This document shows, one piece after another, positions 1-64,000 of a stretch of DNA of 64,000 nt. The notes below the pieces were generated by a model. That model searched no databases. It was not told the origin of the DNA and saw only the letters and a program-made list of their open reading frames with translations. The first letter of the stretch is position 1. Every line of letters begins with the position of its first letter. The position numbers and the translations under genes are program-made. This DNA is from Planctomyces sp. SH-PL62 (GTDB lineage: Bacteria; Planctomycetota; Planctomycetia; Isosphaerales; Isosphaeraceae), in NCBI RefSeq assembly GCF_001610895.1, contig NZ_CP011273.1:5580001-5644000 (forward strand), given 5' to 3'.

Positions 1-461
<461 letters not shown>

Positions 462-540
462 CCGGCCGACGGCCCCGCCTCCCGATCGGGGGGGCGGGGC
501 GACCGCATCTCCCCGCCTTCCCTCCCGCCCGGCCGTCACG

Positions 541-1620
541 TCATCGGCCCTCGCCCACCCACTCCTCGTCGAAGACCGCCCGGTTGACGACCGATCGCCC
601 TTCCGAGGTGTAGACGACCTGGATGGAGCCGTCCCGCGCCTGGATGGCGAGCGGATAGCCGTAGTCGCCGTCCCCCTCGGCGATGTTCCGGCGCACGGGC
701 CAGGAGCGGTCCAGGTCGGGCGAGAGGGCGACGGTCAGGGGGGTGCGGCGGCTCATGCTGTCGTTGAAGATCAGCAGCAGGTTCCCCTTGCGGGTCTTGA
801 GCAGGTCGACGGCCGCGTTGGGGTTCGGAAAGGCCGAGTCCCGCCCCTCCGACCAGGTCTGGCCGCCGTCGCGCGATTCCGAGCGGACGATGTGGCCGAT
901 GGTCTCCGGCTTGTAGTCGCCCGCGCGTCGGCAATAGGCCACGAGGTTCCCCGGCGACACCTCCGCGGGAGCGGGCTGGAGATTCCCCTTCGGCGAGACG
1001 ATCCGGCCGGTCGACGTCCAGGCTTTCGTCCCGGGGTCGTAGCGGAGGAAGAACGAGTACGTGTCCGCCCCGCTGGCCTCGGTGTCGGCGCCCGTCTCGT
1101 GATACAGCGGCAGCAGGTACTCGCCGGTGCTCAGGACGATCGGCCGGTTGCGGACCAGCGTCCCTTCCTCCATCACCAGGAGCGAGGCGTCGGACCAGGT
1201 CTCCGCGCCGTCGGAGGAGAGCTTGGCCGCGACCCGCGAGGTCGACCAGGTGTCGCCGTAGCGGACGACGTAGAAGAGCCAGACCAGGCCGTCGGGGGCC
1301 TCCCAGACCACGGCGTTGCCGACCGAGTGGAACGGGTCGTGCGCGATCCGCTTCGGGGCGGTCCAGGCGTCCGTCCCCTTCTTGAGCCGCGAGCCGAAGA
1401 CGCCGGTGTCGGTCGCGTACTCCCCCTCGCCGCCGTAATAGACGAGGTAGAGGTCGCCGTTCGCCAGCTCGGTCAGAGCGGCCGGGTGCTTGTACGGCCC
1501 GGTCTTCACCTCGGGCCCGAAGATCCGCTCGATGCGCAGGTCGCCGGCCCGGGAAAGGCTCGCGAGGGTCGTCCCCAGCATGGCCCCGACGAGGAGTGTG
1601 ACGGCCGCCCGGCGCTTCAT
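541..1620 (-). CDS. secreted BNR/sialidase-fold protein
   Basis: A protein of 359 residues. The chosen ATG at 1620 starts a classical Sec signal peptide (MKRRAAVTLLVGAMLGTTLA, then a small-residue cleavage region near SRAG); upstream in-frame ATGs would only add a low-complexity arginine-rich leader. The body shows repeated Asp-box-like turns (SSDGAETWSD, SRDGGQTWSEG) and six-bladed propeller spacing typical of exo-sialidase-fold proteins, which planctomycetes carry in large numbers. Substrate cannot be named: sialic acid cleavage is not implied, since many BNR proteins act on other sugars or only bind them. The gene is monocistronic here, convergent with gdhA. A 32-bp repeat found again at 5387 lies just upstream. 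Confidence 0.8.
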   Translation of the reverse strand: MKRRAAVTLLVGAMLGTTLASLSRAGDLRIERIFGPEVKTGPYKHPAALTELANGDLYLVYYGGEGEYATDTGVFGSRLKKGTDAWTAPKRIAHDPFHSVGNAVVWEAPDGLVWLFYVVRYGDTWSTSRVAAKLSSDGAETWSDASLLVMEEGTLVRNRPIVLSTGEYLLPLYHETGADTEASGADTYSFFLRYDPGTKAWTSTGRIVSPKGNLQPAPAEVSPGNLVAYCRRAGDYKPETIGHIVRSESRDGGQTWSEGRDSAFPNPNAAVDLLKTRKGNLLLIFNDSMSRRTPLTVALSPDLDRSWPVRRNIAEGDGDYGYPLAIQARDGSIQVVYTSEGRSVVNRAVFDEEWVGEGR

Positions 1621-1700
1621 GAGTCCCGTCCTTCCCGATATGGAGTGAATCGGCGTCCCGCGCGTCCCCGGGCCGGCCGAGCCCATCGTGGCATCGCGGC

Positions 1701-1732
1701 GGGCGCGACGCAAGCGCGAGGCCGCCGCGCCC
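1701..1732. repeat. 32-bp dispersed repeat, copy 1
   Basis: The 32 bases here are repeated exactly at 5387-5418. The unit starts with GGGCGCGACGCAAGCGCGAG, and its ends (GGCGCG and CGCGCC) are complementary, so it could fold. Both copies lie upstream of secreted-protein genes. A partial inverted relative appears near 16869-16885. Looks like a lineage-specific intergenic repeat; function unknown. Confidence 0.6.
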
Positions 1733-1972
1733 GACAAGGTCCATCGGAAGACCCTGGGCAGTCCTCGATCGCGTCTCCGGGGCGGCCCTTAGTCGGAACG
1801 CTGTACACGCCGGGATTCGCTAAAAATTGTTCATGCTGCGTAAGACATCGCTTGTCCGTGCGTCGTGTTCATTTTGGCGAAGCCTTACATCGAGTCCTTA
1901 ACCGCCCGCGAACCATCGAGGGATCATCACTCGTCGCTGCGATCGATCACCAACACTTTTCGAGCCCCCCCA

Positions 1973-4900
1973 ATGAACAATCCCAATCCCCCTTATGATC
2001 CCGGCACGTACATCGAAGGCGGCGCAGAGGGATTGAAAAAGCTGAGAAAGGCAGAGGCCGAGGCCATCCGGAAACGACGCGACCACGCATTCATGGGCTC
2101 GTCGGAGAGAATGCCGGAAGGTTACGAAGGCCTCGGGAGGCGGAATCCCCGGAGCGGCCCCGAGTTCGTCGAGGACGCCGTGGGTCTTGCCCTGTCGGGC
2201 GGAGGGATCCGGTCGGCCATGTTCAACCTGGGAGTCCTCCAGGCCTTCCATGCGAGCAAGCTGCTGCCTCTGGTGGACTACCTCGCCACCGTGTCGGGCG
2301 GCGGCTATATCGGAGCCTATGTTTCGGCCAAGGTGGTCCGCCCGGGGGGCGATCCTTCGAAGACCGACTCGACCGACCGCGACGAGCATGAAGCCAAATC
2401 CCCCCTGGTCCGCAACCTCAATTACGAGGGGGCGAACGCCGGCTCCAGGGACCAGACTTCCGTACCCAACGAGCATCAATATCTCCACGACCCTAAATAT
2501 TCCAACATCATCACCAAGTTCAACTTCCTCTCCCGCCTGTCCGAAATGTACGCGAGATGGCTCTTCGGCCTGTTGCTCAACCTGCTGTGCCTGGGCTCGT
2601 TCGTGGTCCTGCTCTGCGGGGCCGTCGCATATGCATTCCGAGCCCTGGATGGGACCTACTGGCAGGACTGGAGCTACTGGGCGAAGGACTCCGGATCGCC
2701 ATGGCTGGCGACGATGCTTCAATTCATCAAGAGCAGCGACCTGGCTCGGGCGATGATCATCCCCTTGGCAGCCTTGACGGCCGCCTTCTATGTCGCGATT
2801 CTGCAGATTTGGTTCCTGGGCGCGGCGACCGTCACCTGCCTGGCCTTGATCGTCTCGGGCGCGATGGCGTCCTCGGTACGGCCCTACTTCGGCGGGATCT
2901 TGGTGGTCGTCGGGGTGGTGGTCGGCATCGCCTTCCGTCTATTCGCGTGGCTCTGCGACGAATCCTCGCGCCCCTTCGTGTTGCGAGGGTTGTGGCGGCG
3001 TCTGCTCATCTCCTGGTTGATCCTCGTCCTCTGCTCGGTCGCCGTGATGATCTCCAACTTCGACACCGTCGTGACGGGGGGATGGGTCCTCCAGGTGCGC
3101 GAGGCTCCGGGGGGGCAGTACGAAGAATATGTTCGGATCGCGGCCCTGCTGCAGGCGCTCGTGGCGATAGCCACGTTTCTCGTCTCGCAGCGGTTCATCA
3201 AGGTCGGAGGGACCCTGGGCGGCAACTCGATCGAGAAGATCCTCCGGCTCCTGTTCACGTCGGCCATGTCCCTGGTCCCCCTCATGGTGGTGTACTGGGT
3301 GGCCCGGGAGGACTTCTCCGGGGTGGCCAAGTCCGCCGTCAACGCGAGGGTCCTTCTGGCACGGCAGCAGATCATGTTCGGGGACGGACCGGGACTGGCG
3401 AAAGAAGGACGGGCCACGGCCGAGGACCTGGTACGGCTAGACCAGGTGACCGGCGGCAAATCGATCCTGGAAGAGGTCGAACGACGCATCCGCAGCCGAC
3501 CGCTGGGCCGGACGACCCCCATCTCGGAGATCATCCAGGACACCGCGCAATCCTATCGCGATTTCTACACGGTCCTTCCGGTGGACGCGAATGCGCGCCG
3601 GTACGATGCCGGCCTGACCTCCCTGGGCGGGCGGGGTCAGCTACGCTACGAGGACGTCAGGACCGCCGTCGAATCGCTGATCGGGGCCGACTACCGCTAC
3701 CACATCCGAGACGCGAAGCCCGGCACGAGCTACGAGGCCGAGCATCGGAACCACAGCCTGGAGAAGTCGGCGGAGCCGACCGCGGAGCTCAACTACGTGC
3801 GGAGCGTGCTCTCCTATTACGACAGCCCCGGCGCCACCTGGTGGCGGCTGATCGACTTCGATCAGGCGGCTCGCGGCCGGTTCCTCCTGGGGACTCTCGT
3901 CGTTTTCCTGATCTCCGGATGTCTCATCAATCTGAACCGGACGTCGATGCACGACTTCTACCGTGGCCGGCTCGGGGAAGCGTTCCTGGCGGACGAGCAC
4001 GTCGATCGAAGGGACCTGACGATGGAGGAGCTGAAAACGACGGCGCATGGCTACCCCTACCATCTGGTGTCCGCGACGGTGAACATGCCTCGCCACTGGG
4101 CGGATCGGGGCGACGAGAGCCGCAACTTCACGTTCGGCAACCTGTATTGCGGCTCCGAGGTCACCGGCTACCGGAGGACCGACGCCTACTCGTGGTCCGA
4201 TCTCGGCAAGATCAAGCTCGCGGACGCCATGGCCATCTCGGGGGCCGCGATCTCGCCGGCGCAGTCGCAGACCCTGATCTCGAGCTTCATGCTGAGTCTA
4301 TTCAACTGGCGGCTGGGCCAGTGGGCGCTCAATCCTCAAAGACGGGCGTACTTCTTCTGGCGGCCTATGGCCCTGGTACTCCTCGCGACTTCCGCGATCT
4401 GGTGGTTCCGAGACCAGTGGTTCCGCCTCCACAACCAGAAGGCGAAGGTCGACGGCGGCGCGAATGAGGGCGGTAGGCGACGGCTTCGAGCCGTCGAATT
4501 CTGGAAGAGTCGCCCGCTCCTCTTCCTCTCGGACGGGGCCCATTACGACAATCTCGGCCTCGAACTGCTCCTCGAACGCCGCTGCCGGATGATCATCGTC
4601 TCCGACGTCTCCAACGATGCGCGGTTCGAAATGTCGGACCTCCTCAGCGTCGTGAGGAGAGCCCGGGAGACCGAAGGCATCGGATTCTTCGCCTGCAACG
4701 ACGACGGCGAGGCGGATCTCGATGAACCTCTGGAAGAGAGCCTGACTCGATGGGTGACGGCGCAATCCCAACCCGACCGGCCTCCCTGGTGGCTTGCAAG
4801 GCTTTTCCCCCACCTGAAGAATCGCTCCTTCAGGAGCGACCCCACAACGCCCGTGCTTCCGGTCTTCTGTGGATATATCAAGTACCCCGACGTCGAGGAA

Positions 4901-5212
4901 CTCGCGACGCTGTTCCTCATCAAGCCGAATTACTGGGGAGTCGACAGCTGGCCGATCGAGGTCAGGAAGTACTTCGAGGCCAACGAGTCGTTCCCCCACG
5001 AGTCGAACATCGACCAGTTCTTCACCCAGCGCCAGGCCGAGGCTTATCGTCAACTCGGCTTCGTGACGGGCCTTCATCTCAATCCGAGCCCCGGTTCGGC
5101 GCCGCCTTTCTCGCGAGCCGCCTGGCCGGACGTCTCCGCCATCGCGAGGCGGATGATCGCCAAGGTCATGGACGCCAAGGGCAAGGTGGAGGCGAAGTCG
5201 GCAGGCGCGTGA
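1973..5212 (+). CDS. large membrane patatin-like phospholipase/hydrolase
   Basis: A protein of 1079 residues from the ATG at 1973 (an upstream in-frame ATG at 1865 would add 36 poorly conserved residues; neither has a clear ribosome site). The N-terminus carries the patatin oxyanion loop SGGGIRSA (about 75-82) and the nucleophile Ser108 in TVSGGGYIG. The catalytic Asp is in SDGAHYDNLG (Asp854). Between them lie about eight or nine hydrophobic helices and soluble loops, so the Ser/Asp dyad is split by roughly 745 residues, far more than in ordinary patatins of 300-400 residues. It is predicted to be an inner-membrane lipid acyl hydrolase; substrate unknown. There is no operon partner. Confidence 0.82.
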   Translation: MNNPNPPYDPGTYIEGGAEGLKKLRKAEAEAIRKRRDHAFMGSSERMPEGYEGLGRRNPRSGPEFVEDAVGLALSGGGIRSAMFNLGVLQAFHASKLLPLVDYLATVSGGGYIGAYVSAKVVRPGGDPSKTDSTDRDEHEAKSPLVRNLNYEGANAGSRDQTSVPNEHQYLHDPKYSNIITKFNFLSRLSEMYARWLFGLLLNLLCLGSFVVLLCGAVAYAFRALDGTYWQDWSYWAKDSGSPWLATMLQFIKSSDLARAMIIPLAALTAAFYVAILQIWFLGAATVTCLALIVSGAMASSVRPYFGGILVVVGVVVGIAFRLFAWLCDESSRPFVLRGLWRRLLISWLILVLCSVAVMISNFDTVVTGGWVLQVREAPGGQYEEYVRIAALLQALVAIATFLVSQRFIKVGGTLGGNSIEKILRLLFTSAMSLVPLMVVYWVAREDFSGVAKSAVNARVLLARQQIMFGDGPGLAKEGRATAEDLVRLDQVTGGKSILEEVERRIRSRPLGRTTPISEIIQDTAQSYRDFYTVLPVDANARRYDAGLTSLGGRGQLRYEDVRTAVESLIGADYRYHIRDAKPGTSYEAEHRNHSLEKSAEPTAELNYVRSVLSYYDSPGATWWRLIDFDQAARGRFLLGTLVVFLISGCLINLNRTSMHDFYRGRLGEAFLADEHVDRRDLTMEELKTTAHGYPYHLVSATVNMPRHWADRGDESRNFTFGNLYCGSEVTGYRRTDAYSWSDLGKIKLADAMAISGAAISPAQSQTLISSFMLSLFNWRLGQWALNPQRRAYFFWRPMALVLLATSAIWWFRDQWFRLHNQKAKVDGGANEGGRRRLRAVEFWKSRPLLFLSDGAHYDNLGLELLLERRCRMIIVSDVSNDARFEMSDLLSVVRRARETEGIGFFACNDDGEADLDEPLEESLTRWVTAQSQPDRPPWWLARLFPHLKNRSFRSDPTTPVLPVFCGYIKYPDVEELATLFLIKPNYWGVDSWPIEVRKYFEANESFPHESNIDQFFTQRQAEAYRQLGFVTGLHLNPSPGSAPPFSRAAWPDVSAIARRMIAKVMDAKGKVEAKSAGA

Positions 5213-5495
5213 TCATCGACCGACGAGGCAGGGGGGCGGCGGCCCCGGTCCACTGCCCCCCCCTCGGCACGTGCGCCTCGACGAGCCGAGGGGCTTTCGG
5301 ATCATCAATGGTGCGGCGTCAGGCCGCAAGAGCGGGCGGAGCCTGACGACCCCATTACGGGCGTGGAACGCCCGGCCCCGCTCCGGGGGCGCGACGCAAG
5401 CGCGAGGCCGCCGCGCCCTGGAACCGACCGGGCGGGGCGTGTTATACCGAAGCTCGACGTCCGTCGTCCCTCCCCCACCCCGCGGATCCCTCCCC
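5213..5495. other. intergenic region with small palindrome and 32-bp repeat
   Basis: 283 bases between the patatin-like gene and the glycosidase-like gene. It contains a short hairpin (CGGGCGT-GGA-ACGCCCG, about 5359-5375) and the second copy of the 32-bp repeat at 5387-5418. No coding signal seen; the long open frame running through it is explained by GC bias. Confidence 0.5.
5387..5418. repeat. 32-bp dispersed repeat, copy 2
   Basis: Exact 32-base match, in the same orientation, to 1701-1732. It lies 77 bases upstream of the ATG of the glycosidase-like gene. The ends of the unit are mutually complementary. Confidence 0.6.
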
Positions 5496-7667
5496 ATGAC
5501 CCTCCCCCGCCTCATGCTCCAGATGGGCTTCCTCGGCTTCCTGGCCGCCTCGGCGGTCGGCGGCGAGCCCCCCGCCGCCCCCGCCGACGACTTCCCCCGG
5601 TTCGTCGTCCCCGGCGAGGAGCCCGCCATGGCGAGGCTCCAGGAGCTGTTCCGGCTCCACCACGCGAGGGCGGCCACGAACTGCACCCTCTGGGACGCCT
5701 GGCTGCCGCACGCCACGCTCTGGCCGGCCGTCGGCCCGGCGCCCACCGCCCAGGCCACGCGGGACTACTACCGGAAGGTCTTCCTCGAGCGCCGGATCGA
5801 CGACGAAGGGTACGTCGCCATGCAGCAGCATCGCGGCCTGGCGCACAGCGACGGATGGCCCTTCCCGACGTTCCAGCAGGCCGGCGGCGTCGGCTGGTAT
5901 TTCTCGACGGCCGGCGAGAACTACCTGATGGACAACTTCCCGACCAAGGCCCTGACGAACACCGACGGCTGGGAGATCCAGGGCGCGGTGGTCGAGGGGA
6001 TCGCTCCCGATCGCGGCCTCCGGCTCCGCATCACCGAGGACTCGGCGACCGTCGCCACGCCCGCATTCGCCTGCAAGACGTTCGTCGCCCCGTACGTCCG
6101 CCTGGAATGGGGGGCGGAGGGCCTGGGCCCCGACGCCAGGCCCTCGCTGGACTGGATCCTCCAGGGCGAGACCGAATGGAAGGCCGACCGCCGCGCCCCG
6201 ATGTCCACGCCCCCCGCCTCGGGCGCGCAGGCCTTCGCCGACGTGCCGCTCCACCGGCGACCGGGGTACGAGGGGACCCTGTCCCGCGTCCGGCTGCAAC
6301 TCGACGGCGCCAAGGGAGCGGTCGTGACCCTCAAGTCGATCATCTCGGCGATCGACACGCGGCACCCGATCACGAACATCAACTTCGTCGTCGGGTCGGC
6401 CGAGTACTTCGCCTGGACGACCGACCTCCCGTTCCTGAAGGCCAACATCGGCCGGATGCGCGGGGCGCTGCGGTACGCGCTCCGGGAGTTCGGCGTTCGC
6501 GAGCATCACCTGGTCCGCGTCCCCTGGGTGGGGCATGACGGCCGCTCGGGCCTGGCGTTCGGCCCGGACGGGACGAAGACGCTGCTCCACGGCACGGGGG
6601 TCGGCAACAATTACTGGGACCTGCTCCCCTTCGGCGGCGACGACGGCCTGGCGACCATCTACCTGTACGACGCCCTTCGCCGTCAGGCCGACCTGGAAGC
6701 CGCGATCGTCGATCACCCCGAATGGGCGATCCCGGCCGACGTCGAACCCTTCGCGGCCGACGAACTGCGGGCGCTTGCCGCGCAGGTGAAGGCGAAGTTC
6801 GGGGAGACCTTCTGGAACGCCGAAACCGGCCGGTTCGCCGGCTGGCGAGACCGCGACGGCAAGGCGTACGACTACGGCTTCGTGTTCGTGAACACCGAGG
6901 CGATCGCCTACGGCCTGGCGACCGACGAGCAGGCCCGCGCGGTCTACGACTGGCTCGACGGCCGCCGCCTCGTCGCCGGCGACACCTCGCAAGGCGCCGA
7001 CATCTACCACTGGCGGTTCGGCCCCCGCTCGACGACCCGGCGCAACGTCGAAACCTACGGCTGGGTCTGGTCGGCCCCCGAAGGAATCCCCTGGGGCGGC
7101 CAGGTCCAGGACGGCGGCGCAGTGCTCGGCTTCTCCCATTTCGACATGATGTCGAGGCTCCGCGTCAACGGCCCCGACGACGCCTGGGCCCGCCTCCGCG
7201 CCATCCTCGACTGGTTCGGCGAGGTCCAGGCCGAAGGGGGCTACCGCGCCTACTACGCCAAGCCCGGCCGGGGTACGCTGCAAGGGGGAGGCCCCGCGGG
7301 GGGCCTCGGGCTGGACCAGGAATTCATGGAGAGCGTCCTCACGCCCCAGGTGATGCTCTACGGCTTCCTCGGCGTCGAGCCCCGCCCCGGCGGGCTGAAG
7401 ATCGACCCGAAGCTGCCGTCGAAGGCCCCGTCGCTGGCCGTCACCGGCGTCCAGGCCCAGGGACACGTCCTCGACCTCGCCGCCGAGCCCGACGTCGTCA
7501 AGCTCACCGCCCGCATCGTCGACGGCTCCCCTTTCTCCGTCTGGCTCCCCGAGGGACGTTGGGAAATCTCCACCGACGACGGCCCCCGCGCGTACGATTC
7601 GAAGGACGGGCCGCTGAAGGTCCGGTTCCGCGAAGGCGAGACCTGCACCTGCCGTCGACTGAGATGA
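5496..7667 (+). CDS. secreted (alpha/alpha)6-type glycosidase-like protein
   Basis: 723 residues from the ATG at 5496. Upstream in-frame ATGs were rejected because this one opens a plausible signal peptide (MTLPRLMLQMGFLGFLAASA, then VGGE). The middle contains a beta-rich domain, then a helical domain with aromatic and acidic motifs (GNNYWDLLPFGGDDG, YGFVFVNTEAIAYGLA, NVETYGWVWSAPEGIPWGGQ, DQEFMESVLTP) and ends with a beta-sandwich segment (GVEPRPGGLKIDPKLP) of the kind seen in six-hairpin glycosidases such as GH65, GH78 and GH94. The exact GH family is not recognised. Its stop codon lies just upstream of, and is translationally close to, the next gene, so the two probably form an operon. Confidence 0.7.
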   Translation: MTLPRLMLQMGFLGFLAASAVGGEPPAAPADDFPRFVVPGEEPAMARLQELFRLHHARAATNCTLWDAWLPHATLWPAVGPAPTAQATRDYYRKVFLERRIDDEGYVAMQQHRGLAHSDGWPFPTFQQAGGVGWYFSTAGENYLMDNFPTKALTNTDGWEIQGAVVEGIAPDRGLRLRITEDSATVATPAFACKTFVAPYVRLEWGAEGLGPDARPSLDWILQGETEWKADRRAPMSTPPASGAQAFADVPLHRRPGYEGTLSRVRLQLDGAKGAVVTLKSIISAIDTRHPITNINFVVGSAEYFAWTTDLPFLKANIGRMRGALRYALREFGVREHHLVRVPWVGHDGRSGLAFGPDGTKTLLHGTGVGNNYWDLLPFGGDDGLATIYLYDALRRQADLEAAIVDHPEWAIPADVEPFAADELRALAAQVKAKFGETFWNAETGRFAGWRDRDGKAYDYGFVFVNTEAIAYGLATDEQARAVYDWLDGRRLVAGDTSQGADIYHWRFGPRSTTRRNVETYGWVWSAPEGIPWGGQVQDGGAVLGFSHFDMMSRLRVNGPDDAWARLRAILDWFGEVQAEGGYRAYYAKPGRGTLQGGGPAGGLGLDQEFMESVLTPQVMLYGFLGVEPRPGGLKIDPKLPSKAPSLAVTGVQAQGHVLDLAAEPDVVKLTARIVDGSPFSVWLPEGRWEISTDDGPRAYDSKDGPLKVRFREGETCTCRRLR

Positions 7668-7678
7668 GGAGAATCCGA

Positions 7679-8581
7679 ATGTCGCGACGACTCCGATTCC
7701 TGATCTCGAGCCTGGCGGCCGTGCTGGCGATCGCCCCGGCGCGGGGCGACGAGGCCCCGAAGGTGGTCCGCGTCCTGACCTGGAACATCTGGCGGGGCGG
7801 GGACCGGGCGATGGACGAGCAGGCGCCCGAGGCGAAGCTCGCCAAGCAGAGGCGGGTGGCCGAGGTCATCCGGGCCAGCCGGGCCGACGTCGTGGCGATG
7901 GTCGAAACCTACGGCAGCGGCGAGGCGATCGCCCGCGAGTTGGGGTTCCACTTCCACCCCCGAGGGACGAACGTCTCGATCCTCAGCCGCTGGCCGATCC
8001 GCCGCGACCTCTCGGTCTACAAGCCGTTCCACTGCGTCGGCGCCCTGATCGAGCCCCCCGGCGGCCCGCCGATCGCCGTCTATTCGGTCTGGGTCCACTA
8101 CGTCGACGACGTCTGGACCGACCCCCGCTCGCGCGACGGCCGATCGGCCGAGAAGCTCGTCGCCGACGACGGCCCGAGCCGCGTGGAGGAAGTCCGCGCG
8201 ATCCTCGACGGCGCCGCCGCGGAGACGGCCGGGACGCCGGGCCTCCCCGTGATCGTCGCCGGGGATTTCAACAGCAACTCACACCTGGATTACACCGAAC
8301 TCGCCCGCGATCAGTACGGGCTGGTCGTCCCCTGGCCCGTGACGAGGGCCGTCGCCGAGGCGGGATACCGCGACGCCTACCGGGTGTGCAACCCGGTCGT
8401 CGACCGCGGGAAGGACCGGACGTGGTCGCCCCGGTTCCCCGAGCAGATCCAGGACCGGATCGACTTCGTGTTCTGGAAGGGGGACGCGATCTTCCCGCTG
8501 TCGGCGACGAGGATCGACGAGGCTCCCGGCGTCTGGCCCTCGGACCATGCGGCCGTCCTGGTCGAGTTCGAGGCCCGCTGA
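7679..8581 (+). CDS. secreted endonuclease/exonuclease/phosphatase-fold hydrolase
   Basis: 300 residues. Two ATGs compete: 7664 overlaps the upstream stop as ATGA, while 7679 has AGGAG seven bases upstream and opens a signal peptide (MSRRLRFLISSLAAVLAIAP), so 7679 is preferred. EEP-fold motifs are present in order: LTWNIWRGG, the acidic VAMVETYG, VAGDFNSNSHLDY, DRIDFVFWKG and SDHAAVLVEF (catalytic His near the C-terminus). Such proteins are metal-dependent phosphodiesterases or phosphatases; the secreted location and pairing with a glycosidase-like gene suggest a role outside the cytoplasm on a polymer or phosphoester. Substrate unknown. Confidence 0.85.
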   Translation: MSRRLRFLISSLAAVLAIAPARGDEAPKVVRVLTWNIWRGGDRAMDEQAPEAKLAKQRRVAEVIRASRADVVAMVETYGSGEAIARELGFHFHPRGTNVSILSRWPIRRDLSVYKPFHCVGALIEPPGGPPIAVYSVWVHYVDDVWTDPRSRDGRSAEKLVADDGPSRVEEVRAILDGAAAETAGTPGLPVIVAGDFNSNSHLDYTELARDQYGLVVPWPVTRAVAEAGYRDAYRVCNPVVDRGKDRTWSPRFPEQIQDRIDFVFWKGDAIFPLSATRIDEAPGVWPSDHAAVLVEFEAR

Positions 8582-8696
8582 CCCGGCGCGCCGGTCGGGC
8601 CTTGTCGCGGACCCTCGCCGATTGCGAGGATGGAGACGACGCGACGCACGCACGCCACAGACGACGTATGGAGGCCCCGCTGGGGGTTCGCACCGC

Positions 8697-9644
8697 ATGG
8701 CCGCCTCTCCGACCGGTCCCGACCCCGAGAAGGACGCCGACCACGCGGCGGCCGAATGGCTCTTCCAGGACGAGCCGGGGCCGGGGAGCCCTCCCCGACA
8801 GCCGATCGTCGCGCCCGGCGGCGAGAGTTTCGACCTGGCCGACGCTCCCGACGTCGCCCCCCGACGCCCCCCCGCGCCGCCTGCCGACTCGGAGTGGAAG
8901 CCCGCCGCCGAGTCCGCCCACGCGGCGAAGGCCGTCGAGCGCGCGAAGGCGAAGGAGGAGCCTGGGCCGTCGCCTCGCGAGCGGCCCGCGGCGCGTCGGC
9001 TCGAAGGGGCGTCGGCCGTCGATCAGGTCTGGTCGCGCGGCTCGGAGTGGGGGCCGACCCTCGCCGCCTTGGGCCTCTGGACGGCGCTCGTCCTGGTCGT
9101 CCTCTGGATCTGCCTGGCCACGGAGCTGTACGCGGCGGCGCTCGTCGTCTTCGCGGTCGGCGGGGCCGTCGGCCTGGCTTTCCTCTACCCGATCCTCATC
9201 ACCCTGGAACGCCCGGTCCGGATGACCCCCGAGCAGGCGCTCCGGGACTACTACAACGCCCTCTCGCACCACTTCCCGCACTACAAGCGCATGTGGCTGC
9301 TCCTCGACAACGCCGGCCGGACCTCGTCGAAGTTCGCGTCCTTCGAGGGCTTCAAGCGGTACTGGAAGGAACGGCTCAAGCAGCTCCGCGAGGGCCGCGC
9401 GAAGGGCTCGGCGCCGCTGGTGTTCGTCATCTCCGGGTTCAAGTCGGAGAAGAGCGGCGGCAAGACGGCGATCGACGCGACCTGGACGGCGCAGGTCTTC
9501 GTCAGAGGCCGGCGCGAGCAGGGGCCCATCTGGTCGCTGCCGACGGGGGGAAGCTTCGTGAAGGGCCCCGACGGAATGTGGTATCTCGACGACGGCACGC
9601 TGGCCGAACGCGCCCCGAGGAAGGCCGCCGACGACGCGGGATGA
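8697..9644 (+). CDS. membrane protein of unknown function
   Basis: 315 residues from the ATG at 8697. The first 120 residues are charged, proline/alanine-rich and probably disordered. Two adjacent transmembrane helices follow (about 127-170, GPTLAALGLWTALVLVVLWI and the next segment). The C-terminal 140 residues form a soluble domain beginning RMTPEQALRDYYNALSHHFP, which resembles NTF2/DUF4878-like cone domains; this is only a resemblance. No catalytic motif is recognised. It precedes the histidine kinase by 43 bases on the same strand. Confidence 0.6.
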   Translation: MAASPTGPDPEKDADHAAAEWLFQDEPGPGSPPRQPIVAPGGESFDLADAPDVAPRRPPAPPADSEWKPAAESAHAAKAVERAKAKEEPGPSPRERPAARRLEGASAVDQVWSRGSEWGPTLAALGLWTALVLVVLWICLATELYAAALVVFAVGGAVGLAFLYPILITLERPVRMTPEQALRDYYNALSHHFPHYKRMWLLLDNAGRTSSKFASFEGFKRYWKERLKQLREGRAKGSAPLVFVISGFKSEKSGGKTAIDATWTAQVFVRGRREQGPIWSLPTGGSFVKGPDGMWYLDDGTLAERAPRKAADDAG

Positions 9645-9687
9645 GCCCCCCGCCCCGTCTCCAGACATATCTTCCTTGAGGTGACCG

Positions 9688-11574
<1,887 letters not shown>

Positions 11575-11612
11575 CCTCCTCGCGCCTCGTCGGCCCTCCG
11601 TCCGATCCGGCC

Positions 11613-13292
11613 TCACGCGCCGTCGCCCGCCCGCCACCACCGCCAGAGGAAGGCGAGCCAGGCGACCCCGGAAAAGACGACCGCGAGGATCGGGCAGGCG
11701 ACCAGGAACACCATCCAGACGGGGGCGTCCCAGCCGCCGGGGAACTGGACCAGCGGCGAGGCCGCGACATCGGGACGATCGCTCCCCCAGGAGTCGCCGG
11801 CGCGGTAGAGGTGCATCGGCACGCTCACGGCGGCGGCGTACGGGCTGGTGACGGTGATCGCCGCCAGGCGGCCGGGAGAGAGGGCGGCCTCGCCGGACAC
11901 CCCCTGCAAGTACCAGCGCACGCCCAGGGGGAGCACGAAGAGGATCAGGAGCGTCATGTAAGAGAGCACCATCGCCGTCGACGTCCGCCGCGACAGGGCC
12001 GAGCACATCAGGCCGACCGACGAGGTCGTCAGGCACGTCGCCGCGATGATCAGGAGGAAGACCGCCAGGGTCCAGGGCCTCCCCCGCAGCTCCGGCAGCA
12101 TGAGATACGCCAGGAGGATCTGCTCGGTCAGCAGGAACGTCAGCACGGTCGAGACCCGCATCGCCGCCGTCAGCTTGGCGATCACGATCCGGCTCGGGGT
12201 CAGGAGCGTCGTCAGCAGGAGCGCCAGCGTCTGCCGCTCGCGCTCCTGGGTGATGCTCCCCGCCGAGAAGACCGGCCCGACCAGCAGGTTGAACGTCAGC
12301 ACGTAGGCCACGTAGTACGCCGCCAGGTCCGACCGCAGGAACAGCAGCGCGGCCATCAGGGGGATCGAGAGCAGCATGCTCAACTGGATCACCACCCGGA
12401 GCATCAGCGTCCCCTGGCTGAAGATCTCGCTGCGAAGCTCCTTGTCGAGGACCGGGTTGGTTCCGTCGGGCATCAGGTCGTTCCGCTTCGCGGGCGCGAA
12501 CAGCCGGTCGGGGAAGGCGTCGCGGTCGATGACCACGCCGATGGCGTACTTCATCTCCTCTTCCTCGTCGACCACGCCCCCCCCCTGGCCGCCGACGTCC
12601 AGGGGCCGCAGCAGGCGGTTGTTGACGACGATCCCCACCACCGTCCAGATCATCAGGCAGATCGGCGGCAGGATCGCCACCGACGCGAAGTCGCGCGTCG
12701 CGGGGTCGTCGGCCCGCGTCAGGGCCACGCAGAGCGCCGCCAGCGGGAGCACCACGAGGTAGCTCACCACCAGCGCCGAGCTGGTCCGCGCGAATCCGCT
12801 CGAGCACGCGATGCTCAAGAGCCCGAACGTCCCCGCCGCCAGCACCAGGACGAGGTAGCTCCTGGCGATCTCCGAGAGCAGGAGCCCCCCCAGGAGGTAG
12901 CAGAGGATCATCAGCGGAAGGCTGGAGAGGATCAGGATCACCAGGTAGCCGAGCGAGCTGAACAGCTTGCCGATCAGGATCGTGTGCGGCCTGAGCGGGC
13001 TGACCAGGAGCATCTCATACGTCTTGCGCTCCTTCTCCCCGGTGATGCTCCCGGCCGCGAACGTGGGCGCGAGCAGGGCCACCAGGCAGAACTGCCCCAG
13101 GAAGAAGATGTCGTAGAGCCGCCTCGCCACACCGGGCCCGACCATCCGCGAGCCGTCGTCGCCCGCCGGCCAGTAGAAGTAGACCAGGGCCCCCAGCGCC
13201 GCGACGTAGGCGAACTGGAGCACGAACGCCTGCGGGGCCCGCAGCGTCGTCATCAGCTCGCGATTCAGGACCGGATTCTCGCGTATCCACAT
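11613..13292 (-). CDS. ABC-2 type transporter, double-length permease
   Basis: 559 residues from the ATG at 13292. The protein contains two permease modules in tandem, each beginning with a NPVL-(N/D)-(R/K)-EL motif (residues about 7 and 275) and each carrying the helical-hairpin element SIT-x-E-(K/R)-ER-(K/Q)-T characteristic of ABC-2 permeases. About 12 hydrophobic helices. It lies five bases downstream of the ATPase gene. It would form the membrane channel of an exporter with the ATPase (13298-14227), probably with the large periplasmic/membrane protein encoded first in the operon. Cargo unknown; the set resembles the Gld/copper-type ABC-2 systems. Confidence 0.85.
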   Translation of the reverse strand: MWIRENPVLNRELMTTLRAPQAFVLQFAYVAALGALVYFYWPAGDDGSRMVGPGVARRLYDIFFLGQFCLVALLAPTFAAGSITGEKERKTYEMLLVSPLRPHTILIGKLFSSLGYLVILILSSLPLMILCYLLGGLLLSEIARSYLVLVLAAGTFGLLSIACSSGFARTSSALVVSYLVVLPLAALCVALTRADDPATRDFASVAILPPICLMIWTVVGIVVNNRLLRPLDVGGQGGGVVDEEEEMKYAIGVVIDRDAFPDRLFAPAKRNDLMPDGTNPVLDKELRSEIFSQGTLMLRVVIQLSMLLSIPLMAALLFLRSDLAAYYVAYVLTFNLLVGPVFSAGSITQERERQTLALLLTTLLTPSRIVIAKLTAAMRVSTVLTFLLTEQILLAYLMLPELRGRPWTLAVFLLIIAATCLTTSSVGLMCSALSRRTSTAMVLSYMTLLILFVLPLGVRWYLQGVSGEAALSPGRLAAITVTSPYAAAVSVPMHLYRAGDSWGSDRPDVAASPLVQFPGGWDAPVWMVFLVACPILAVVFSGVAWLAFLWRWWRAGDGA

Positions 13293-13297
13293 GATGT

Positions 13298-14227
13298 TTA
13301 GTTCACGATTCCCTTGGTGATCATCATGAACACCTCTTCCAGGCTCAGAGGCTCCTCGGCGAACGACTGGACGGGGACCCCGGCGGCCATCAGGCGGCCG
13401 AGGAGCCGGCCCATGTCCTCGTCGTCGCCGTGGAATTCGGCGGTCACGGAGCGGCCGAAGGCCTCGACCGACCGGATCGACGGGTCGTCCCGCAGGATGG
13501 CGACGGCGCCGTCGGTCTCGCCGCCGGTCAGCTCGACCTTCAGGACGCGATGGGCGCGGATCTGCCGCTGGATCTCGCGGAGGCTCCCGGCCGCCAGGAG
13601 CCGGCCCCGCTCGATGACGCCGATCGACGTGCAGAAATCGGCCAGCTCCGAGAGGATGTGGCTCGACACCAGGATCGTCTTGCCCATCCGCCGAAGCTCG
13701 TTGAGGAGCGCCTTCATCTCCAGCCGGGCGCGGGGGTCGAGGCCCGAGGCGGGCTCGTCGAGGATCAGGACCGGCGGGTCGTGCACCAGGGTCTTCGCCA
13801 GGCAGAGGCGCTGCTTCATCCCCTTGGAGAGCCCGTTGACGTAGTCGTCGCGCTTGTGGGTCAGGTCGAGGAGTTCGAGGACCTCGCCGATGATCCGCCG
13901 CCGCAGGCTCTTGGGGATCTCGTACGCGACGGCGAAGAAATCCAGGAATTCCCAGACCTTCATGCCGTCGTACACGCCGAAGTCGTCGGGCATGAAGCCG
14001 ATGACGCGGCGGACGGCCATCGGGTCCTCGGTGACGGAGTGGCCGGCGATCCGGCCCTCGCCGGAGGTCGGCCGGAGCAGGGTGGCCAGGAACCGGATGG
14101 TGGTGCTCTTGCCCGCCCCGTTGGGGCCGATGAAGCCGAACGTCTCGCCCTCGCCGATGGAGAAGCTCAGGTCGTCGACCGCCGTGAACTCGCCGTACCG
14201 CTTGGTGAAGTTGACCACCTCGATCAT
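13298..14227 (-). CDS. ABC transporter ATP-binding protein
   Basis: 309 residues. Walker A is GPNGAGKSTT (near 35-44), the signature is LSKGMKQRL, Walker B is LILDEPASGLD and the switch His is in SSHILSE. The first 230 residues are a standard ABC-2 ATPase (CcmA/NatA-like); the last 75 are a C-terminal extension seen in Gld-type exporters. It powers the permease encoded immediately downstream, and lies 39 bases after the 856-residue partner protein gene, so all three should be co-transcribed from about 16.9 kb. Confidence 0.92.
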   Translation of the reverse strand: MIEVVNFTKRYGEFTAVDDLSFSIGEGETFGFIGPNGAGKSTTIRFLATLLRPTSGEGRIAGHSVTEDPMAVRRVIGFMPDDFGVYDGMKVWEFLDFFAVAYEIPKSLRRRIIGEVLELLDLTHKRDDYVNGLSKGMKQRLCLAKTLVHDPPVLILDEPASGLDPRARLEMKALLNELRRMGKTILVSSHILSELADFCTSIGVIERGRLLAAGSLREIQRQIRAHRVLKVELTGGETDGAVAILRDDPSIRSVEAFGRSVTAEFHGDDEDMGRLLGRLMAAGVPVQSFAEEPLSLEEVFMMITKGIVN

Positions 14228-14266
14228 GCGCCGCTCCTCGCCGGGTCCGGGCTCGTGTCGCTCAGC

Positions 14267-16837
14267 TCACTCGTTTTCGGGGGCCGTCAGGTCGTAACGC
14301 CGCCCGCCGGGGGACGGCGGAGATCCGTACCGCAGGTGGGCCACGACGACCGTCGCGCCGCGGTGGCGGTCGAGGGCCGGCTCGAATCGGGGTCCGGAGG
14401 CCGGTCCGGGCGTCCAGGCCACCAGCCGGACCTCGCCGACGGCCTCGGGCCGATCCTCCCACGCGTTGCGGAATGCGGCCAGCATCGCCGAGGGATCGGG
14501 GCCGTCGAACCCCGCGACCTGTGCCGGGGCGTCCCTCGGCTCAAGCCCGTCGAGGTCCACGTCCGCATCGGGGGCGATCGCGCCCAAATAGGTCTCGCGG
14601 AATTCGCCGGGGCCCAGGTATTCGACCAGGGTCGAGTCGCGAAGCTCCAGGCCGCTGCCGTTGCGGATCGTCCGCCGTGGGCCGTCTTCCTCGATCGCGA
14701 TCGGCCCGGGGAGGTCCAGCATCTGCTCGGCCCGGAACATGGCCAGGCTCCGGGGCTGGACCGTGAAGTCCTCAAGCGCCGGGACCGGGTAGGACCGCCA
14801 GGCCGAGGTGGTGCGGTCCTCGCCGGCGATCGACCGCCCGGAGGCGAACGGCAGGGCCAGGGCGGTCGGATCGTCCGGGAACCGGATCGCGAAGCGGCCG
14901 TGGCCCGTGCTGTAGAGCGAGACGAACCGGCTGAGGTGCCCGCGCGGGTGGCTCTCCTGCAGCTCCAGCACGTCCAGTTCGTCGCAGGCGGAATCGAACC
15001 CCAGGTCATAGGCGGCGACCCGTTCCACCCCGACGGCGAACCCCAACGCCAGGATCGGCACGACCACCCACGCCGCCTCGCGACGCCGCAGGATCACGCG
15101 GCAGACCAGCCAGTTCAGCGGGGCCACCGCCAGCACGTACGCCAGGATCACCTTGAGCACGAACGACGAGCTGGGGACCTTGATCCCCGAGGCCGACTCC
15201 AGGGCGTCGCGGCCCAGGCGTGGGATTCGGGCCTCGTCGCGCCACTCGGCCACGCCTCCCAGTTCGGGCAGGCGGATTTCGCCGCCCGTGAATCCATAGT
15301 CGACGCCGATCGTCTCGCCCCCTGCGGGGTTGGGCTGGACGTAGGTCCGCATCTCGAGCCTGGGATCGGGGGCGGGCGCCGGCGCCGGGCTCGGCGCGTC
15401 CGCGTCCCGCGCGGCGATTCGATACCAGCTCAGGTCCGGCCCTTGCATGCACCTCACCGCCTCGACCGACCCGGACGCCGTCCCGAGCGCGACCGACGAC
15501 TCCTCCGCGCGACGGAAGACGACCCGCCGCACGAAGGTGTCGATCCCGTTCCACGAGGCCAGCGCGGGGTCGGTGGGGTCGACCGCGAGCATGGTGATCC
15601 GGCCCCGCCCCACCCGCCGCTCGACGGCCAGCGTCGCGCCGCCCTCGCCCCCGATCGGGACGACGGTCGCGCCCGGCCGGGGCCGGAGCCCGGCGACCTG
15701 GACGGGACGGCCGGCCTGCGGCCGGATCGGGGCGGGGGCGTCGTAGGAGGCGCGACGAGGCGGCGAGACGCCGAACTCGGGACCGCGGCCCCGCCCGTAG
15801 ATCGCGGTCCGTTGCGCCTCGAAGTTCGGGTCGGCCTCTGGCGCGACGGCCGCGACGGCGCCCGGGGGGGGGCGGTACGCGGCAGAGAGCGCCGCCAGCT
15901 CGTCGACGGTCAGGGCCCGGCCCTCGCCCGAGGAATCGGCCGGGAGGTACGGCTCCAGGAAGCTCTCGCGCAGGACCGAGAACTTCGGCCCCGCCCCCCC
16001 CATCATGACGAGTTGCCCTCCCCAGTGGATCCAATCGATCAGCGCCTGCTGATGAGAGACCGAAAGGACGTCCGGCTCCAGGCCGTCCCAGACGATATGG
16101 CTGATCGCGGTCCAGGTCAGGGGGTGGGTGGGCAGGAGCGGCTTGTCGGGCTCCAGAGGCAGGACCAGGCGGTAATAGCGGAACGCGTCGGCCGCCTGGA
16201 CGTCCTCCCGATCGAGCGTCGCCGGCAGGGTCGCGTTGAGGCGCCCCCAGGGGGCGTAGCCGCCGTTGGCCCCCTTGGACAAGACGAGCGTGATCATCTG
16301 GTGAGGGGCGAGGGGACGCACGGCGGCGCTGTAGACCTGGTCGGGCCGGATCGCGCCCTCCCGGATCATCTCCACGGGGAGGTCTTTCACGCCGGCCGCA
16401 CGAGGGAGGAGGATCGGCATCCCCAGCCGGCTGCGCTGCTCCTTGACCAGCCTCGCCTCGCGGCCGAAGGTCAGGTCGCTGGCGGACCCCGGGATCTCGA
16501 TCGGCGTCGTCTGGAGGCTGCCGACGTAGTCGTCGAGGTTCGCGCGCATCTCGACGGTCAGGCCGTGCCAGTGCCGCGCCTTGACCCAGGGGAGGACGTC
16601 GCTGGGGGCGACCTGCGAGCGATAGAACTCGAACGGCGTGCGCAGCTTGTCCCGCGCCGCGGCCTGCTTCAGCGCCTCGGGGTCGCTCAGCATCCGCAGC
16701 CGCTCCTCGTCGGCCGCCGACAGCCCGCTCGGGGCCGAATCCGGCTCCTGGCCCCGGGACGCCGTCGGGGCGACGCCCGCCATCGCTAGCATCAGCGCCG
16801 GCACCAGAACCCGAAGCATCGACTGGCGTCGTTTCAC
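14267..16837 (-). CDS. secreted/membrane partner protein of the ABC-2 exporter
   Basis: 856 residues from GTG 16837, chosen because GGGGAGG lies about ten bases upstream and the start gives a good signal peptide (MKRRQSMLRVLVPALMLAMA). Most of the protein is extracytoplasmic. Residues about 225-320 resemble a class I glutamine-amidotransferase-like domain of the kind found in GldG/IFT52-type ABC partner proteins (HIVWDGLEPDVLSVSHQQAL, WIHWGGQLVMMGG). Two hydrophobic helices occur near residues 590-640 (ILAYVLAVAPLNWLVC, AAWVVVPILALGFAVGV). It is first in the operon with the ATPase and permease. Assignment of the GATase-like fold is inference. Confidence 0.72.
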   Translation of the reverse strand: MKRRQSMLRVLVPALMLAMAGVAPTASRGQEPDSAPSGLSAADEERLRMLSDPEALKQAAARDKLRTPFEFYRSQVAPSDVLPWVKARHWHGLTVEMRANLDDYVGSLQTTPIEIPGSASDLTFGREARLVKEQRSRLGMPILLPRAAGVKDLPVEMIREGAIRPDQVYSAAVRPLAPHQMITLVLSKGANGGYAPWGRLNATLPATLDREDVQAADAFRYYRLVLPLEPDKPLLPTHPLTWTAISHIVWDGLEPDVLSVSHQQALIDWIHWGGQLVMMGGAGPKFSVLRESFLEPYLPADSSGEGRALTVDELAALSAAYRPPPGAVAAVAPEADPNFEAQRTAIYGRGRGPEFGVSPPRRASYDAPAPIRPQAGRPVQVAGLRPRPGATVVPIGGEGGATLAVERRVGRGRITMLAVDPTDPALASWNGIDTFVRRVVFRRAEESSVALGTASGSVEAVRCMQGPDLSWYRIAARDADAPSPAPAPAPDPRLEMRTYVQPNPAGGETIGVDYGFTGGEIRLPELGGVAEWRDEARIPRLGRDALESASGIKVPSSSFVLKVILAYVLAVAPLNWLVCRVILRRREAAWVVVPILALGFAVGVERVAAYDLGFDSACDELDVLELQESHPRGHLSRFVSLYSTGHGRFAIRFPDDPTALALPFASGRSIAGEDRTTSAWRSYPVPALEDFTVQPRSLAMFRAEQMLDLPGPIAIEEDGPRRTIRNGSGLELRDSTLVEYLGPGEFRETYLGAIAPDADVDLDGLEPRDAPAQVAGFDGPDPSAMLAAFRNAWEDRPEAVGEVRLVAWTPGPASGPRFEPALDRHRGATVVVAHLRYGSPPSPGGRRYDLTAPENE

Positions 16838-16998
16838 GGTCGACGAGCCTCCCCAACCCGGGCCCCGGGGCGCGGCGGCCCCTCGCCGCGCCGGCGAGAG
16901 GCGCCGGCCCCGCGACGACAAGTGTACCAGACGCCCCGGCCGCGAAAAAGCCCGAGGCCCCGCCGCACGGCCGCCTCGGCCGATCCGCCGTCGTCGCC

Positions 16999-17004
16999 TA
17001 TAAT
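16999..17004 (+). promoter_or_regulatory. -10 element of the uvrA promoter
   Basis: A perfect TATAAT lies 67 bases upstream of the uvrA start, in the 233-base gap between divergent genes. It stands out in DNA of about 70% GC. A matching -35 box 17 bases upstream is poor, so the promoter call rests on the -10 alone. Confidence 0.4.
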
Positions 17005-17070
17005 CGAGCCGGGCGAGGCGGCCGCGCGTCGGCCCCTCGGGACGGTTCGCGGCGGGCGGGGACGAGTGTC

Positions 17071-19935
17071 ATGGCGAGCGGGACGCAGGACGCGGCGCGA
17101 GAGCCGGAGCCGAAGCCGGGATCGGGATCGGGGCCGACGGCGGCGATCGCGGTCCGGGGGGCGCGGACGCACAACTTGAAGGGCGTGGACGTGGACGTCC
17201 CGCGCGACGCGTTGGTCGTCCTGACCGGGGTCAGCGGCTCGGGCAAGAGTTCGTTGGCGTTCGACACGATCTTCGCCGAAGGGCGTCGGCGGTACGTCGA
17301 GTGCCTCTCCAGCTACGCCCGCCAGTTCCTCGACCAGATCGAGCGCCCGGACGTCGACCAGATCGACGGCCTGCCGCCGACGGTGGCGATCGACCAGCAC
17401 GCCGGGCGGCCCAGTCCGCGAAGCACCGTCGGCACGCTGACCGAGATCAACGACTCCCTGCGCGTCCTCTTCTCTCGCCTGGGCGCCCCCCACTGCCCGA
17501 AGTGCGGACTGCCGATCCGCAGCCAGACCCCCGAGCAGATGGCCGCGACCGTCCTGGCCTATCCGACCGGCCGGCGGATCATGGTCCTCGCCCCGCTTGT
17601 CCGGGGCCGCAAGGGGGCGCACGCCGAGGTCTTCCAGACGATCCGCCGCGCGGGCCTGATCCGGGCTCGGGTCGACGGCGAGGTCGTCGAGGTGGAGGAG
17701 CCGCCCAAGCTCGCCAGAACGAAGAAGCACACGATCGAGGCCGTGGTCGACCGCCTGGTGATCCGCGAGGGGGTCGGCCCCCGGCTCGCCGAGAGCCTCA
17801 ACCTGGCGCTGAAGCTGTCCGAAGGGGTCGTCGCCGTCACCGCCGAGGTCGACGGCGCGTGGCAGGACCGGCCGATGAGCGTCCACCACGCCTGCCCGGA
17901 CTGCGGCGTCAGCCTGCCGGCCCTGGAGCCTCGCGAGTTCAGCTTCAACAGCCCGCAGGGGGCCTGCCCGCGCTGCGACGGCCTAGGCGCCGTCTCCGTG
18001 TTCCAGGCCGACCTCGTGATCCCCGACCGGGCGAAGTCGCTGGACCAGGGCGCGGTCGAGCCCTGGACGAAGCTGGGCGTCCGGCTCCGCGAGGCCCATT
18101 CCAACGACCCGGCTCTCGGCGCGTTCCTCGACCGCCACAAGCTCCGTCGAAACGTCCCGCTCGCGAAATGGCCCGAGGCGGCCTTCGAGGCCTTCCTGCA
18201 CGGCGAGGCGGGGGGCTTCCCCGGCGTGCTGGCGGGGCTGGCGGAGCGCGACCGGACGACCGATCGCGCCGCGGTGAAGGCGACGCTCGCCGCGTACCGG
18301 GAGGAGGTCCCCTGCCCCGACTGCCGGGGCGCGCGGCTCCGCCCCGAGGCCCTCGCGGCGCGGATCGGCGGGAAATCCATCGCCCAGGCCTCCGACCTGA
18401 CCATCGAGGAGGCGCGGGCGTTCTTCGACGGGCTCCGGTTCGACGAGGAGGGGGAAGCCGTCGCCGCCCCCCTGCTCCGCGAGATCCGGGGGCGGCTGCG
18501 ATTCCTGGCGGACGTCGGCCTGGAGTACCTGACCCTCGGTCGAGGCGCGCGGACGCTCTCGGGCGGGGAGCTTCAGCGCGTCCGGCTGGCGACCCAGCTC
18601 GGCTCGGATCTCATCGGCGTCTGCTACGTCCTCGACGAGCCCACCGCCGGGCTCCACGCCCGCGACACCGACCGGCTCCTGGACGGCCTCCGCAAGCTGA
18701 AGGACCTGGGGAACAGCGTGCTCGTCGTCGAGCACGACGAGGCCGTGATCCGCGCGGCCGACTGGATCATCGACGTCGGTCCCGGCGCCGGGCCGGACGG
18801 CGGCTCGATCGTCGCCGAGGGCCCGCCGGCGCGGATCGCGGAGGCCCCCGCCTCGCTCACCGGCCGTCGCCTCCGGGGCGAGGATCGCCACGCGCCCACG
18901 CGCTCGGACCGGCTGGCGAGATCGCCGGGATGGATCACGATCCGGGGCTCGACCGTCCACAACCTTCGGGAGATCGACGTCCGCATCCCGCTCGGCGCGT
19001 TGACGTGCGTGACGGGCGTCAGCGGCTCGGGCAAGAGCACGCTGGTCTTCGACGTTTTGGCGCGGGCCTTCCGCCGCCGCGACCGGGCTTCGCTCCGCGA
19101 GGCCCCCGAGCTGGGCCGGATCAGCGGCTGGGATTCGCTGACGGCGATGGTCGAGGTCGACCAGTCCCCCATCGGCCGCACGCCCCGATCGACCCCCGCG
19201 ACGTTCGCCGGCGTCTTCGACGAGATCCGCCGCGTCTTCGCCAAGGCTCGCGAGGCCCGCACCCGGGGCTACGGCCCCGCGCGGTTCAGCTTCAACGCCA
19301 GGGGGGGGCGGTGCGAGACCTGCCAGGGCCTGGGGCGGCGCCGCGTGCCGATGCAGTTCCTCCCCGACCTGTACGTCGTCTGCGAGGACTGCCGGGGCAA
19401 GCGATTCAACCGACAGACGCTCGAGATCCTGTTCAAGGACCATTCGATCGGTGACGTGCTCGACCTGCGGGTCGACGAGGCCCTCTCCTTCTTCGAAGCC
19501 CAGCCCCGCGTCCTGCCCGGCCTCCGGGCGCTGCACGACGTCGGCGTGGGCTACCTGACGCTCGGCCAGTCCGGCGCGACCCTCTCCGGCGGCGAGGCCC
19601 AGCGCGTGAAGCTGGCGGCCCACCTGGCCCGGCCGGTCGGCGGCGATCGGCTCTACATCCTGGACGAGCCGACGACCGGCCTGCACTTCGCCGACGTGGA
19701 CCGCCTGCTCGGCGTGCTGGAACGCCTGGCCGACCAGGGGAACACCCTCGTCGTCATCGAACACGACCTCGACGTGGTCGCCGCCGCCGACTGGGTCGTG
19801 GACCTCGGCCCCGAGGCCGGCGCCCGTGGCGGTCGCGTCGTCGCGATGGGGACGCCCGCCGAGGTGGCCGAGGTGCCGGAGAGCCTGACTGGGGCGTATC
19901 TGAAGGCCGCGCTCGCGGACCGAGGAGGAACGTGA
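17071..19935 (+). CDS. uvrA: excinuclease ABC subunit A (UvrA-type)
   Basis: 954 residues, the usual UvrA length. It contains two ABC cassettes: Walker A GVSGSGKSSLAFDT (near 50) and GVSGSGKSTLVFD (near 648), signatures LSGGELQRVRLA and LSGGEAQRVKLA, Walker B VLDEPTAGLH and ILDEPTTGLH. Zinc modules are visible as CPDCG...CPRCDG and CETCQG...CEDCRG. The UvrB-binding segment (APLVRGRKGAHAEVF) is present, so it is not the short UvrA2 type. UvrA detects bulky DNA lesions and loads UvrB. The stretch around AIDQHAGRPSPRSTVGTLTE differs from the usual NPRSTVGT region, so this may be a divergent paralog. It stands alone. Confidence 0.9.
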   Translation: MASGTQDAAREPEPKPGSGSGPTAAIAVRGARTHNLKGVDVDVPRDALVVLTGVSGSGKSSLAFDTIFAEGRRRYVECLSSYARQFLDQIERPDVDQIDGLPPTVAIDQHAGRPSPRSTVGTLTEINDSLRVLFSRLGAPHCPKCGLPIRSQTPEQMAATVLAYPTGRRIMVLAPLVRGRKGAHAEVFQTIRRAGLIRARVDGEVVEVEEPPKLARTKKHTIEAVVDRLVIREGVGPRLAESLNLALKLSEGVVAVTAEVDGAWQDRPMSVHHACPDCGVSLPALEPREFSFNSPQGACPRCDGLGAVSVFQADLVIPDRAKSLDQGAVEPWTKLGVRLREAHSNDPALGAFLDRHKLRRNVPLAKWPEAAFEAFLHGEAGGFPGVLAGLAERDRTTDRAAVKATLAAYREEVPCPDCRGARLRPEALAARIGGKSIAQASDLTIEEARAFFDGLRFDEEGEAVAAPLLREIRGRLRFLADVGLEYLTLGRGARTLSGGELQRVRLATQLGSDLIGVCYVLDEPTAGLHARDTDRLLDGLRKLKDLGNSVLVVEHDEAVIRAADWIIDVGPGAGPDGGSIVAEGPPARIAEAPASLTGRRLRGEDRHAPTRSDRLARSPGWITIRGSTVHNLREIDVRIPLGALTCVTGVSGSGKSTLVFDVLARAFRRRDRASLREAPELGRISGWDSLTAMVEVDQSPIGRTPRSTPATFAGVFDEIRRVFAKAREARTRGYGPARFSFNARGGRCETCQGLGRRRVPMQFLPDLYVVCEDCRGKRFNRQTLEILFKDHSIGDVLDLRVDEALSFFEAQPRVLPGLRALHDVGVGYLTLGQSGATLSGGEAQRVKLAAHLARPVGGDRLYILDEPTTGLHFADVDRLLGVLERLADQGNTLVVIEHDLDVVAAADWVVDLGPEAGARGGRVVAMGTPAEVAEVPESLTGAYLKAALADRGGT

Positions 19936-19996
19936 AGGTTGGTGTCCGCCCCTATGGATCAACCTCGGACGTCAGGACCCAGACAAGAGATGTGAC

Positions 19997-20461
19997 ATGA
20001 CGCGACCCGTTGATCCGGATTTCGAAGATCCCATGGCCGACAAGATCGACAAGAGAACAATCGGCCCGTCGCCGTTGGAGGCTTGGTGCGCCGTCTTCAT
20101 GACGAATCTGGTCGTCCCGCTTGGGTTCGGGATGTCGACGACCAACCTCAGTGGCAAGATTGGGATGCTGGGCGGAATTCTCGTCTTGTTCGGGCTGGGG
20201 TGGCGAACATGCTCGAACCTGCCAGGGGCGAGGTCCGCGCTGATTTATGGTGGCTGGATCGTCGCCGCCGCCCAGCTTTTCCCGATTGTGCATCTGACCG
20301 CCGGGATGATGGGCGTCGCCGCGGCCAGGGCGGCGCAGAGGGAGTTCATCCCCATCATCACCATGCTCGGCGGCTTCCTCGCCACCGTGGTCACGGGCGG
20401 AATTTTGATCTCCCTGGCCTTCGTCATCGGCCTGGTCCGGCCCGTTTCTCCCCACAAGTGA
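19997..20461 (+). CDS. small membrane protein of unknown function
   Basis: 154 residues with about four hydrophobic helices (for example LVVPLGFGMSTTN, GILVLFGLGW, SALIYGGWIVAAAQLFPIVH and the last helix before VRPVSPHK). The start is the ATG at 19997; an internal ATG at 20033 is possible, and neither has a strong ribosome site. No family recognised. Codon bias is slightly less GC-rich than that of its neighbours. It follows uvrA by 61 bases on the same strand and could be co-transcribed. Confidence 0.6.
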   Translation: MTRPVDPDFEDPMADKIDKRTIGPSPLEAWCAVFMTNLVVPLGFGMSTTNLSGKIGMLGGILVLFGLGWRTCSNLPGARSALIYGGWIVAAAQLFPIVHLTAGMMGVAAARAAQREFIPIITMLGGFLATVVTGGILISLAFVIGLVRPVSPHK

Positions 20462-20544
20462 CATGAAGGACGAGGCGGATGCGATGGGGATCCGTCCCCC
20501 CCTGCGGCTCCTGCCTCTTTCTCAACGGGCGGGTCGGGCCGGGA

Positions 20545-21585
20545 TCAGCCCGCCTTGCCCATCAGCATGTTCATGATGAGCAGATCGAGCTGCTCGTACT
20601 TCTTGGCGGCGCGGAGCTCCTCGATCTTCTTCTCGTCGGCGGCGCGGACGACGTCGAGGAGGCGGAGGAACATGGTCTTCGAGTTGGACAGGTGCTGGAG
20701 CGAGTCCTCGAAGGTGGTGGTGCGCATGGCCTTGACGTCCAGGCCGACGCACTCGCCGTTCTGGCCGAAGCCGTTCTTGTCGAGCACCCAGACCTGGTTG
20801 AACGCCTGGCGCAGGTTGACCGACCCGAAGGTCTTGTCCTGGTCGTACTTCAGGCCGTTCTGGTCGTTCAGGTGGACGCTCCAGAGCTTGCCGTGGTAGA
20901 GGGCGAAGGCCATGTCGTCGGAGGGGTCGAGGCCGGCGAGCAGCGAGTGGGCGCTCTCGATCAGGACGCCCGAGCGGGCCGGGTCGACGGTCTTGTAGCC
21001 GATCGCCATCATGTGGCCGACGGTCGGGATGTAGGCGGAGTCGGTCGGCTCGTTGGGCTTGGCCTCGCCGAGGATCCGGATGTCCTTGTTGTGCTCGAGG
21101 ATCGCGCTCCAGGCGTCGACGATCCGGGCGACGGCCGTCTTGGCGCACTTGGCCTCGCGGATATAGGTCCCTTCGCGGGCCAGCCAGAGGACGTAGTTCT
21201 TGCAGCCTACCTCGTTCGCCAGGTCGGCGCACCGCTTGGCGCGGTCGATGGCGTACTGCCGTTCCTTGGGGTCGTTCGAGGTGAACCCGCCGTCGAGGGT
21301 GCGGGGATCTTCCCAGAGCCGGGGGGCGATGATCTCGACGAACAGGCCCTCGCCGTCGAGGATCTTCTTGACCTCGGCGGTCCCCTTCAGGGTCGCCTGC
21401 CAGTCGAGGTCGGCCGGCACGATGTCGTCGTCGTGGAACTGGACGCCGTCGAACCCGAGCTCTTTATAGGTCTTCAGCTTGCGGGCGTATTCCATCTCCT
21501 TGCGGGCGGGAGGGCCGAAGGGGTCGGCGCCGGTGCTGATGTTCCAGGGGCCGAAGGTGAAACGATACTTGGTCGGGGTGCTCAT
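20545..21585 (-). CDS. xylose isomerase-like TIM-barrel protein
   Basis: 346 residues; the second of two nearby ATGs (21585) is chosen because GGAG sits ten bases upstream of it. The sequence follows actinobacterial xylose isomerase closely: FTFGPWNI, GVQFHDDDIVP (catalytic His), GGFTSNDPKERQYA, EAKPNEPTDSAYIPTVGH (metal Glu and Lys), HLNDQNGLKYDQD and LDVKAMRT. Two differences matter. The usual AWGGREG is WLAREG, and the metal-ligand Asp of the usual DLNGQNG motif is His (HLNDQNG). The protein should be a cytosolic metal-dependent sugar isomerase or epimerase, but xylose need not be its substrate. Stands alone. Confidence 0.8.
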   Translation of the reverse strand: MSTPTKYRFTFGPWNISTGADPFGPPARKEMEYARKLKTYKELGFDGVQFHDDDIVPADLDWQATLKGTAEVKKILDGEGLFVEIIAPRLWEDPRTLDGGFTSNDPKERQYAIDRAKRCADLANEVGCKNYVLWLAREGTYIREAKCAKTAVARIVDAWSAILEHNKDIRILGEAKPNEPTDSAYIPTVGHMMAIGYKTVDPARSGVLIESAHSLLAGLDPSDDMAFALYHGKLWSVHLNDQNGLKYDQDKTFGSVNLRQAFNQVWVLDKNGFGQNGECVGLDVKAMRTTTFEDSLQHLSNSKTMFLRLLDVVRAADEKKIEELRAAKKYEQLDLLIMNMLMGKAG

Positions 21586-21832
21586 GCGTCGCATGCTCCG
21601 GGGACTGGCAGTCGGACTGACAGGCGTGCTGTCGCGGCCTCGCTCGCGTGGGGGGGCCGACGGGCGGTTCGCCGTCGGCCCTAGTACTCTAATCCGAACG
21701 CGGCCGGCCGCTCAATGGGCCTGTGACTTCGACGGTCGGCCGTCGCGGGGCGTTGACAGCGGCCGGGCCGCGCGGGGATGATCCCAGTTGCGGCGGAGGG
21801 CCGGAAGCGGGCCGAGCGGAGAGGGCCGGCGG

Positions 21833-22132
21833 GTGAAGCTCCAGACTCTCGCGTTCGTCATCTTCATCCTGGCGCTGCTCATGGCGATGTGCCGCGACCC
21901 CGCCGGCCGGGTCGGCGTGATCGTCTTCGTCACCGGCATCGGCGCGGTCGCGCTGGGCCTGGCGGCGGTCATGGCCCTGTTCCAGACGATCGGCTCGATC
22001 GGCCTGGCCCGGGGTCTGCTCGAGCACGCCGAGGCCCTCGCCGCGACGACCCTGGTCCTCGTCGTGGGGACGGCCGCCATGTCCTTCTGGATCTTCGCCG
22101 GGGCCTGGTGCGTCCAGGCGAGCCTCCCCTGA
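21833..22132 (+). CDS. small membrane protein
   Basis: 99 residues from GTG 21833, preceded by GGAGAGGG at a suitable distance. Three hydrophobic helices (LAFVIFILALLMAMC, VIVFVTGIGAVALGLAAVMA, ALAATTLVLVVGTAAMSFWI). No family recognised. It ends 51 bases before the M3 peptidase gene on the same strand, so the two may be one transcript. Confidence 0.6.
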   Translation: MKLQTLAFVIFILALLMAMCRDPAGRVGVIVFVTGIGAVALGLAAVMALFQTIGSIGLARGLLEHAEALAATTLVLVVGTAAMSFWIFAGAWCVQASLP

Positions 22133-22183
22133 GCCCCCGACGGATCAACTCTCCCCCTTGACCGAGGAAGACAGGCAGGCCCG

Positions 22184-23902
22184 ATGACCACGACTTACGA
22201 ACCCGAGACGTACCCCCGCCGCTGGCTCCCCGAGGGCGTCGAGCTGAAGACCTGGGAGCAGATCGAGCCCTGGTATCAGAAGCTGCTGGCGATGCCCGTC
22301 GACACGCCCGAGCAGGTCGAAGCCTGGCTGACCGCCTCGGGCGAGCTGAACGCGGTCGTCGGCCAGGAGGGGACCTCGCGGTACGTCGCCATGACCTGCC
22401 AGACCGACGACCCCGCGCGCGAGGCCGCGTACCTGGAGTTCGTCCGCGAGGTCGAGCCCAAGCTCAAGCCCTATCTGAACGAGGTCCGCAACAAGTTCCT
22501 CGACGCCCCCGGCCGCGCGGGGCTCCCGACGGAGCGCTACCACGTCTTCAGCCGCTCGCTGGAGAACCGCCGGGCCCTCTATCGCGAGGCCAACATCCCC
22601 CGCGAGACGCGGCTCGCGGAGCTGGAGCAGCAGTACCAGAAGGCCGTCGGCGCGATGACCGTGGAGTTCCAGGGCCAGGAGCGGACGCTGGCGCAGCTCT
22701 CGCCGTTTTTGGAGTCGCCCGACCGCGAGGTACGCCGCCAGGCCTGGACGCTCGCCGCCGAGCGCCGGCTGGTCGACCGCGAAAAGCTCGACGAGTTGTT
22801 CGACGAGATGAAGGGGATCCGCCTGGAGATCGCCCGCGAGGCCGGCTTCGCCGACTACGTCGCCTACGCCTACCGCAACCGCGAGCGGTTCGATTACGGC
22901 CCGGCCGACGCCGCGAAGTTCCACGAGGCGATCGAGAAGACGGTCGTCCCCCTCGCCGCCGAGATCCATCGCGAGCACCGCGCGGGGCTGGGCGTGGATT
23001 CGCTCCGCCCCTGGGACCTCTCGGCCGACCCGCTCGGCCGGCCGCCGTTGAAGCCGTTCGAGGACGTGGACCGCCTCGCCGAGGGGGCCGAGGCCATCTT
23101 CCGCGAGGTCGACCCGGAACTCGCCGACCAGTTCGGCTACATGCGCGAGCACAAGCTGCTGGACCTGGCCAACCGCAAGGGGAAGGCCCCCGGCGGCTAT
23201 CAGACGACGTTCGAGGCCGATCGGCTGCCGTTCATCTTCATGAACGCCGTGGGGGTCGACTCCGACGTCCGCACCCTGCTCCACGAGGGGGGCCACGCCT
23301 TCCACACCCTCGCCTCGCGCGGGGAGCCGCTCGCCGCGTATCGCGAGTGCCCCCTGGAGTTCTGCGAGGTCGCCTCCATGACCATGGAGCTCCTCGGCGC
23401 GGGGGTCGCGGACCCCTTCTACGACGGCGAGCAGGCCGAGCGATCGTACCGCAAGCTGCTGGAGGGGATCGTCACCATCCTCCCCTGGATCGCCACCGTC
23501 GACGCCTTCCAGCACTGGATCTACACCAACCCCGACCACACCCGAGACGAGCGCCGGGCGGCCTGGCGCGGCCTGATCCAGCGGTTCGGCGGGGACGTCG
23601 ACTGGTCGGGGCTGGAAGAGGCCCGAGACCACTCCTGGCACCGCCAGCTCCACATTTTCCTGTACCCGTTCTACTACATCGAGTACGGCCTGGCGCAGCT
23701 CGGCGCCTTGCAGATCTGGAAGCGGAGCCTGACCAACCGCCCGGCGGCCGTCGCCTCCTATCGCAAGGCGCTGGCCATCGGCGGCGCGGCGCCGCTCCCC
23801 CAGTTGTTCAAGGCCGCCGGCGCCCACTTCGCCTTCGACGCCGAGACCATCGCCCCCCTCATGGCGACGATCGGCGAGGAATTGAATCGCCTGGCTCCGT
23901 AA
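22184..23902 (+). CDS. M3 family oligoendopeptidase
   Basis: 572 residues, the usual size for the PepF branch of the M3 (thimet) family. The zinc site is H367-E-G-G-H371 in LLHEGGHAFH, with the third ligand Glu in CPLEFCEVASMTMELLG. The helical framework is present throughout and the C-terminal motif YPFYYIEYGLAQLGA, typical of PepF, is clear. These are cytosolic metallopeptidases that trim short peptides. The ATG at 22184 follows GAGGAAGACAGGCAGGCCCG. It is convergent with the pseudokinase gene, and a strong hairpin lies between them. Confidence 0.9.
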   Translation: MTTTYEPETYPRRWLPEGVELKTWEQIEPWYQKLLAMPVDTPEQVEAWLTASGELNAVVGQEGTSRYVAMTCQTDDPAREAAYLEFVREVEPKLKPYLNEVRNKFLDAPGRAGLPTERYHVFSRSLENRRALYREANIPRETRLAELEQQYQKAVGAMTVEFQGQERTLAQLSPFLESPDREVRRQAWTLAAERRLVDREKLDELFDEMKGIRLEIAREAGFADYVAYAYRNRERFDYGPADAAKFHEAIEKTVVPLAAEIHREHRAGLGVDSLRPWDLSADPLGRPPLKPFEDVDRLAEGAEAIFREVDPELADQFGYMREHKLLDLANRKGKAPGGYQTTFEADRLPFIFMNAVGVDSDVRTLLHEGGHAFHTLASRGEPLAAYRECPLEFCEVASMTMELLGAGVADPFYDGEQAERSYRKLLEGIVTILPWIATVDAFQHWIYTNPDHTRDERRAAWRGLIQRFGGDVDWSGLEEARDHSWHRQLHIFLYPFYYIEYGLAQLGALQIWKRSLTNRPAAVASYRKALAIGGAAPLPQLFKAAGAHFAFDAETIAPLMATIGEELNRLAP

Positions 23903-23922
23903 AGACGCACCGCCCCGCCCCA

Positions 23923-23959
23923 CCCGCATCCCCCTTCCCCGGCGGAAAAGGGATGCGGG
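23923..23959. terminator. hairpin between convergent genes
   Basis: A perfect 10-bp stem (CCCGCATCCC at 23923-23932 with its complement at 23950-23959) encloses CCTTCC/GGAAAA bases that can extend the pairing. It sits in the 64-base gap between the convergent pepF-like and kinase-like genes and could stop transcription from both sides. No long T tract follows on either strand. Confidence 0.55.
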
Positions 23960-23966
23960 GGTCGGC

Positions 23967-26311
23967 TCATCCGGCCGGGGCGGGCGTCGCCGGGACGCTC
24001 TTGGCGGCGAGGTCGGCGAGGAGCTTCTTGAAGTCTTCGCGGGAGCGGAGGGGGTCGAGGGCGGGGTCCTGGCGGTAGACTTCGTAGCGGTCGTAGCCCC
24101 CGGCGACGGCCTGGCGGAGGGCGCTGACGGCGCGTCGGGCGTAGACGTCGCGACGAAGGCGGTCGGTGGGGGTGAGGGACGGATCGTCGGCGTCCTCGAT
24201 CGGCCTACCGCCCTCCTTGACGCCGATGAGCGTGAGTCCGAGCGAGAGGTTGCAGGCCAGCGCGTAGGAGTCGGCCGCGGCGCGATCCTTCCGGCCTTCG
24301 AGCAGGTCGGCGGCGCTCTGGAAGGCCTTCAGGGCCTCGGCGAAGCGGCCGTCCTGGGCGAGCATCCGGCCGCGGAGCTGCCGCGTGAAGGCCAGCGCGC
24401 CGGCGTGCCGGGGCTCCTCGGGCTGTTCGACGATGAGGCGTTCGAGCAACGCCTGGGCCTTCTCCGCGCGGGCCGTCGCCTCGGGTCGCCGCCCCCGATC
24501 GCGGAGCATCTCGGCGTCGAGGTTGTACGCCGAGGCCAGCTCGGCGCGGTAGGAGGCGTCGGCGGGGAATCGGGCGGCGAGGTTTTCCAGCAGGGCCGTG
24601 GCGCGCGTCAGGGCGTCGACGGCGGTCTTGATCTCGCCGGCCGACCGGTGGAGGTCGGCCATGTCGATCAGCCTGGCCGCCGTGTCGGAGGCGACGCGGG
24701 GAGAGGACCCGTCCGGCGGCGGGGTCGCGTCGAGCAGGGACACCGCACGGTCCAGGGCGATGGCCGCCGAGGCCAGGCCGTCTTCGCGGGTGCCCATGAT
24801 CCGGGCCATCAGGCCGAAGGCGGAGGCCAGCTCGATCCGCGTCTCCAGCCGCCCCGGCTCGGCCCAGTTCAACTCCTCCAGGAGCCGGATAGCGGGACGA
24901 AGCGCGCCGAGGGCCGCCAGGTCGTCCCCCCGCCGACGGTGGATTTCGGCCTGGTCGTGCAGGACCCGGGCCAGGCGACGGCGGATGCGGGGCTCGTCGG
25001 GGAGGGCGTCGGCGAGCGCGAGATACCCCTCGCGGGCCGCATCGAGGGTCGTCAGGGCGGCCTCCGTTTCGGCTTCGGCTTCGGTTTCAGCCCCGGCCTT
25101 CGGGGCCCTGGCGCCGGGGTCGAGCGCGCGGCCCAGCCCGGCGCGGGCCTCGGCCAACCGCTCGGCGTAGCTCGGGTCGCCGAGGTGGCGAACGGCCAGG
25201 GATTTCCAGAGGTCGACCGCCGTGCGAAACCCAGCCACGGCCTCCGCGCGACCGCCCAGCGCCCCGTCGATCGCCGCGACCCGGGTGACGGCGTCGGCCG
25301 CCTCCACCGCCGCCTCCGGGCCCTTGTCGGATTCGGCGTCGACGGCCCTGTCATGGTAGTAGCGCCGAGCCTCGGTCAGCAGGTCCCGACGCAGCGAGGC
25401 CGCGTCGCCGATCGCCGACTCGTCGTCGGTCAGGCGGTCGAGGGTCGTGGCCATCGCGTCCCGCGACCGGGCGGACGAGACGGCGGCCCGCTCCAGCTCG
25501 CGGCGCAGGTTCCAAGACTCGCGAACCATCCAGCCCCCCCAGGCGATCGCCGCGCCGAGCCCCGCCAGCACGGCCGCCGCGATCCACCTCTGGCGCCTGA
25601 CGAAGCGGACGACGCGGCCCCATTCCGAGGTCCGCCCGGCCCGGATCGGCAGGCCGGCGAGCACGGCGTCGAGGTCGTCCGCCAGGGCCGAGGCCGAGGC
25701 GTACCGCCGCTCCGGTTCCTTGTGAAGCGCCTCCAGCACGATCGAGTCGAGGTCCCGACCGATCGCCGGGCGACGCTCCCGGGGCGCGGCCCGGCTGGGG
25801 CGCTCCGGGGCCTGCTCGCTGATCGCCAGGGCGGTCGCCGAGGGGTCCGACGGATCGACCGCGATCGGCGGCCTCCCGGCCAGCAGCTCATAAAGCGCGA
25901 CGCCCAGGGCGTAGACGTCGGAAGCCGTCGTGGGGGCTCGCCGAGGACCTGCTCCGGGCTCGTGGCGGCACCGAGCGCCTCCGGATCGTCGGTCCTCTCC
26001 TCGCCGATCGCGATCAGGACAGGCTCGCCGTCGGCGGTGGCCCCGAGTCGAGACGGCTCCAGGTCGCCGAAGATCCGGCCCCGGCCGTGGGCCTCATGGA
26101 CCATCCGACAGGACGCCTGGAACAGCCTTAGTCGAGCGGGGACGTCCAGGCCCAGGCGATCGCAATATGTCGCGATCGGCTCGACCGGCCCGACGTCCTC
26201 CCCCGCAGTCGCACCGTCCGCCGCCTCCGGACCCGGACCCGGTTCCGCCGCCGCCTGCGCGGCGATCGCTTCGAGCATGGCCTCCTCGATCGGATCCGGA
26301 TGGTCCTCCAC
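23967..26311 (-). pseudogene. frameshifted Ser/Thr pseudokinase with membrane helix and TPRs
   Basis: Two frames join into one planctomycete-type kinase/TPR receptor. The first runs from GTG 26311 (GAGGGGG just upstream) to about 25931 and the second from there to 23967. The join is in a C5 run (25931-25935): GEP on one side, TTASDVYALGVALYELLAGR on the other, so one C appears missing. The kinase part lacks the N-lobe and its lysine. The catalytic loop is GDLEPSRL instead of RDLKPxN, and the DFG motif is absent, so it would be catalytically dead even if intact. A membrane helix (WIAAAVLAGLGAAIAWGGWM) precedes about 500 residues of TPR-like helices. The frameshift may be a sequencing error. 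Confidence 0.7.
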
Positions 26312-26670
26312 GCGTTCCCCCTCGGACTGGCTCGTGAGACTGACGGGCAAGCGGCGCCATCCCCATGCGGCGGTTGAAGCCCTACCGCCGCATCATAGCA
26401 TCTCCGTTCATCCGCGTGCGCGCCTCGAGCAAGTCGTTCGACCTCCGGCTTCAGGCGCAGCGCACGCTCCGAGAACCCCCGGGGACTCCGAGGCGAGGCC
26501 CGTGTCGCGCTCCCCGCCTCGGTCCCTTTCCGCATGGAGTCCTTGAAGCGAATGGCGATCCCACTTATTTTCTTGGTGGCGCGCGGCGAAGCTCCGCTGG
26601 TCCGTCGGTCGGGTCGAGTGGGCGGCGGCCCGACTCGCAGTCTCGAGAATTCTTGACGGGGGACTGAAGG

Positions 26671-28116
26671 ATGGGGCTCCTTGGGATCGCGGTCGCGCTG
26701 GCTGTTCTGATGTGGCTGGCCTTCCGGGGATGGAGCGTGTTGCTGGTGGCCCCGCTGGCCGCACTGCTGGCCGCCGCGATGGCGGGCGAGCCGCTCTTGG
26801 CGCACTGGACGCAGACCTTCATGGGGAGCACGTCCCGGTTCGTCGCCAAATGGTTCCCGTTGTTCCTGCTCGGCGGCGTGTTCGGCAAACTCATGGACGA
26901 CAGCGGCTCCATCTCCTCGATCGCGCGCTACCTGACCGAACGGCTGGGGGCCGAGCGCGCGATGCTCTCGGTCGTTCTCGCCTCGGCCGTCGTCACCTAC
27001 GGCGGGGTCAGCGTCTTCGTCGCCTTCTTCGTGCTGGTCCCCATGGCGGAGCAGATGTTCCGAACGGCCGACATCCCGCGCCGCCTGATGCCGGCGACGA
27101 TCTGTCTCGGCGCGTTCACGTTCACGATGTCGGCGCTGCCGGGTTCGCCCTCGGTCAACAACGCCATCCCGATGCCTTACTTCGGCACCACGCCCTTCGC
27201 GGCGCCCGGGCTCGGCTGCATCGCTTCTCTCGTCACCATGGCCTTCGGCATGTGGTGGCTCGGCCGCGCGCAAAAGGCCGCGCGGCTGGCCGGCGAGGGT
27301 TACGGCGGCGCTCCCGCGGGCGTTCCCGTCATCGACGAATTGATCCGCGAGCATGCGACGACGGCCGGCGAATTCGATCCCGCCGAGATCCTTCACGGCC
27401 GGCGCAGCAACGAGAATCCCCCCGCCGGCGTCGCCGTGCTGCCCCTCGTCGGGGTGATCGCGATGAACTTCCTGCTGTCGCTGGTCGTGCTCCCCCGCAT
27501 GGACTTCGCGTTCCTGGGACGGGACGCGTGGGGCGGGACCACGATCGAGGCGGTGGCCGGCGTCTGGTCGGTTTCCGTGGCGCTCGCGGTGGGGTCCTTG
27601 ATCGTCGTCGGGTTCAATTTCCGTCGCCTCCCGTCCTTGCGCGAGAGCCTCGACGCCGGCGCCAATTCCTCGGTCTTGCCGGTCCTGACGGTCGGCAGCG
27701 TCGTCGGCTTCGGCGCCGTCGTGGCGGCCCTGCCCGCGTTCGCGGCGATCCGCGACGCCGTCCTGTCGATTCAAGGCGGGCCGCTGATCTCGCTCACCGT
27801 GGCGATGAACACGCTCGCCGGGCTGACCGGTTCGGCCTCCGGCGGGATGACGATCGCGCTCGACGCGCTCGGCGACACCTACCTCCGCCTCGCCGCCGAG
27901 CACGGCATCGACCCCGCGTTGATGCATCGCGTGGCCACGATCAGCGCCGGCACGCTCGACGCCCTGCCGCACAACGGCACGGTCCTGACGGTGCTCCAGG
28001 TCTGCGGGCTCAGCCACCGCGAGAGCTACCGCGACATGGTGATGACCGTGGTGGTCAGCACGATCATCGCGTCCGCCGTCGTCATCGTCCTGGGATCGGT
28101 CTTCGGATCGTTCTGA
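26671..28116 (+). CDS. GntP-family permease
   Basis: 481 residues of almost continuous hydrophobic helices (about 12-13). It shows GntP/gluconate-type landmarks, including GGVFGKLMDDSGSISSIARY, SAVVTYGGVSVFVAFFVLVP, SALPGSPSVNNAIPMPYFGT and the late TLAGLTGSASGGMTIALDA and GTLDALPHNGTVLTVL segments. Such proteins import organic acids or gluconate-like compounds by proton symport across the inner membrane. Substrate cannot be set from sequence. The start at 26671 follows GGGGGACTGAAGG. No enzyme for a sugar acid is adjacent, so the metabolic context is missing. Confidence 0.85.
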   Translation: MGLLGIAVALAVLMWLAFRGWSVLLVAPLAALLAAAMAGEPLLAHWTQTFMGSTSRFVAKWFPLFLLGGVFGKLMDDSGSISSIARYLTERLGAERAMLSVVLASAVVTYGGVSVFVAFFVLVPMAEQMFRTADIPRRLMPATICLGAFTFTMSALPGSPSVNNAIPMPYFGTTPFAAPGLGCIASLVTMAFGMWWLGRAQKAARLAGEGYGGAPAGVPVIDELIREHATTAGEFDPAEILHGRRSNENPPAGVAVLPLVGVIAMNFLLSLVVLPRMDFAFLGRDAWGGTTIEAVAGVWSVSVALAVGSLIVVGFNFRRLPSLRESLDAGANSSVLPVLTVGSVVGFGAVVAALPAFAAIRDAVLSIQGGPLISLTVAMNTLAGLTGSASGGMTIALDALGDTYLRLAAEHGIDPALMHRVATISAGTLDALPHNGTVLTVLQVCGLSHRESYRDMVMTVVVSTIIASAVVIVLGSVFGSF

Positions 28117-28203
28117 CGCGAACGGCCGGGCCAGGTCGAGAGTCCGACCGCGAGCCCGATCGAGGCGTCGCCGGGATTCAGTCGTCGATCCGACGGATGA
28201 TCC

Positions 28204-28752
28204 CTATAGCTGGCTTTCGTCTTCGCAGGCGATGACGCCCCGATTCTTCCTCGGCTTGTGAACCCCCAACTTCTCGGCGATCAATTCGAACCCCGCCTGC
28301 GCCTTGTAGGGCTCGATCTCGGCTCCCAGGTTCTTCAACCGGACCTTCTGCCACGAGGACGTGGCGTCGTGGTGCTCCCGGATGAACTCGCAGGGGAGGG
28401 TGTAGAACTCGGGCTCCCGCTCGCCGGTCCCGCCCTCGTTCCTGCCGAAGAACTTGCCGATGTTGAGGAAGACCACCACGAGGAAGTCGAAGGCGTCGAG
28501 GCTGACCTCCTTGACGGGGAAGCCTCGGTCACAGTCGGTGGCGTAGCGGCTCTTGACCTGGACCCGCACCTGGGCCAGTTCGCCCGGGCCGGGGACGTGC
28601 CTGGGGTCCGGGTGGATGCAGATCAGGTCGTAGCCCTCGTTATGCGGCGGGGCCTTGTAGGCGAGGATGTTCCGCCGCATCAGGTACCCCATCACGAGAT
28701 ACTCGGCTCCGGAGGAGACGACCGGCAGCCGGAGGAAGTCACGTCGGGGCAC
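28204..28752 (-). CDS. PD-(D/E)XK-like protein of unknown function
   Basis: 182 residues. The order of conserved features suggests a restriction-endonuclease-like fold: Glu in SGAEYLVMGYLMRRN (about 14-28), Asp in HNEGYDLICIHP and the QVKSR signature in RVQVKSRYATD, followed by FDFLVVVFLN. This resembles small proteins related to group I intron endonucleases and DUF4365-type nucleases. It could cleave or bind DNA, but nothing beyond the motif order shows this. It is convergent with the permease gene and not linked to a methyltransferase or phage gene. Confidence 0.55.
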   Translation of the reverse strand: MPRRDFLRLPVVSSGAEYLVMGYLMRRNILAYKAPPHNEGYDLICIHPDPRHVPGPGELAQVRVQVKSRYATDCDRGFPVKEVSLDAFDFLVVVFLNIGKFFGRNEGGTGEREPEFYTLPCEFIREHHDATSSWQKVRLKNLGAEIEPYKAQAGFELIAEKLGVHKPRKNRGVIACEDESQL

Positions 28753-28863
28753 CGCTCTCGCCTCCGCCTCTTGATCTCAGCCGCCTTCGCCGTTGATGCG
28801 TCCGGCCGGTCGTTCACCTCAGTCGGCCCCCGCCGGGACGGTCGTCCGGCGGGGGCGTCGCGA

Positions 28864-31797
28864 CTACCGGCCCAGCGGGACGGAGCCGTCCTGGTAGCGC
28901 CAGTCTTTCAGGAAGGTGAGGAGGTCGGCCATCTGCTGGACGGTGATCTTCTCCTCGAAGCCTTCGGGCATGAGCGACTGGCCGGTGGAGCGGATCTCGT
29001 CGATGGCGCTTCGGAGGAGGATCTCGGTCTTACCGTCGGGGCTCTTAAGGGTGAGGCTGGAGGAGGTCTGGGCGGCGATGACGCCGTCGTAGACGGCGCC
29101 GTCGGAGGTGGCGACCGCGTAGGCGACGTAGTTGCCGTCGATGGCCCGGTTGGGGTCGAGGATGTCGTCGAGGAGGGCCTCGCGGGTGCGGACGCGGGTG
29201 TCGGCGATGTCGGGGCCGACGTCGACGCCGACGTCCGCGACGCGATGGCAGGTGGCGCAGTTGGCCTCGAACACGGCGCGGCCTCGGGCGACGTCGCCGG
29301 CGGCGGCCACGGCGGGCCGGTACGCCGCAATCGCCTCGCGACGTCCGCCGGGGCGGCTCAGGAGCTTGCCCGCCCGCTCCTTGATCGTCGGGTCGGCGGA
29401 GGCCAGCAGCCGCTGCGCCTGGGCGGCGTCGAGGTCGCCGGGGAGGACCTTCCCCTGCTCGATCGCGTCGAGCAGCCGGGCGATCCGCGCCCCGTCGCGG
29501 AGCAAGGCGTCGGCCGCGGCGCGGCGGACGGCGGGGAGGTAGCTCCGCCAGTGCTCGATCAGGCGGTCGGCGGCCTCGGGACGGCCGAGGTTCCCCAGCG
29601 ACCGCGCGGCGGCCACGCGGATCGCCTCGTCGGGGTCGTTCAGCAGCAGGCCCGTGAGCGCGGGCTCGGCCTCTTCATAGGCGGCGAAGGCCAGGAGCCG
29701 GACGGCGGCGAGCCGACTGGGCGCGTCGGCCGAGGGGTCCGAAGCGACGGCCGAGGCGCGGGCGAGCATGCGTCGGATCGCCTCGGCGGTCGGCCCGGGG
29801 GTCGTCTCCAAAAAGCGTCCGAACGTGATTCGGGTGCGGGCCACGCCTTCAGAGAGGCCGTCCAGGGCCGCCAGCCGCCAGGCGTCGGTCGACGGGCCAT
29901 CGAGGGCGTCGAGCGCGGCGACGGCCTTCGCCGTCTCCTCGGGCTCCTTCCCTGCGCCGACCAGCGCGGCCAGTTCCTCGACCAGGGCGATCCGATCGGG
30001 GTCGGCGGGCTGGTCGCGGAGCCGGTCGAGGACCTTCGCGAAGACGTCGGCGGCGTGGTCGGGCAAGGCGCTCGCGACCGCGAGCCGGGTCCAGCGGTCC
30101 CCCGCCCCTTCCAGGGCGATCGTCGTCAGCGGCTCGACCTTGCCGGCGTCGTTCCAGGCCCCGAGCGCGAGCGCGGATTGGAACCGCACGCGGGGGTCGG
30201 CGTCGCCGGCCAGGGCGACGACGCGGGACCGGATCGCCTCGTTCGCGACCAGCCGAGAGCCGGCGAGGAGCGCGGCCTGCTCGCGGACGCGCGGGGAGTC
30301 GGCGTCGAGCAGGGCGACGACCTGGTCGTCGGTCAGCTTGCCCGCCCCTTCCAGGAGCCAGGCGGCCTGCACCCGCGCCAGGCCCTCCCCGTCCCCGACG
30401 ACGAGGGGGGCCAACCGATCGACCGGCAACTTCTCGGGGTCTTGCTTCAACAGCCGTCGCGCGACGTCGCGGTGCCAGGAGTTCGGGTGGCCCAGCAGGG
30501 CGAGCTTGTCGGCGTCGGGCGCGATCAAGGACCGGCCCGGATCGGCGGGCTTCGACGCTTCCGGGACGATCCTCCAGATGCGGCCGCGATCGTCGCCGAG
30601 CCGAAGGTCGGGGCGGTTCTTCAGCTCCTCGGGCATCCATTCGGGGTGTTCGATGACGGCGCGGTACATGTCGACGACGTAGAGCGCGCCATCCGGGCCG
30701 ACGGTCAGGTTTACGGGACGGAACCAGGGGTCGGTGGAGGCCAGGAACTCGACCCCCTCGCGCATCGGCCGCGAGCGGAAGGTGGCGCCGTCGGGCTCCA
30801 GAACCTCGGCGTGGACGAGGTTCCCGGTAGGCTCGCAGGTGAACCCCGCGCCGCGATAGGGGGCCGGCAGCGCGTCGCCGCCGTAGATCAGAACGCCGCA
30901 GCAGGCGGTGAACTGCCCGGCGTGCAGCGAGGAGGTCACCCAGTACTTGCTGATCGGGAAGACCCGGCCCCCCTCGCCGTCGACGGGCACATCTTGCAGG
31001 ACGTCGCGGACGGCCAGCCGGGGGTTGCGGCGGGCGGCCTGCTCGGGGAAGACGACGTGGCGGAGGTGGTGGCGGTTCTCGCAGACGAAGCGGTTCCCCC
31101 AGGCGTCGAAGGTCAGGCCGTACTGGGCGGGGCCGGAAACGGCCTCGGCGAGCCCGCGCGTCGGGTCGAACCGGAGGTCCTTGCCCGAGAGGTCGATCGG
31201 CTCGCCCTTGGCGTCCGCGGCGACGACGTTCCCGCCGCGCAGGCCGTTGCCGACGTAGAGCCAGCCGTCGAGGCCGAGCGTCGGGTGGCTGACGCGGAGC
31301 TGGACGTTGCCGGTGGCGAAGCCCTGATAGAGCGTTTCGCGGGCGTCGGCCTTGCCGTCGCCGTCGGTGTCGCGGAGGAATACGATCGACGGCGCCATGG
31401 TCACGATCGCGCCGTCGCGCCAGGGGATCAGGCCGTTGGCGAACAGCAGGCCGTCGGCGAAGACCGTCGCCTTGTCATACACCCCGTCGCGATCGACGTC
31501 TTCGAGGACCTTGATGCGTCCCAGCGGCTCGCCGCCGTCCGGGGGGCCGTTGGGATAATCCCGCATCTCGACGACCCACATCCGCCCGCGCTCGTCGAAC
31601 GCGATCTCCACCGGATCGATCACGAGCGGTTCGGCCGCCGCCAGCTCCACCTTCAGCCCGGAGTCGACGCGGAACAACCCCTGCGCCTCGGCGGGCTCGA
31701 GCGGTGGCCTGGGGTCCTCGGCGATCGCGAGTCCCGGGGCCTGGGCGATGAGCGAGCAAAGCAGCAGGACGGCGAGCGGGATCGGGCGAGAGGCCAT
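28864..31797 (-). CDS. PVC-type heme-binding protein (membrane-bound dehydrogenase type)
   Basis: 977 residues from the ATG at 31797, chosen for the strong AAGGAGG upstream and the signal peptide (MASRPIPLAVLLLCSLIAQA). Three parts are visible. An N-terminal beta-propeller of the PVC dehydrogenase type (DERGRMWVVEMRDYP, DTDGDGKADARETLYQGF, LDGWLYVGNGLRGG) covers roughly 40-420. A HEAT-repeat helical region covers about 450-800. A cytochrome c domain has CATCH (847-851) as the heme site and a downstream Met. Planctomycetes encode dozens of these exported proteins, thought to oxidise sugars or other substrates. The specific substrate is unknown. Confidence 0.9.
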   Translation of the reverse strand: MASRPIPLAVLLLCSLIAQAPGLAIAEDPRPPLEPAEAQGLFRVDSGLKVELAAAEPLVIDPVEIAFDERGRMWVVEMRDYPNGPPDGGEPLGRIKVLEDVDRDGVYDKATVFADGLLFANGLIPWRDGAIVTMAPSIVFLRDTDGDGKADARETLYQGFATGNVQLRVSHPTLGLDGWLYVGNGLRGGNVVAADAKGEPIDLSGKDLRFDPTRGLAEAVSGPAQYGLTFDAWGNRFVCENRHHLRHVVFPEQAARRNPRLAVRDVLQDVPVDGEGGRVFPISKYWVTSSLHAGQFTACCGVLIYGGDALPAPYRGAGFTCEPTGNLVHAEVLEPDGATFRSRPMREGVEFLASTDPWFRPVNLTVGPDGALYVVDMYRAVIEHPEWMPEELKNRPDLRLGDDRGRIWRIVPEASKPADPGRSLIAPDADKLALLGHPNSWHRDVARRLLKQDPEKLPVDRLAPLVVGDGEGLARVQAAWLLEGAGKLTDDQVVALLDADSPRVREQAALLAGSRLVANEAIRSRVVALAGDADPRVRFQSALALGAWNDAGKVEPLTTIALEGAGDRWTRLAVASALPDHAADVFAKVLDRLRDQPADPDRIALVEELAALVGAGKEPEETAKAVAALDALDGPSTDAWRLAALDGLSEGVARTRITFGRFLETTPGPTAEAIRRMLARASAVASDPSADAPSRLAAVRLLAFAAYEEAEPALTGLLLNDPDEAIRVAAARSLGNLGRPEAADRLIEHWRSYLPAVRRAAADALLRDGARIARLLDAIEQGKVLPGDLDAAQAQRLLASADPTIKERAGKLLSRPGGRREAIAAYRPAVAAAGDVARGRAVFEANCATCHRVADVGVDVGPDIADTRVRTREALLDDILDPNRAIDGNYVAYAVATSDGAVYDGVIAAQTSSSLTLKSPDGKTEILLRSAIDEIRSTGQSLMPEGFEEKITVQQMADLLTFLKDWRYQDGSVPLGR

Positions 31798-32002
31798 GGT
31801 CGTCTCCTCCTTGGCGGGCGGCGCGGGCGGGTTACGTCCAATGTAGCGTCTCAAGATCGCGTTGCAATCGACCGCCGGGAGGTGTCGCTCCCGATCCTGG
31901 AGGTCACGCGGTTCCTCGGCCCAAGGCTACCAGCGGATCGCGAACGCTCCGGACGGCTTCAGCCAGGCGTAGGCGACGCGGAGGCGTTTCGCCGCGGCCG
32001 CC

Positions 32003-32191
32003 TCAGCGATGGGGGTCGGCCTTGACCGGATGGATGACCTGCCGCGGGCGGCCCCCCGACGCCGGGCTCACGAATCCGCTTCGCTTGACAGCTCGATGCG
32101 TTTCAGCACGCTTCCCCGTCAGCACGTTCGTCCTGACGATAGACCCGGCGTGCTCGTACCACTCCGCAGCCAGGGTCTCGAGAAGGCTCAT
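32003..32191 (-). pseudogene. fragment of a small nuclease-like/hypothetical gene
   Basis: A 62-residue frame begins MSLLETLAAEWYEHAGSIVR and the first 30 residues resemble the N-terminus of a planctomycete family in which a (E/W)Y-Y/W-E-x-x-G-x-x-VR(R/T)NV motif opens a restriction-fold domain. The expected catalytic part does not follow; the rest is arginine-rich and unlike the family. It could be a truncated remnant or a chance frame. It lies 50 bases downstream of the exonuclease III gene. Confidence 0.3.
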
Positions 32192-32240
32192 GACGGCCGC
32201 TCGGATGCAGTCTTTCGCCCGGCGTCCGCCCGACCCCTCC

Positions 32241-33011
32241 TCACTCCACTTCAACCCACGTCGGCGCGTGGTCGCTCGTCTTCGCCATCGCTCGCACGTC
32301 CTTATTGACGCCCGCGGCCTTCAGCCGCGGTGCCAGCTCCGGGCTTAGCAGCAGATGGTCGATCCGGAGACCCGCGTTTCGGGAGAACGCCCCCCGCATG
32401 TAGTCCCAGAAGGTGTAGAGCGTCTCGTCGGGGTGCATCGCCCGCAAAGCATCCATCCAGCCCTGGGCGAGCAGCCGCTGGTACGCCTCTCGCGTCTCGG
32501 GGAGGAACAGGGCGTCGTCGACCCACCGCTCGGGCTTGTAGACGTCCCGATCGGTCGGAATGACGTTGTAATCGCCCGCGAGGACGACCGGGCCTCCCGA
32601 CTCGAGCAGGCCGGCCGCATGGGCCTGGAATCGCTCGAACCACTTCAACTTGTAGTCGAACTTTGGCCCGGGCGCCGGGTTGCCGTTGGGCAGGTAGAGG
32701 CAGCCGACGGTGATCCCGCCCACGACGGCCTCGATGTAGCGGCTCTGGGCGTCGTCCGGATCGCCGGGAAGGCCCCGCCGGACCTCCCTGGGCTTCTCGT
32801 CTCGGGAGAGGATGGCGACGCCGTTCCAGGCTTTCTGGCCATGCCAGACCGCCTCGTAGCCCGCGTCGCGGACGGCCTCGACCGGGAACTTCTCGTCTAC
32901 GGTCTTCAGTTCCTGCAGGCAGGCGACGTCAGGCTTTGAGCTGGAGAGCCAGTGGAGCAGCACCGGCAGACGGGCCCCGATGCTGTTGACGTTGTAGGTG
33001 GCGATTTTCAT
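32241..33011 (-). CDS. xthA: exodeoxyribonuclease III
   Basis: 256 residues, the standard length. EEP-fold landmarks are all present: MKIATYNVNSIGARLP, LQELKTVDEKFP (metal Glu), HGQKAWNGVAILSR, GCLYLPNGN, VVLAGDYNVIPTDRDVY (Asp/Asn), LRIDHLLLSPEL and TSDHAPTWVEVE (catalytic His). This cytosolic enzyme acts as an AP endonuclease and 3'-to-5' exonuclease in base excision repair. It is followed on the same strand by a gene fragment and preceded by the DUF302 gene 80 bases upstream. Confidence 0.95.
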   Translation of the reverse strand: MKIATYNVNSIGARLPVLLHWLSSSKPDVACLQELKTVDEKFPVEAVRDAGYEAVWHGQKAWNGVAILSRDEKPREVRRGLPGDPDDAQSRYIEAVVGGITVGCLYLPNGNPAPGPKFDYKLKWFERFQAHAAGLLESGGPVVLAGDYNVIPTDRDVYKPERWVDDALFLPETREAYQRLLAQGWMDALRAMHPDETLYTFWDYMRGAFSRNAGLRIDHLLLSPELAPRLKAAGVNKDVRAMAKTSDHAPTWVEVE

Positions 33012-33091
33012 GGCGCGATTCTACCCGCCCGAGGGCCTCGGTTCGACCTGCCACGCGACCACCGACGCATCCGTCCAGGTTCCAGCCGGTC

Positions 33092-33568
33092 TCATCCCGC
33101 CGCCGCGATCAAGGCCTCCAGCTTCCGGTCCAGCGACTCGGCCACCCGGTCGACTTCCTCATTCCCGAACTGCCCGAAGAGCGACGACGGGAGGTCGTAC
33201 TCCACGCAGGTCTTTCCTTCCCCGTCCTCGTAGAGCAGCACGCGCAGAGGGGCGTAGAGGGCCGCGCCGATGGCGTGCCGGGTCATCTCGACGGCGATCA
33301 GGGGGTTGCCGAGCAGGTACTGGATCGCCTTCCTCGGTTCTCCGACGAGCCGAAGGACCGCGCCATGGTCGCTCGTTCGAAACAGCATGAAGCCGCTCGG
33401 CCCCGTCATGGACTCGAGCTTCGACCGCGCCGCCTTCGGGTCTCCATGCTCCAACGCCTCGTAGGCGATCGGGTCGAACCGGCCGAGCTGACCCTCGAAG
33501 GCCGTTCTGAATGCGTCGAACGGCCTGTCCAGCGTCAGGCGAACGTGCTCGATGCTGATCCGGTTCAT
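33092..33568 (-). CDS. DUF302-family protein
   Basis: 158 residues from the ATG at 33568. The sequence has the DUF302 pattern: HVRLTLDRPFDAFRTAFEGQ, then GFMLFRTSDHGAVLRL, NPLIAVEMTRHAIGAALYAP and the conserved LRVLLYEDGEGKTCVEYDLP. Family members are small alpha/beta proteins of unknown activity, often next to redox or regulator genes. It lies 34 bases downstream of the TetR gene on the same strand, so it is probably part of the regulator's transcript. Confidence 0.85.
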   Translation of the reverse strand: MNRISIEHVRLTLDRPFDAFRTAFEGQLGRFDPIAYEALEHGDPKAARSKLESMTGPSGFMLFRTSDHGAVLRLVGEPRKAIQYLLGNPLIAVEMTRHAIGAALYAPLRVLLYEDGEGKTCVEYDLPSSLFGQFGNEEVDRVAESLDRKLEALIAAAG

Positions 33569-33602
33569 CGTCGTCCTCCCGGGAAAATGAACGCCTTCTC
33601 GA

Positions 33603-34154
33603 TCACGCATGGGAAATGCTCGACTCCGCCTCCCGGAGGATCTCCGCCGACAACTCCGGGTCGGTGACCATCCGTGCCATCGCCAGGGCGCCGATCATGG
33701 TCGCGGCCGACGCCAGGGCGCGCCGCCGGGCTTCTTCGGGAGGGAGCTTGCCGAATTCTGCCGCGAGGACGCCGACGAGCCGCTCGAAGCCCGCCGTCGC
33801 CGCTTCCCGCGTCTTCTCGTCGCAACGCGCCAGCTCCGGCCCCAGCGCGGCGAGCGGGCATCCGGCGGCCGGGTCATCCCGGTGACGCGTGGAGAGGTAC
33901 GACGAGACGGCCGAGCCCTTCGCGGCGTTGGCCGAGACCTTCTCGAAAAGCTCCCGCCCCGCCTCGGCGCACGCCTCGGCGATGAGCTGGTCCTTCGACT
34001 TGAAATGCTTGTAGAACCCGCCGTGGGTGAGCCCGGCGGCCTTCATCAGGTCGGCGAGCCCGGTCGCGACGATCCCGCGCCTGCGGAACTCGGCCGCGGC
34101 GGCGGCGACGATCCGCTTGCGGGTCTCCGCGGCCTCCGCCTTCGACTTCCTCAT
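33603..34154 (-). CDS. TetR/AcrR-family transcriptional regulator
   Basis: 183 residues from the ATG at 34154, preferred over an upstream ATG because GGAGG lies four bases before it. The N-terminal helix-turn-helix is clear (RIVAAAAAEFRRRGIVATGL, then LMKAAGLTHGGFYKHFKSKD). The ligand domain resembles the LmrA/YxaF type (DPAAGCPLAALGPELAR). It is divergent from the nitrilase gene, and an inverted repeat lies in the gap, so it probably represses the nitrilase-AhpD-cupin genes and its own. Inducer unknown. Confidence 0.9.
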   Translation of the reverse strand: MRKSKAEAAETRKRIVAAAAAEFRRRGIVATGLADLMKAAGLTHGGFYKHFKSKDQLIAEACAEAGRELFEKVSANAAKGSAVSSYLSTRHRDDPAAGCPLAALGPELARCDEKTREAATAGFERLVGVLAAEFGKLPPEEARRRALASAATMIGALAMARMVTDPELSAEILREAESSISHA

Positions 34155-34183
34155 GGGGCCTCCGACAATCTCTTGGATTTCGA

Positions 34184-34222
34184 TTGACATCCAAATTGTA
34201 CCGCCTAGCATTTGAATGTCGA
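34184..34222. promoter_or_regulatory. inverted-repeat operator and promoter between tetR and nitrilase
   Basis: Arms TTGACATCCAAAT (34184-34196) and ATTTGAATGTCGA (34210-34222) match as an inverted repeat at 11 of 13 positions around a 13-base spacer. They overlap a promoter for the nitrilase: TTGACA (34184-34189) and TAGCAT (34206-34211) with 16 bases between. A second overlapping palindrome (ATTTGA-8-TCAAAT) ends at 34229. This is the expected position of a TetR operator. Confidence 0.65.
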
Positions 34223-34262
34223 GTCAAATCTTATTGGAATTCCGATGGACAGGAGACTTGCG

Positions 34263-35240
34263 ATGACCGTCGTCAGGGCCGCCGCCGTCCAGATGAGCCC
34301 GGTGCTCTACAGCCGCGAGGGGACCGTGGACAAGGTCATCCGGCAGGTCCTCGAACTCGGCCGGCAGGGCGTGCGGTTCGCCACCTTCCCGGAGACGGTG
34401 GTCCCGTATTACCCCTATTTCTCCTTCGTGCAGCCGGCTTACCGCCTGGCCGCGGAGCATCAACGCCTGCTCGACCAGGCCGTTACCGTCCCGTCGGACG
34501 TCACCCTGGCCATCGGCGACGCCTGCCGGCAGGCGGGGGTGGTCGTCTCGCTGGGCGTCAACGAGCGCGACGGGGGGACGCTCTACAACGTGCAGCTCCT
34601 GTTCGACGCCGACGGCGCCCTGATCCAGCATCGCCGCAAGATCGCGCCGACCTACCACGAGCGCATGGTCTGGGGCCAGGGCGACGGCTCGGGCTTGCGG
34701 GCCGTCGACAGCGCGGTCGGGCGCATCGGGCAGCTGGCGTGCTGGGAGCACCACAATCCGCTGGCCCGCTACGCCCTGATGGCCGACGGCGAGCAGATCC
34801 ACTCGGCGATGTACCCCGGCTCGTTCGCGGGCGACCTGTTCGCCCGGCAGATGGAGGTCAACATCCGCCAGCACGCCCTGGAGTCCGGCTGCTTCGTGGT
34901 CAACGCCACCGCCTGGCTCGACGCCGACCAGCAGGCCCGGATCATGCAGGACACCGGCTGCCCGATCGGGCCGATCTCGGGCGGCTGCTTCACCGCGATC
35001 GTCGATCCGGAGGGCGAAGTGATGGGCGAGCCCCTGCGTTCCGGCGAGGGCGTGGTGATCGCCGACCTCCATTTCGATTCGATCGACAAGCGAAAGCGGC
35101 TGATGGATTCTCGCGGCCACTACAGCCGCCCGGAGTTGCTCAGCCTGCTGATCGACCGCACGCCGACCGCCCACGTGCACGAGCGTGGTGCACGTCCCGC
35201 GGCCGTCGTTGCGGGCAACCTCGAAGAGGCCGCGCCCTGA
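34263..35240 (+). CDS. aliphatic nitrilase (Nit6803-like)
   Basis: 325 residues from the ATG at 34263, chosen because AGGAG lies seven bases upstream. The catalytic Glu-Lys-Cys triad is visible: Glu44 in [14 protein letters not shown], Lys126 in [20 protein letters not shown] and Cys160 in [16 protein letters not shown]. These motifs match true nitrilases rather than amidases or CN hydrolases in general. The enzyme hydrolyses organic nitriles to the carboxylic acid and ammonia in the cytosol. It is the first gene after a TetR-type operator and is followed by AhpD-like and cupin genes, which suggests an inducible detoxification or assimilation locus. Confidence 0.92.
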
Positions 35241-35302
35241 GAACGAGCGTGAGCCGGCCCTCGACCTCTCCGCCGTCGCGGTGAAAAGCATCGAAACCTC
35301 TC

Positions 35303-35501
35303 GAGACTCCTCACTCAACTCCACCGAGTTCCAGCGGAATCCCTTCGGGCGCCACGGGTTCCGCGAACCCGTGGATCGGCGTCGGACCGGTCCCGAGCCG
35401 TGGTCCGAATCCCCGGCCGATCTACGGGTTCAAAGAACCCGTGGCCCCCCGATCGCCGTCTCCCGCCCCCCTTGAGGTGGTGGAGTTGAGTGAGGAGTCT
35501 C
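35303..35501. repeat. 199-bp element with 23-bp terminal inverted repeats and twin hairpins
   Basis: A perfect 23-bp inverted repeat bounds the element (35303-35325 and 35479-35501; the left arm begins GAGACTCCTCACTCAACTCC). Inside are two hairpins that share the same stem: CCACGGGTTC-CGC-GAACCCGTGG (35352-35374) and CTACGGGTTC-AAA-GAACCCGTGG (35422-35444). Between them, CGGACC and GGTCCG can also pair. No open frame of note. It lies between the nitrilase stop and the ribosome site of the AhpD-like gene. It could be a non-autonomous MITE, or a structured RNA leader. Target duplication was not evident. Confidence 0.75.
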
Positions 35502-35528
35502 AAATTCTCTTCTCTATTGGAGGATCCT

Positions 35529-35990
35529 ATGGAAACGCGCCTCGACTACGCCAAACTCGCCCCCGACGCCATGCGGGCGTTCTACTCGCTCGACGTCTAC
35601 CTCGCGAAGTGTGGGCTGGAGCACCCGCTCCTCGAACTGGTCAAGATCCGGGCGTCGCAGATCAACGGCTGCGCCTACTGCATCGACATGCACACGAAGG
35701 ACGCTCGGGCGGCGGGCGAGACGGAGCAGCGGATCTACGCGCTGAACGCCTGGCGGGAGACGCCCTTCTTCTCGGACCGGGAGCGTGCGGCCCTGGCCTG
35801 GACCGAGGCCGTCACGCGGATCGGCGAAGGCGTCAGCGACGCCTTGTTCGCCGAGGCGAGGGGGCGGTTCTCCGAGAAGGAGCTTACAGACCTGACGTGG
35901 GCCGTGGCCGCCATCAACGCCTGGAACCGCGTCGCGATCAGCTTCCGAAGCGTGCCCGGGGCGTATCAACCGAAGAACGCGGGTGCTTGA
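35529..35990 (+). CDS. AhpD-like carboxymuconolactone-decarboxylase-family protein
   Basis: 153 residues from the ATG at 35529, with GGAGG seven bases upstream. The redox motif CAYCIDMHT (CxxC-x-x-H) and surrounding LVKIRASQINGCAYC are typical of the alkylhydroperoxidase AhpD core family. Such proteins form oligomers and reduce peroxides through the two cysteines, although many members have unknown roles. It is encoded downstream of the nitrilase and of the 199-bp inverted-repeat element, and 62 bases ahead of a cupin gene on the same strand. Confidence 0.9.
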   Translation: METRLDYAKLAPDAMRAFYSLDVYLAKCGLEHPLLELVKIRASQINGCAYCIDMHTKDARAAGETEQRIYALNAWRETPFFSDRERAALAWTEAVTRIGEGVSDALFAEARGRFSEKELTDLTWAVAAINAWNRVAISFRSVPGAYQPKNAGA

Positions 35991-36052
35991 GCACCCGTCG
36001 TCCTCGCGGATGGGGCTGGGGTTGAGGAATCCACTTTTCGAAGGAGGCGACC

Positions 36053-36466
36053 ATGCGGACGGTCCTGGCATTGGCGGTCGTTGCGATACTCGGGGCCTCG
36101 TCGGCTCGCGACCACAGCGACATGAAGGTGTTCTCGGCGCGAGACATCGCCGAGAAGCTGGACGGGAAGGACATCCGGGCGACGACATACGAAGTGACGA
36201 TCGAGCCGAGCAAGGAGAGCGCACCTCACCGGCACCCCGGCCCCGTGTTCGCCTACATCCTGGAAGGCGAGTACGAGTGGGGCATCAAGGACCAGCCGGT
36301 GAAGAGGCTGAAGGCGGGCGACACGTTCTACGAGCCGGCGATGTGCCTGCACCGCGTCTCCCGCAACCCGGGCGAGACCGTGACCCGCCTCCTGGTGGTC
36401 ATGCTGCACCCCAGGGACGCGGAGGAGCTGGTCATCCCGGAGCGGCCGAACGACGCGCACCCTTGA
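36053..36466 (+). CDS. secreted cupin-domain protein
   Basis: 137 residues, preceded by AAGGAGG. A short signal peptide is likely (MRTVLALAVVAILGASSARD). One cupin_2 barrel carries the metal-ligand motif HRHPGPVFAYILEGEYEW (motif 1) and LHRVSRNPGE (motif 2, with the second His). Small cupins of this kind bind a metal and often accompany AhpD-like proteins. It is the last gene of the apparent nitrilase-AhpD-cupin set. Catalytic activity unknown. Confidence 0.85.
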   Translation: MRTVLALAVVAILGASSARDHSDMKVFSARDIAEKLDGKDIRATTYEVTIEPSKESAPHRHPGPVFAYILEGEYEWGIKDQPVKRLKAGDTFYEPAMCLHRVSRNPGETVTRLLVVMLHPRDAEELVIPERPNDAHP

Positions 36467-36745
36467 ATCGATCGACGCTCCCAGAGGACGGCGCGGCGAT
36501 TCCAAGGCCGGAGGAGCAGAGCAGCCCACAGGCGGCTCGGGGCCCCCGACGCTTGAGGGAAGAGCCGAATCCTTTCTCCTGTCTCGGATCGAGCGTGACC
36601 GCCTTCGGCCCAGGCTCGATCCGGGTCACCCGATTCCAATCCTCGTCGGTCAGGCGAGCGAACGCTGCGACGAACCGGAACTCGAAGTCCCGGCACGCAG
36701 ATCCGCCGGCCGGGCATGACTTGCCGGCCGTGAAGCGGCATCGCC

Positions 36746-36919
36746 GTGGCAGAGGGCGAGATCGCGTCGATCGACGAGCCGGCCTCCAGACGGCTCCCGG
36801 CCTGGCAGGGCGACGCTCGCAGCCGGATCACGCTGCGGCGCCTGCTCCAGATGCACGCGGTCCTGGAGGACTTGTCGAGGGAGGAACCCGGGTCGAGTCG
36901 GGCAACGTCGCCGCCTTGA
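36746..36919 (+). pseudogene. fragment of a serine hydrolase (class C beta-lactamase family)
   Basis: About 57 codons read AEGEIASIDEPASRRLPAWQ and then GDARSRITLRRLLQMHAVLEDL. This is the stretch after the SxxK motif in the beta-lactamase/serine hydrolase family (PF00144), where DPVSKYLP and RITLRxLLxMTSG are typical. The N-terminal catalytic Ser-Lys region and everything after the fragment are missing. The frame ends at TGA 36919. It is a remnant in a 537-base region without an intact gene. Confidence 0.5.
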
Positions 36920-37003
36920 AGGCGATTATCGGGCTAAGATGTTCGGCTCCGGCCCGTCTATCTGGGTAACGCATTCCTCCGCAACCTCTCTCCGGGGGTT
37001 ACC

Positions 37004-38404
37004 ATGAACAGAATCGCAACCGGCCTGCTGCTCACGGTTCTCGCCGTCTCAGCTCCACGGGAGGCCTCCGCGTTGATCACCGGCGGCACGGGCAACACCC
37101 CGCTCCGCGACCCGGGCTGGCCTGCCGGCGGGGCGGCGATCTTCAACCACCCGGGCCGCGTCGCCTGGTGGGAGGGCCCGCCGTTCGGCGGCGGCCAATG
37201 GCATTCCGAGTGCCGGGGCGACGTCGATGCCCTGAACGCCGTGCTGGCCGACTTCTCCAAGCTCGATGTCAAGAACCGGCGGATCGTCGTCCGCGACGGC
37301 ACCGGCCACAGCTTCTGGCTCGCCCCGAATCAGGAGCCGGAGAAGCTCGCGGCGGCGAAGATCGACTGGGCGTTCACGGTCTGGGTGCCGGCCAACTGGG
37401 AGCAGCTCCGCAATCTGCCGCCCGACCTGAACCCGACCGGCGTCGGGGAAACCTCGCCGCCCTCGCAGATCGACGTCTACACCGCCGGCATCGACTGGGC
37501 GGCAGTGACCGTCCCGACGGGGATCGAGGTCGTCGACCAGCGACTGGTGGCGCACGGCTTCACGCCCGCCGACGGGGCGGTGCTGGAAGGCAAGGTCACC
37601 GACCTGACGACCGGGCGGCCCCTGGCCGCCACCATGCGTCTCCAGCGCGTCGAGACGCAGCAGAAAGGCGGGCACCTCTACTCGGCCATCGCCGAAGCCA
37701 GGGCGGACGCCCAGGGCCGCTGGGTGCTGAAGAAGGCCTCGGCCGGCTGGGTCCGCGTGGTCGTCGAGACGGAAGGCTTCGTGCCCCGAGTCGCCGGATA
37801 TGCCCGGCTCGACGGCCAGCCGCGCTGGCAGTCCTTCGATTCCGGCCTGGTCCGGTCGGCCCCGGTCTCGGGACGGGTGATCGACGAGGACGCGAAGCCG
37901 CTTGCCGACGTCGATGTGCGGTTCGGAAACGTCCAGGCCGCGTCCGGCGGCAGATACGCCTCACCTTCGGCGTACGAGTTCAAGACGGACGCCGACGGCC
38001 GTTTCCAGGCCGAGCCGATTCCGGCGGGCACGGCGACGATCTGGGTTCATAAGCCGGGTTATTACGGACTCGGCCTTGGCCATCCCGTCAAGTCGCCGGA
38101 GGCGAACGTCGAGATCCGCATGAAGAGGGCCGGAGGCATCCGGGTCACGGTGGATTTCGCCGGGAAGAAGCGGGCCGGTGACTACGTGGTCAAGCTCTCG
38201 CCGGAGGGCGGCGACGTGGTCGGCTCGTACGGCGGCTCGGGGAACATCGACGCCAAGGACCAGATGTATTTCGCGATCCTGCCGCCGGGCCGCTACGTCC
38301 TGACTGGGCGGCCGAATCCGGGCTCGGAGAGCGAGGAGACCGAGCCCGTCACGATCGACGTGAAGGCCGGCCCGGCAGCGGAGATCACGCTGAAGGCGAG
38401 GTGA
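37004..38404 (+). CDS. secreted protein with carboxypeptidase-regulatory-like domains
   Basis: 466 residues with a signal peptide (MNRIATGLLLTVLAVSAPRE). The first 180 residues are a domain found in planctomycete secreted proteins (DVKNRRIVVRDGTGHSFWL). Two beta-sandwich repeats follow, each starting with an EGKVTD or SGRVIDEDAKPL strand and containing GRWVLKKASAGWVRV or GRFQAEPIPAGTATI, which is the carboxypeptidase regulatory-like (CarboxypepD_reg) pattern. No enzyme active site seen. It probably acts at the cell surface in binding or assembly. It is monocistronic. Confidence 0.75.
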   Translation: MNRIATGLLLTVLAVSAPREASALITGGTGNTPLRDPGWPAGGAAIFNHPGRVAWWEGPPFGGGQWHSECRGDVDALNAVLADFSKLDVKNRRIVVRDGTGHSFWLAPNQEPEKLAAAKIDWAFTVWVPANWEQLRNLPPDLNPTGVGETSPPSQIDVYTAGIDWAAVTVPTGIEVVDQRLVAHGFTPADGAVLEGKVTDLTTGRPLAATMRLQRVETQQKGGHLYSAIAEARADAQGRWVLKKASAGWVRVVVETEGFVPRVAGYARLDGQPRWQSFDSGLVRSAPVSGRVIDEDAKPLADVDVRFGNVQAASGGRYASPSAYEFKTDADGRFQAEPIPAGTATIWVHKPGYYGLGLGHPVKSPEANVEIRMKRAGGIRVTVDFAGKKRAGDYVVKLSPEGGDVVGSYGGSGNIDAKDQMYFAILPPGRYVLTGRPNPGSESEETEPVTIDVKAGPAAEITLKAR

Positions 38405-38544
38405 GGTTGCTCGCCGCCTCAAGGCTTCTCGCCGGACTGCCGCATGAAGATCTTCCTGTAGGCGGCGACGTTCGGCCGCGACCATCTTCTCCGGGCTGAC
38501 GCGGTAGACGCCGATGACGACGGACTTTTCGGCCGCGTCCTTCT

Positions 38545-38727
38545 TCACGGCGCCAGTCGGATGGTCCACGTCGAAGAGGTGACCTTGCCGTCAGCCACGG
38601 CGTCGTTGCAAGCCGTCTCGGCCAGGTGGACGTGGATCCTGGGCCTCCAGGTCAGGACGGCGGAGCCGGTCGCCAGTGAGAGGACGGCGATAAGGGCGAT
38701 GCGAAACCGGGGGGATTTGACCCGCAT
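38545..38727 (-). CDS. possible small exported protein, perhaps frameshifted
   Basis: 60 residues from the ATG at 38727, beginning with a likely signal anchor (MRVKSPRFRIALIAVLSLAT) and ending with TSSTWTIRLAP. The other frame continues without a gap from the same point (VKKDAAEKSVVIGVYRVSPE), so a one-base shift near 38548 may have cut a longer protein. No family recognised. It lies downstream of the DUF4385 gene on the same strand. Confidence 0.35.
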   Translation of the reverse strand: MRVKSPRFRIALIAVLSLATGSAVLTWRPRIHVHLAETACNDAVADGKVTSSTWTIRLAP

Positions 38728-38814
38728 GGCGGCGCTCCGAGGGAGAGGGCGAACCGGCGCAGGGAATTCGTCTCGTCTCACCGATGGCGGGCGTCCAGCG
38801 TGAAGCGGGCTCGC

Positions 38815-39291
38815 TCATCCGTACCGCTCCTTCCACTCGGCCTTCATCCGGGCATAGGCGGGCTTGGCCTCGGCCTTCTTCCATGCATCGAAGAAGATCT
38901 GCGCCGACTCCGCCTTCACCGGGTCGCCCGTGCCTTTCTCTAACTGGTGCTTATCCTTGGGGTCGTACTTCCGGCCCCCCTTATAGTTCGTGTACCGCCG
39001 GGCGCGTGTGAAGCCCATCTGGAGGAACTTCCGGGCCATGTCCGCCCCGACGAAGTCCTTCTGCCGCAGGTAGGCGAGGAACTTCTTGTAGATCGCCTGG
39101 CTGCTCTCCCTGGCAATCTCGGGCGTCTTGAAGCGCCAGAGCGGCACCAGCTCACCCTTGTACGGCTCGCAGATCAGGACGCCTTGTTCGCCCTTGCCGA
39201 CGCGGTAGAGCTCGGGGTTCGCCCGGTAGTCCACGTCGGGCTTCCAGGCGTATTTCGACTTGTCGAAGTTGAGGTAGCTGGGCTTGTCCAT
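38815..39291 (-). CDS. DUF4385-family protein
   Basis: 158 residues. The whole sequence fits the DUF4385 pattern: NFDKSKYAWKPDVDYRANPE, YRVGKGEQGVLICEPYKGE, LVPLWRFKTPEIARESS and FVGADMARKFLQMGFTRARR, then YTNYKGGRKY. Family members are small soluble proteins of unknown function, widespread in bacteria. The ATG at 39291 starts the conserved region directly. It is divergent from the decayed DJ-1/PfpI gene. Confidence 0.88.
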   Translation of the reverse strand: MDKPSYLNFDKSKYAWKPDVDYRANPELYRVGKGEQGVLICEPYKGELVPLWRFKTPEIARESSQAIYKKFLAYLRQKDFVGADMARKFLQMGFTRARRYTNYKGGRKYDPKDKHQLEKGTGDPVKAESAQIFFDAWKKAEAKPAYARMKAEWKERYG

Positions 39292-39789
39292 GCCGCTAAA
39301 GAGGGCAAGTTCCGGGCCGACTCCGGCTCGGTGTCTGCGTGGATTCCACCTCTGGATGTCTCTGACCGCGACGGGGAAGGAATCATGTACCGCTACGACG
39401 CCTACGAGCCGGAGAAGCCGCCGCCCGGCGGGCAGGAACCGGCGGAAGCGGCTGTGGCCGAGTTCGCGTGGGTCGTGGATGGTCGAGCGGGAGGAGAGGA
39501 GCGGGCCATTCCCAGGACGAACCGCATCCTGATCATCGTGACCAACGTGGGCGAGTACGAGGATAAAGGTCGCGAACCGTCGATGTGCCGGCCTACGACG
39601 CCATCTACATGACCGGCGGCCACGGCGTCTCCCTCGACTTCCAGAGCCCCGACCTGGCGAAGCGCACGGCCGCCTTCTGGGCGGCGGGCAAGATCGTCTC
39701 CGCCGTCTGCCACGGCCCCGCCCGGCTGGTCGAGGTCAACTCTCCGGAGGCGACCACCTGATCTCCGCGAAGGACGTGACGGGTTTCTC

Positions 39790-40636
39790 CTAGGTTCTGT
39801 CTGACGGCTCGATGAGCCGAAAGCAACGGCGGATCATGGCCAGCTTGACCATGGCCAGGAAGTTGACCGCCAGCTTCTCGAACCGCGTCGCCAGCCGCCG
39901 GTTCTCCTTCATCCAGAGGATGCACCTCTCGACGATGTTGCGGCGGCGGTAGGCCTCGGCGTCGAACGTCGGGCTTCGCCGCTGGTCCTTGCGGGTCGGG
40001 ATCACCGCCTTGATCCCTCGCCGTCGCAGGTAGCGGCGGATGCGTCTGTAGCTATACCCCTTGTCGCCGGCCAGGCGGCGGGGCCGGCGTCGCGGCCGGC
40101 CCCGGCCGGGCCGCTTGATCCGCACCGCCTCGAGCGCCGGCTCCAGGGACCTCGACTCGTGGGCCCGGCCCGCGGTGACGACGGCCGACAGCGGGACGCC
40201 GCCGGAGTCGACGACCAGGTGCAGCTTCGTCCCGAAGCCGCCGCGCGAGCGGCCGAGGGCGTGGTCGGCCGGCTCGGCCGTCCCCCTTTTCCCCCCCGGC
40301 CCCGGCGGCCGCGCGGCCGGCCCGGATGGACGTCCCGTCGATGCACCAGAGGTCGAAGTCGATCCGCCCCGAGGCGTCCAGCTCGAGATGCAGCCGCTCC
40401 AGGATGCGGTCGATCGTGCCGTCGCGGGCCCAGCGGTTGAATCGGTCGTAGACGCTCTTCCACTTTCCGTATCGCTCCGGCAGCTCCCGCCACTGGGCGC
40501 CCGTATGGAGGATCCAGAGGACGCCGTCGAGCGTCGTGCGGTGGTCGTTCCACCGCCCGCCCGGCCTCCCGACCGGAGGGAGCAGGTCGGCGATCAGGGC
40601 GAACTCCTCGTCCTTCAGCTCGTAGCGTCGCGTCAT
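39790..40636 (-). CDS. IS5-family transposase, two frames
   Basis: The first frame starts at ATG 40636 (MTRRYELKDEEFALIADLLP) and includes the DDE segment DLWCIDGTSIRA. The second frame carries LHLVVDSGGVPLSAVV and the C-terminal YREK-like signature YRRRNIVERCILWMKENRRL, ending at 39790. The two join at GGGGGGGAAAAGGGGG (about 40290-40305), where a +1 shift is needed, so a programmed frameshift is likely. The final stop TAG is made by the last IS base pairing with the flanking TA target, outside the inverted repeat. It catalyses cut-and-paste transposition of its own element. Confidence 0.85.
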
Positions 40637-40693
40637 CGCGGCCTCCTCGGGGAAGCCGCTATCGTAACGCCTTGCGAGCCGTCAGACAGAACC
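39793..40693 (-). mobile_element. IS5-family (IS427-like) element, copy 1
   Basis: 901 bases bounded by perfect 18-bp inverted repeats, GGTTCTGTCTGACGGCTC at 39793-39810 and its complement at 40676-40693. Both flanks read C-TA-G, so the duplicated target is TA (or CTAG). It interrupts the DJ-1/PfpI gene. A second, 902-base copy lies at 55361-56262 in the opposite orientation. The size, ends, target and two-frame transposase fit the IS427 group of IS5. Confidence 0.9.
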
Positions 40694-40896
40694 TAGAACG
40701 AGGAGGGCGAGGTCAGTCGCGAGGATGCGGCGCCGTACAATCTCGAAGAGGAACTCCAGAAACGTGGCGCCAAGTACGGCAGGGCCTGGATGGCGATCAG
40801 CTCCCACGTCGAGGATGGGAACCTCATCACGGGCCAGAACCCGACGAGCCCGGCGGCCGTGGACGAGGCGCTCGTGTAGTAGCTGAAGGAGGGGTG

Positions 40897-41565
40897 ATGC
40901 TCACGATCGACGTGATTTCGGATGTGATCTGCCCGTGGTGCTTCATCGGCAAGCGACGGCTGGAGAAGGCCCTGAATGGCCGGGCCGCCACGGTCCGCTG
41001 GCACCCCTTCCAGCTCAACCCTGACATGCCCCGAGAGGGCATCGAGCGTCGCGAGTACCGAATCAGGAAGTTCGGTAGCTGGGAGCGGTCGCAGGGACTC
41101 GACGCCCAGGTGGCCGCCGCCGGGCGGGGCGAGGGCATCGCGTTCAACTTCGACCGCCAGTCGCGTACCCCGAACACGCTCGACGCTCATAGGGTCATCT
41201 GGCTCGCCGGCGAGCGGGGCGTCCAGGACGCGGTGGCCGAAGCCCTGTTCCTCGCCTACTTCACCGAAGGCCGCGACCTGGCCGACCGGGAAACGCTCGC
41301 GGAGATCGCGGCTGGGGCTGGTCTCACCCAGGTGGAGGAGCTGCTCGCGGGTGACAAGGGGCTGGACGTCGTCCGGGCTGGTGAGGAGCAGGCCCGCCAC
41401 CTTGGCGTGTCCGGCGTGCCGTTCTTCGTCGTGAACGGGAAGGTCGCCCTGTCCGGCGCCCAGCCGCCGGAGCTGTTCCTGCAGGCGTTTGAGCAGGCAG
41501 GCGAGGGGGTCGTGGCTGGCGAGTCGTGCGAGATCGACTCGGAGACGGGTGGGCGAGGGTGTTGA
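40897..41565 (+). CDS. DsbA-family oxidoreductase (FrnE-like)
   Basis: 222 residues from the ATG at 40897, preceded by AAGGAGGGG. No signal peptide, so probably cytosolic like FrnE. The thioredoxin-fold active site is CPWC in VISDVICPWCFIGKRRLEKA. FrnE/2-hydroxychromene-isomerase landmarks follow: WHPFQLNPDMPREG, NTLDAHRVIWLA and the cis-Pro loop GVSGVPFFVVNGK. It would catalyse dithiol/disulfide exchange, and FrnE homologues help in oxidative stress. It starts 17 bases after the ruined DJ-1/PfpI gene and may once have shared its transcript. Confidence 0.9.
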   Translation: MLTIDVISDVICPWCFIGKRRLEKALNGRAATVRWHPFQLNPDMPREGIERREYRIRKFGSWERSQGLDAQVAAAGRGEGIAFNFDRQSRTPNTLDAHRVIWLAGERGVQDAVAEALFLAYFTEGRDLADRETLAEIAAGAGLTQVEELLAGDKGLDVVRAGEEQARHLGVSGVPFFVVNGKVALSGAQPPELFLQAFEQAGEGVVAGESCEIDSETGGRGC

Positions 41566-42043
41566 TATCGCTCCATATACGAGGGGTTGATGCGGGATCG
41601 CGGACCAATCAATCCTCGGCGACAAGGCCACGTCCCGAGTAATCCGTCAAAACGAGCCACGCATCCAGCCCTAGAGCCTGTTGCTAACACCGCCGGCCCT
41701 CACGTCGAAACCACCAATCCCACGACCAGCGAGCGAGTCGGATCACCCTGAATTTCCATCACGACCTCGGCGACACGACGTTCGAGACGCCCGTCGAACC
41801 AGACCGCCCGGCACGCCATCGATCCATCGCCGACCGCCCTGCGACGGCGGCGGAGATCCCGATCCCTCCGTGGACCTCTGGGCCGAGCACCCCGAGACGG
41901 GCGAGCAGCTCTGGCTCTGCCTCGCCTGCGGCGTCTGATCCGCCTCGACTCCACGCTCGCCCGAGCCGGTCGCCGCCCGGCTCGGGACGACACCATCGGG
42001 AAGAGCGTCGGCGGAGTCCAACCTCATGCGGAGACGAGACCTG
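41566..42043. other. gene-poor junction region
   Basis: About 480 bases without an intact gene. One frame ending at 41938 gives DPDSPSVDLWAEHPETGEQL-like coding flavour (its end reads GEQLWLCLACGV), which could be the tail of a lost zinc-ribbon-type protein, but no start or family is evident. The rest shows nothing definite. Confidence 0.35.
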
Positions 42044-42230
42044 ATGCACACGACCAGGGCGGCCATGTTCCACCCCGGCCGGATCGTCGCTACGCCCGGG
42101 GCCCTGGAGGCCGGCCGGGCCAGCGGTCAGAGGCCCGAGACCTTCCTCGCCGCCCACATGGAGGGCTACCTGGGCGGCGACCTCTGGGACGAGGACCGCC
42201 GCCTCAACGAAACCTCGTCCGCCATCCCGG
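42044..42230 (+). pseudogene. truncated plasmid-type hypothetical gene
   Basis: From ATG 42044 the frame reads FHPGRIVATPGALEAGRASG and QRPETFLAAHMEGYLGGDLW, then DEDRRLNETS. This matches the N-terminal half of a small conserved protein common on plasmids and integrative elements (pattern G-x-(I/V)-VATPGALEA, later DLxxEDxxxNE, usually followed by LLSAYR and a WIITEADRSxT tail). The second half is missing: similarity ends about 42220, a few bases before the 3' end of a tRNA-like gene on the other strand. This marks a recombination junction. Confidence 0.6.
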
Positions 42231-42237
42231 AAAGAGA

Positions 42238-42308
42238 TCTGGGGGCAGGGCTCGAACCTGCGTCCAGTCGGTCCAGAGCCGACCGCTCTACCTCTGAGCT
42301 ACCCCAGA
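42238..42308 (-). tRNA. tRNA-Gln-like (anticodon CUG)
   Basis: The complement of 42238-42308 folds as a 71-base cloverleaf. The acceptor is TCTGGGG/CCCCAGA, then TA, D-stem GCTC/GAGC with a seven-base loop AGAGGTA, anticodon stem GTCGG/CCGAC with loop CTCTGGA (anticodon CUG), a five-base variable loop and T-arm GCAGG-TTCGAGC-CCTGC. No CCA is encoded and base 73 would be U. U1-A72 fits glutamine tRNAs. The sequence is nearly identical to the neighbouring CCC-anticodon gene except in the anticodon loop and acceptor. Aminoacylation is not certain. Confidence 0.75.
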
Positions 42309-42325
42309 ATCGTTTCATCGAACGA

Positions 42326-42359
42326 ACATCCCGCCGACGACCTGCGTTCGGCGGGATGT
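42326..42359 (-). other. 12-bp hairpin between the two tRNA-like genes
   Basis: A perfect 12-bp stem (ACATCCCGCCGA at 42326-42337 with its complement at 42348-42359) and a ten-base loop. On the minus strand it directly follows the 3' end of the CCC-anticodon tRNA-like gene and precedes the CUG one. It could be a processing signal or a terminator (no T tract). Confidence 0.65.
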
Positions 42360-42429
42360 CCGGGGGCAGGGCTCGAACCTGCGTCCGGTCGGGTGGGAGC
42401 CGACCGCTCTACGTCTGAGCTACCCCGGA
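42359..42429 (-). tRNA. tRNA-Gly-like (anticodon CCC)
   Basis: The complement of 42359-42429 forms a 71-base cloverleaf. The acceptor is TCCGGGG/CCCCGGA, D-stem GCTC/GAGC with loop AGACGTA (the conserved GG of the D-loop is CG here), anticodon stem GTCGG/CCGAC with loop CTCCCAC (anticodon CCC) and the same T-arm as the CUG gene. U1-A72 and a C at base 73 are unusual for tRNA-Gly. No CCA is encoded. It starts seven bases after the stop codon of the unknown gene at 42437 on the same strand, so one transcript is likely. It may be a decayed tRNA or a tRNA-like RNA. Confidence 0.65.
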
Positions 42430-42436
42430 CAGGAGA

Positions 42437-43777
42437 CTATAGATCGGCCAGTGGGATCTCGACCCCCTTCCCCGAGAAGACGCCCATCCTGCGGAGCGCC
42501 AGGGCGAGCCCCGGGTGCCCGACGGTCACGCCGTGGACCAGCTCCGGCGTCGGGCGGAAGGCGTGGACCTTGCGGCCGGTCCGGGGGGCCGACCAGCCGC
42601 TCTTCACCGGGTCGACGCCGTGCCGGCGACAGGCGTCCTCCACGAGCGTCCTCGGGCAGTCGAGGGCCCCGGAGAGCACCTCCCAGGGGAGCGGCAGCTC
42701 GTTCCAGACCTGGGTGTCAGGGTCGAGACCTCCCCCGGTCATGCGGTGCCAGGCCGCCACGTCGGCGGCCATCAGTCGCAGCACCTTGCCGGGGCAGAGC
42801 CCCTCCAGCACCTCGTCCATGTCGAGGGCGTGCAGCAGGGCGATCCACGAGTCCCTCGCCTTGTTCCAGGCCCCCGCCGTGGCGTTCCAGGTCGAGGAGT
42901 CGTTCCCCTTCTTCACGATCATCGTCCGACGGTTGATGTTGCTGCGATCCCAAGTCTCCCTGAGCAAGGATGCGATCCGGTCGAGGATGCCGTACCACCG
43001 GCCCAGCAGCTCGCCCTTGCGGGCGTCGTCGAGGCGGTCGAGCACCTCCTTGTCCGGGAACGCGTGGGCGATCGCCCACCAGTTCGTCGAGGCCGAGGCC
43101 CGGCAGCGGCGGAAGAGCAGGTCGCAGACCTGGTCGAACGGGCGCTGCTGGCCGGCGATGGTGAACTCGCTGCGGAGGTTGCAGCGGGCCGTGAGGTAGG
43201 CGACGAAGCAGGCGGCGTTGCGGTCCTTCGAGAACTCCTCCCAGGTGAGCGTGGACGCCAGCCGGCTCTTGCCGATCAGGGTGAACTCCCGCTTCTCGAC
43301 CTCCCTCGCCAGACGATCCCGCTTGCGCTCCATCCGGGCGGCGAGGCGGAATCGCTTGTTGTACTGCCGCTTCGGGATCTCCAACCCGGCCGACTTGCGG
43401 GTCGGGCGGTCGAGGCGGTCGTACTTGAAGTCGCCCCGCCCGAACGCCTTGCCGATCGTCGCCCCGGCCTGGACGAGGTAATCCTTGACGCCTTCCAGGT
43501 CCGTCCCCGAGGGCCGATCGCCGACATGGAAGAGCGACTCGGCCACGTCGAGCTGCCGGTCCATGCCGACCGGGCGGCGGAAGTCCTCCGCCATCGAAGA
43601 AAAGCCGAAGCCCCACCATCCCCGCTTCAACGAGCCCCCGGCGACCTTCTGGAGCGTGCGAAGCTCCCTGGGGGCGAGGTCGTCGAGTTCGCCGACGATC
43701 AGCTCGGCCACGTCCTCGGGACGCCGACGGCGGTCGAGCGACTCGTACAGCTCCCTCAGTCGGTCCCTGGCGTCCAC
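42437..43777 (-). CDS. unrecognised helical protein linked to two tRNA-like genes
   Basis: 446 residues from GTG 43777, chosen because GGAGGG lies seven bases upstream; an upstream start at 43921 would add 48 arginine-rich residues overlapping a LysR remnant. No family is recognised. The protein is mostly helical, with no signal peptide or membrane helix. A basic helical stretch (about 127-165, from RKSAGLEIPKRQYNKRFRLA) could bind RNA. Likely conserved cores are TARCNLRSEFTIAGQQRPFD (197-216), NWWAIAHAFPDKEVLDRLDD (232-251), SNINRRTMIVKKGNDSSTWN (279-298) and CPGKVLRLMAADVAAWHRMTG (near 328). The gene is intact although both sides are littered with gene fragments, and two tRNA-like genes follow directly. 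Confidence 0.7.
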   Translation of the reverse strand: MDARDRLRELYESLDRRRRPEDVAELIVGELDDLAPRELRTLQKVAGGSLKRGWWGFGFSSMAEDFRRPVGMDRQLDVAESLFHVGDRPSGTDLEGVKDYLVQAGATIGKAFGRGDFKYDRLDRPTRKSAGLEIPKRQYNKRFRLAARMERKRDRLAREVEKREFTLIGKSRLASTLTWEEFSKDRNAACFVAYLTARCNLRSEFTIAGQQRPFDQVCDLLFRRCRASASTNWWAIAHAFPDKEVLDRLDDARKGELLGRWYGILDRIASLLRETWDRSNINRRTMIVKKGNDSSTWNATAGAWNKARDSWIALLHALDMDEVLEGLCPGKVLRLMAADVAAWHRMTGGGLDPDTQVWNELPLPWEVLSGALDCPRTLVEDACRRHGVDPVKSGWSAPRTGRKVHAFRPTPELVHGVTVGHPGLALALRRMGVFSGKGVEIPLADL

Positions 43778-43917
43778 ATCCAGCCCTCCCCGCACGGTCG
43801 GCCCACTTCGGGCGCGTGTGGCATGACGGACATCGTAGACGCCCGCCCGGTTCGCACTCCGGCACAGGTTCGTCCCACGCCGACACTTGATGGAACGGGT
43901 CCGTGCGACGTAGAGGA

Positions 43918-44149
43918 TCACGGGTCGGCGTGTCGTCCTCCCCGGCCGACGACGGCCCGGATCGCCTCGGAGAAGGCCGTGCGGGTGCGCGGCGGGACGC
44001 AGCCACGACGCCGCAGGAGCCCGACGGATCGGCGGGGCGTCGGCCGCGCCAAACGAATCGCCACGACGCCCGGCCCGCCCGCCCCCATCGCCGGCAGGAC
44101 CGTCGCCGGGCCACCGAGCCCGTATTGCGAGCGACCTACACCGACCCGC
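43918..44149 (-). pseudogene. C-terminal remnant of a LysR-family regulator
   Basis: The minus-strand frame ending at the TGA 43918-43920 reads YGLGGPATVLPAMGAGGPGV then VAIRLARPTPRRSVGLLRRR and AFSEAIRAVVG. This is the final beta-alpha unit of a LysR substrate-binding domain (GVALLPAM...GVVxVPL...PRRxxGL pattern). The DNA-binding half is absent, and upstream the sequence changes to a methyltransferase remnant near 44185. Confidence 0.55.
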
Positions 44150-44184
44150 TCCTCCTTCCGGCCATCCGACGCCGCAGCGGTGGG

Positions 44185-44420
44185 GCCTCGTCGTGGGCCA
44201 TTCGGGAGGCCTCGATCAGGGCCTTGCCCGAGCCGCAGCAGAGGTCGAGCCAGGCGGCCGGGCGGCCCTCGCTCGACGTTTTCTTCAGCACGTCGAGCGG
44301 GTTGAAGCCGAGTTCCCGATCATAGCCGTTGGAGCCGAGGAGGCCCCGCTCCCGGTTCATCCGGCAGTTGGCGACGACCGCCGATCGCTCCAGTTCGTCG
44401 TCGCCCATGAGGTCCATCAC
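44185..44420 (-). pseudogene. N-terminal fragment of a SAM-dependent methyltransferase
   Basis: From ATG 44420 the frame reads DDELERSAVVANCRMNRERG, LLGSNGYDRELGFNPLDVLK and AAWLDLCCGSGKALIEA, where LDLCCGSGKAL is the SAM-binding motif I of class I methyltransferases. Similarity ends at about 44190 and the rest of the domain is gone. Its start overlaps the end of the tyrosine-recombinase remnant. Confidence 0.55.
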
Positions 44421-45240
44421 TAATCGTACCGGCCCATCTCACGATAGACGGTCATGGGGGACACGCCGCACTCCTTGGCGATGGTCGAGGCCTTCTTCCC
44501 CTCGGCGATGAGCGCCCGCACCTTCTCCCGGACAGCCGCCGACAAGTACTGCTTCACCTCCTCGGTGGGGTCGTCGGGGGAGGCGGCGAAGACCGGGGCG
44601 AAGTAGGCGTGCATCCTCCGCAGGCATCGTGCAACCGTCCGAACGGTCGATTCCCGTAGCATTCGAGCAGGTTGTCGCCCTGAAACGGCTGTCCGTGGGC
44701 CAGGCAGAGCGAGGCCAGGTCGTCGCTCTCACGATGCCTCAACAGGTCCGGCAGCGTGTCCCGCAGCATCCCGAAGGGGAGGATCGGGAACTCGGGGTCG
44801 GACTTCCGCACCCGCTTGAGCAGGCGGGTCCAGACGTTCGCAAAGTGGTACTGGGCGTTGGTCTCATGCTCCCTGTACCAGGGCATGCCCTCCTCGGAAA
44901 CGAGAAGCAGTTCCGAGCCGATATTCCTGGACCGCTCCAGTCTCCACCGGAGCATCCTCGCCGTCTCGGGCCAGATCAGCCACTCCCCGAAGACCTCGGT
45001 CTTGGAGCGCAGGAGGCGAACGAAGCTGTCCTCGACCGTCGAGGAGAAGTGCAACCGCTCGGCGTATTCGTGGCGGTGGCCCAGCAGGATGTCTCCCCTG
45101 GCCAGACGTCCCCCCTCCGCCGCCCCCATGGCGCAGTTCAGCCCCAGGTACAGCAGCAGCCTCTCGGTGGGGGTGGCGTGCTTGTTAATAGTCGCCAGTT
45201 GCTCGGCCGAGTACACCCGCTTGGTGATGACCGACAGCAT
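44420..45240 (-). pseudogene. tyrosine recombinase remnant, frameshifted
   Basis: The first part (45240 to about 44625) reads ATPTERLLLYLGLNCAMGAA, LRSKTEVFGEWLIWPETARM and FGMLRDTLPDLLRHRESDDL, a divergent phage-integrase catalytic domain (the LRDTLPDLL box holds the expected R of the R-x-x-T/H-x-x-R region). After a one-base loss near GGTTGCACGATGCC the second frame continues MHAYFAPVFAASPDDPTEEV and ends with a resolvase-like helix-turn-helix (KVRALIAEGKKASTIAKECG). The 5' end is cut by an IS3 fragment. It is the probable mover of the accessory region, now dead. Confidence 0.6.
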
Positions 45241-45245
45241 CCGCT

Positions 45246-45640
45246 TGGCTCATCACCTTGGCGACGGCCTCACGCCTCCGGGCCGGGCTCACGAGTTTCC
45301 CCGGGCGGCCTCCTTGAGGATCGCCTTGTCCAGGGCCGGTTCGGCGACCAGGGCCTTGAGCCTGGCGTTCTCCTCCTCCAACTCCTTGAGCCGCTTCACC
45401 TCGTCGACCTTGATCCCGCCGAACTGGTTCCGCCAGCGGTGATACGTGTTCTCGGAGACGCCCAGGGCCTTGCGGATCTCGGCGACGCCGGTCCCCTTGG
45501 CCGACTCGGAGTCGGCCTCCCTCGGCTTGCGGACGATCTGCTCGGGCGTGTGTCGGATTCGTTTCATCTGATGAGTCTTTCCGTCCTCATGGGCCAGAAC
45601 GACTCTCATACCAGATGGATCAACCTAGGGGGAGCAGGTC
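45246..45640 (-). mobile_element. IS3-family remnant (left end, OrfA and start of OrfB)
   Basis: The element begins near 45640 with TGACCTGCTCCCCCTAGG (complement), a typical IS3-type end. It continues through OrfA and about a dozen codons of OrfB (SPARRREAVAKVMSQADA), then breaks off into the recombinase remnant at about 45246. The right end is missing. Confidence 0.7.
45289..45567 (-). CDS. IS3-family transposase OrfA
   Basis: 92 residues from ATG 45567. Helix-turn-helix region KRIRHTPEQIVRKPREADSE then GVAEIRKALGVSENTYHRWR and the leucine-zipper segment DEVKRLKELEEENARLKALV are standard for IS3 OrfA. OrfB is only a stub, so the product cannot transpose alone. A Pro replaces the usual Leu after IVRK. 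Confidence 0.8.
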   Translation of the reverse strand: MKRIRHTPEQIVRKPREADSESAKGTGVAEIRKALGVSENTYHRWRNQFGGIKVDEVKRLKELEEENARLKALVAEPALDKAILKEAARGNS

Positions 45641-45648
45641 ATTGGGGC

Positions 45649-45852
45649 TCAGACCTTCACCGCCTGCCCCGCCACCTTCCGCTCCACGGCCGCGAGCTCG
45701 GCCTCGATCCTCTCCAGCCGGGCAATCGCCGCCCGGACTTCGTCGCTATCGGCGGCCTCAAGGGCCCGCTCTAACGCTTCGCGGGTCGCGGTGATCTTGC
45801 CCCGCGCCTCGTCGAGGTCGCCGGCGGCCAATTCGAGCGTTTCGTCGATCAT
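45649..45852 (-). CDS. short coiled-coil protein or gene tail
   Basis: 67 residues from ATG 45852, almost entirely helical and charged (DEARGKITATREALERALEA, then RAAIARLERIEAELAAVERK). No ribosome site is evident and it abuts the IS3 end, so it may be the tail of a truncated gene or a free-standing small protein. No family recognised. Confidence 0.4.
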   Translation of the reverse strand: MIDETLELAAGDLDEARGKITATREALERALEAADSDEVRAAIARLERIEAELAAVERKVAGQAVKV

Positions 45853-45957
45853 GGGTGCGTCCGCCGGGGCCTGGAATATCTCCGGTCCCGCTGCACGGAA
45901 GATCGACGCAAACTCTTATCCTAACAGGCGTTTCAGGGCGGTTCGACAGTCGCCGAA

Positions 45958-46584
45958 TCACTCCCCCGCCTTCCGGCGATCGCGGTGTGCCGCCTGCTTC
46001 GCCCGATTCCCGCAGATGGCCATGCTGCACCATCGACGGGCGCGGCCTCGCGTGCGGTCCACGAATAGAAGCGTGCAGGTCGAGCCCTCGCACGCCTTGG
46101 CGTACTCGAAGTCCTCGCTGCACACGAATCGGGCGATCTCCTCGGCGATCGGCAGCAGCAGGGCCTCAGGAGTCCGCAGGCGTCGGCGCGCCTTGAGCTC
46201 CAGGGCTGGCTTCACGCCTTCTGGCCCGATCACGACCTGGTAGAACCGCTCGTCCCGGTCGAGGAGGCGGTTCAGCGGCTCGAGCTCGCGCACGTCGTCG
46301 GGGCCGAGCTTCCTGCCGCTCCGCTCCCGGACGAATCCCCGGAACCACTCCCGCAGGCCCCGGGCCTGGGCGGCGACGGCGTCGAACTCGCCCGGGATCG
46401 CTCGGTCCCGCAACGCCTTAAGCTCCTCCGCCGTCGCGAGCCCCGCCTCCTCCAGCCAGGCGAGCAGTCCGTCGCCGGAGTCGATCCAGTCGACCTGGAC
46501 GTCCACCGACGTGGCCAGGGTGTTGAGGAAATCGAGCCCCGGCCAGCCGGAAATAAAGAACGCCGGGGGCTTCTGCGTGCTCAT
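45958..46584 (-). CDS. CGNR zinc-finger (ABATE-domain) regulator
   Basis: 208 residues from ATG 46584. The N-terminal ABATE domain opens with GWPGLDFLNTLATSVDVQVD, and the C-terminal zinc finger is visible as CEGSTCTLLFVDRTRGRARR then WCSMAICGNRAKQAAHRDRR, the CGNR signature. Such proteins are stress-induced regulators. It is divergent from the hydrolase gene across a gap of 132 bases that contains a 22-base imperfect palindrome, so it probably controls itself and the downstream redox genes. Confidence 0.9.
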   Translation of the reverse strand: MSTQKPPAFFISGWPGLDFLNTLATSVDVQVDWIDSGDGLLAWLEEAGLATAEELKALRDRAIPGEFDAVAAQARGLREWFRGFVRERSGRKLGPDDVRELEPLNRLLDRDERFYQVVIGPEGVKPALELKARRRLRTPEALLLPIAEEIARFVCSEDFEYAKACEGSTCTLLFVDRTRGRARRWCSMAICGNRAKQAAHRDRRKAGE

Positions 46585-46628
46585 CGGGATCCCCATCCGA
46601 CTTGTAACCAGACTGAACCCACTTGACC

Positions 46629-46650
46629 GGTTATGACGGCCGGCGTAACC
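46629..46650. promoter_or_regulatory. 22-base palindrome, candidate CGNR operator
   Basis: The 22 bases, starting GGTTATGACGGCC, are palindromic at 18 of 22 positions with centre CGGCCG. It lies in the gap between the divergent CGNR regulator (start 46584) and the alpha/beta hydrolase (start 46717), the expected place for an operator. Confidence 0.5.
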
Positions 46651-46716
46651 TCACGTATGCCGGCGATGCGGTTAGCATAGCCTCTCGTCCAGGGTACCAC
46701 ACGGCAAGGCGGACCG

Positions 46717-47562
46717 ATGCGTTATCGCACGATCGACGTGGACGGACTCGACGTCTTCTACCGGGAGGCCGGGGAACCCGGGGCCCCGAATCTGCTGCTG
46801 CTCCACGGCTTCCCCAGCTCCAGCCACATGTTCCGCGACCTGATGCCGCTCCTGGCAGATCGTTTCCACGTCATCGCGCCCGACCTCCCGGGCTTCGGCC
46901 GCACGGCGATGCCGGCCCGAGACGCGTTCGCCTACACCTTCGACAACCTCGCCCGAGTCGTGGAACGCTTCACCGAGGTCATGAGCCTCGACCGGTTCGC
47001 GGTCTACGTCTTCGACTACGGGGCCCCGACGGGCTATCGCGTCGCGATGCGGCACCCGGAGCGGATCACCGCGATCATCTCCCAGAACGGCAACGCCTAT
47101 GAGGATGGGCTGAGCGACGGCTGGGACCCCATCCGTTCCTACTGGCGCGAGCCGTCGACGGCCAACCGGGACGCTCTCCGGTCTTTCCTGAGACCTGAGG
47201 CGACGCTCTGGCAGTACACCCACGGCGTTCCCGACGCGACCGCCGTCTCGCCGGACGGCTACTCGCTCGACGACTTCTACCTGGCGCGACCCGGGGCCGA
47301 CGAGATCCAGCTCGACCTGTTCCGCGACTATGCGAGCAACGTGGCCCTGTATCCCGCCTTCCAGGATTACTTCCGCACGCACCGGCCGCCGTTCCTGGCG
47401 GTCTGGGGCCGGAACGACCCGTTCTTCCTGCCCGCCGGTGCCGAGGCTTACAAGCGCGATATCCCGGACGCCGACATCCGCCTCTTCGAAACCGGGCACT
47501 TCGCGCTGGAGACGCATGCGGGTCCGATCGCCGTGGCGATTCGGGAATTCCTGGCCGGATGA
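46717..47562 (+). CDS. alpha/beta hydrolase (haloalkane dehalogenase/epoxide hydrolase type)
   Basis: 281 residues. The oxyanion loop is LLLLHGFPSSSHMFRDL. The nucleophile is Asp100 in YVFDYGAPTGYR, which replaces the usual Ser and marks the dehalogenase/epoxide hydrolase branch. An acid Asp234 lies in WGRNDPFF, and the catalytic His261 in FETGHFALE. It should hydrolyse a carbon-halogen, epoxide or similar bond in the cytosol. It is the first gene of the run leading to two oxidoreductases and is divergent from the CGNR regulator. Confidence 0.88.
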   Translation: MRYRTIDVDGLDVFYREAGEPGAPNLLLLHGFPSSSHMFRDLMPLLADRFHVIAPDLPGFGRTAMPARDAFAYTFDNLARVVERFTEVMSLDRFAVYVFDYGAPTGYRVAMRHPERITAIISQNGNAYEDGLSDGWDPIRSYWREPSTANRDALRSFLRPEATLWQYTHGVPDATAVSPDGYSLDDFYLARPGADEIQLDLFRDYASNVALYPAFQDYFRTHRPPFLAVWGRNDPFFLPAGAEAYKRDIPDADIRLFETGHFALETHAGPIAVAIREFLAG

Positions 47563-47714
47563 GCCGGAAGTCGCGGTCCGGCGGCGTCCACTGGCAAGCC
47601 AATGAGACGAACTGTTGAAAACGAGATGGATTCGCGGCGAAGCCGGGATGCCCGCTGTCAGTGTTCGGTAGCCTCGCTGAAAATGCCAACTCACTACTGC
47701 GAGAGGGGCGTCCC

Positions 47715-48689
47715 ATGCGTGCGATTCTCAGGACGGAGTTCGGTGGCCCGGATGTCCTCGTCATCCGCGAGATCCCGGAGCCGGAGCCCAAAGAGGGCCA
47801 CGCGGTGATCCAGGTCAAGGCGTTCGGCCTCAACCACGCCGAGCTGCACACGCGCAAGGGGGAGTGGGCCGAGATCGCCGATGTCAGCGGCATCGAGTGC
47901 GTAGGGGTCGTGAAGTCCTGTCCCGGCGGCGAGTTCCCGATCGGTGCCAAGGTCGCCGCGCTGATGGGTGGCCTGGGGCGGACCATCAACGGCAGCTACG
48001 CCGAGTTCACCCGCGTGCCGGTCTCGAACGTCGCCCTGATCGAGGCGGACCTCCCCTGGGCCGACCTGGCCGCGCTGCCGGAGACCTATGCCACGGCCTG
48101 GACCTGCCTGTTCCGCAACCTCGACATCCAGCCGGGCCAGACGCTCGTCATCCGGGGCGCGACCTCCTCTTTCGGCCAGGCGGCCGTGAAGCTGGCCGTG
48201 AACGCCGGGGCGAAGGTGATCGCCACCAGCCGCAGCCGGGAACGGTTCCCCATGTTGGAGAAGCTGGGGATCGTGCGGGCTGAGCAGGAACTGCCGGACC
48301 TCTCGACGCGGATCTCCGAGGCCAAAGAGCTCGACGCGGTGCTCGACCTCGTCGGCAACAGCACCATCCTCGACTCGCTCAGAATGCTCCGCCGCGGGGG
48401 CCGGGCCTGCCTCGCCGGCTGGCTGGGCGGCCTCGCGCCGATCGCCGACTTCAACCCGCTCCTGCAGATGGCCAGCGGCGTCTACCTGACCTTCTTCGGC
48501 AGCTTCGTCTTCGGGACACCGGGCTTCCCGCTCTCCGACGTCCCGCTCGGGCAGATCGCCGAGGACGTGGCGGCGGGCCGCCTGGAGGCCAAGCCGTCGC
48601 GCGTCTTCCGCTTCGAGGAGATCCGCGAGGCGCATCGGGTCATGGAAGCGAACGAGGCCGGCGGCAAAATGGTGGTCGTCCACGATTGA
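47715..48689 (+). CDS. quinone oxidoreductase-like MDR protein
   Basis: 324 residues from ATG 47715. It is a zinc-free medium-chain dehydrogenase/reductase: MRAILRTEFGGPDVLVIREI, GLNHAELHTRKGEW, the nucleotide-binding loop IRGATSSFGQAAVKLA and the domain after ATSRSRERFPMLEKLG. Enzymes of this group reduce quinones or alpha,beta-unsaturated carbonyls with NADPH. It lies between the hydrolase and the RclA-like flavoprotein on the same strand, in keeping with a role against reactive electrophiles. Confidence 0.9.
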   Translation: MRAILRTEFGGPDVLVIREIPEPEPKEGHAVIQVKAFGLNHAELHTRKGEWAEIADVSGIECVGVVKSCPGGEFPIGAKVAALMGGLGRTINGSYAEFTRVPVSNVALIEADLPWADLAALPETYATAWTCLFRNLDIQPGQTLVIRGATSSFGQAAVKLAVNAGAKVIATSRSRERFPMLEKLGIVRAEQELPDLSTRISEAKELDAVLDLVGNSTILDSLRMLRRGGRACLAGWLGGLAPIADFNPLLQMASGVYLTFFGSFVFGTPGFPLSDVPLGQIAEDVAAGRLEAKPSRVFRFEEIREAHRVMEANEAGGKMVVVHD

Positions 48690-48725
48690 CCGGCCACAGT
48701 GGTCATCGAATCCGAGGAGAAGGTC

Positions 48726-50105
48726 ATGGCGCATCCCGAAGATTACGACGTGGTCGTCCTGGGCAGCGGGGCCCCCGGCAAGCTGGTCGCCTGGGCGCTC
48801 GCCTCGCGAGGGCAACGGGTGGCGGTCGTCGAGCGGCGCTACGTGGGCGGTGCCTGCCCGAACATCGCCTGCCTGCCCAGCAAGAACATCATCCACGACG
48901 CCAGGGTCGCCGACCTCGTCCGCAGGAGCGCCGAGTTCGGCATCTCGCGCGGCGAGTGGCAGGTCGACATGGCGGCCGTCCGCGACCGCAAGCGGAAGAT
49001 GGTCGACGGGCTGGTCGAGATGCACCTGGCGAAGTACCGGGAGAGCGGAGCCGAACTCGTCATGGGTAGCGGGCGCTTCGTCGCGCCCAGGACCATCGAG
49101 GTCGCGCTCAACGAAGGGGGCTCGCGGACGCTCCGCGGCAAGACGGTGGTCATCAACACCGGTTCGAGGGCCCGGCTCGACGACACCCCCGGCCTCGCGG
49201 AGTCCGGCCCCCTCACGCATGTCGAGGCCCTGGAGCTGGACCGGCTGCCTGAGCACCTGCTCGTACTGGGCGGCGGCTACGTGGGGCTGGAGCTGGCGCA
49301 GGCCTTCCGCCGCTTCGGCAGCCGCGTGACGATCGTCGAGCGCAACGGTGCCCTGATCCACCGCGAAGACGAGGACGTGACCAAGGCCGTCGAGCGGCTC
49401 CTGCGCGACGAAGGCATCGAGATACGGACCGGCACGGCGGTCGAGCGCGTCGAGGGGACGTCCGGCGATTCCGTCCGCCTGCATACGGCGGGAGGTGCGA
49501 TCGAGGGAACGCACCTGCTCGTCGCCGGCGGGCGCACCCCGAACACCGACGGCATCGGGCTGGAGTCGGTCGGGGTGGAAGTGGACGCACGGGGCCACAT
49601 CAAGGTCGACGAGCGGCTGCGGACCACGGCGGAGGGCGTGTGGGCGGCGGGCGATTGCGCCGGGAGCCCTTACTTCACGCATATCGGCGAGGACGACTTC
49701 CGCGTGCTGCTGGCCAACCTCACCGGCGGTGACCGCGTGACGACCGGGCGGCAGGTCCCCTACTGCCTGTTCACCGACCCGGAGTTGGCCCGGGTGGGCC
49801 TGAGCGAGCGGGAGGCCAAGGAAAGTGGCGTGAGCTACCGCCTGGCCAAACTCCCAATGCAGGGCGTGCTGCGGGCACGGACCCTCTCCGAGACGCAGGG
49901 ATTCTTCAAGGCCCTGGTCGAGGCGGACGGCGAGCGCATCCTAGGATTCACCGCGTTCGGGCCCGAGGCTGGTGAGGTCATGGCCGTCGTCCAGGTGGCG
50001 ATCCTGGCGGGCCTGCCGTACACGGCGTTGCGGGACGCCGTCCTGACCCACCCGACGATGGCCGAAGGGCTCGCCGGGCTGTTTGGATCGGTACCGAACG
50101 GCTGA
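48726..50105 (+). CDS. pyridine nucleotide-disulfide oxidoreductase (RclA/mercuric reductase-like)
   Basis: 459 residues from ATG 48726 after GAGGAGAAGGTC. FAD-binding motif VVLGSGAPGKLVAWALA, redox cysteines C44 and C49 in GGACPNIACLPSKN, NAD(P)-binding VLGGGYVGLELAQAF, the FAD site VWAAGDCAGSPYFTHIG and the dimer interface ending THPTMAEGLAGLF. Lipoamide dehydrogenases share the fold, but no dehydrogenase complex genes are near. With a DUF417 (RclC-like) gene just downstream, the closest context match is the reactive-chlorine defence protein RclA. Mercuric reductase is less likely, as no N-terminal MerP-like domain or C-terminal Cys pair is seen. Confidence 0.85.
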   Translation: MAHPEDYDVVVLGSGAPGKLVAWALASRGQRVAVVERRYVGGACPNIACLPSKNIIHDARVADLVRRSAEFGISRGEWQVDMAAVRDRKRKMVDGLVEMHLAKYRESGAELVMGSGRFVAPRTIEVALNEGGSRTLRGKTVVINTGSRARLDDTPGLAESGPLTHVEALELDRLPEHLLVLGGGYVGLELAQAFRRFGSRVTIVERNGALIHREDEDVTKAVERLLRDEGIEIRTGTAVERVEGTSGDSVRLHTAGGAIEGTHLLVAGGRTPNTDGIGLESVGVEVDARGHIKVDERLRTTAEGVWAAGDCAGSPYFTHIGEDDFRVLLANLTGGDRVTTGRQVPYCLFTDPELARVGLSEREAKESGVSYRLAKLPMQGVLRARTLSETQGFFKALVEADGERILGFTAFGPEAGEVMAVVQVAILAGLPYTALRDAVLTHPTMAEGLAGLFGSVPNG

Positions 50106-50251
50106 TCTCGGGCTTCGCTTGGCCGGGGCCTCCGATCGCATGATCAGCGGGGCTCCATCCGGAAGTCAGGTCACGGTTTACGACGAGGGCGGCGTCTTCT
50201 CACCCCGGATGCGGGCGTGACCGCTCGCGTTCGTAGTTTCGTTTTCCACTG

Positions 50252-50265
50252 GAAGCGGCCGCTTC
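50252..50265. other. 14-bp perfect palindrome upstream of the DUF417 gene
   Basis: GAAGCGGCCGCTTC is fully palindromic and lies 28 bases upstream of the TTG start of the DUF417 gene. It could be an operator or a small hairpin. Confidence 0.35.
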
Positions 50266-50293
50266 GGCCGTGTCGCCGCCAAAGGAATAGATC

Positions 50294-50827
50294 TTGAACC
50301 TGCTGATCAAAGTCCTCGCCAAGTCCGGGCTCCTCAGGGACCACCTGAACCAACACCTCGTTCGGGCCTCGATGATCCTGATCTTCGTGCTCTTCGGGTA
50401 CCAGAAATGGTTCGAGTACGAGGCCCAGGCCCTGATCCCCTTCATCCGGAACGGCCCGCTGACGTCCTGGATGTACCCGGTGTTCGGCCTGCATGGGGCG
50501 ACCTGGTTCCTGGGCGTGTCGGAATGGCTGACGGCGGCGCTGCTGGTCTGGGGCTACTGGAGCCCCAGGGCGGGCGTCATTGGGGCCTTCCTGTCCGTCG
50601 GCACCTTCGTCACGACGGTGACCATCATCCCGTTCATGCCGGACGGCTGGGACGCGGCCGCGGGCTTTCCGGCAATGAAGGGCGACGTGGCCTTTCTGAT
50701 GAAGGACGTCGTCCTCCTTGCCGCGTCCGTCTACCTGCTGAAGCAGGACGTCGCGAGAGTCATCGATTCTCGCGACACGGGCGCGATGCACGCCGGTGAT
50801 CGCCGGGCGGTCGAAGTCGCCTCTTAG
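50294..50827 (+). CDS. DUF417 (RclC/YkgB-like) membrane protein
   Basis: 177 residues from a TTG start at 50294 (AAGGAA eight bases upstream). About four membrane helices: RASMILIFVLFGYQKWFEYE opens the conserved core, followed by LIPFIRNGPLTSWMYPVFG, FLGVSEWLTAALLVWGYWSP and VTIIPFMPD. These match the DUF417 family, which includes E. coli RclC of the reactive-chlorine-species response. It follows the RclA-like gene by 188 bases on the same strand. Molecular function is unknown. Confidence 0.85.
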   Translation: MNLLIKVLAKSGLLRDHLNQHLVRASMILIFVLFGYQKWFEYEAQALIPFIRNGPLTSWMYPVFGLHGATWFLGVSEWLTAALLVWGYWSPRAGVIGAFLSVGTFVTTVTIIPFMPDGWDAAAGFPAMKGDVAFLMKDVVLLAASVYLLKQDVARVIDSRDTGAMHAGDRRAVEVAS

Positions 50828-51230
50828 GTTTTGCGGGCTGAGGCAGGCGGCGGGGAGGACTGCGAGGCCGACCCGGCGACGGGCAAGCGGGATTGCTGAA
50901 CCCCAGAAACACCGAAAGCCGGGTAGGAGATGCCTACCCGGCCTCGGTTGTGGGTGCCCCGACTGCCGCTCGCGGCGGTGTGCAATCCTGGGCGGGCGAA
51001 CCGCCGAGGAGCATGAGTTTTTGGCGCGGAGCACTGTCAGAGCACACAGCTCTTATCGGCTCGGGGGCGTCGGGGCTTGAGCGTCACACTCACCCCTCAC
51101 GAGCACCACCCTGTTCTCCTGTGCCGGGGATGCGGCTCCCCCTGTCTGGCTTCCCGCTCGCGACATCTCTCGTCCACGGCTTCTGAGCCGGGGACTTGAC
51201 TCGCCCAGGTCATGCAACTAGAAATGTTTC
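50828..51230. other. intergenic region with strong hairpin
   Basis: 403 bases without a gene. It holds a 10-bp perfect stem-loop (GCCGGGTAGG at 50928-50937, complement at 50943-50952, loop AGATG), flanked by CCGA/TCGG that can extend it. It may terminate the DUF417 transcript. Near the end, TTGACT (about 51196) could be the -35 box of the Rrf2 gene, and GAAATGTTTC just before its start is palindromic. Confidence 0.45.
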
Positions 51231-51698
51231 ATGAGACGCGACAGCCGACTTTCCGGGGTGCTCCACATCCTGCTCCACATCGCCGAGCGGCCGGACCCGG
51301 TCACCTCGGACCACCTGGCAAGGATGATGGACACCAACCCCGTCGTGGTCCGGCGGATCCTCGCCGGCCTCCGCCAGAAGGGCTACGTGCGATCGGAGAA
51401 GGGGCACGGCGGCGGGTGGACGCTGGCGTGCGACCTCTCTGCGGTCACCCTGCGGGACATCCACGTCGCGCTCGGCAGCCCCGCGACGCTCGCCATCGGC
51501 AACCGCACGGAAGCCCCCGGCTGCCTCGTCGAGCAGGCCGTGAACGCCGCGCTCGGAGAGGCATTCCGGGAGGCCGAGGAAATGCTGCTCAGCCATTTCG
51601 GGCGGGTCACGCTGGCGATGCTCAGCGCCGACTTCCACGCCCGAATGATCGCCCGCGGCCAGTCACCGGAGAGTACGGAGCAAGCCCATGACTCCTGA
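51231..51698 (+). CDS. Rrf2-family transcriptional regulator
   Basis: 155 residues. Winged helix-turn-helix pattern: MRRDSRLSGVLHILLHIAER, DHLARMMDTNPVVVRRILAG, then LRQKGYVRSEKGHGGGWTLA with the wing GHGGGW, and TLRDIHVALG. Only one cysteine (APGCLVEQ) remains where iron-sulfur Rrf2 proteins have three, so it may be redox-sensing like YwnA/SaiR rather than an Fe-S protein. It overlaps the methyltransferase gene by 11 bases and probably controls the operon ending with the flavoprotein. Confidence 0.9.
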   Translation: MRRDSRLSGVLHILLHIAERPDPVTSDHLARMMDTNPVVVRRILAGLRQKGYVRSEKGHGGGWTLACDLSAVTLRDIHVALGSPATLAIGNRTEAPGCLVEQAVNAALGEAFREAEEMLLSHFGRVTLAMLSADFHARMIARGQSPESTEQAHDS

Positions 51699-52383
51699 GC
51701 CATTCACCCCGCAGGCCGCGTTCGCGAACCCGGAGCACGTCGCCCGCTACGCGGACGGCCCGCCGCGTTTCGTGCCGGGGTTCGCCGACATGCACCGCAT
51801 GGCGACACTCCTGCTCGCCGAGCGGGTGCCCGAGGACGGCCGGGTCCTGGTCGTCGGGGCCGGCGGCGGGCTGGAACTCCGGACATTCGCGTCCGCCCAT
51901 CCCGGCTGGACGTTCGAGGGGGTCGACCCCTCGGCTGAGATGCTCAAGCTTGCCGAGCAGACCCTCGGCTCGCTCGCCTCGCGGGTCCGGTTGCACACGG
52001 GCACCGTCGATGCTGCGCCGGACGGGCCGTTCGACGCGGCGACCTGCCTGCTCACGATGCACTTCCTGTCCCGCGATGAGCGGCGGCGCACGGCGGCCGA
52101 GATCCGCCGCCGGCTCAGGCCCGGTGCGCCGTTCGTGTCGGTCCATGTCAGCGTCCCCGCAGCCGGGGACGCGCGGTCGGAGTGGCTGTCGCGCTACGTC
52201 GCCTTCGCCGCATCGTCCGGCGCGGCGATCAAAGACGCGCAAACCGCCCGGACGACGGTCGAAGCCCACCTGACCATGCTCACGCCGGAGGATGACGAGG
52301 CCGTCCTCCGCGAGGCGGGGTTCAAGGATGTCGGCCTGTTTTACGCCGGGTTCACCTTCCGAGGGTGGGTGGCGTACGCCTGA
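51688..52383 (+). CDS. class I SAM-dependent methyltransferase
   Basis: 231 residues. Motif I is RVLVVGAGGGLELRTFA, the acidic ribose-binding motif is FEGVDPSAEMLKLAE, and FDAATCLLTMHFLSRDERRR is motif IV-like. The C-terminal half lacks any recognisable substrate domain. It is translated from an ATG inside the end of the Rrf2 gene, so the two are coupled. Methylated substrate unknown. Confidence 0.9.
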   Translation: MTPEPFTPQAAFANPEHVARYADGPPRFVPGFADMHRMATLLLAERVPEDGRVLVVGAGGGLELRTFASAHPGWTFEGVDPSAEMLKLAEQTLGSLASRVRLHTGTVDAAPDGPFDAATCLLTMHFLSRDERRRTAAEIRRRLRPGAPFVSVHVSVPAAGDARSEWLSRYVAFAASSGAAIKDAQTARTTVEAHLTMLTPEDDEAVLREAGFKDVGLFYAGFTFRGWVAYA

Positions 52384-52444
52384 TCCCCGCCGATTCCGAT
52401 GACGGAGCACGAACCGACGGGACCTATTGGGCAAGGAGAACGCC

Positions 52445-53480
52445 ATGAAAGAGACCAAGGACCTGAGCAGCCGGGAGGCGATCGCCCTCCTGGCTAGCGG
52501 GACGACGGCCGGGCTGCTGGCCGCCGGGAGCAACGCCCTCGCCGAGGAACAGAAGGCCCCTCAACAGAAGTTCGACTACGACGTGGTGATCGTCGGAGGC
52601 GGGCCGGCGGGCCTGAGCGCCGCGCTCGTCATGGGCCGGTCCTGCCGCAAGGTACTGGTCTGCGACGCGGGGAGCCCACGAAACCACACCTCACCCGCCG
52701 TGCACGGCTTCTTCACGCGGGACGGGATCGCCCCGGCCGAGTTGCTCAAGATCGGCCGGGAGCAGCTCAAGCCATACGCCGTCGAGTGGCACGACGGCCG
52801 GGTCGACGAGGCTGGGGGCCGGGTTCCGGGTGCGGCTGGGTCAAGACAAGGCCGTCGTCGCGCGGAAGCTTGTGCTCGCCGCCGGCATCACTGACAGGTT
52901 GCCCAACATCCCGGGTGTCCGGGACTGGTGGGGCACTGGAGTGCTCCACTGTCCGTTCTGCCACGGCTGGGAGGTGCGGGACGAGCCGTGGGCATACGTC
53001 GCCCCGGCCGAGTCCGCGGTCGAACGGGCGACGCTGTTCTCGGGCTGGGCCAAGTCCCTCACCTACCTCACCAACGGCGGGCCGCGGCCGACCGCCGACC
53101 AGGTGAAGTGGCTCAAGGACCATCAGGTCGCCGTGCGGGAGGAGAAGATCGCCGGGCTGGACGGAAAGAACGGGCGATTGGACACCGTAATGTTCGATGG
53201 CGGTCAGCCGCTCGCAGTTCGAGCGGTGTTCGTCCATCCGGAGCCGATCCAGCGCTCCGAACTGCCGAAGAAGCTAGGGTGCAAGGTGCTGACGGAGGGC
53301 CGGCAGGCCGGCATCGTCGAGACGGACGCGTTCGGCGCGACCTCGGTCCCCGGGGTGTACGTCATCGGCGACGCGTCGTCCACCGGCATGATGAACGTGA
53401 CCGGGGCCGTGTCGGACGGCAGCATGGTGGGGGGTGCCGTTCAGCACGCCCTGGTGAAGGAAGACGTCGAGCAGAGCTGA
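52445..53480 (+). pseudogene. thioredoxin reductase-like flavoprotein, one-base frameshift
   Basis: The first frame starts at ATG 52445 (AAGGAG upstream), has a TAT/signal-like leader and then FDYDVVIVGGGPAGLSAALV and HTSPAVHGFFTRDGIAP. At a G5 run (about 52812-52816) it must move by one base to continue GAGFRVRLGQDKAVVARKLV, LPNIPGVRDWWGTGVLHCPF (redox HCPFCHGWE) and TSVPGVYVIGDASST to 53480. Restored length would be about 345 residues. One extra G explains the shift; it could be a sequencing error. It would reduce a disulfide partner with NAD(P)H. Confidence 0.8.
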
Positions 53481-53668
53481 GCAACGTCTGAAGGGCGGCG
53501 GTCACGACCGCCTCCGATTCTTCCGCCTCTTCGACGCCCGCCGCTGCTTCAGAGCTCCAGTCTTTTTCTTGCTCGGCGGCAGGTACACGGGGCCGCTGAA
53601 GGAGAAAGGCGGAAGGGTGCCGGCGCTGGTCAGAACCATGGGTGCGACGGACGATTGCAGGCTAATAC

Positions 53669-55052
53669 TACAGTCGCGCTTCATTCTGAGGTAGTCTGGG
53701 GCTTCCATCAAGGAGGCTCCGAATGCCGACCGCCGACGTCGCGGCCGCCTGGCCGGAACGATTCGAGGAGGTGACCGAACGGCTCGCCCCGCGGTTCGGC
53801 CGCAAGGACCTCCGGCGGCGGGCCGAATCATACATGCGGGGCCTCCTGGGCCGGGTCGATCGCAAGAACTCGTGGCAGCTGGCCGAGGCCCTCGGAGACG
53901 CCACGCCGCACGGCGTCCAGCGCCTCCTGGGCCGCGCCCGCTGGGACGCCGACGCCGTCCGCGACGACCTCCGCGGCTACGTCGTCGAACGCCTCGGCGA
54001 GGCCGACGGCGTCCTGATCGTCGACGAGACCGGCTTCCTCAAGAAGGGGACCAAGTCGGTCGGCGTGCAGCGGCAGTATTCCGGCACGGCCGGGCGGATC
54101 GAGAACTGCCAGGTCGGCGTCTTCCTCGCCTACCGCACGGGCCGCGGGGCCGCCTTCCTGGATCGGGCGTTGTACCTGCCGAAGTCGTGGGCCGGCGACG
54201 CGGCCCGCCGCCGCGAGGCCGGCGTCCCGGAGGGGGTCGCCTTCGCGACCAAGCCCGAGCAGGCCCGGGCCATGCTGCGTCGCGCCCTGAAGGCCGGCGT
54301 GCCGGCCGCCTGGGTCACGGCCGACGAGGTCTACGGCTCCGACTACAAGTTCCGCAGCCTGGTCGAGCAGGCGGGGCTCGGCTACGTCGTCGCCGTCTCC
54401 TCGGCCCAACGGCTGTTCCTCGGCGGCTTCTACGGCCGGGCCGACGCCCTGGCCGCCGGGCTGCCGGCGGACGATTGGCTCCGCCTCAGCTGCGGGGCCG
54501 GCTCGAAGGGGCAGAGGCTCTACGACTGGGCCTTCGTCGAGTTCGCCTTCCAGTCCGACGGGGCGTGGACCAAGGGCCTGCTGGTCCGCCGCTCGATCGC
54601 CGAGCCCCACGAGCGGGCGTACTACCTCTGCCGGGGTCGGAAGGGGACGACCGTGGAGGGGCTGGCCCGCGTGGCGGGCTGTCGCTGGGCCATCGAATCG
54701 GCCTTCGAGCAGGCGAAGCAGGAAGTCGGCCTGGACGGCTACGAGGTGCGGAGCTGGGCCGGCTGGCATCGCCACGTGACCTTGTCGCTGCTGGCGCACG
54801 CCTTCCTGGAGGCCCTGCGGGCCGAGGCGGGCCCGCCGCCCCCAAAAAGAGGACGAAGAGGCGTTTCGCCGAGCTGATCCCGCTGACGGTCCCCGAAGTC
54901 CGTCGCCTGCTCACGCGTCCGGTCTGGCCGGTCGCCCGCGACGCGGACCATTGGCTGGACTGGTCGCAGTGGCGACGCCGCCACCAGGCCGAGGCCATGC
55001 GATGCCACTACCGGAGCCGCGGCCATTCGCCGTAAGGCAAAGCGCAACTGTA
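53669..55052 (+). mobile_element. IS701-family element, copy 1
   Basis: 1384 bases. Ends TACAGTCGCGCTT and, inverted, TACAGTTGCGCTT match at 12 of 13, and ATAC is duplicated on both sides (53665-53668 and 55053-55056), fitting the 4-bp target duplication of IS701. The transposase is complete if a -1 frameshift is allowed. It interrupts a small gene on the other strand. Confidence 0.85.
53723..55035 (+). CDS. IS701-family transposase with -1 frameshift
   Basis: The first frame (53723-54877) carries the DDE core: [33 protein letters not shown] and CRWAIESAFEQAKQEVGLDG. It runs out after PPPPKRGRRG. A -1 shift at CCCAAAA (54841-54847, exact X-XXY-YYZ form in the zero frame) continues with KRTKRRFAELIPLTVPEVRR and QWRRRHQAEAMRCHYRSRG to 55035. 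The same layout occurs in copy 2, so the shift looks programmed. Confidence 0.85.
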
Positions 55053-55055
55053 ATA

Positions 55056-55304
55056 CTAATCCTCATACCGCCTCCGCCACCCTCGCTGGGCTTTGTGGCG
55101 GGCGAGGGCGAGGGCCACGCGTCTCGTGTAGTCGTCGATAACCTTGGTATAGGCTGGAATCGAGTCCTCATCGTCCGGGCATGGAGCGGTCGAAGCCGCG
55201 ATTTTCTCCAACGCCTCCACCAGCCCGCCATCGTCGCGGGTGGGCGGTAGGGCGCGACACACTTCCACCAATGCTTCCTTGTCAGTACGGCCCTCGCCCT
55301 TCAC
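55056..55304 (-). CDS. small soluble protein of unknown function
   Basis: 82 residues from GTG 55304, ending at TAG 55056-55058 beside the IS701 target. Sequence is charged and helical (VEALEKIAASTAPCPDDEDS, DDYTRRVALALARHKAQRGW). Its 3' end overlaps the start of a 58-residue gene broken by IS701. Upstream lies an imperfect palindrome (ACCTTTGG/CCAAAAGGT, 55314-55337) that could be an operator. No family recognised. Confidence 0.5.
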   Translation of the reverse strand: MKGEGRTDKEALVEVCRALPPTRDDGGLVEALEKIAASTAPCPDDEDSIPAYTKVIDDYTRRVALALARHKAQRGWRRRYED

Positions 55305-55360
55305 GCACTGGCTACCTTTGGTGAAAAGCCAAAAGGTATGCGGATCGCCGTTTAGTACTA

Positions 55361-56262
55361 GGTTCTGTCTGACGGCTCGTAGAGCGTTACCATGGCGGCT
55401 TCCCCAAGGAGGCCGCGATGACGCGTCGCTACGAGTTGAAGGATGAGGAATTCACCCCTGATCGCCGACCTTCTGCCGCCGGTCGGGAGGCCGGGGGGTC
55501 GCTGGAACGACCACCGGACGACCCTCGACGGCGTCCTCTGGATCCTCCACACGGGGGCCCAGTGGCGGGAGCTCCCGGAGCGTTACGGGAAGTGGAAGAG
55601 CGTCTACGACCGCTTCAACCGCTGGGCCCGAGACGGGACCATCGACCGAATCCTGGAGCGGCTCCACCTGGAGCTGGACGCCTCGGGGCGGATCGACTTC
55701 GACCTCTGGTGCGTCGACGGGACCTCCATCCGGGCGAGCCGCGCGGCCGCCGGGGCCGGGGGGGAAAAGGGGGACGGCCGAGCCGGCCGACCACGCCCTC
55801 GGCCGCTCCCGCGGCGGCTTCGGGACGAAGCTCCACCTGGTCGTCGACTCCGGCGGCGTCCCGCTCTCGGCCGTCGTCACGGCGGGCCGGGCCCACGAAT
55901 CGAAGTCCCTGGAGCCGGCCCTGGAGGCGGTGCGGATCAAGCGGCCGGGCCGGGGCCGGCCGCGACGGCGGCCCCGCCGCCTGGCCGGCGACAAGGGGTA
56001 TAGCTATCGGCGCATCCGCCGCTACCTGCGACGGCGGGGGATCAAGGCGGTGATCCCGACCCGCAAGGACCAGCGGAGGAACCCGAAGTTCGACGCCGGG
56101 GCCTACCGCCGACGAAACATCGTCGAGCGGTGCATCCTCTGGCTGAAGGAGAACCGCCGCCTGGCGACCCGGTTCGAGAAGCTCGCGGTCAACTTCCTGG
56201 CCATGGTCAAGCTCGCCATGATCCGCCGTTGCTTCCGGCTCATCGAGCCGTCAGACAGAACC
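55361..56262 (+). mobile_element. IS5-family (IS427-like) element, copy 2
   Basis: 902 bases with the same perfect 18-bp ends as copy 1 (55361-55378 and 56245-56262) and CTA/TAG flanks. It is one base longer than copy 1 because of an inserted C early in the transposase gene. It sits directly at the TA end of the IS630 element. Confidence 0.9.
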
Positions 56263-56265
56263 TAG
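55418..56265 (+). pseudogene. IS5-family transposase, inactivated copy
   Basis: Starts MTRRYELKDEEF, then an extra C in the run at 55455-55458 (ACCCCTG where copy 1 has GCCCTG) shifts the frame; the protein resumes as LIADLLPPVGRPGGRWNDHR in another frame. The normal +1 shift at G7A4G5 (55758-55773) would still be needed for RRRNIVERCILWLKENRRLA. Ends at TAG formed with the flanking TA. Probably non-functional unless supplied in trans by copy 1. Confidence 0.8.
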
Positions 56266-57592
56266 TGGGTCACTTGGATTGCCTGTGGCCATAAGTCGGC
56301 ACGCCGCGGGACCGGGACACGCGAGCAGGCCCCCGAGCCGCCGAGGTGGTGACGGCGCTCACGCTGCCGCCGCCGCCGGGCCGCCCGCTTGCCGCCCCAC
56401 TGGAACGGCGTCGGCGCCGCGTCCCAGTGCCGCGCCGCGGCTTCATACCACGCGATGATCTGGGCCGCGTCGGTCGGGTACTGCCCGTCCAGCGCCCGGC
56501 GCTTGAGGATCCGCTGCAGGCTCTCGGCCATGTTCAGCCAGGAGCCGCCCACCGGCGTGTACAGCGGCATGATCCCGTGGTCGAACAGCCAGCACACCAG
56601 CTCGGGCGTCTTGTGGCCGGCCAGGTTGTCGAGCACCAAGAGCATCCGCAACGGCGGCGGTGCCTCCGGGAGCGTCGGCACGACCGTGAGGCCCTCCTGC
56701 CAGCGTTCCCAGGCCCCACGCCAGCCGTCGTCCGGCGTCGCCGGAGGGTCGGGCATCGCGGCAAGGATGGCCGCCAGTTCGCGCTTCAGCCAGGGGTGCA
56801 GGACGGCGTTGGGGCAGGCCGTCACGCCGCTGACGCGGGCGTGGCCGTCGGCCGGGCGGAACAGCGTCAGGGCCTTCGCCGTGCCGTCGCGGAGGTACTC
56901 GTGCGGCTGGCGCGCCGGGTCCCCTTCGGGGCGCCACGACCGTCCCGGGTAGGGGACCGTCTGGTAGGGGCCGGCCTGGTCGGTGCACCAGACCTCCAGC
57001 CCCGACGACGTACCCGTGAGGTAGGCCGCCTCGATCAAATTTTTTTCGCATCAGAATCCGGGTCGGCGACCTGGACCGGCCCGACCTTGCGGCGGCGCAG
57101 CGCCTTGCCGGTGGGGCACCAGGTCCGAGTGCGCTGGTAGCTGGCCCCGGACTCGCGCAGGACGCGGCGGATGGTATAGGTCGAGACCTTCGGCAGGCCG
57201 TCGGCGGCCGCGCGGAGCGTCCGCTGCAACGTCGAGAGCGACCAGGTGGCGGTGCCGTCGCCCTCCGGGGTCGGCGCCCGGGCCGCCTCGGCGGCGATCC
57301 GCGCCCGCTCCTGCGGGCCGTAGGTCGGGCTCCGCCCGCCGCCGTGGCGGGGCTTCAACGCCTCAAGGCCCTCGGCGTTGAAGCGGGCGACCAGGTGCGA
57401 GACGGCGTCGCCGGAGCGGCGGCCGACGGCGCGGGCCGCGTCCTGGTAGTCGTCGCCGGCGGCGACGGCCAGCAGGATCTTGGCGCGGACGACCTCGGCG
57501 GCCGGGGCGGCCGAGGACCGACTGAACTGGACCAACTCCCGTCGCTCCGCGTCGGTCAGCTCGCGGAGCGGGTCCTTCTTCTGGCGCGACAT
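56262..57592 (-). CDS. IS630-family transposase with -1 frameshift
   Basis: The first frame starts at ATG 57592 ([20 protein letters not shown]) and contains the helix-turn-helix ([20 protein letters not shown]). It ends just after DPDSDAKKI at a run of seven A (complement of 57040-57046). A -1 shift continues [20 protein letters not shown] with DDE residues in [25 protein letters not shown] and [17 protein letters not shown], to 56262. The stop TAG uses the target TA. Programmed frameshifting on A7 is likely. Confidence 0.8.
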
Positions 57593-57673
57593 GGCGGCCT
57601 CCCTGGTGCGAGAAGCCACCGATTGTACTCGCACTCAGGTCTTATGGCTACGGGCATGGCACTTGACCCACTA
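56263..57673 (-). mobile_element. IS630-family element, two-frame type
   Basis: About 1.41 kb between TA target copies (56263-56264 and 57672-57673). Inverted ends share GTGGGTCA and, further in, GGCCATAAG/CTTATGGC-type matches over about 31 bases. It lies between the IS5 copy and the second IS701, both within a few bases. Confidence 0.8.
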
Positions 57674-57676
57674 GTA

Positions 57677-59033
57677 CTACAGCGGTAACTCGGCTTTTAG
57701 GCGGCTATCCTGGCCCGAGGAGATCCTCGAATCAGGAGGCCTGGCATGGCGGCGACCGGGACGGCGGTGGAGTTGGAGGAAGTCCAGCGATGGGGCGAGG
57801 AGCTCGACGCCGTGGCCGGGCGGGTCGGCCGGCGGTTCGCCCGCGGCGAGACCCGCAGTCGGGTCGCGGCCTATCTCAGGGGGCTGCTCGGGCCGGTCCA
57901 GCGGAAGAACGCCTGGCAGGTCTCCGAGCGGATCGGCGACGCCGACCCCTACGGCGTCCAATACCTGATGGGTCGGGCCGGCTGGGACCCCGACGCCGTC
58001 CGCGACGACCTGAGGGCTTACGTCGTCGAGTCGCTCGGCGACCCGGACGCCGTCCTGGTCCTCGACGAGACCGGCTTCCTCAAGAAGGGGACCAAGTCGG
58101 CGGGCGTCGCCCGGCAGTACACCGGTACCGCGGGCCGGATCGAGAACGCCTAGGTCGGCGTCTTCCTCGCCTACGCCGGCCGGCATGGCGTGGCGTTCCT
58201 CGACCGCACGCTGTACCTGCCCGAGGGATGGACCGGCGACCCCGAGCGGTGCGTCGCGGCGGGCGTCCCTGAGGGGACTGCTTTCTCGACGAAGATCCGG
58301 CTGGCCAAGGCGATGCTCGAGCGGGCGTTCGCCGCCGGGGTCCCGGCGGCGTGGGTCGCCGGCGATGAGGTCTACGGCGTGTGGGAGTTGCGGCGGTGGC
58401 TGGAGGAGCGGAGACGGCCTTACGCGCTGGCGGTCCGGGCCAACCAGTACGGCTGGGCGGGGTCCGGTCAGGCCACGGTTGCTACCCTGGCCAAAGCGCT
58501 GCCGAAGCGGGCCTGGCACGGGATCACCATCGCGGCGGGTAGCAAGGGGCCCAGGCGGTACGCCTGGGCGTGGCTGGAGACCAACAGCGACCTGGGCCCG
58601 GCATGGCGGCGGTGGCCGCTGGTCCGCAAGAGCCGGGGCGATCCCGAGGATCTGGCGTACTACATCGCGGCGGGCCCCTGCCGGACGACGTCGACCCGGC
58701 TGGCCCAGACCGCCGGGGCTCGTTGGTCGATCGAGGGCGGCTTCGAGTCGGCCAAGCAGGAGGCCGGGCTGGCCGACTACGAGGTCCGGAGCTCGACCGG
58801 CTGGCATCGGCACGTCACCCTGGCCCTCCTGGCCCATGCCGTCCTGGCGGCGATCCGAAGGCTCGCCGAGGGGCCGCCGAAAAAAAGTCGGCCCAGGAGC
58901 CGGAGTTGATCGCCCTGACGGTGCCCGAGGCCCGTCGGCTCCTGGTCCGCCTGTTATGGGGACGCCTGCCGGAGACCGACGAGGTCTTGGGTTGGTCGGT
59001 GTGGCGACGCGCCCACCAGGCGTTGGCGCGGCG
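57677..59033 (+). mobile_element. IS701-family element, copy 2, right end lost
   Basis: Starts at TACAGCGGTAACTCGG (about 57677), like the left end of copy 1. It can be followed through the transposase to about 59033, where the sequence becomes the inverted MmcQ/YjbR gene. No right inverted repeat found. Confidence 0.65.
57746..59033 (+). pseudogene. IS701-family transposase, nonsense and truncated
   Basis: Similar to copy 1 ([52 protein letters not shown]) but distinct in sequence. An in-frame TAG at 58151-58153 replaces the conserved Gln of CQVGVFLAY. At 58880-58886 seven A residues occupy the same place as the slippery site of copy 1, and a -1 shift gives KSAQEPELIALTVPEARRLL and VWRRAHQALARR. 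The end is missing. Confidence 0.8.
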
Positions 59034-59265
59034 ATGGCCCATCCTCCCCCAGCCGCCGGCGACGGGGAGGAACACGCCCGGGGCCTCAGGCGATCAGGGC
59101 CTGCTGAAGTTCGGCGGAGAGGATCAGATTCCCGAACCCCAGATGCTCATGGGCGAGGGTCGCGAAGATGCGGCCGCCGACCCGGAAGTCGGCAGCCCCC
59201 ATGTGCGCGCTCTCCTCGGCGTCGCCAAAGCCGAGGGCAAGCTCCTGGGAGTCGCTGGAGTCCAT
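59034..59265 (-). pseudogene. MmcQ/YjbR-family gene, frameshifted and cut by IS701
   Basis: From ATG 59265 the frame gives QELALGFGDAEESAHMGAAD, FRVGGRIFATLAHEHLGFGN and LSAELQQALIA, the MmcQ/YjbR DNA-binding-protein pattern (PDFRVxGKIFATL). A one-base shift at 59086 then continues EAPGVFLPVAGGWGRMGHR, the C-terminal family motif, which is cut at about 59034 by the IS701 junction. It was the last gene of the small-protein run to its right. Confidence 0.6.
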
Positions 59266-59276
59266 GAGCGTTGTCC

Positions 59277-59864
59277 TCATCCCGATTGTAGCGGCCCAAC
59301 GTACCGATAGCTGTTCAACAAAACCCCCGTGGGCGTGGCCTGCGTGCTGACGAAGACGAGTCCGCGCGGGTCGACACTCTCCGAGAAAAGGCGTTTGCCC
59401 CGGCCCAGCAACACCGGGTACACCGCGAGAATGACCTCGTCGACCAGCCCGTGCTCGAACAGCATGGAAGTTAAGGTCGTGCTCCCGCTGACGACCAGGT
59501 CGGGGCCGTCGCCCGCCTTGAGGCCGCGAATCCCTTCCACGATGTCGGCCCCGAGGTCGCGGGCCGGGCCCCAGCCAAGGCTCTCCGGCCTGTGGGTGGC
59601 GACGTATTTCGTCGCGGCGTTCAGGCCGTCCGACATCGGGCTGCTCGGTGCCTTCGGCCAGAAGCCGGACCAGAGGTCGTAGGTGCGGCGGCCGAGGAGG
59701 AGGTCGAAGCCCGTGCCATACGACTTGGTGACGAGGGCCGCCCCGGCCGGGGATCGATAGGGCGCCGTCCAGCCGCCATGCGCGTGGTCGCTGTCCTCGC
59801 CCTGGCTGCTCGGGGAGATCACGCCGTCCAGCGAGACATGCGCGAAAATCCTGACCTTCCTCAT
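59277..59864 (-). CDS. dihydrofolate reductase-family protein (RibD C-terminal type)
   Basis: 195 residues. Starts MRKVRIFAHVSLDGVISPSS, continues FDLLLGRRTYDLWSGFWP and PDLVVSGSTTLTSMLFEHGL, and has the NADPH-site pattern VDEVILAVYPVLLGRGKRLF. This is the RibD_C/YyaP-type fold, which uses NADPH, but the physiological substrate of stand-alone members is unknown. Part of a run of minus-strand genes with VOC and DinB proteins. Confidence 0.9.
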   Translation of the reverse strand: MRKVRIFAHVSLDGVISPSSQGEDSDHAHGGWTAPYRSPAGAALVTKSYGTGFDLLLGRRTYDLWSGFWPKAPSSPMSDGLNAATKYVATHRPESLGWGPARDLGADIVEGIRGLKAGDGPDLVVSGSTTLTSMLFEHGLVDEVILAVYPVLLGRGKRLFSESVDPRGLVFVSTQATPTGVLLNSYRYVGPLQSG

Positions 59865-59914
59865 GTCGAGTCTCCGTGTGGCGTGGGGGGTCGCTAACTC
59901 GGGTGGTTGGCGAT

Positions 59915-60349
59915 TCAGCCGAGCTGCTCGGCAAGCCCGACGATGATGCCCTCGGGCCCGCGAATGTAGGCCAGCTTGTACGAATCCCCGTACTTCATCT
60001 CGCCGATGAGCTCGGCCCCGAGGGAGACCATGCGAGCGACGACGGAGTCGATGTCCTCGACGGCGAACATGACGCGACGGTAGCCCAACGCGTTCACCGG
60101 CGCGGCCGTGGGGCCGAACCTGACCGCGTCGGGCGTGTGGAACTTGTCCAGTTCGATGCCCTGTCCGTCGGGGGTCCGCAGCATGGCGATGGTGGAGCGG
60201 ACATCCTCCAGCCCGACCAACGCCCCGACCGAAGGCCCCTCGACCGTCGTCTCGCCCTCGAGCGTGAGGCCCAGTGCGATGAAGAACGCCTTGGTGGCTT
60301 CGAGATCGTCGACAACGATGAGGACGTTGTCCATCCGTTTGACTGACAT
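59915..60349 (-). CDS. VOC-family (glyoxalase/bleomycin-resistance fold) protein
   Basis: 144 residues from ATG 60349, which starts the first beta strand (MSVKRMDNVLIVVDDLEATK). The paired beta-alpha-beta-beta-beta modules are visible, with IELDKFHTP and the second half RRVMFAVEDIDSVVARMVSL, then IRGPEGIIVGLAEQLG with a metal-type Glu position changed to Val/Gly context. Small VOC proteins bind or isomerise diverse small molecules. Lies 50 bases upstream of the DHFR-like gene. Confidence 0.88.
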   Translation of the reverse strand: MSVKRMDNVLIVVDDLEATKAFFIALGLTLEGETTVEGPSVGALVGLEDVRSTIAMLRTPDGQGIELDKFHTPDAVRFGPTAAPVNALGYRRVMFAVEDIDSVVARMVSLGAELIGEMKYGDSYKLAYIRGPEGIIVGLAEQLG

Positions 60350-60372
60350 GGTTTCCCGCCTCTGGGGCCCGT

Positions 60373-61008
60373 TCAGCCCTTCTTCACGATCCGGTAATGC
60401 ACGGCCGCTTCGGAGGCCTCGAAGCCCGCGACCTCGTAGCCCTCCACCCCGCCCAGGAGCCGCTCGCCTTCCCCCACGAAGACCGGCGCCATGACGAGGT
60501 GCAGCTCGTCGATGAGCCGGGCTTTCCAGAAGGCGCGGACCGTGGCGGTGCCGCCGTTGACCTTGACGTCCTGATCCCCAGCCGCGGCTTGGGCCTGCTC
60601 CAGGACCCGTTCCGGCGAGCCGTCGACGAAGTGGAAGGAGGTGCCGTTCCCGAACTCGAGCGTGGGCCGGGGGTGGTGCGTCAGCACGAAGACCGGGTGC
60701 TTGAAGGGAGGGTTGTCGCCCCACCAGCCCTTCCAATCCTCGTTTTCCCAGGGGCCGCGGAGGGGGCTGAACATGTTGCGGCCCATGATGGAGGCGCCCA
60801 CGCCCTCGAAAGCCCTGGCCGCGTAGCTGTCGTCCAGGCCCGTGCTGCCTCCCTCGCCGCCGATCATGGACTTGAAGGTCCGGGTGGACTTGAACCAGTC
60901 CATGATCTGGGAGGCGTTCTTGCCGAAGGGTTCGGACTGGGTTTGGTGGAGGCCGGCTCCGAAACCGTCTATGGAGCAGGCGAAGTTGCGAACCACGACT
61001 TTGGGCAT
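60373..61008 (-). CDS. dihydrofolate reductase-family protein, second copy
   Basis: 211 residues from ATG 61008 (MPKVVVRNFACSIDGFGAGL). Body matches the RibD_C family: GVGASIMGRNMFSPLRGPWE, HPVFVLTHHPRPTLEFGNGT, DVKVNGGTATVRAFWKARLI and LHLVMAPVFVGEGERLLGGV. Only distantly similar to the 59277 protein. The gap to the VOC gene downstream is 23 bases, so co-transcription is likely. Confidence 0.9.
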   Translation of the reverse strand: MPKVVVRNFACSIDGFGAGLHQTQSEPFGKNASQIMDWFKSTRTFKSMIGGEGGSTGLDDSYAARAFEGVGASIMGRNMFSPLRGPWENEDWKGWWGDNPPFKHPVFVLTHHPRPTLEFGNGTSFHFVDGSPERVLEQAQAAAGDQDVKVNGGTATVRAFWKARLIDELHLVMAPVFVGEGERLLGGVEGYEVAGFEASEAAVHYRIVKKG

Positions 61009-61055
61009 TAGGTGATCCTCGAGACGTTGGGGCCGCGAATAGGGTCGTCCGTGCG

Positions 61056-61556
61056 TTACTCGTCGCCCGAAGGGCCGTACATCCCCGGCACCGGGATGTC
61101 GTTCAGCCGGAGGTAGACGCAGAGGATCGCGCGGTGGTGGATCATGTGGTTGATGATGATCTGCCGGAGCACGGCCGACCGGGTCAGCGTGAAGACCGGC
61201 TTGCCCGCATACAGGAGCGTCCACGGCTGGGCCATGTGCTCCTCGTCGGCCCGGGTGATCCCTTCCCTTGCGGCCGCGATATTCCGGTCGAACGTCTCGA
61301 GGATCTCTTGCCGGTTGGTGGCCTGGGGAGGGATGTAAGCCTCGCCGCCGGGCGGGGCGATATCCAGCTCCGGCGTCGCCAGCGCGTGCACGAGCCAGTC
61401 GGGGATGTTCGCCAGATGGTTGGCGTTCCAGCCGATCGTGTGCGACTTCGGGTGGGCCTGCCATTCGAGTTTGTCGTCGGGGACGCGTTCGAGCACCTTG
61501 CGGGTGTTCGCCATCTCCTGATCGAACTCAGGCAGCACAGAGTCGGAGTAGGACAT
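61056..61556 (-). CDS. DinB-family protein
   Basis: 166 residues. Four-helix DinB/YfiT pattern with likely metal histidines: HTIGWNANHLANIPDWLVHA (His, about 45), then AVLRQIIINHMIHHRAILCV with the HxxHH group near 136-140. DinB-like proteins are thiol-dependent transferases (S-transferases) in the cases studied. The first part reads LPEFDQEMANTRKVLERVPD. It lies 47 bases upstream of the DHFR-like gene. Confidence 0.92.
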   Translation of the reverse strand: MSYSDSVLPEFDQEMANTRKVLERVPDDKLEWQAHPKSHTIGWNANHLANIPDWLVHALATPELDIAPPGGEAYIPPQATNRQEILETFDRNIAAAREGITRADEEHMAQPWTLLYAGKPVFTLTRSAVLRQIIINHMIHHRAILCVYLRLNDIPVPGMYGPSGDE

Positions 61557-61666
61557 GGGCTATTCCTTTCCGGGAGTTGATTTGGGCCGCTGAATCGAAA
61601 CAGGTTATCGGCCGGAAGTGAATCCGCGTACCGGGTCTCCCTGTCAAAGGACCCTGGAAGGCAGCC

Positions 61667-62146
61667 TCAGCCCCGGCGCGCGGCCTCGATCGCGGCGATG
61701 TCGATCTTCCCCATCGTCATCATGGCCTCCATGGCCCGCTTCGCGGCGGCGCGATCCGGGTCGGTCGTCGCCTCAAGCAGCACGCGCGGCGTGATCTGCC
61801 ACGAGAAACCCCAGCGGTCCTTGCACCAGCCGCAGGCGCTCTCCTGGCCGCCGTTGCCGACGATCGCGTCCCAGTAGCGGTCGGTCTCCTCCTGGTCCTC
61901 GGTCACGACCATGAAGCTGACCGATTCGTTCGGCTTGAAGTTCGGCCCGCCGTTCAGGCCGACATAGGCCTGGCCCAGGAGGGTGAACTCGACGATGAGC
62001 TCCCCGCCCTCCTTCATCGACCGGTTGTCGGCGGCAGAGGCGTGAGCCTTCCCGACGCGGGTGTCGGGGAAGACGCTGGCGTAGAACTCGGCCGCCTTGC
62101 GGGCCTCGCCGCTGTCGAACCACAGGCAGGTGATCAGCTTATTCAT
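61667..62146 (-). CDS. PhnB-like VOC protein
   Basis: 159 residues. Opens MNKLITCLWFDSGEARKAAE, with EFTLLGQAYVGLNGGPNFKP and the 3-demethylubiquinone/PhnB motif ACGWCKDRWGFSWQITPRVL, then the typical tail AAAKRAMEAMMTMGKIDIAA. Function of the family is unclear. First gene of the minus-strand set extending to 59.0 kb. Confidence 0.93.
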   Translation of the reverse strand: MNKLITCLWFDSGEARKAAEFYASVFPDTRVGKAHASAADNRSMKEGGELIVEFTLLGQAYVGLNGGPNFKPNESVSFMVVTEDQEETDRYWDAIVGNGGQESACGWCKDRWGFSWQITPRVLLEATTDPDRAAAKRAMEAMMTMGKIDIAAIEAARRG

Positions 62147-62588
62147 GGTCGTGCTCCTGGACGGGGACGGAACGATGCCGGATTGGAACCAGTTATCGGC
62201 GGGAAGTCAACGGGCGTACAGTAATTTTAGTCGATCCCTCTTCGCGGGTGGCTCCTCTCCGTTGTTCGCTTCGCTCCGTCGCTCGCGCGACCACACTCCG
62301 GTCAGCCTATCGTGGGCATTCGGAGGGTTTTGCCCTCCAAGGGGACGCTGCGCGCCTTCATTCAGGGGCTTCTTCCGAGGGTGACTGCCCTTTCCGAGGT
62401 CCCCAAACATTTTTCTCTAAACCCATCAAATACCATTTAATCATTAGTGCGATCACTGGCACTGTCAGTCCAGCAAAAACACATGGGCCCAACCTAATAA
62501 ATGCCATCAAAGTCGATATCAAATCCGTGTTCGGTAACGAGAAGATTTACCCCGCCTGCCCGGTGGCCGAAGGATTCTGCAAGCTGAA
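62147..62588. other. intergenic stretch with a low-GC patch
   Basis: 442 bases between the PhnB-like gene and the IS630 element. From about 62400 to 62560 the sequence becomes clearly A/T-rich (for example ACATTTTTCTCTAAACCCAT), unlike anything else in the window. One small minus-strand frame is listed separately; otherwise nothing certain. Confidence 0.5.
62358..62507 (-). CDS. possible 49-residue membrane peptide in the low-GC patch
   Basis: From ATG 62507: MAFIRLGPCVFAGLTVPVIA, then LMIKWYLMGLEKNVWGP and a charged tail to TGA 62358. One hydrophobic helix. The frame is open further upstream, so it may be the tail of a lost gene. No family and no ribosome site. Confidence 0.25.
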   Translation of the reverse strand: MAFIRLGPCVFAGLTVPVIALMIKWYLMGLEKNVWGPRKGQSPSEEAPE

Positions 62589-63626
62589 TACAGCGGTTTA
62601 CCCCCGCTTGGCAGACGCGAAGGATGGCTACAGAGCCATGAGCGAGTGACGCGTCGGCTCGGGAGGCGTGCCGTGGGAAGACCTTATTCGGCGGATCTGC
62701 GGGAGCGCGTGGTCGCGGCGGTGGACAGGGGCGAGGAGTCGCAACGCGCGATCGCCCGGCGGTTCGAGGTGAGCCCGTCGTTCGTGGTGCGGATGCTGCA
62801 GCGTCGGCGTGCGAGCGGCGGCCTGGAGCCGGGGCCCCACGGCGGCGGGGCCGGGTTCAAGCTCGGGCTCGACGAGCGGATTCGCCTGTTCGAGTTGGTT
62901 CGCCGGCACGCCGACGCCACGCCGAAGCAGATCAAGGAGCGGGGCGGCTTCGACTGCACGCTCGTGACGATCTGGCGGCCGTTGCGGCGGTCCGGCTGGA
63001 CGCGGAAGAAGAAGTCGCCGCACGCCGCCGAACGCGACCGCCCCGACGTCAAGGAGGCCCGCCGGAGGTCCCGCCGCAAGGCGAAGCGGCTCGATCCGAG
63101 ACGGCGGATCGTCCTGGACGAGGCCGGTGTCGACGCGTCGATGACCCCGACGCAAGCCCGGGCCCCGGGGGGGCGTCGGGCCGAGGGCTCGGCCCCGAAG
63201 GCGTGGCGGACGACGACCGTGGTCGCGGCGGCGGGCCTCGACGGCCTCCGCGGCGAGTCGGCGTTCGCCGGCGCCATGGACGAGCCGGCGTTCCGGACCT
63301 ACGCCGAAGGCGTGCTCGCGCCGAACCTGCGCCCCGGCGACGTCGTGGTGATGGACGACCTTCGCGTCCACGACTCGGAGGCGGCCGAGGCCGCGATCGA
63401 GCGGGCGGGGGCGAGAGGGATCCGGCCGCCGCCGTACAGCCCCGACCACGACCCCATCGAGGAGATGTGGTCGAAGCTCAAGGCCCGCCTGCGTCGGATC
63501 GCCGCGGGGACGACCCCGGCGTTGCATCAGGCGCCGGCCGACGCCCTCTACCAGACCACGGCCAAGGATATCGCCGGCTGGTTCAGGCATTCAGGGCTGT
63601 ATGCCATCCCGGGGTAAACCGCTGTA
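62589..63626 (+). mobile_element. IS630-family element, single-frame type
   Basis: 1038 bases including flanking TA. Perfect 16-bp ends TACAGCGGTTTACCCC (62589-62604) and complement (63611-63626), where the outer TA is the target duplication. Different from the IS630 element at 56263 in ends and transposase. Appears intact. Confidence 0.9.
62673..63617 (+). CDS. IS630-family transposase
   Basis: 314 residues from GTG 62673 (GGGAGG upstream; GTG 62646 is an alternative). N-terminal helix-turn-helix PYSADLRERVVAAVDRGEES and RAIARRFEVSPSFVVRMLQR. Catalytic DDE residues appear in RIVLDEAGVDASM, VVVMDDLRVHDSEAAE and SPDHDPIEEMWSKLKARLRR. The gene is one uninterrupted frame, unlike the other transposases in the window. 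Confidence 0.92.
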   Translation: MGRPYSADLRERVVAAVDRGEESQRAIARRFEVSPSFVVRMLQRRRASGGLEPGPHGGGAGFKLGLDERIRLFELVRRHADATPKQIKERGGFDCTLVTIWRPLRRSGWTRKKKSPHAAERDRPDVKEARRRSRRKAKRLDPRRRIVLDEAGVDASMTPTQARAPGGRRAEGSAPKAWRTTTVVAAAGLDGLRGESAFAGAMDEPAFRTYAEGVLAPNLRPGDVVVMDDLRVHDSEAAEAAIERAGARGIRPPPYSPDHDPIEEMWSKLKARLRRIAAGTTPALHQAPADALYQTTAKDIAGWFRHSGLYAIPG

Positions 63627-63688
63627 ACATAGCAACTGGTAGCAACGGCGGGGGCAGGTCACGAGGTCTCCCGAGCCCAAGAGCAACC

Positions 63689-64000
63689 ATGAACCACTCC
63701 GACTCCACCCTCGCCGAAGACTTCGACTGGGCGCTCTTCCCGCAGGAAGCCACTGTCTCGCCGCTGAAGCGGTGGGTGCTCGGCCTGGAGGTCTCCTCCG
63801 TCGTCGTCCTCACCTGGTTGGTCTACCAGCCGCTCGCCGTCGTCCTGGCGTGCCTGGCGATTTCCTTCCGGGAGTTTCGGAGAGCTCGAGTCTCCGCGCG
63901 TGCCATCCCCGACAAAGCGGCCGCCTGGATCAGTTCGCTCTTCGGCTACGCGTGGGCCGCCTGGACGCTGGGGGTCGCCGCTTGCGCTACGTTCTTCGTC
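63689..64000 (+). CDS. membrane protein, N-terminal part
   Basis: 104 codons open to the window end from ATG 63689 (MNHSDSTLAEDFDWALFPQE). Three hydrophobic segments are seen: RWVLGLEVSSVVVLTWLVY, PLAVVLACLAISF and SLFGYAWAAWTLGVAACATF. No family recognised. Confidence 0.6.
   Translation, partial: MNHSDSTLAEDFDWALFPQEATVSPLKRWVLGLEVSSVVVLTWLVYQPLAVVLACLAISFREFRRARVSARAIPDKAAAWISSLFGYAWAAWTLGVAACATFFV

What the first reader, a model, noticed from the sequence alone, without database searches (positions are those of the whole stretch)
42238..43777. Unknown helical protein followed by two tRNA-like genes separated by a 12-bp hairpin
Seen: an intact 446-residue gene of no recognised family is followed on the same strand, after seven bases, by a cloverleaf with anticodon CCC, a perfect 12-bp hairpin and a cloverleaf with anticodon CUG. 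The two tRNA-like genes differ almost only in the anticodon loop and the acceptor (with compensating changes), have U1-A72 and no CCA, and one has C instead of the first G of the D-loop GG pair. Everything around is decayed, yet this unit is whole. Inference: the protein may act on, or with, the tRNA-like RNAs (processing, misacylation, translation control, or tRNA replacement in an element).
Basis: partly seen in the sequence, partly recalled or inferred. Interest (0 to 1): 0.72.

Follow-up and report, generated by a model that had tools for sequence, protein, structure and literature searches.

The report
Protein paired with odd tRNA-like RNAs
A protein of unknown kind travels with one to three tRNA-like RNAs whose anticodon loops vary wildly, in unrelated bacteria, plasmids and phages, which points to an undescribed protein-RNA machine rather than ordinary translation genes.

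Summary
In detail: a 446-residue orphan protein is followed 7 nt later by tRNA-like (CCC), a hairpin and tRNA-like (CUG). The pairing is not local. Homologues were fetched from eight bacterial phyla, plasmids and phage contigs. ARAGORN found same-strand tRNA-like genes beside the protein in 79 of 80 genome loci, 6 of 7 plasmid loci and 12 of 14 viral loci. The four misses hold hybrid, long-loop or atypical copies; 0.08 loci of 80 are expected by chance. The RNAs share one body across phyla but have hypervariable anticodon loops (56 sequences among 126, mostly 8 nt), and the window's two are at most 74% identical to 47 ordinary tRNAs of their genome. The protein is under purifying selection (dN/dS 0.21-0.25), shows no consistent family match and no confident solved fold, but two giant-virus proteins share its fold. 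RNA-repair genes lie near 10 of 103 copies. Best reading: an undescribed ribonucleoprotein module, working like Ro60-Y RNA but not of that family, probably used in phage-host tRNA-damage conflicts. The pairing is near certain; the mechanism is inferred.

The parts
42437..43777 (-). Gene of the 446-residue all-helical protein (GTG start assumed; the frame is open further upstream, to a GTG at 43921)
   Evidence: homologues; dN/dS 0.21-0.25; AF2 model pLDDT 90.9
42358..42429 (-). tRNA-like RNA 1, loop CUCCCAC (anticodon read as CCC), 7 nt after the stop codon
   Evidence: model R1 84.3 bits against at most 63.3 for ordinary tRNAs of this genome
42309..42357 (-). Spacer with a hairpin (10 bp, 12 with the last two bases of RNA 1); a shorter hairpin is predicted in both sister genomes
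42237..42308 (-). tRNA-like RNA 2, loop CUCUGGA (anticodon read as CUG)
   Evidence: model R1 92.2 bits

Best explanation
It is a mobile two-component ribonucleoprotein module: one all-helical protein and one to three cognate tRNA-like RNAs made from the same locus. SHOWN: adjacency in every locus examined, purifying selection on the protein, compensatory maintenance of the cloverleaf, a fixed anticodon-stem and loop start (G30 G31 C32 U33 C34 with C39 C40), and a hypervariable remainder of the anticodon loop. INFERRED: the protein binds its own tRNA-likes through the constant anticodon stem and elbow and leaves the variable loop exposed. INFERRED, less sure: the particle works in tRNA-damage conflicts between phages, plasmids and hosts, as a decoy, sensor or repair platform for enzymes that attack anticodon loops, much as has been suggested for Ro60 with its tRNA-like Y RNA. 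The loop varies because it faces changing attackers.
For: Adjacency: 79/80, 6/7 and 12/14 by ARAGORN, with atypical copies in the four misses, against 0.08 of 80 loci by chance. Gap to the stop codon: median 14 nt in 75 loci, 10 overlap the CDS. Structure: 98.5% of cells paired in 74 RNAs against 79.8% in shuffles, all 7 acceptor pairs with changes on both sides. Loop against body divergence: 0.33 against 0.028 in Chryseobacterium RNA 2, 0.50 against 0.031 in Streptomyces. Not built for decoding: 91 of 126 loops have 8 nt; purine at the base after the anticodon 83/121 against 47/47 host tRNAs. Conflict setting: large phage contigs, plasmids, patchy spread (3 of 6 genomes of the genus, 3 of 45 in the family, 3 of 392 in the phylum), transfer between phyla in the tree. 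RNA repair: Thg1, RlaP or RNA ligase within the fetched flanks of 10 of 103 loci (L057, L064, L066, L067, L090, L098, L146, L152, L157, L158); L157 and L158 are the same stretch.
Against: No binding, expression or phenotype data. RNA-repair neighbours are a minority and could reflect shared residence in variable regions; Thg1 occurs in 10 of 47 carrier genomes but beside the unit in 1. No Pfam family occurs in more than 3 of 127 bacterial neighbour ORFs, and no PADLOC model in more than 1. One of five covariation measures, pairs with a change on both sides (14 against 12.4), is not above shuffles. Loop variability could be relaxed constraint rather than an arms race. A decoy should mimic host anticodon loops, yet 8-nt loops with fixed C34 do not.
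Confidence: 0.4

Rival explanations
1. Toxin-antitoxin or abortive-infection pair: either the protein is a toxin held by its RNA, or the odd tRNA is the toxic part (mistranslation or frameshifting) held in check by the protein.
For: Compact two-gene layout, plasmid and phage carriage, patchy spread; variable specificity region.
Against: No toxin family among the weak Pfam and PADLOC hits of 56 homologues. The RNA is a well-kept cloverleaf rather than a toxin-binding repeat. One tRNA-like stands without the protein (G196), and in L121 the protein frame read through has 11 stops while its RNA remains.
Confidence: 0.2
2. Recoding device: aminoacylated 8-nt-loop tRNAs read four-base codons or suppress frameshifts, and the protein helps charging or delivery.
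For: 8-nt anticodon loops are typical of frameshift suppressors (search listings, and recalled); 13 of 126 copies encode CCA.
Against: The base after the anticodon is a pyrimidine in 38 of 121. Acceptor stem and discriminator are not conserved, so no common amino-acid identity is visible. 30 of 126 loops are ordinary 7-mers. The protein has no synthetase or factor domain.
Confidence: 0.12
3. Guide-like particle: the variable loop base-pairs with a target RNA and the protein acts there.
For: Protein gene followed by its RNA, with one hypervariable segment in a fixed scaffold.
Against: Only 4-5 variable bases; no excess of the complementary 6-mer in the locus's own gene (34 of 126 against 37.6 by shuffling); no nuclease domain found.
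Confidence: 0.12
4. Ordinary tRNA genes, or a tRNA-gene integration site, next to an unrelated orphan gene.
For: Both score as good tRNAs; a rearrangement breakpoint lies just past the 3' end of RNA 2 in this genome.
Against: The RNAs stay with the protein across phyla and are unlike host tRNAs.
Confidence: 0.02

Closest known systems
Ro60/Rsr (TROVE) with tRNA-like Y RNA (YrlA), rsr-yrlBA-rtcBA operons
   Same: An RNA-binding protein encoded beside a tRNA-like RNA, linked to RNA repair, also known from some jumbo phages (passages of PMC7790460, and PMC7824862).
   Different: No TROVE match by sequence in 56 members and no convincing fold match. The RNA is a complete cloverleaf with a hypervariable anticodon loop, in arrays of 1-3. 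RtcB was not searched for.
Phage-encoded tRNAs with anticodon-loop changes proposed to evade anticodon nucleases
   Same: tRNA genes in phages with altered anticodon loops (abstract and outline of PMC10264068).
   Different: As the abstract describes them they are tRNAs in their own right, with no dedicated protein partner named; here one tRNA-like family is tied to one protein.
Bacterial RNA-repair neighbourhoods (Thg1, polynucleotide kinase, RNA ligase, RlaP)
   Same: Such genes occur near 10 of 103 copies; passages of PMC2904730.
   Different: The protein has no repair-enzyme domain of its own, and the passages read mention neither this protein nor a tRNA gene.
Uncharacterised proteins of Edafosvirus (A0A3G4ZSE3) and Yasminevirus (A0A5K0U9D9)
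   Same: Predicted folds match, E 1.9e-15 and 4.2e-12, TM 0.68 and 0.67 by query length.
   Different: 16% identity, longer proteins (579 and 551 residues); whether tRNA-likes lie beside them could not be checked.

Membership tests
Ro60/Rsr with Y RNA | TROVE domain in the protein | tested here: not met
   Pfam scan of 56 members, no TROVE at E up to 0.1
Ro60/Rsr with Y RNA | Ro60 ring fold | tested here: inconclusive
   Foldseek: no PDB match at E 0.001; VIA second look best Z 6.0 over 86 residues, to an importin chain
Ro60/Rsr with Y RNA | Adjacent RNA with a tRNA-like module | tested here: met
Ordinary bacterial tRNA genes | 7-nt anticodon loop and purine 37 | tested here: not met
   As a family: 30 of 126 loops have 7 nt; purine 83/121 against 47/47 host tRNAs. 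The two window copies themselves have 7-nt loops and a purine there
Ordinary bacterial tRNA genes | Body related to the host's own isoacceptor | tested here: not met
   At most 74% to any of 47 own-genome tRNAs, up to 92% to a tRNA-like of another phylum with another anticodon
Ordinary bacterial tRNA genes | Charged and used on ribosomes | not testable with these tools
   Needs acid gels or ribosome profiling
Known anti-phage defence systems | Match to a PADLOC protein model | tested here: not met
   No model matched by more than 1 of 56 members, best E 0.00056; the library dates from 2023
Type III toxin-antitoxin (ToxN-ToxI like) | Toxin of a known nuclease family | tested here: not met
   None among the 15 Pfam families that matched any of 56 members at E up to 0.1
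Aminoacyl-tRNA synthetase or Thg1, RNA ligase, RlaP | Catalytic domain in the protein itself | tested here: not met
   all-helical model
tRNA-targeted integrative element | Integrase with direct-repeat ends at the tRNA 3' end | not tested
   A breakpoint 3-27 nt past RNA 2 was seen; ends not mapped

The most novel reading that the evidence does not exclude
A new class of RNA-armed protein machine, shared by bacteria, huge phages and perhaps giant viruses, in which a tRNA-shaped RNA is a constant handle and its hypervariable anticodon loop is the interchangeable specificity part. Many phage and bacterial 'tRNAs of undetermined type' would then not be translation genes.
Probability: 0.35. Interest if true: 0.95.

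Novelty: categorically new. Interest (0 to 1): 0.85.

Why it matters
It links an unclassified, well-folded protein family to a tRNA-like RNA family in a tight, phylum-crossing pair that tRNA finders hide by calling the RNAs tRNA-Gln, -Gly, -Lys or undetermined. It makes part of an old question, why phages carry tRNA genes, directly testable: some of these genes may serve a protein partner instead of translation. The natural library of 6- to 9-nt anticodon loops in one scaffold may also interest genetic-code engineers.

Tried and rejected
Family libraries and PDB sequences gave nothing consistent. P0001 alone: Pfam GYF_2 at E 0.42, no PHROG, two weak PDB hits (E 0.057 and 1.6). The 56 homologues: Pfam GYF_2 in 4 (best E 0.0033), FeoB_Cyto and DUF2959 in 2 each, the rest in 1 (best E 0.00057, DinB_2), NCBIfam and PADLOC hits in 1-2 members each, no PDB sequence; taken as chance. 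Foldseek against PDB: best E 0.74. VIA second look: best Z 6.0, which its own note calls common for helical models. Neither proves a new fold.

The loop complementary to the locus's own gene: no enrichment. Loops of copies 1 and 2 are never identical in 44 arrays, but 1.3 are expected and P(0) is 0.24, so no claim. A first dN/dS run misaligned the codons and was replaced.

Covariance model R1 separates the three signature RNAs in G000 (92, 84, 73 bits against at most 63), but across the phylum ordinary tRNA-Asn, -Cys, -Ser and -Arg score well above 70 bits (up to 83.5), so 156 of 392 genomes pass its threshold. Only the 12 loci returned were read; 3 of them carry the protein, 1 (G196) is an orphan signature RNA and 8 are ordinary tRNAs. 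The model is therefore not a specific detector on its own.

A conserved operon partner was sought and not found: recurrent neighbour clusters are mostly Chryseobacterium or Streptomyces synteny. 127 of 222 bacterial and 82 of 121 viral neighbour ORFs listed were submitted; the others, mostly short, were dropped by hand. PADLOC hits among bacterial neighbours (reverse transcriptase, Cas1, others) are single.

Genome loci: 80 of 144 relatives were returned. Duplicates are not removed from the counts: L065 and L066 are the sister genomes G032 and G031; L145 repeats L119, L056 repeats L070, and L157 and L158 are one stretch; 14 of the 15 loci repeat. L104, L116, L121 and L122 were left out of the gap count for lack of a clean start or for stops inside. 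A weak ligase-like hit in L063 (E 0.0005) was not counted.

Literature: ten searches of an open-access library found no description of this pair; subscription papers are mostly not held, so this is weak evidence of novelty. Seen: passages of PMC2904730, PMC6471195, PMC7790460 and PMC7824862; abstract and outline of PMC10264068; other papers as listings only.

Full report
WHAT IS THERE. On the minus strand of the window (G000:C1:5580001-5644000), a 446-residue ORF (43777 to stop 42437) is followed after 7 nt by a tRNA-like gene read as Gly(CCC) (42429-42358), a spacer with a hairpin (42357-42309), and a tRNA-like gene read as Gln(CUG) (42308-42237). The protein has no family in Pfam or PHROGs and no relative among PDB sequences.

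THE PAIR RECURS. The same genome holds a decayed C-terminal remnant of the protein at 5664 kb, again directly followed by a signature tRNA-like RNA. In the genus, 3 of 6 genomes carry the protein, and 0 of 39 other genomes of the family. In both sister genomes the tRNA-likes follow: CAU then CUG in G032, CCC then CUG in G031. A wider draw of the phylum gave 3 of 392 genomes, and both new ones have the RNA beside it. Seven plasmids match, from Streptomyces, Hymenobacter and Miltoncostaea. Six have the RNA by ARAGORN; the seventh has it 35 nt upstream with a loop of about 14 nt. A scan of the species-representative genomes found 144 relatives, of which 80 loci were returned: Planctomycetota, Acidobacteriota, Chloroflexota, Cyanobacteriota, Bacteroidota, Actinomycetota, Verrucomicrobiota and Pseudomonadota. 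In 79 of 80, ARAGORN finds tRNA-like genes on the same strand within 400 nt downstream of the match. In the 80th (L082) a hybrid RNA is left, with the 5' part of copy 1 and the 3' end of copy 2 (67.9 bits). Forty-four arrays have two or three copies and 35 have one. Only 6 other tRNAs lie in these 1.26 Mb, so 0.08 loci would be expected by chance.

VIRUSES. Fourteen IMG/VR contigs, up to 435,804 bp, encode the protein. The RNA flanks it, downstream or upstream, in 12 of 14 by ARAGORN. The model adds L152 (two copies upstream) and L154 (33 bits, degenerate). A second scan added one contig, L182, with an RNA upstream that bears the signature but an unusual D arm (61.5 bits). Head-protease and virion genes nearby support phage origin for some of them. 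INPHARED phages gave none. The predicted fold also matches two giant-virus proteins.

THE RNA. In 74 aligned copies the cloverleaf is kept: 98.5% of cells pair, and all 7 acceptor pairs show changes on both sides. The acceptor and the discriminator vary; the T arm, most of the D arm and the loop-proximal anticodon stem hardly do. G30-C40 and G31-C39 are invariant, and the loop opens with CUC in 122 of 126. After that the loop is hypervariable in sequence and length: 8 nt in 91, 7 in 30, 9 in 3, 6 in 2; 56 sequences among 126. In Chryseobacterium RNA 2 the body differs by 2.8% and the variable loop by 33%; in Streptomyces by 3.1% and 50%. The base after the anticodon is a purine in 83 of 121, against 47 of 47 host tRNAs. 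The two window RNAs are at most 74% identical to any of 47 own-genome tRNAs, which already include Gln(CTG), Gln(TTG) and Gly(CCC); the CUG copy is 92% identical to the Ktedonobacter RNA and 89% to an alphaproteobacterial one, with other anticodons. So the RNA travels with the protein, not with the host.

THE PROTEIN. AlphaFold2 with 56 aligned rows gives a confident, mostly helical model (pLDDT 90.9, pTM 0.89). No confident solved relative was found. No Pfam, NCBIfam or PADLOC family is shared by the members beyond weak hits in 1-4 of 56. Purifying selection acts on it (dN/dS 0.21-0.25). The stop codon lies a median of 14 nt from the first RNA in 75 loci and overlaps it in 10, so the two are probably co-transcribed and cut apart (inference). 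In Streptomyces and relatives the gap is longer and a promoter-like TTG(A/C)CC-17/18-box precedes the RNA in 10 of 21.

SPREAD AND COMPANY. On the tree the well-supported branches force at least 3 gains or losses for the Acidobacteriota label and 2 each for Pseudomonadota, Planctomycetota, Bacteroidota and phages, where 1 would be a single clade; one phage clade is nested with Andreprevotia. Transfer between phyla, perhaps by phages, is likely. No partner gene is constant. RNA-repair genes recur: Thg1 (L057, L146), RlaP (L064, L152, L157/L158), RNA ligase, with kinase-like domains in some (L064, L066, L067, L090, L098, L146): 10 of 103 loci searched, one pair being the same stretch. Among 47 carrier genomes, RNA ligase occurs in 30 (27 over the curated cut-off). 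It lies within 5 kb of the unit in 3 (L066, L067, L090) and 5.6 kb away in a fourth (L098). By my arithmetic from the 63 listed ligase places, about 0.1 would be expected within 5 kb. Thg1 occurs in 10 of 47 and is beside the unit in 1.

MECHANISM. Shown: a pair kept together in every locus examined, a constant RNA scaffold and a variable loop. Inferred: a particle in which the protein holds the constant anticodon stem and elbow. The best guess at its use is tRNA-damage conflict, because the variable bases are those that anticodon nucleases attack (established knowledge; passages of PMC7824862, and abstract of PMC10264068), because phages and plasmids carry it, and because repair genes keep turning up. 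Ro60 with YrlA is the nearest working analogue: its authors name as one possibility that the tRNA-like RNA inhibits an anticodon nuclease (passage of PMC7790460). Against this, 8-nt loops with fixed C34 do not mimic host tRNAs, and variability might be relaxed constraint. Toxin-antitoxin, recoding and guide-like readings remain open.

VERDICT. The pairing is as firm as sequence can make it; the function is open. Ten literature searches in an open-access library found no description.

Noticed in passing
G000:C1:5664366-5664685 (L036:4367-4686), outside the window: Frameshifted C-terminal remnant of the protein followed by a hybrid tRNA-like (acceptor 5' half of copy 1, 3' half of copy 2). Its downstream flank matches the flank of the intact unit in both sister genomes, next to a histone-deacetylase-like gene (named by eye).
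   Followed up: partly
window about 42210-42234: Synteny with the sister genomes breaks 3-27 nt past the 3' end of RNA 2; the flank that follows in the window lies about 4.4 kb downstream in the sisters, as if the tRNA-like served as a recombination point.
   Followed up: partly
L082:6949-7019: Array collapsed to a single hybrid tRNA-like with mismatched acceptor halves.
   Followed up: yes
L164 (G196:C1:2931965-2932040): Signature tRNA-like (loop read as ctta, CCA encoded) with no protein homologue within 1.5 kb: an orphan.
   Followed up: partly
L152:7700-7970: Phage copy with two tRNA-likes upstream of the protein behind a consensus-like promoter TTGACA and TATAGT (read by eye).
   Followed up: no
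L064:5850-5935: Most divergent homologue (34-35% identity): tRNA-like with a loop of about 14 nt; RlaP, RNA ligase and two genes annotated as peptidyl-tRNA hydrolase lie nearby.
   Followed up: partly
window 42358-42429: Only this copy of 74 aligned has C for the first G of the D-loop GG; both sister genomes have GG.
   Followed up: no
L119/L145:7909-9674: One tRNA-like upstream and three downstream of the protein, in the Sulfidibacter chromosome; an IMG/VR contig holds the identical stretch.
   Followed up: no
window 39790-40636 and 44554-45240: Broken transposase-like ORFs and a tyrosine-recombinase-like ORF on either side of the unit (by eye).
   Followed up: no
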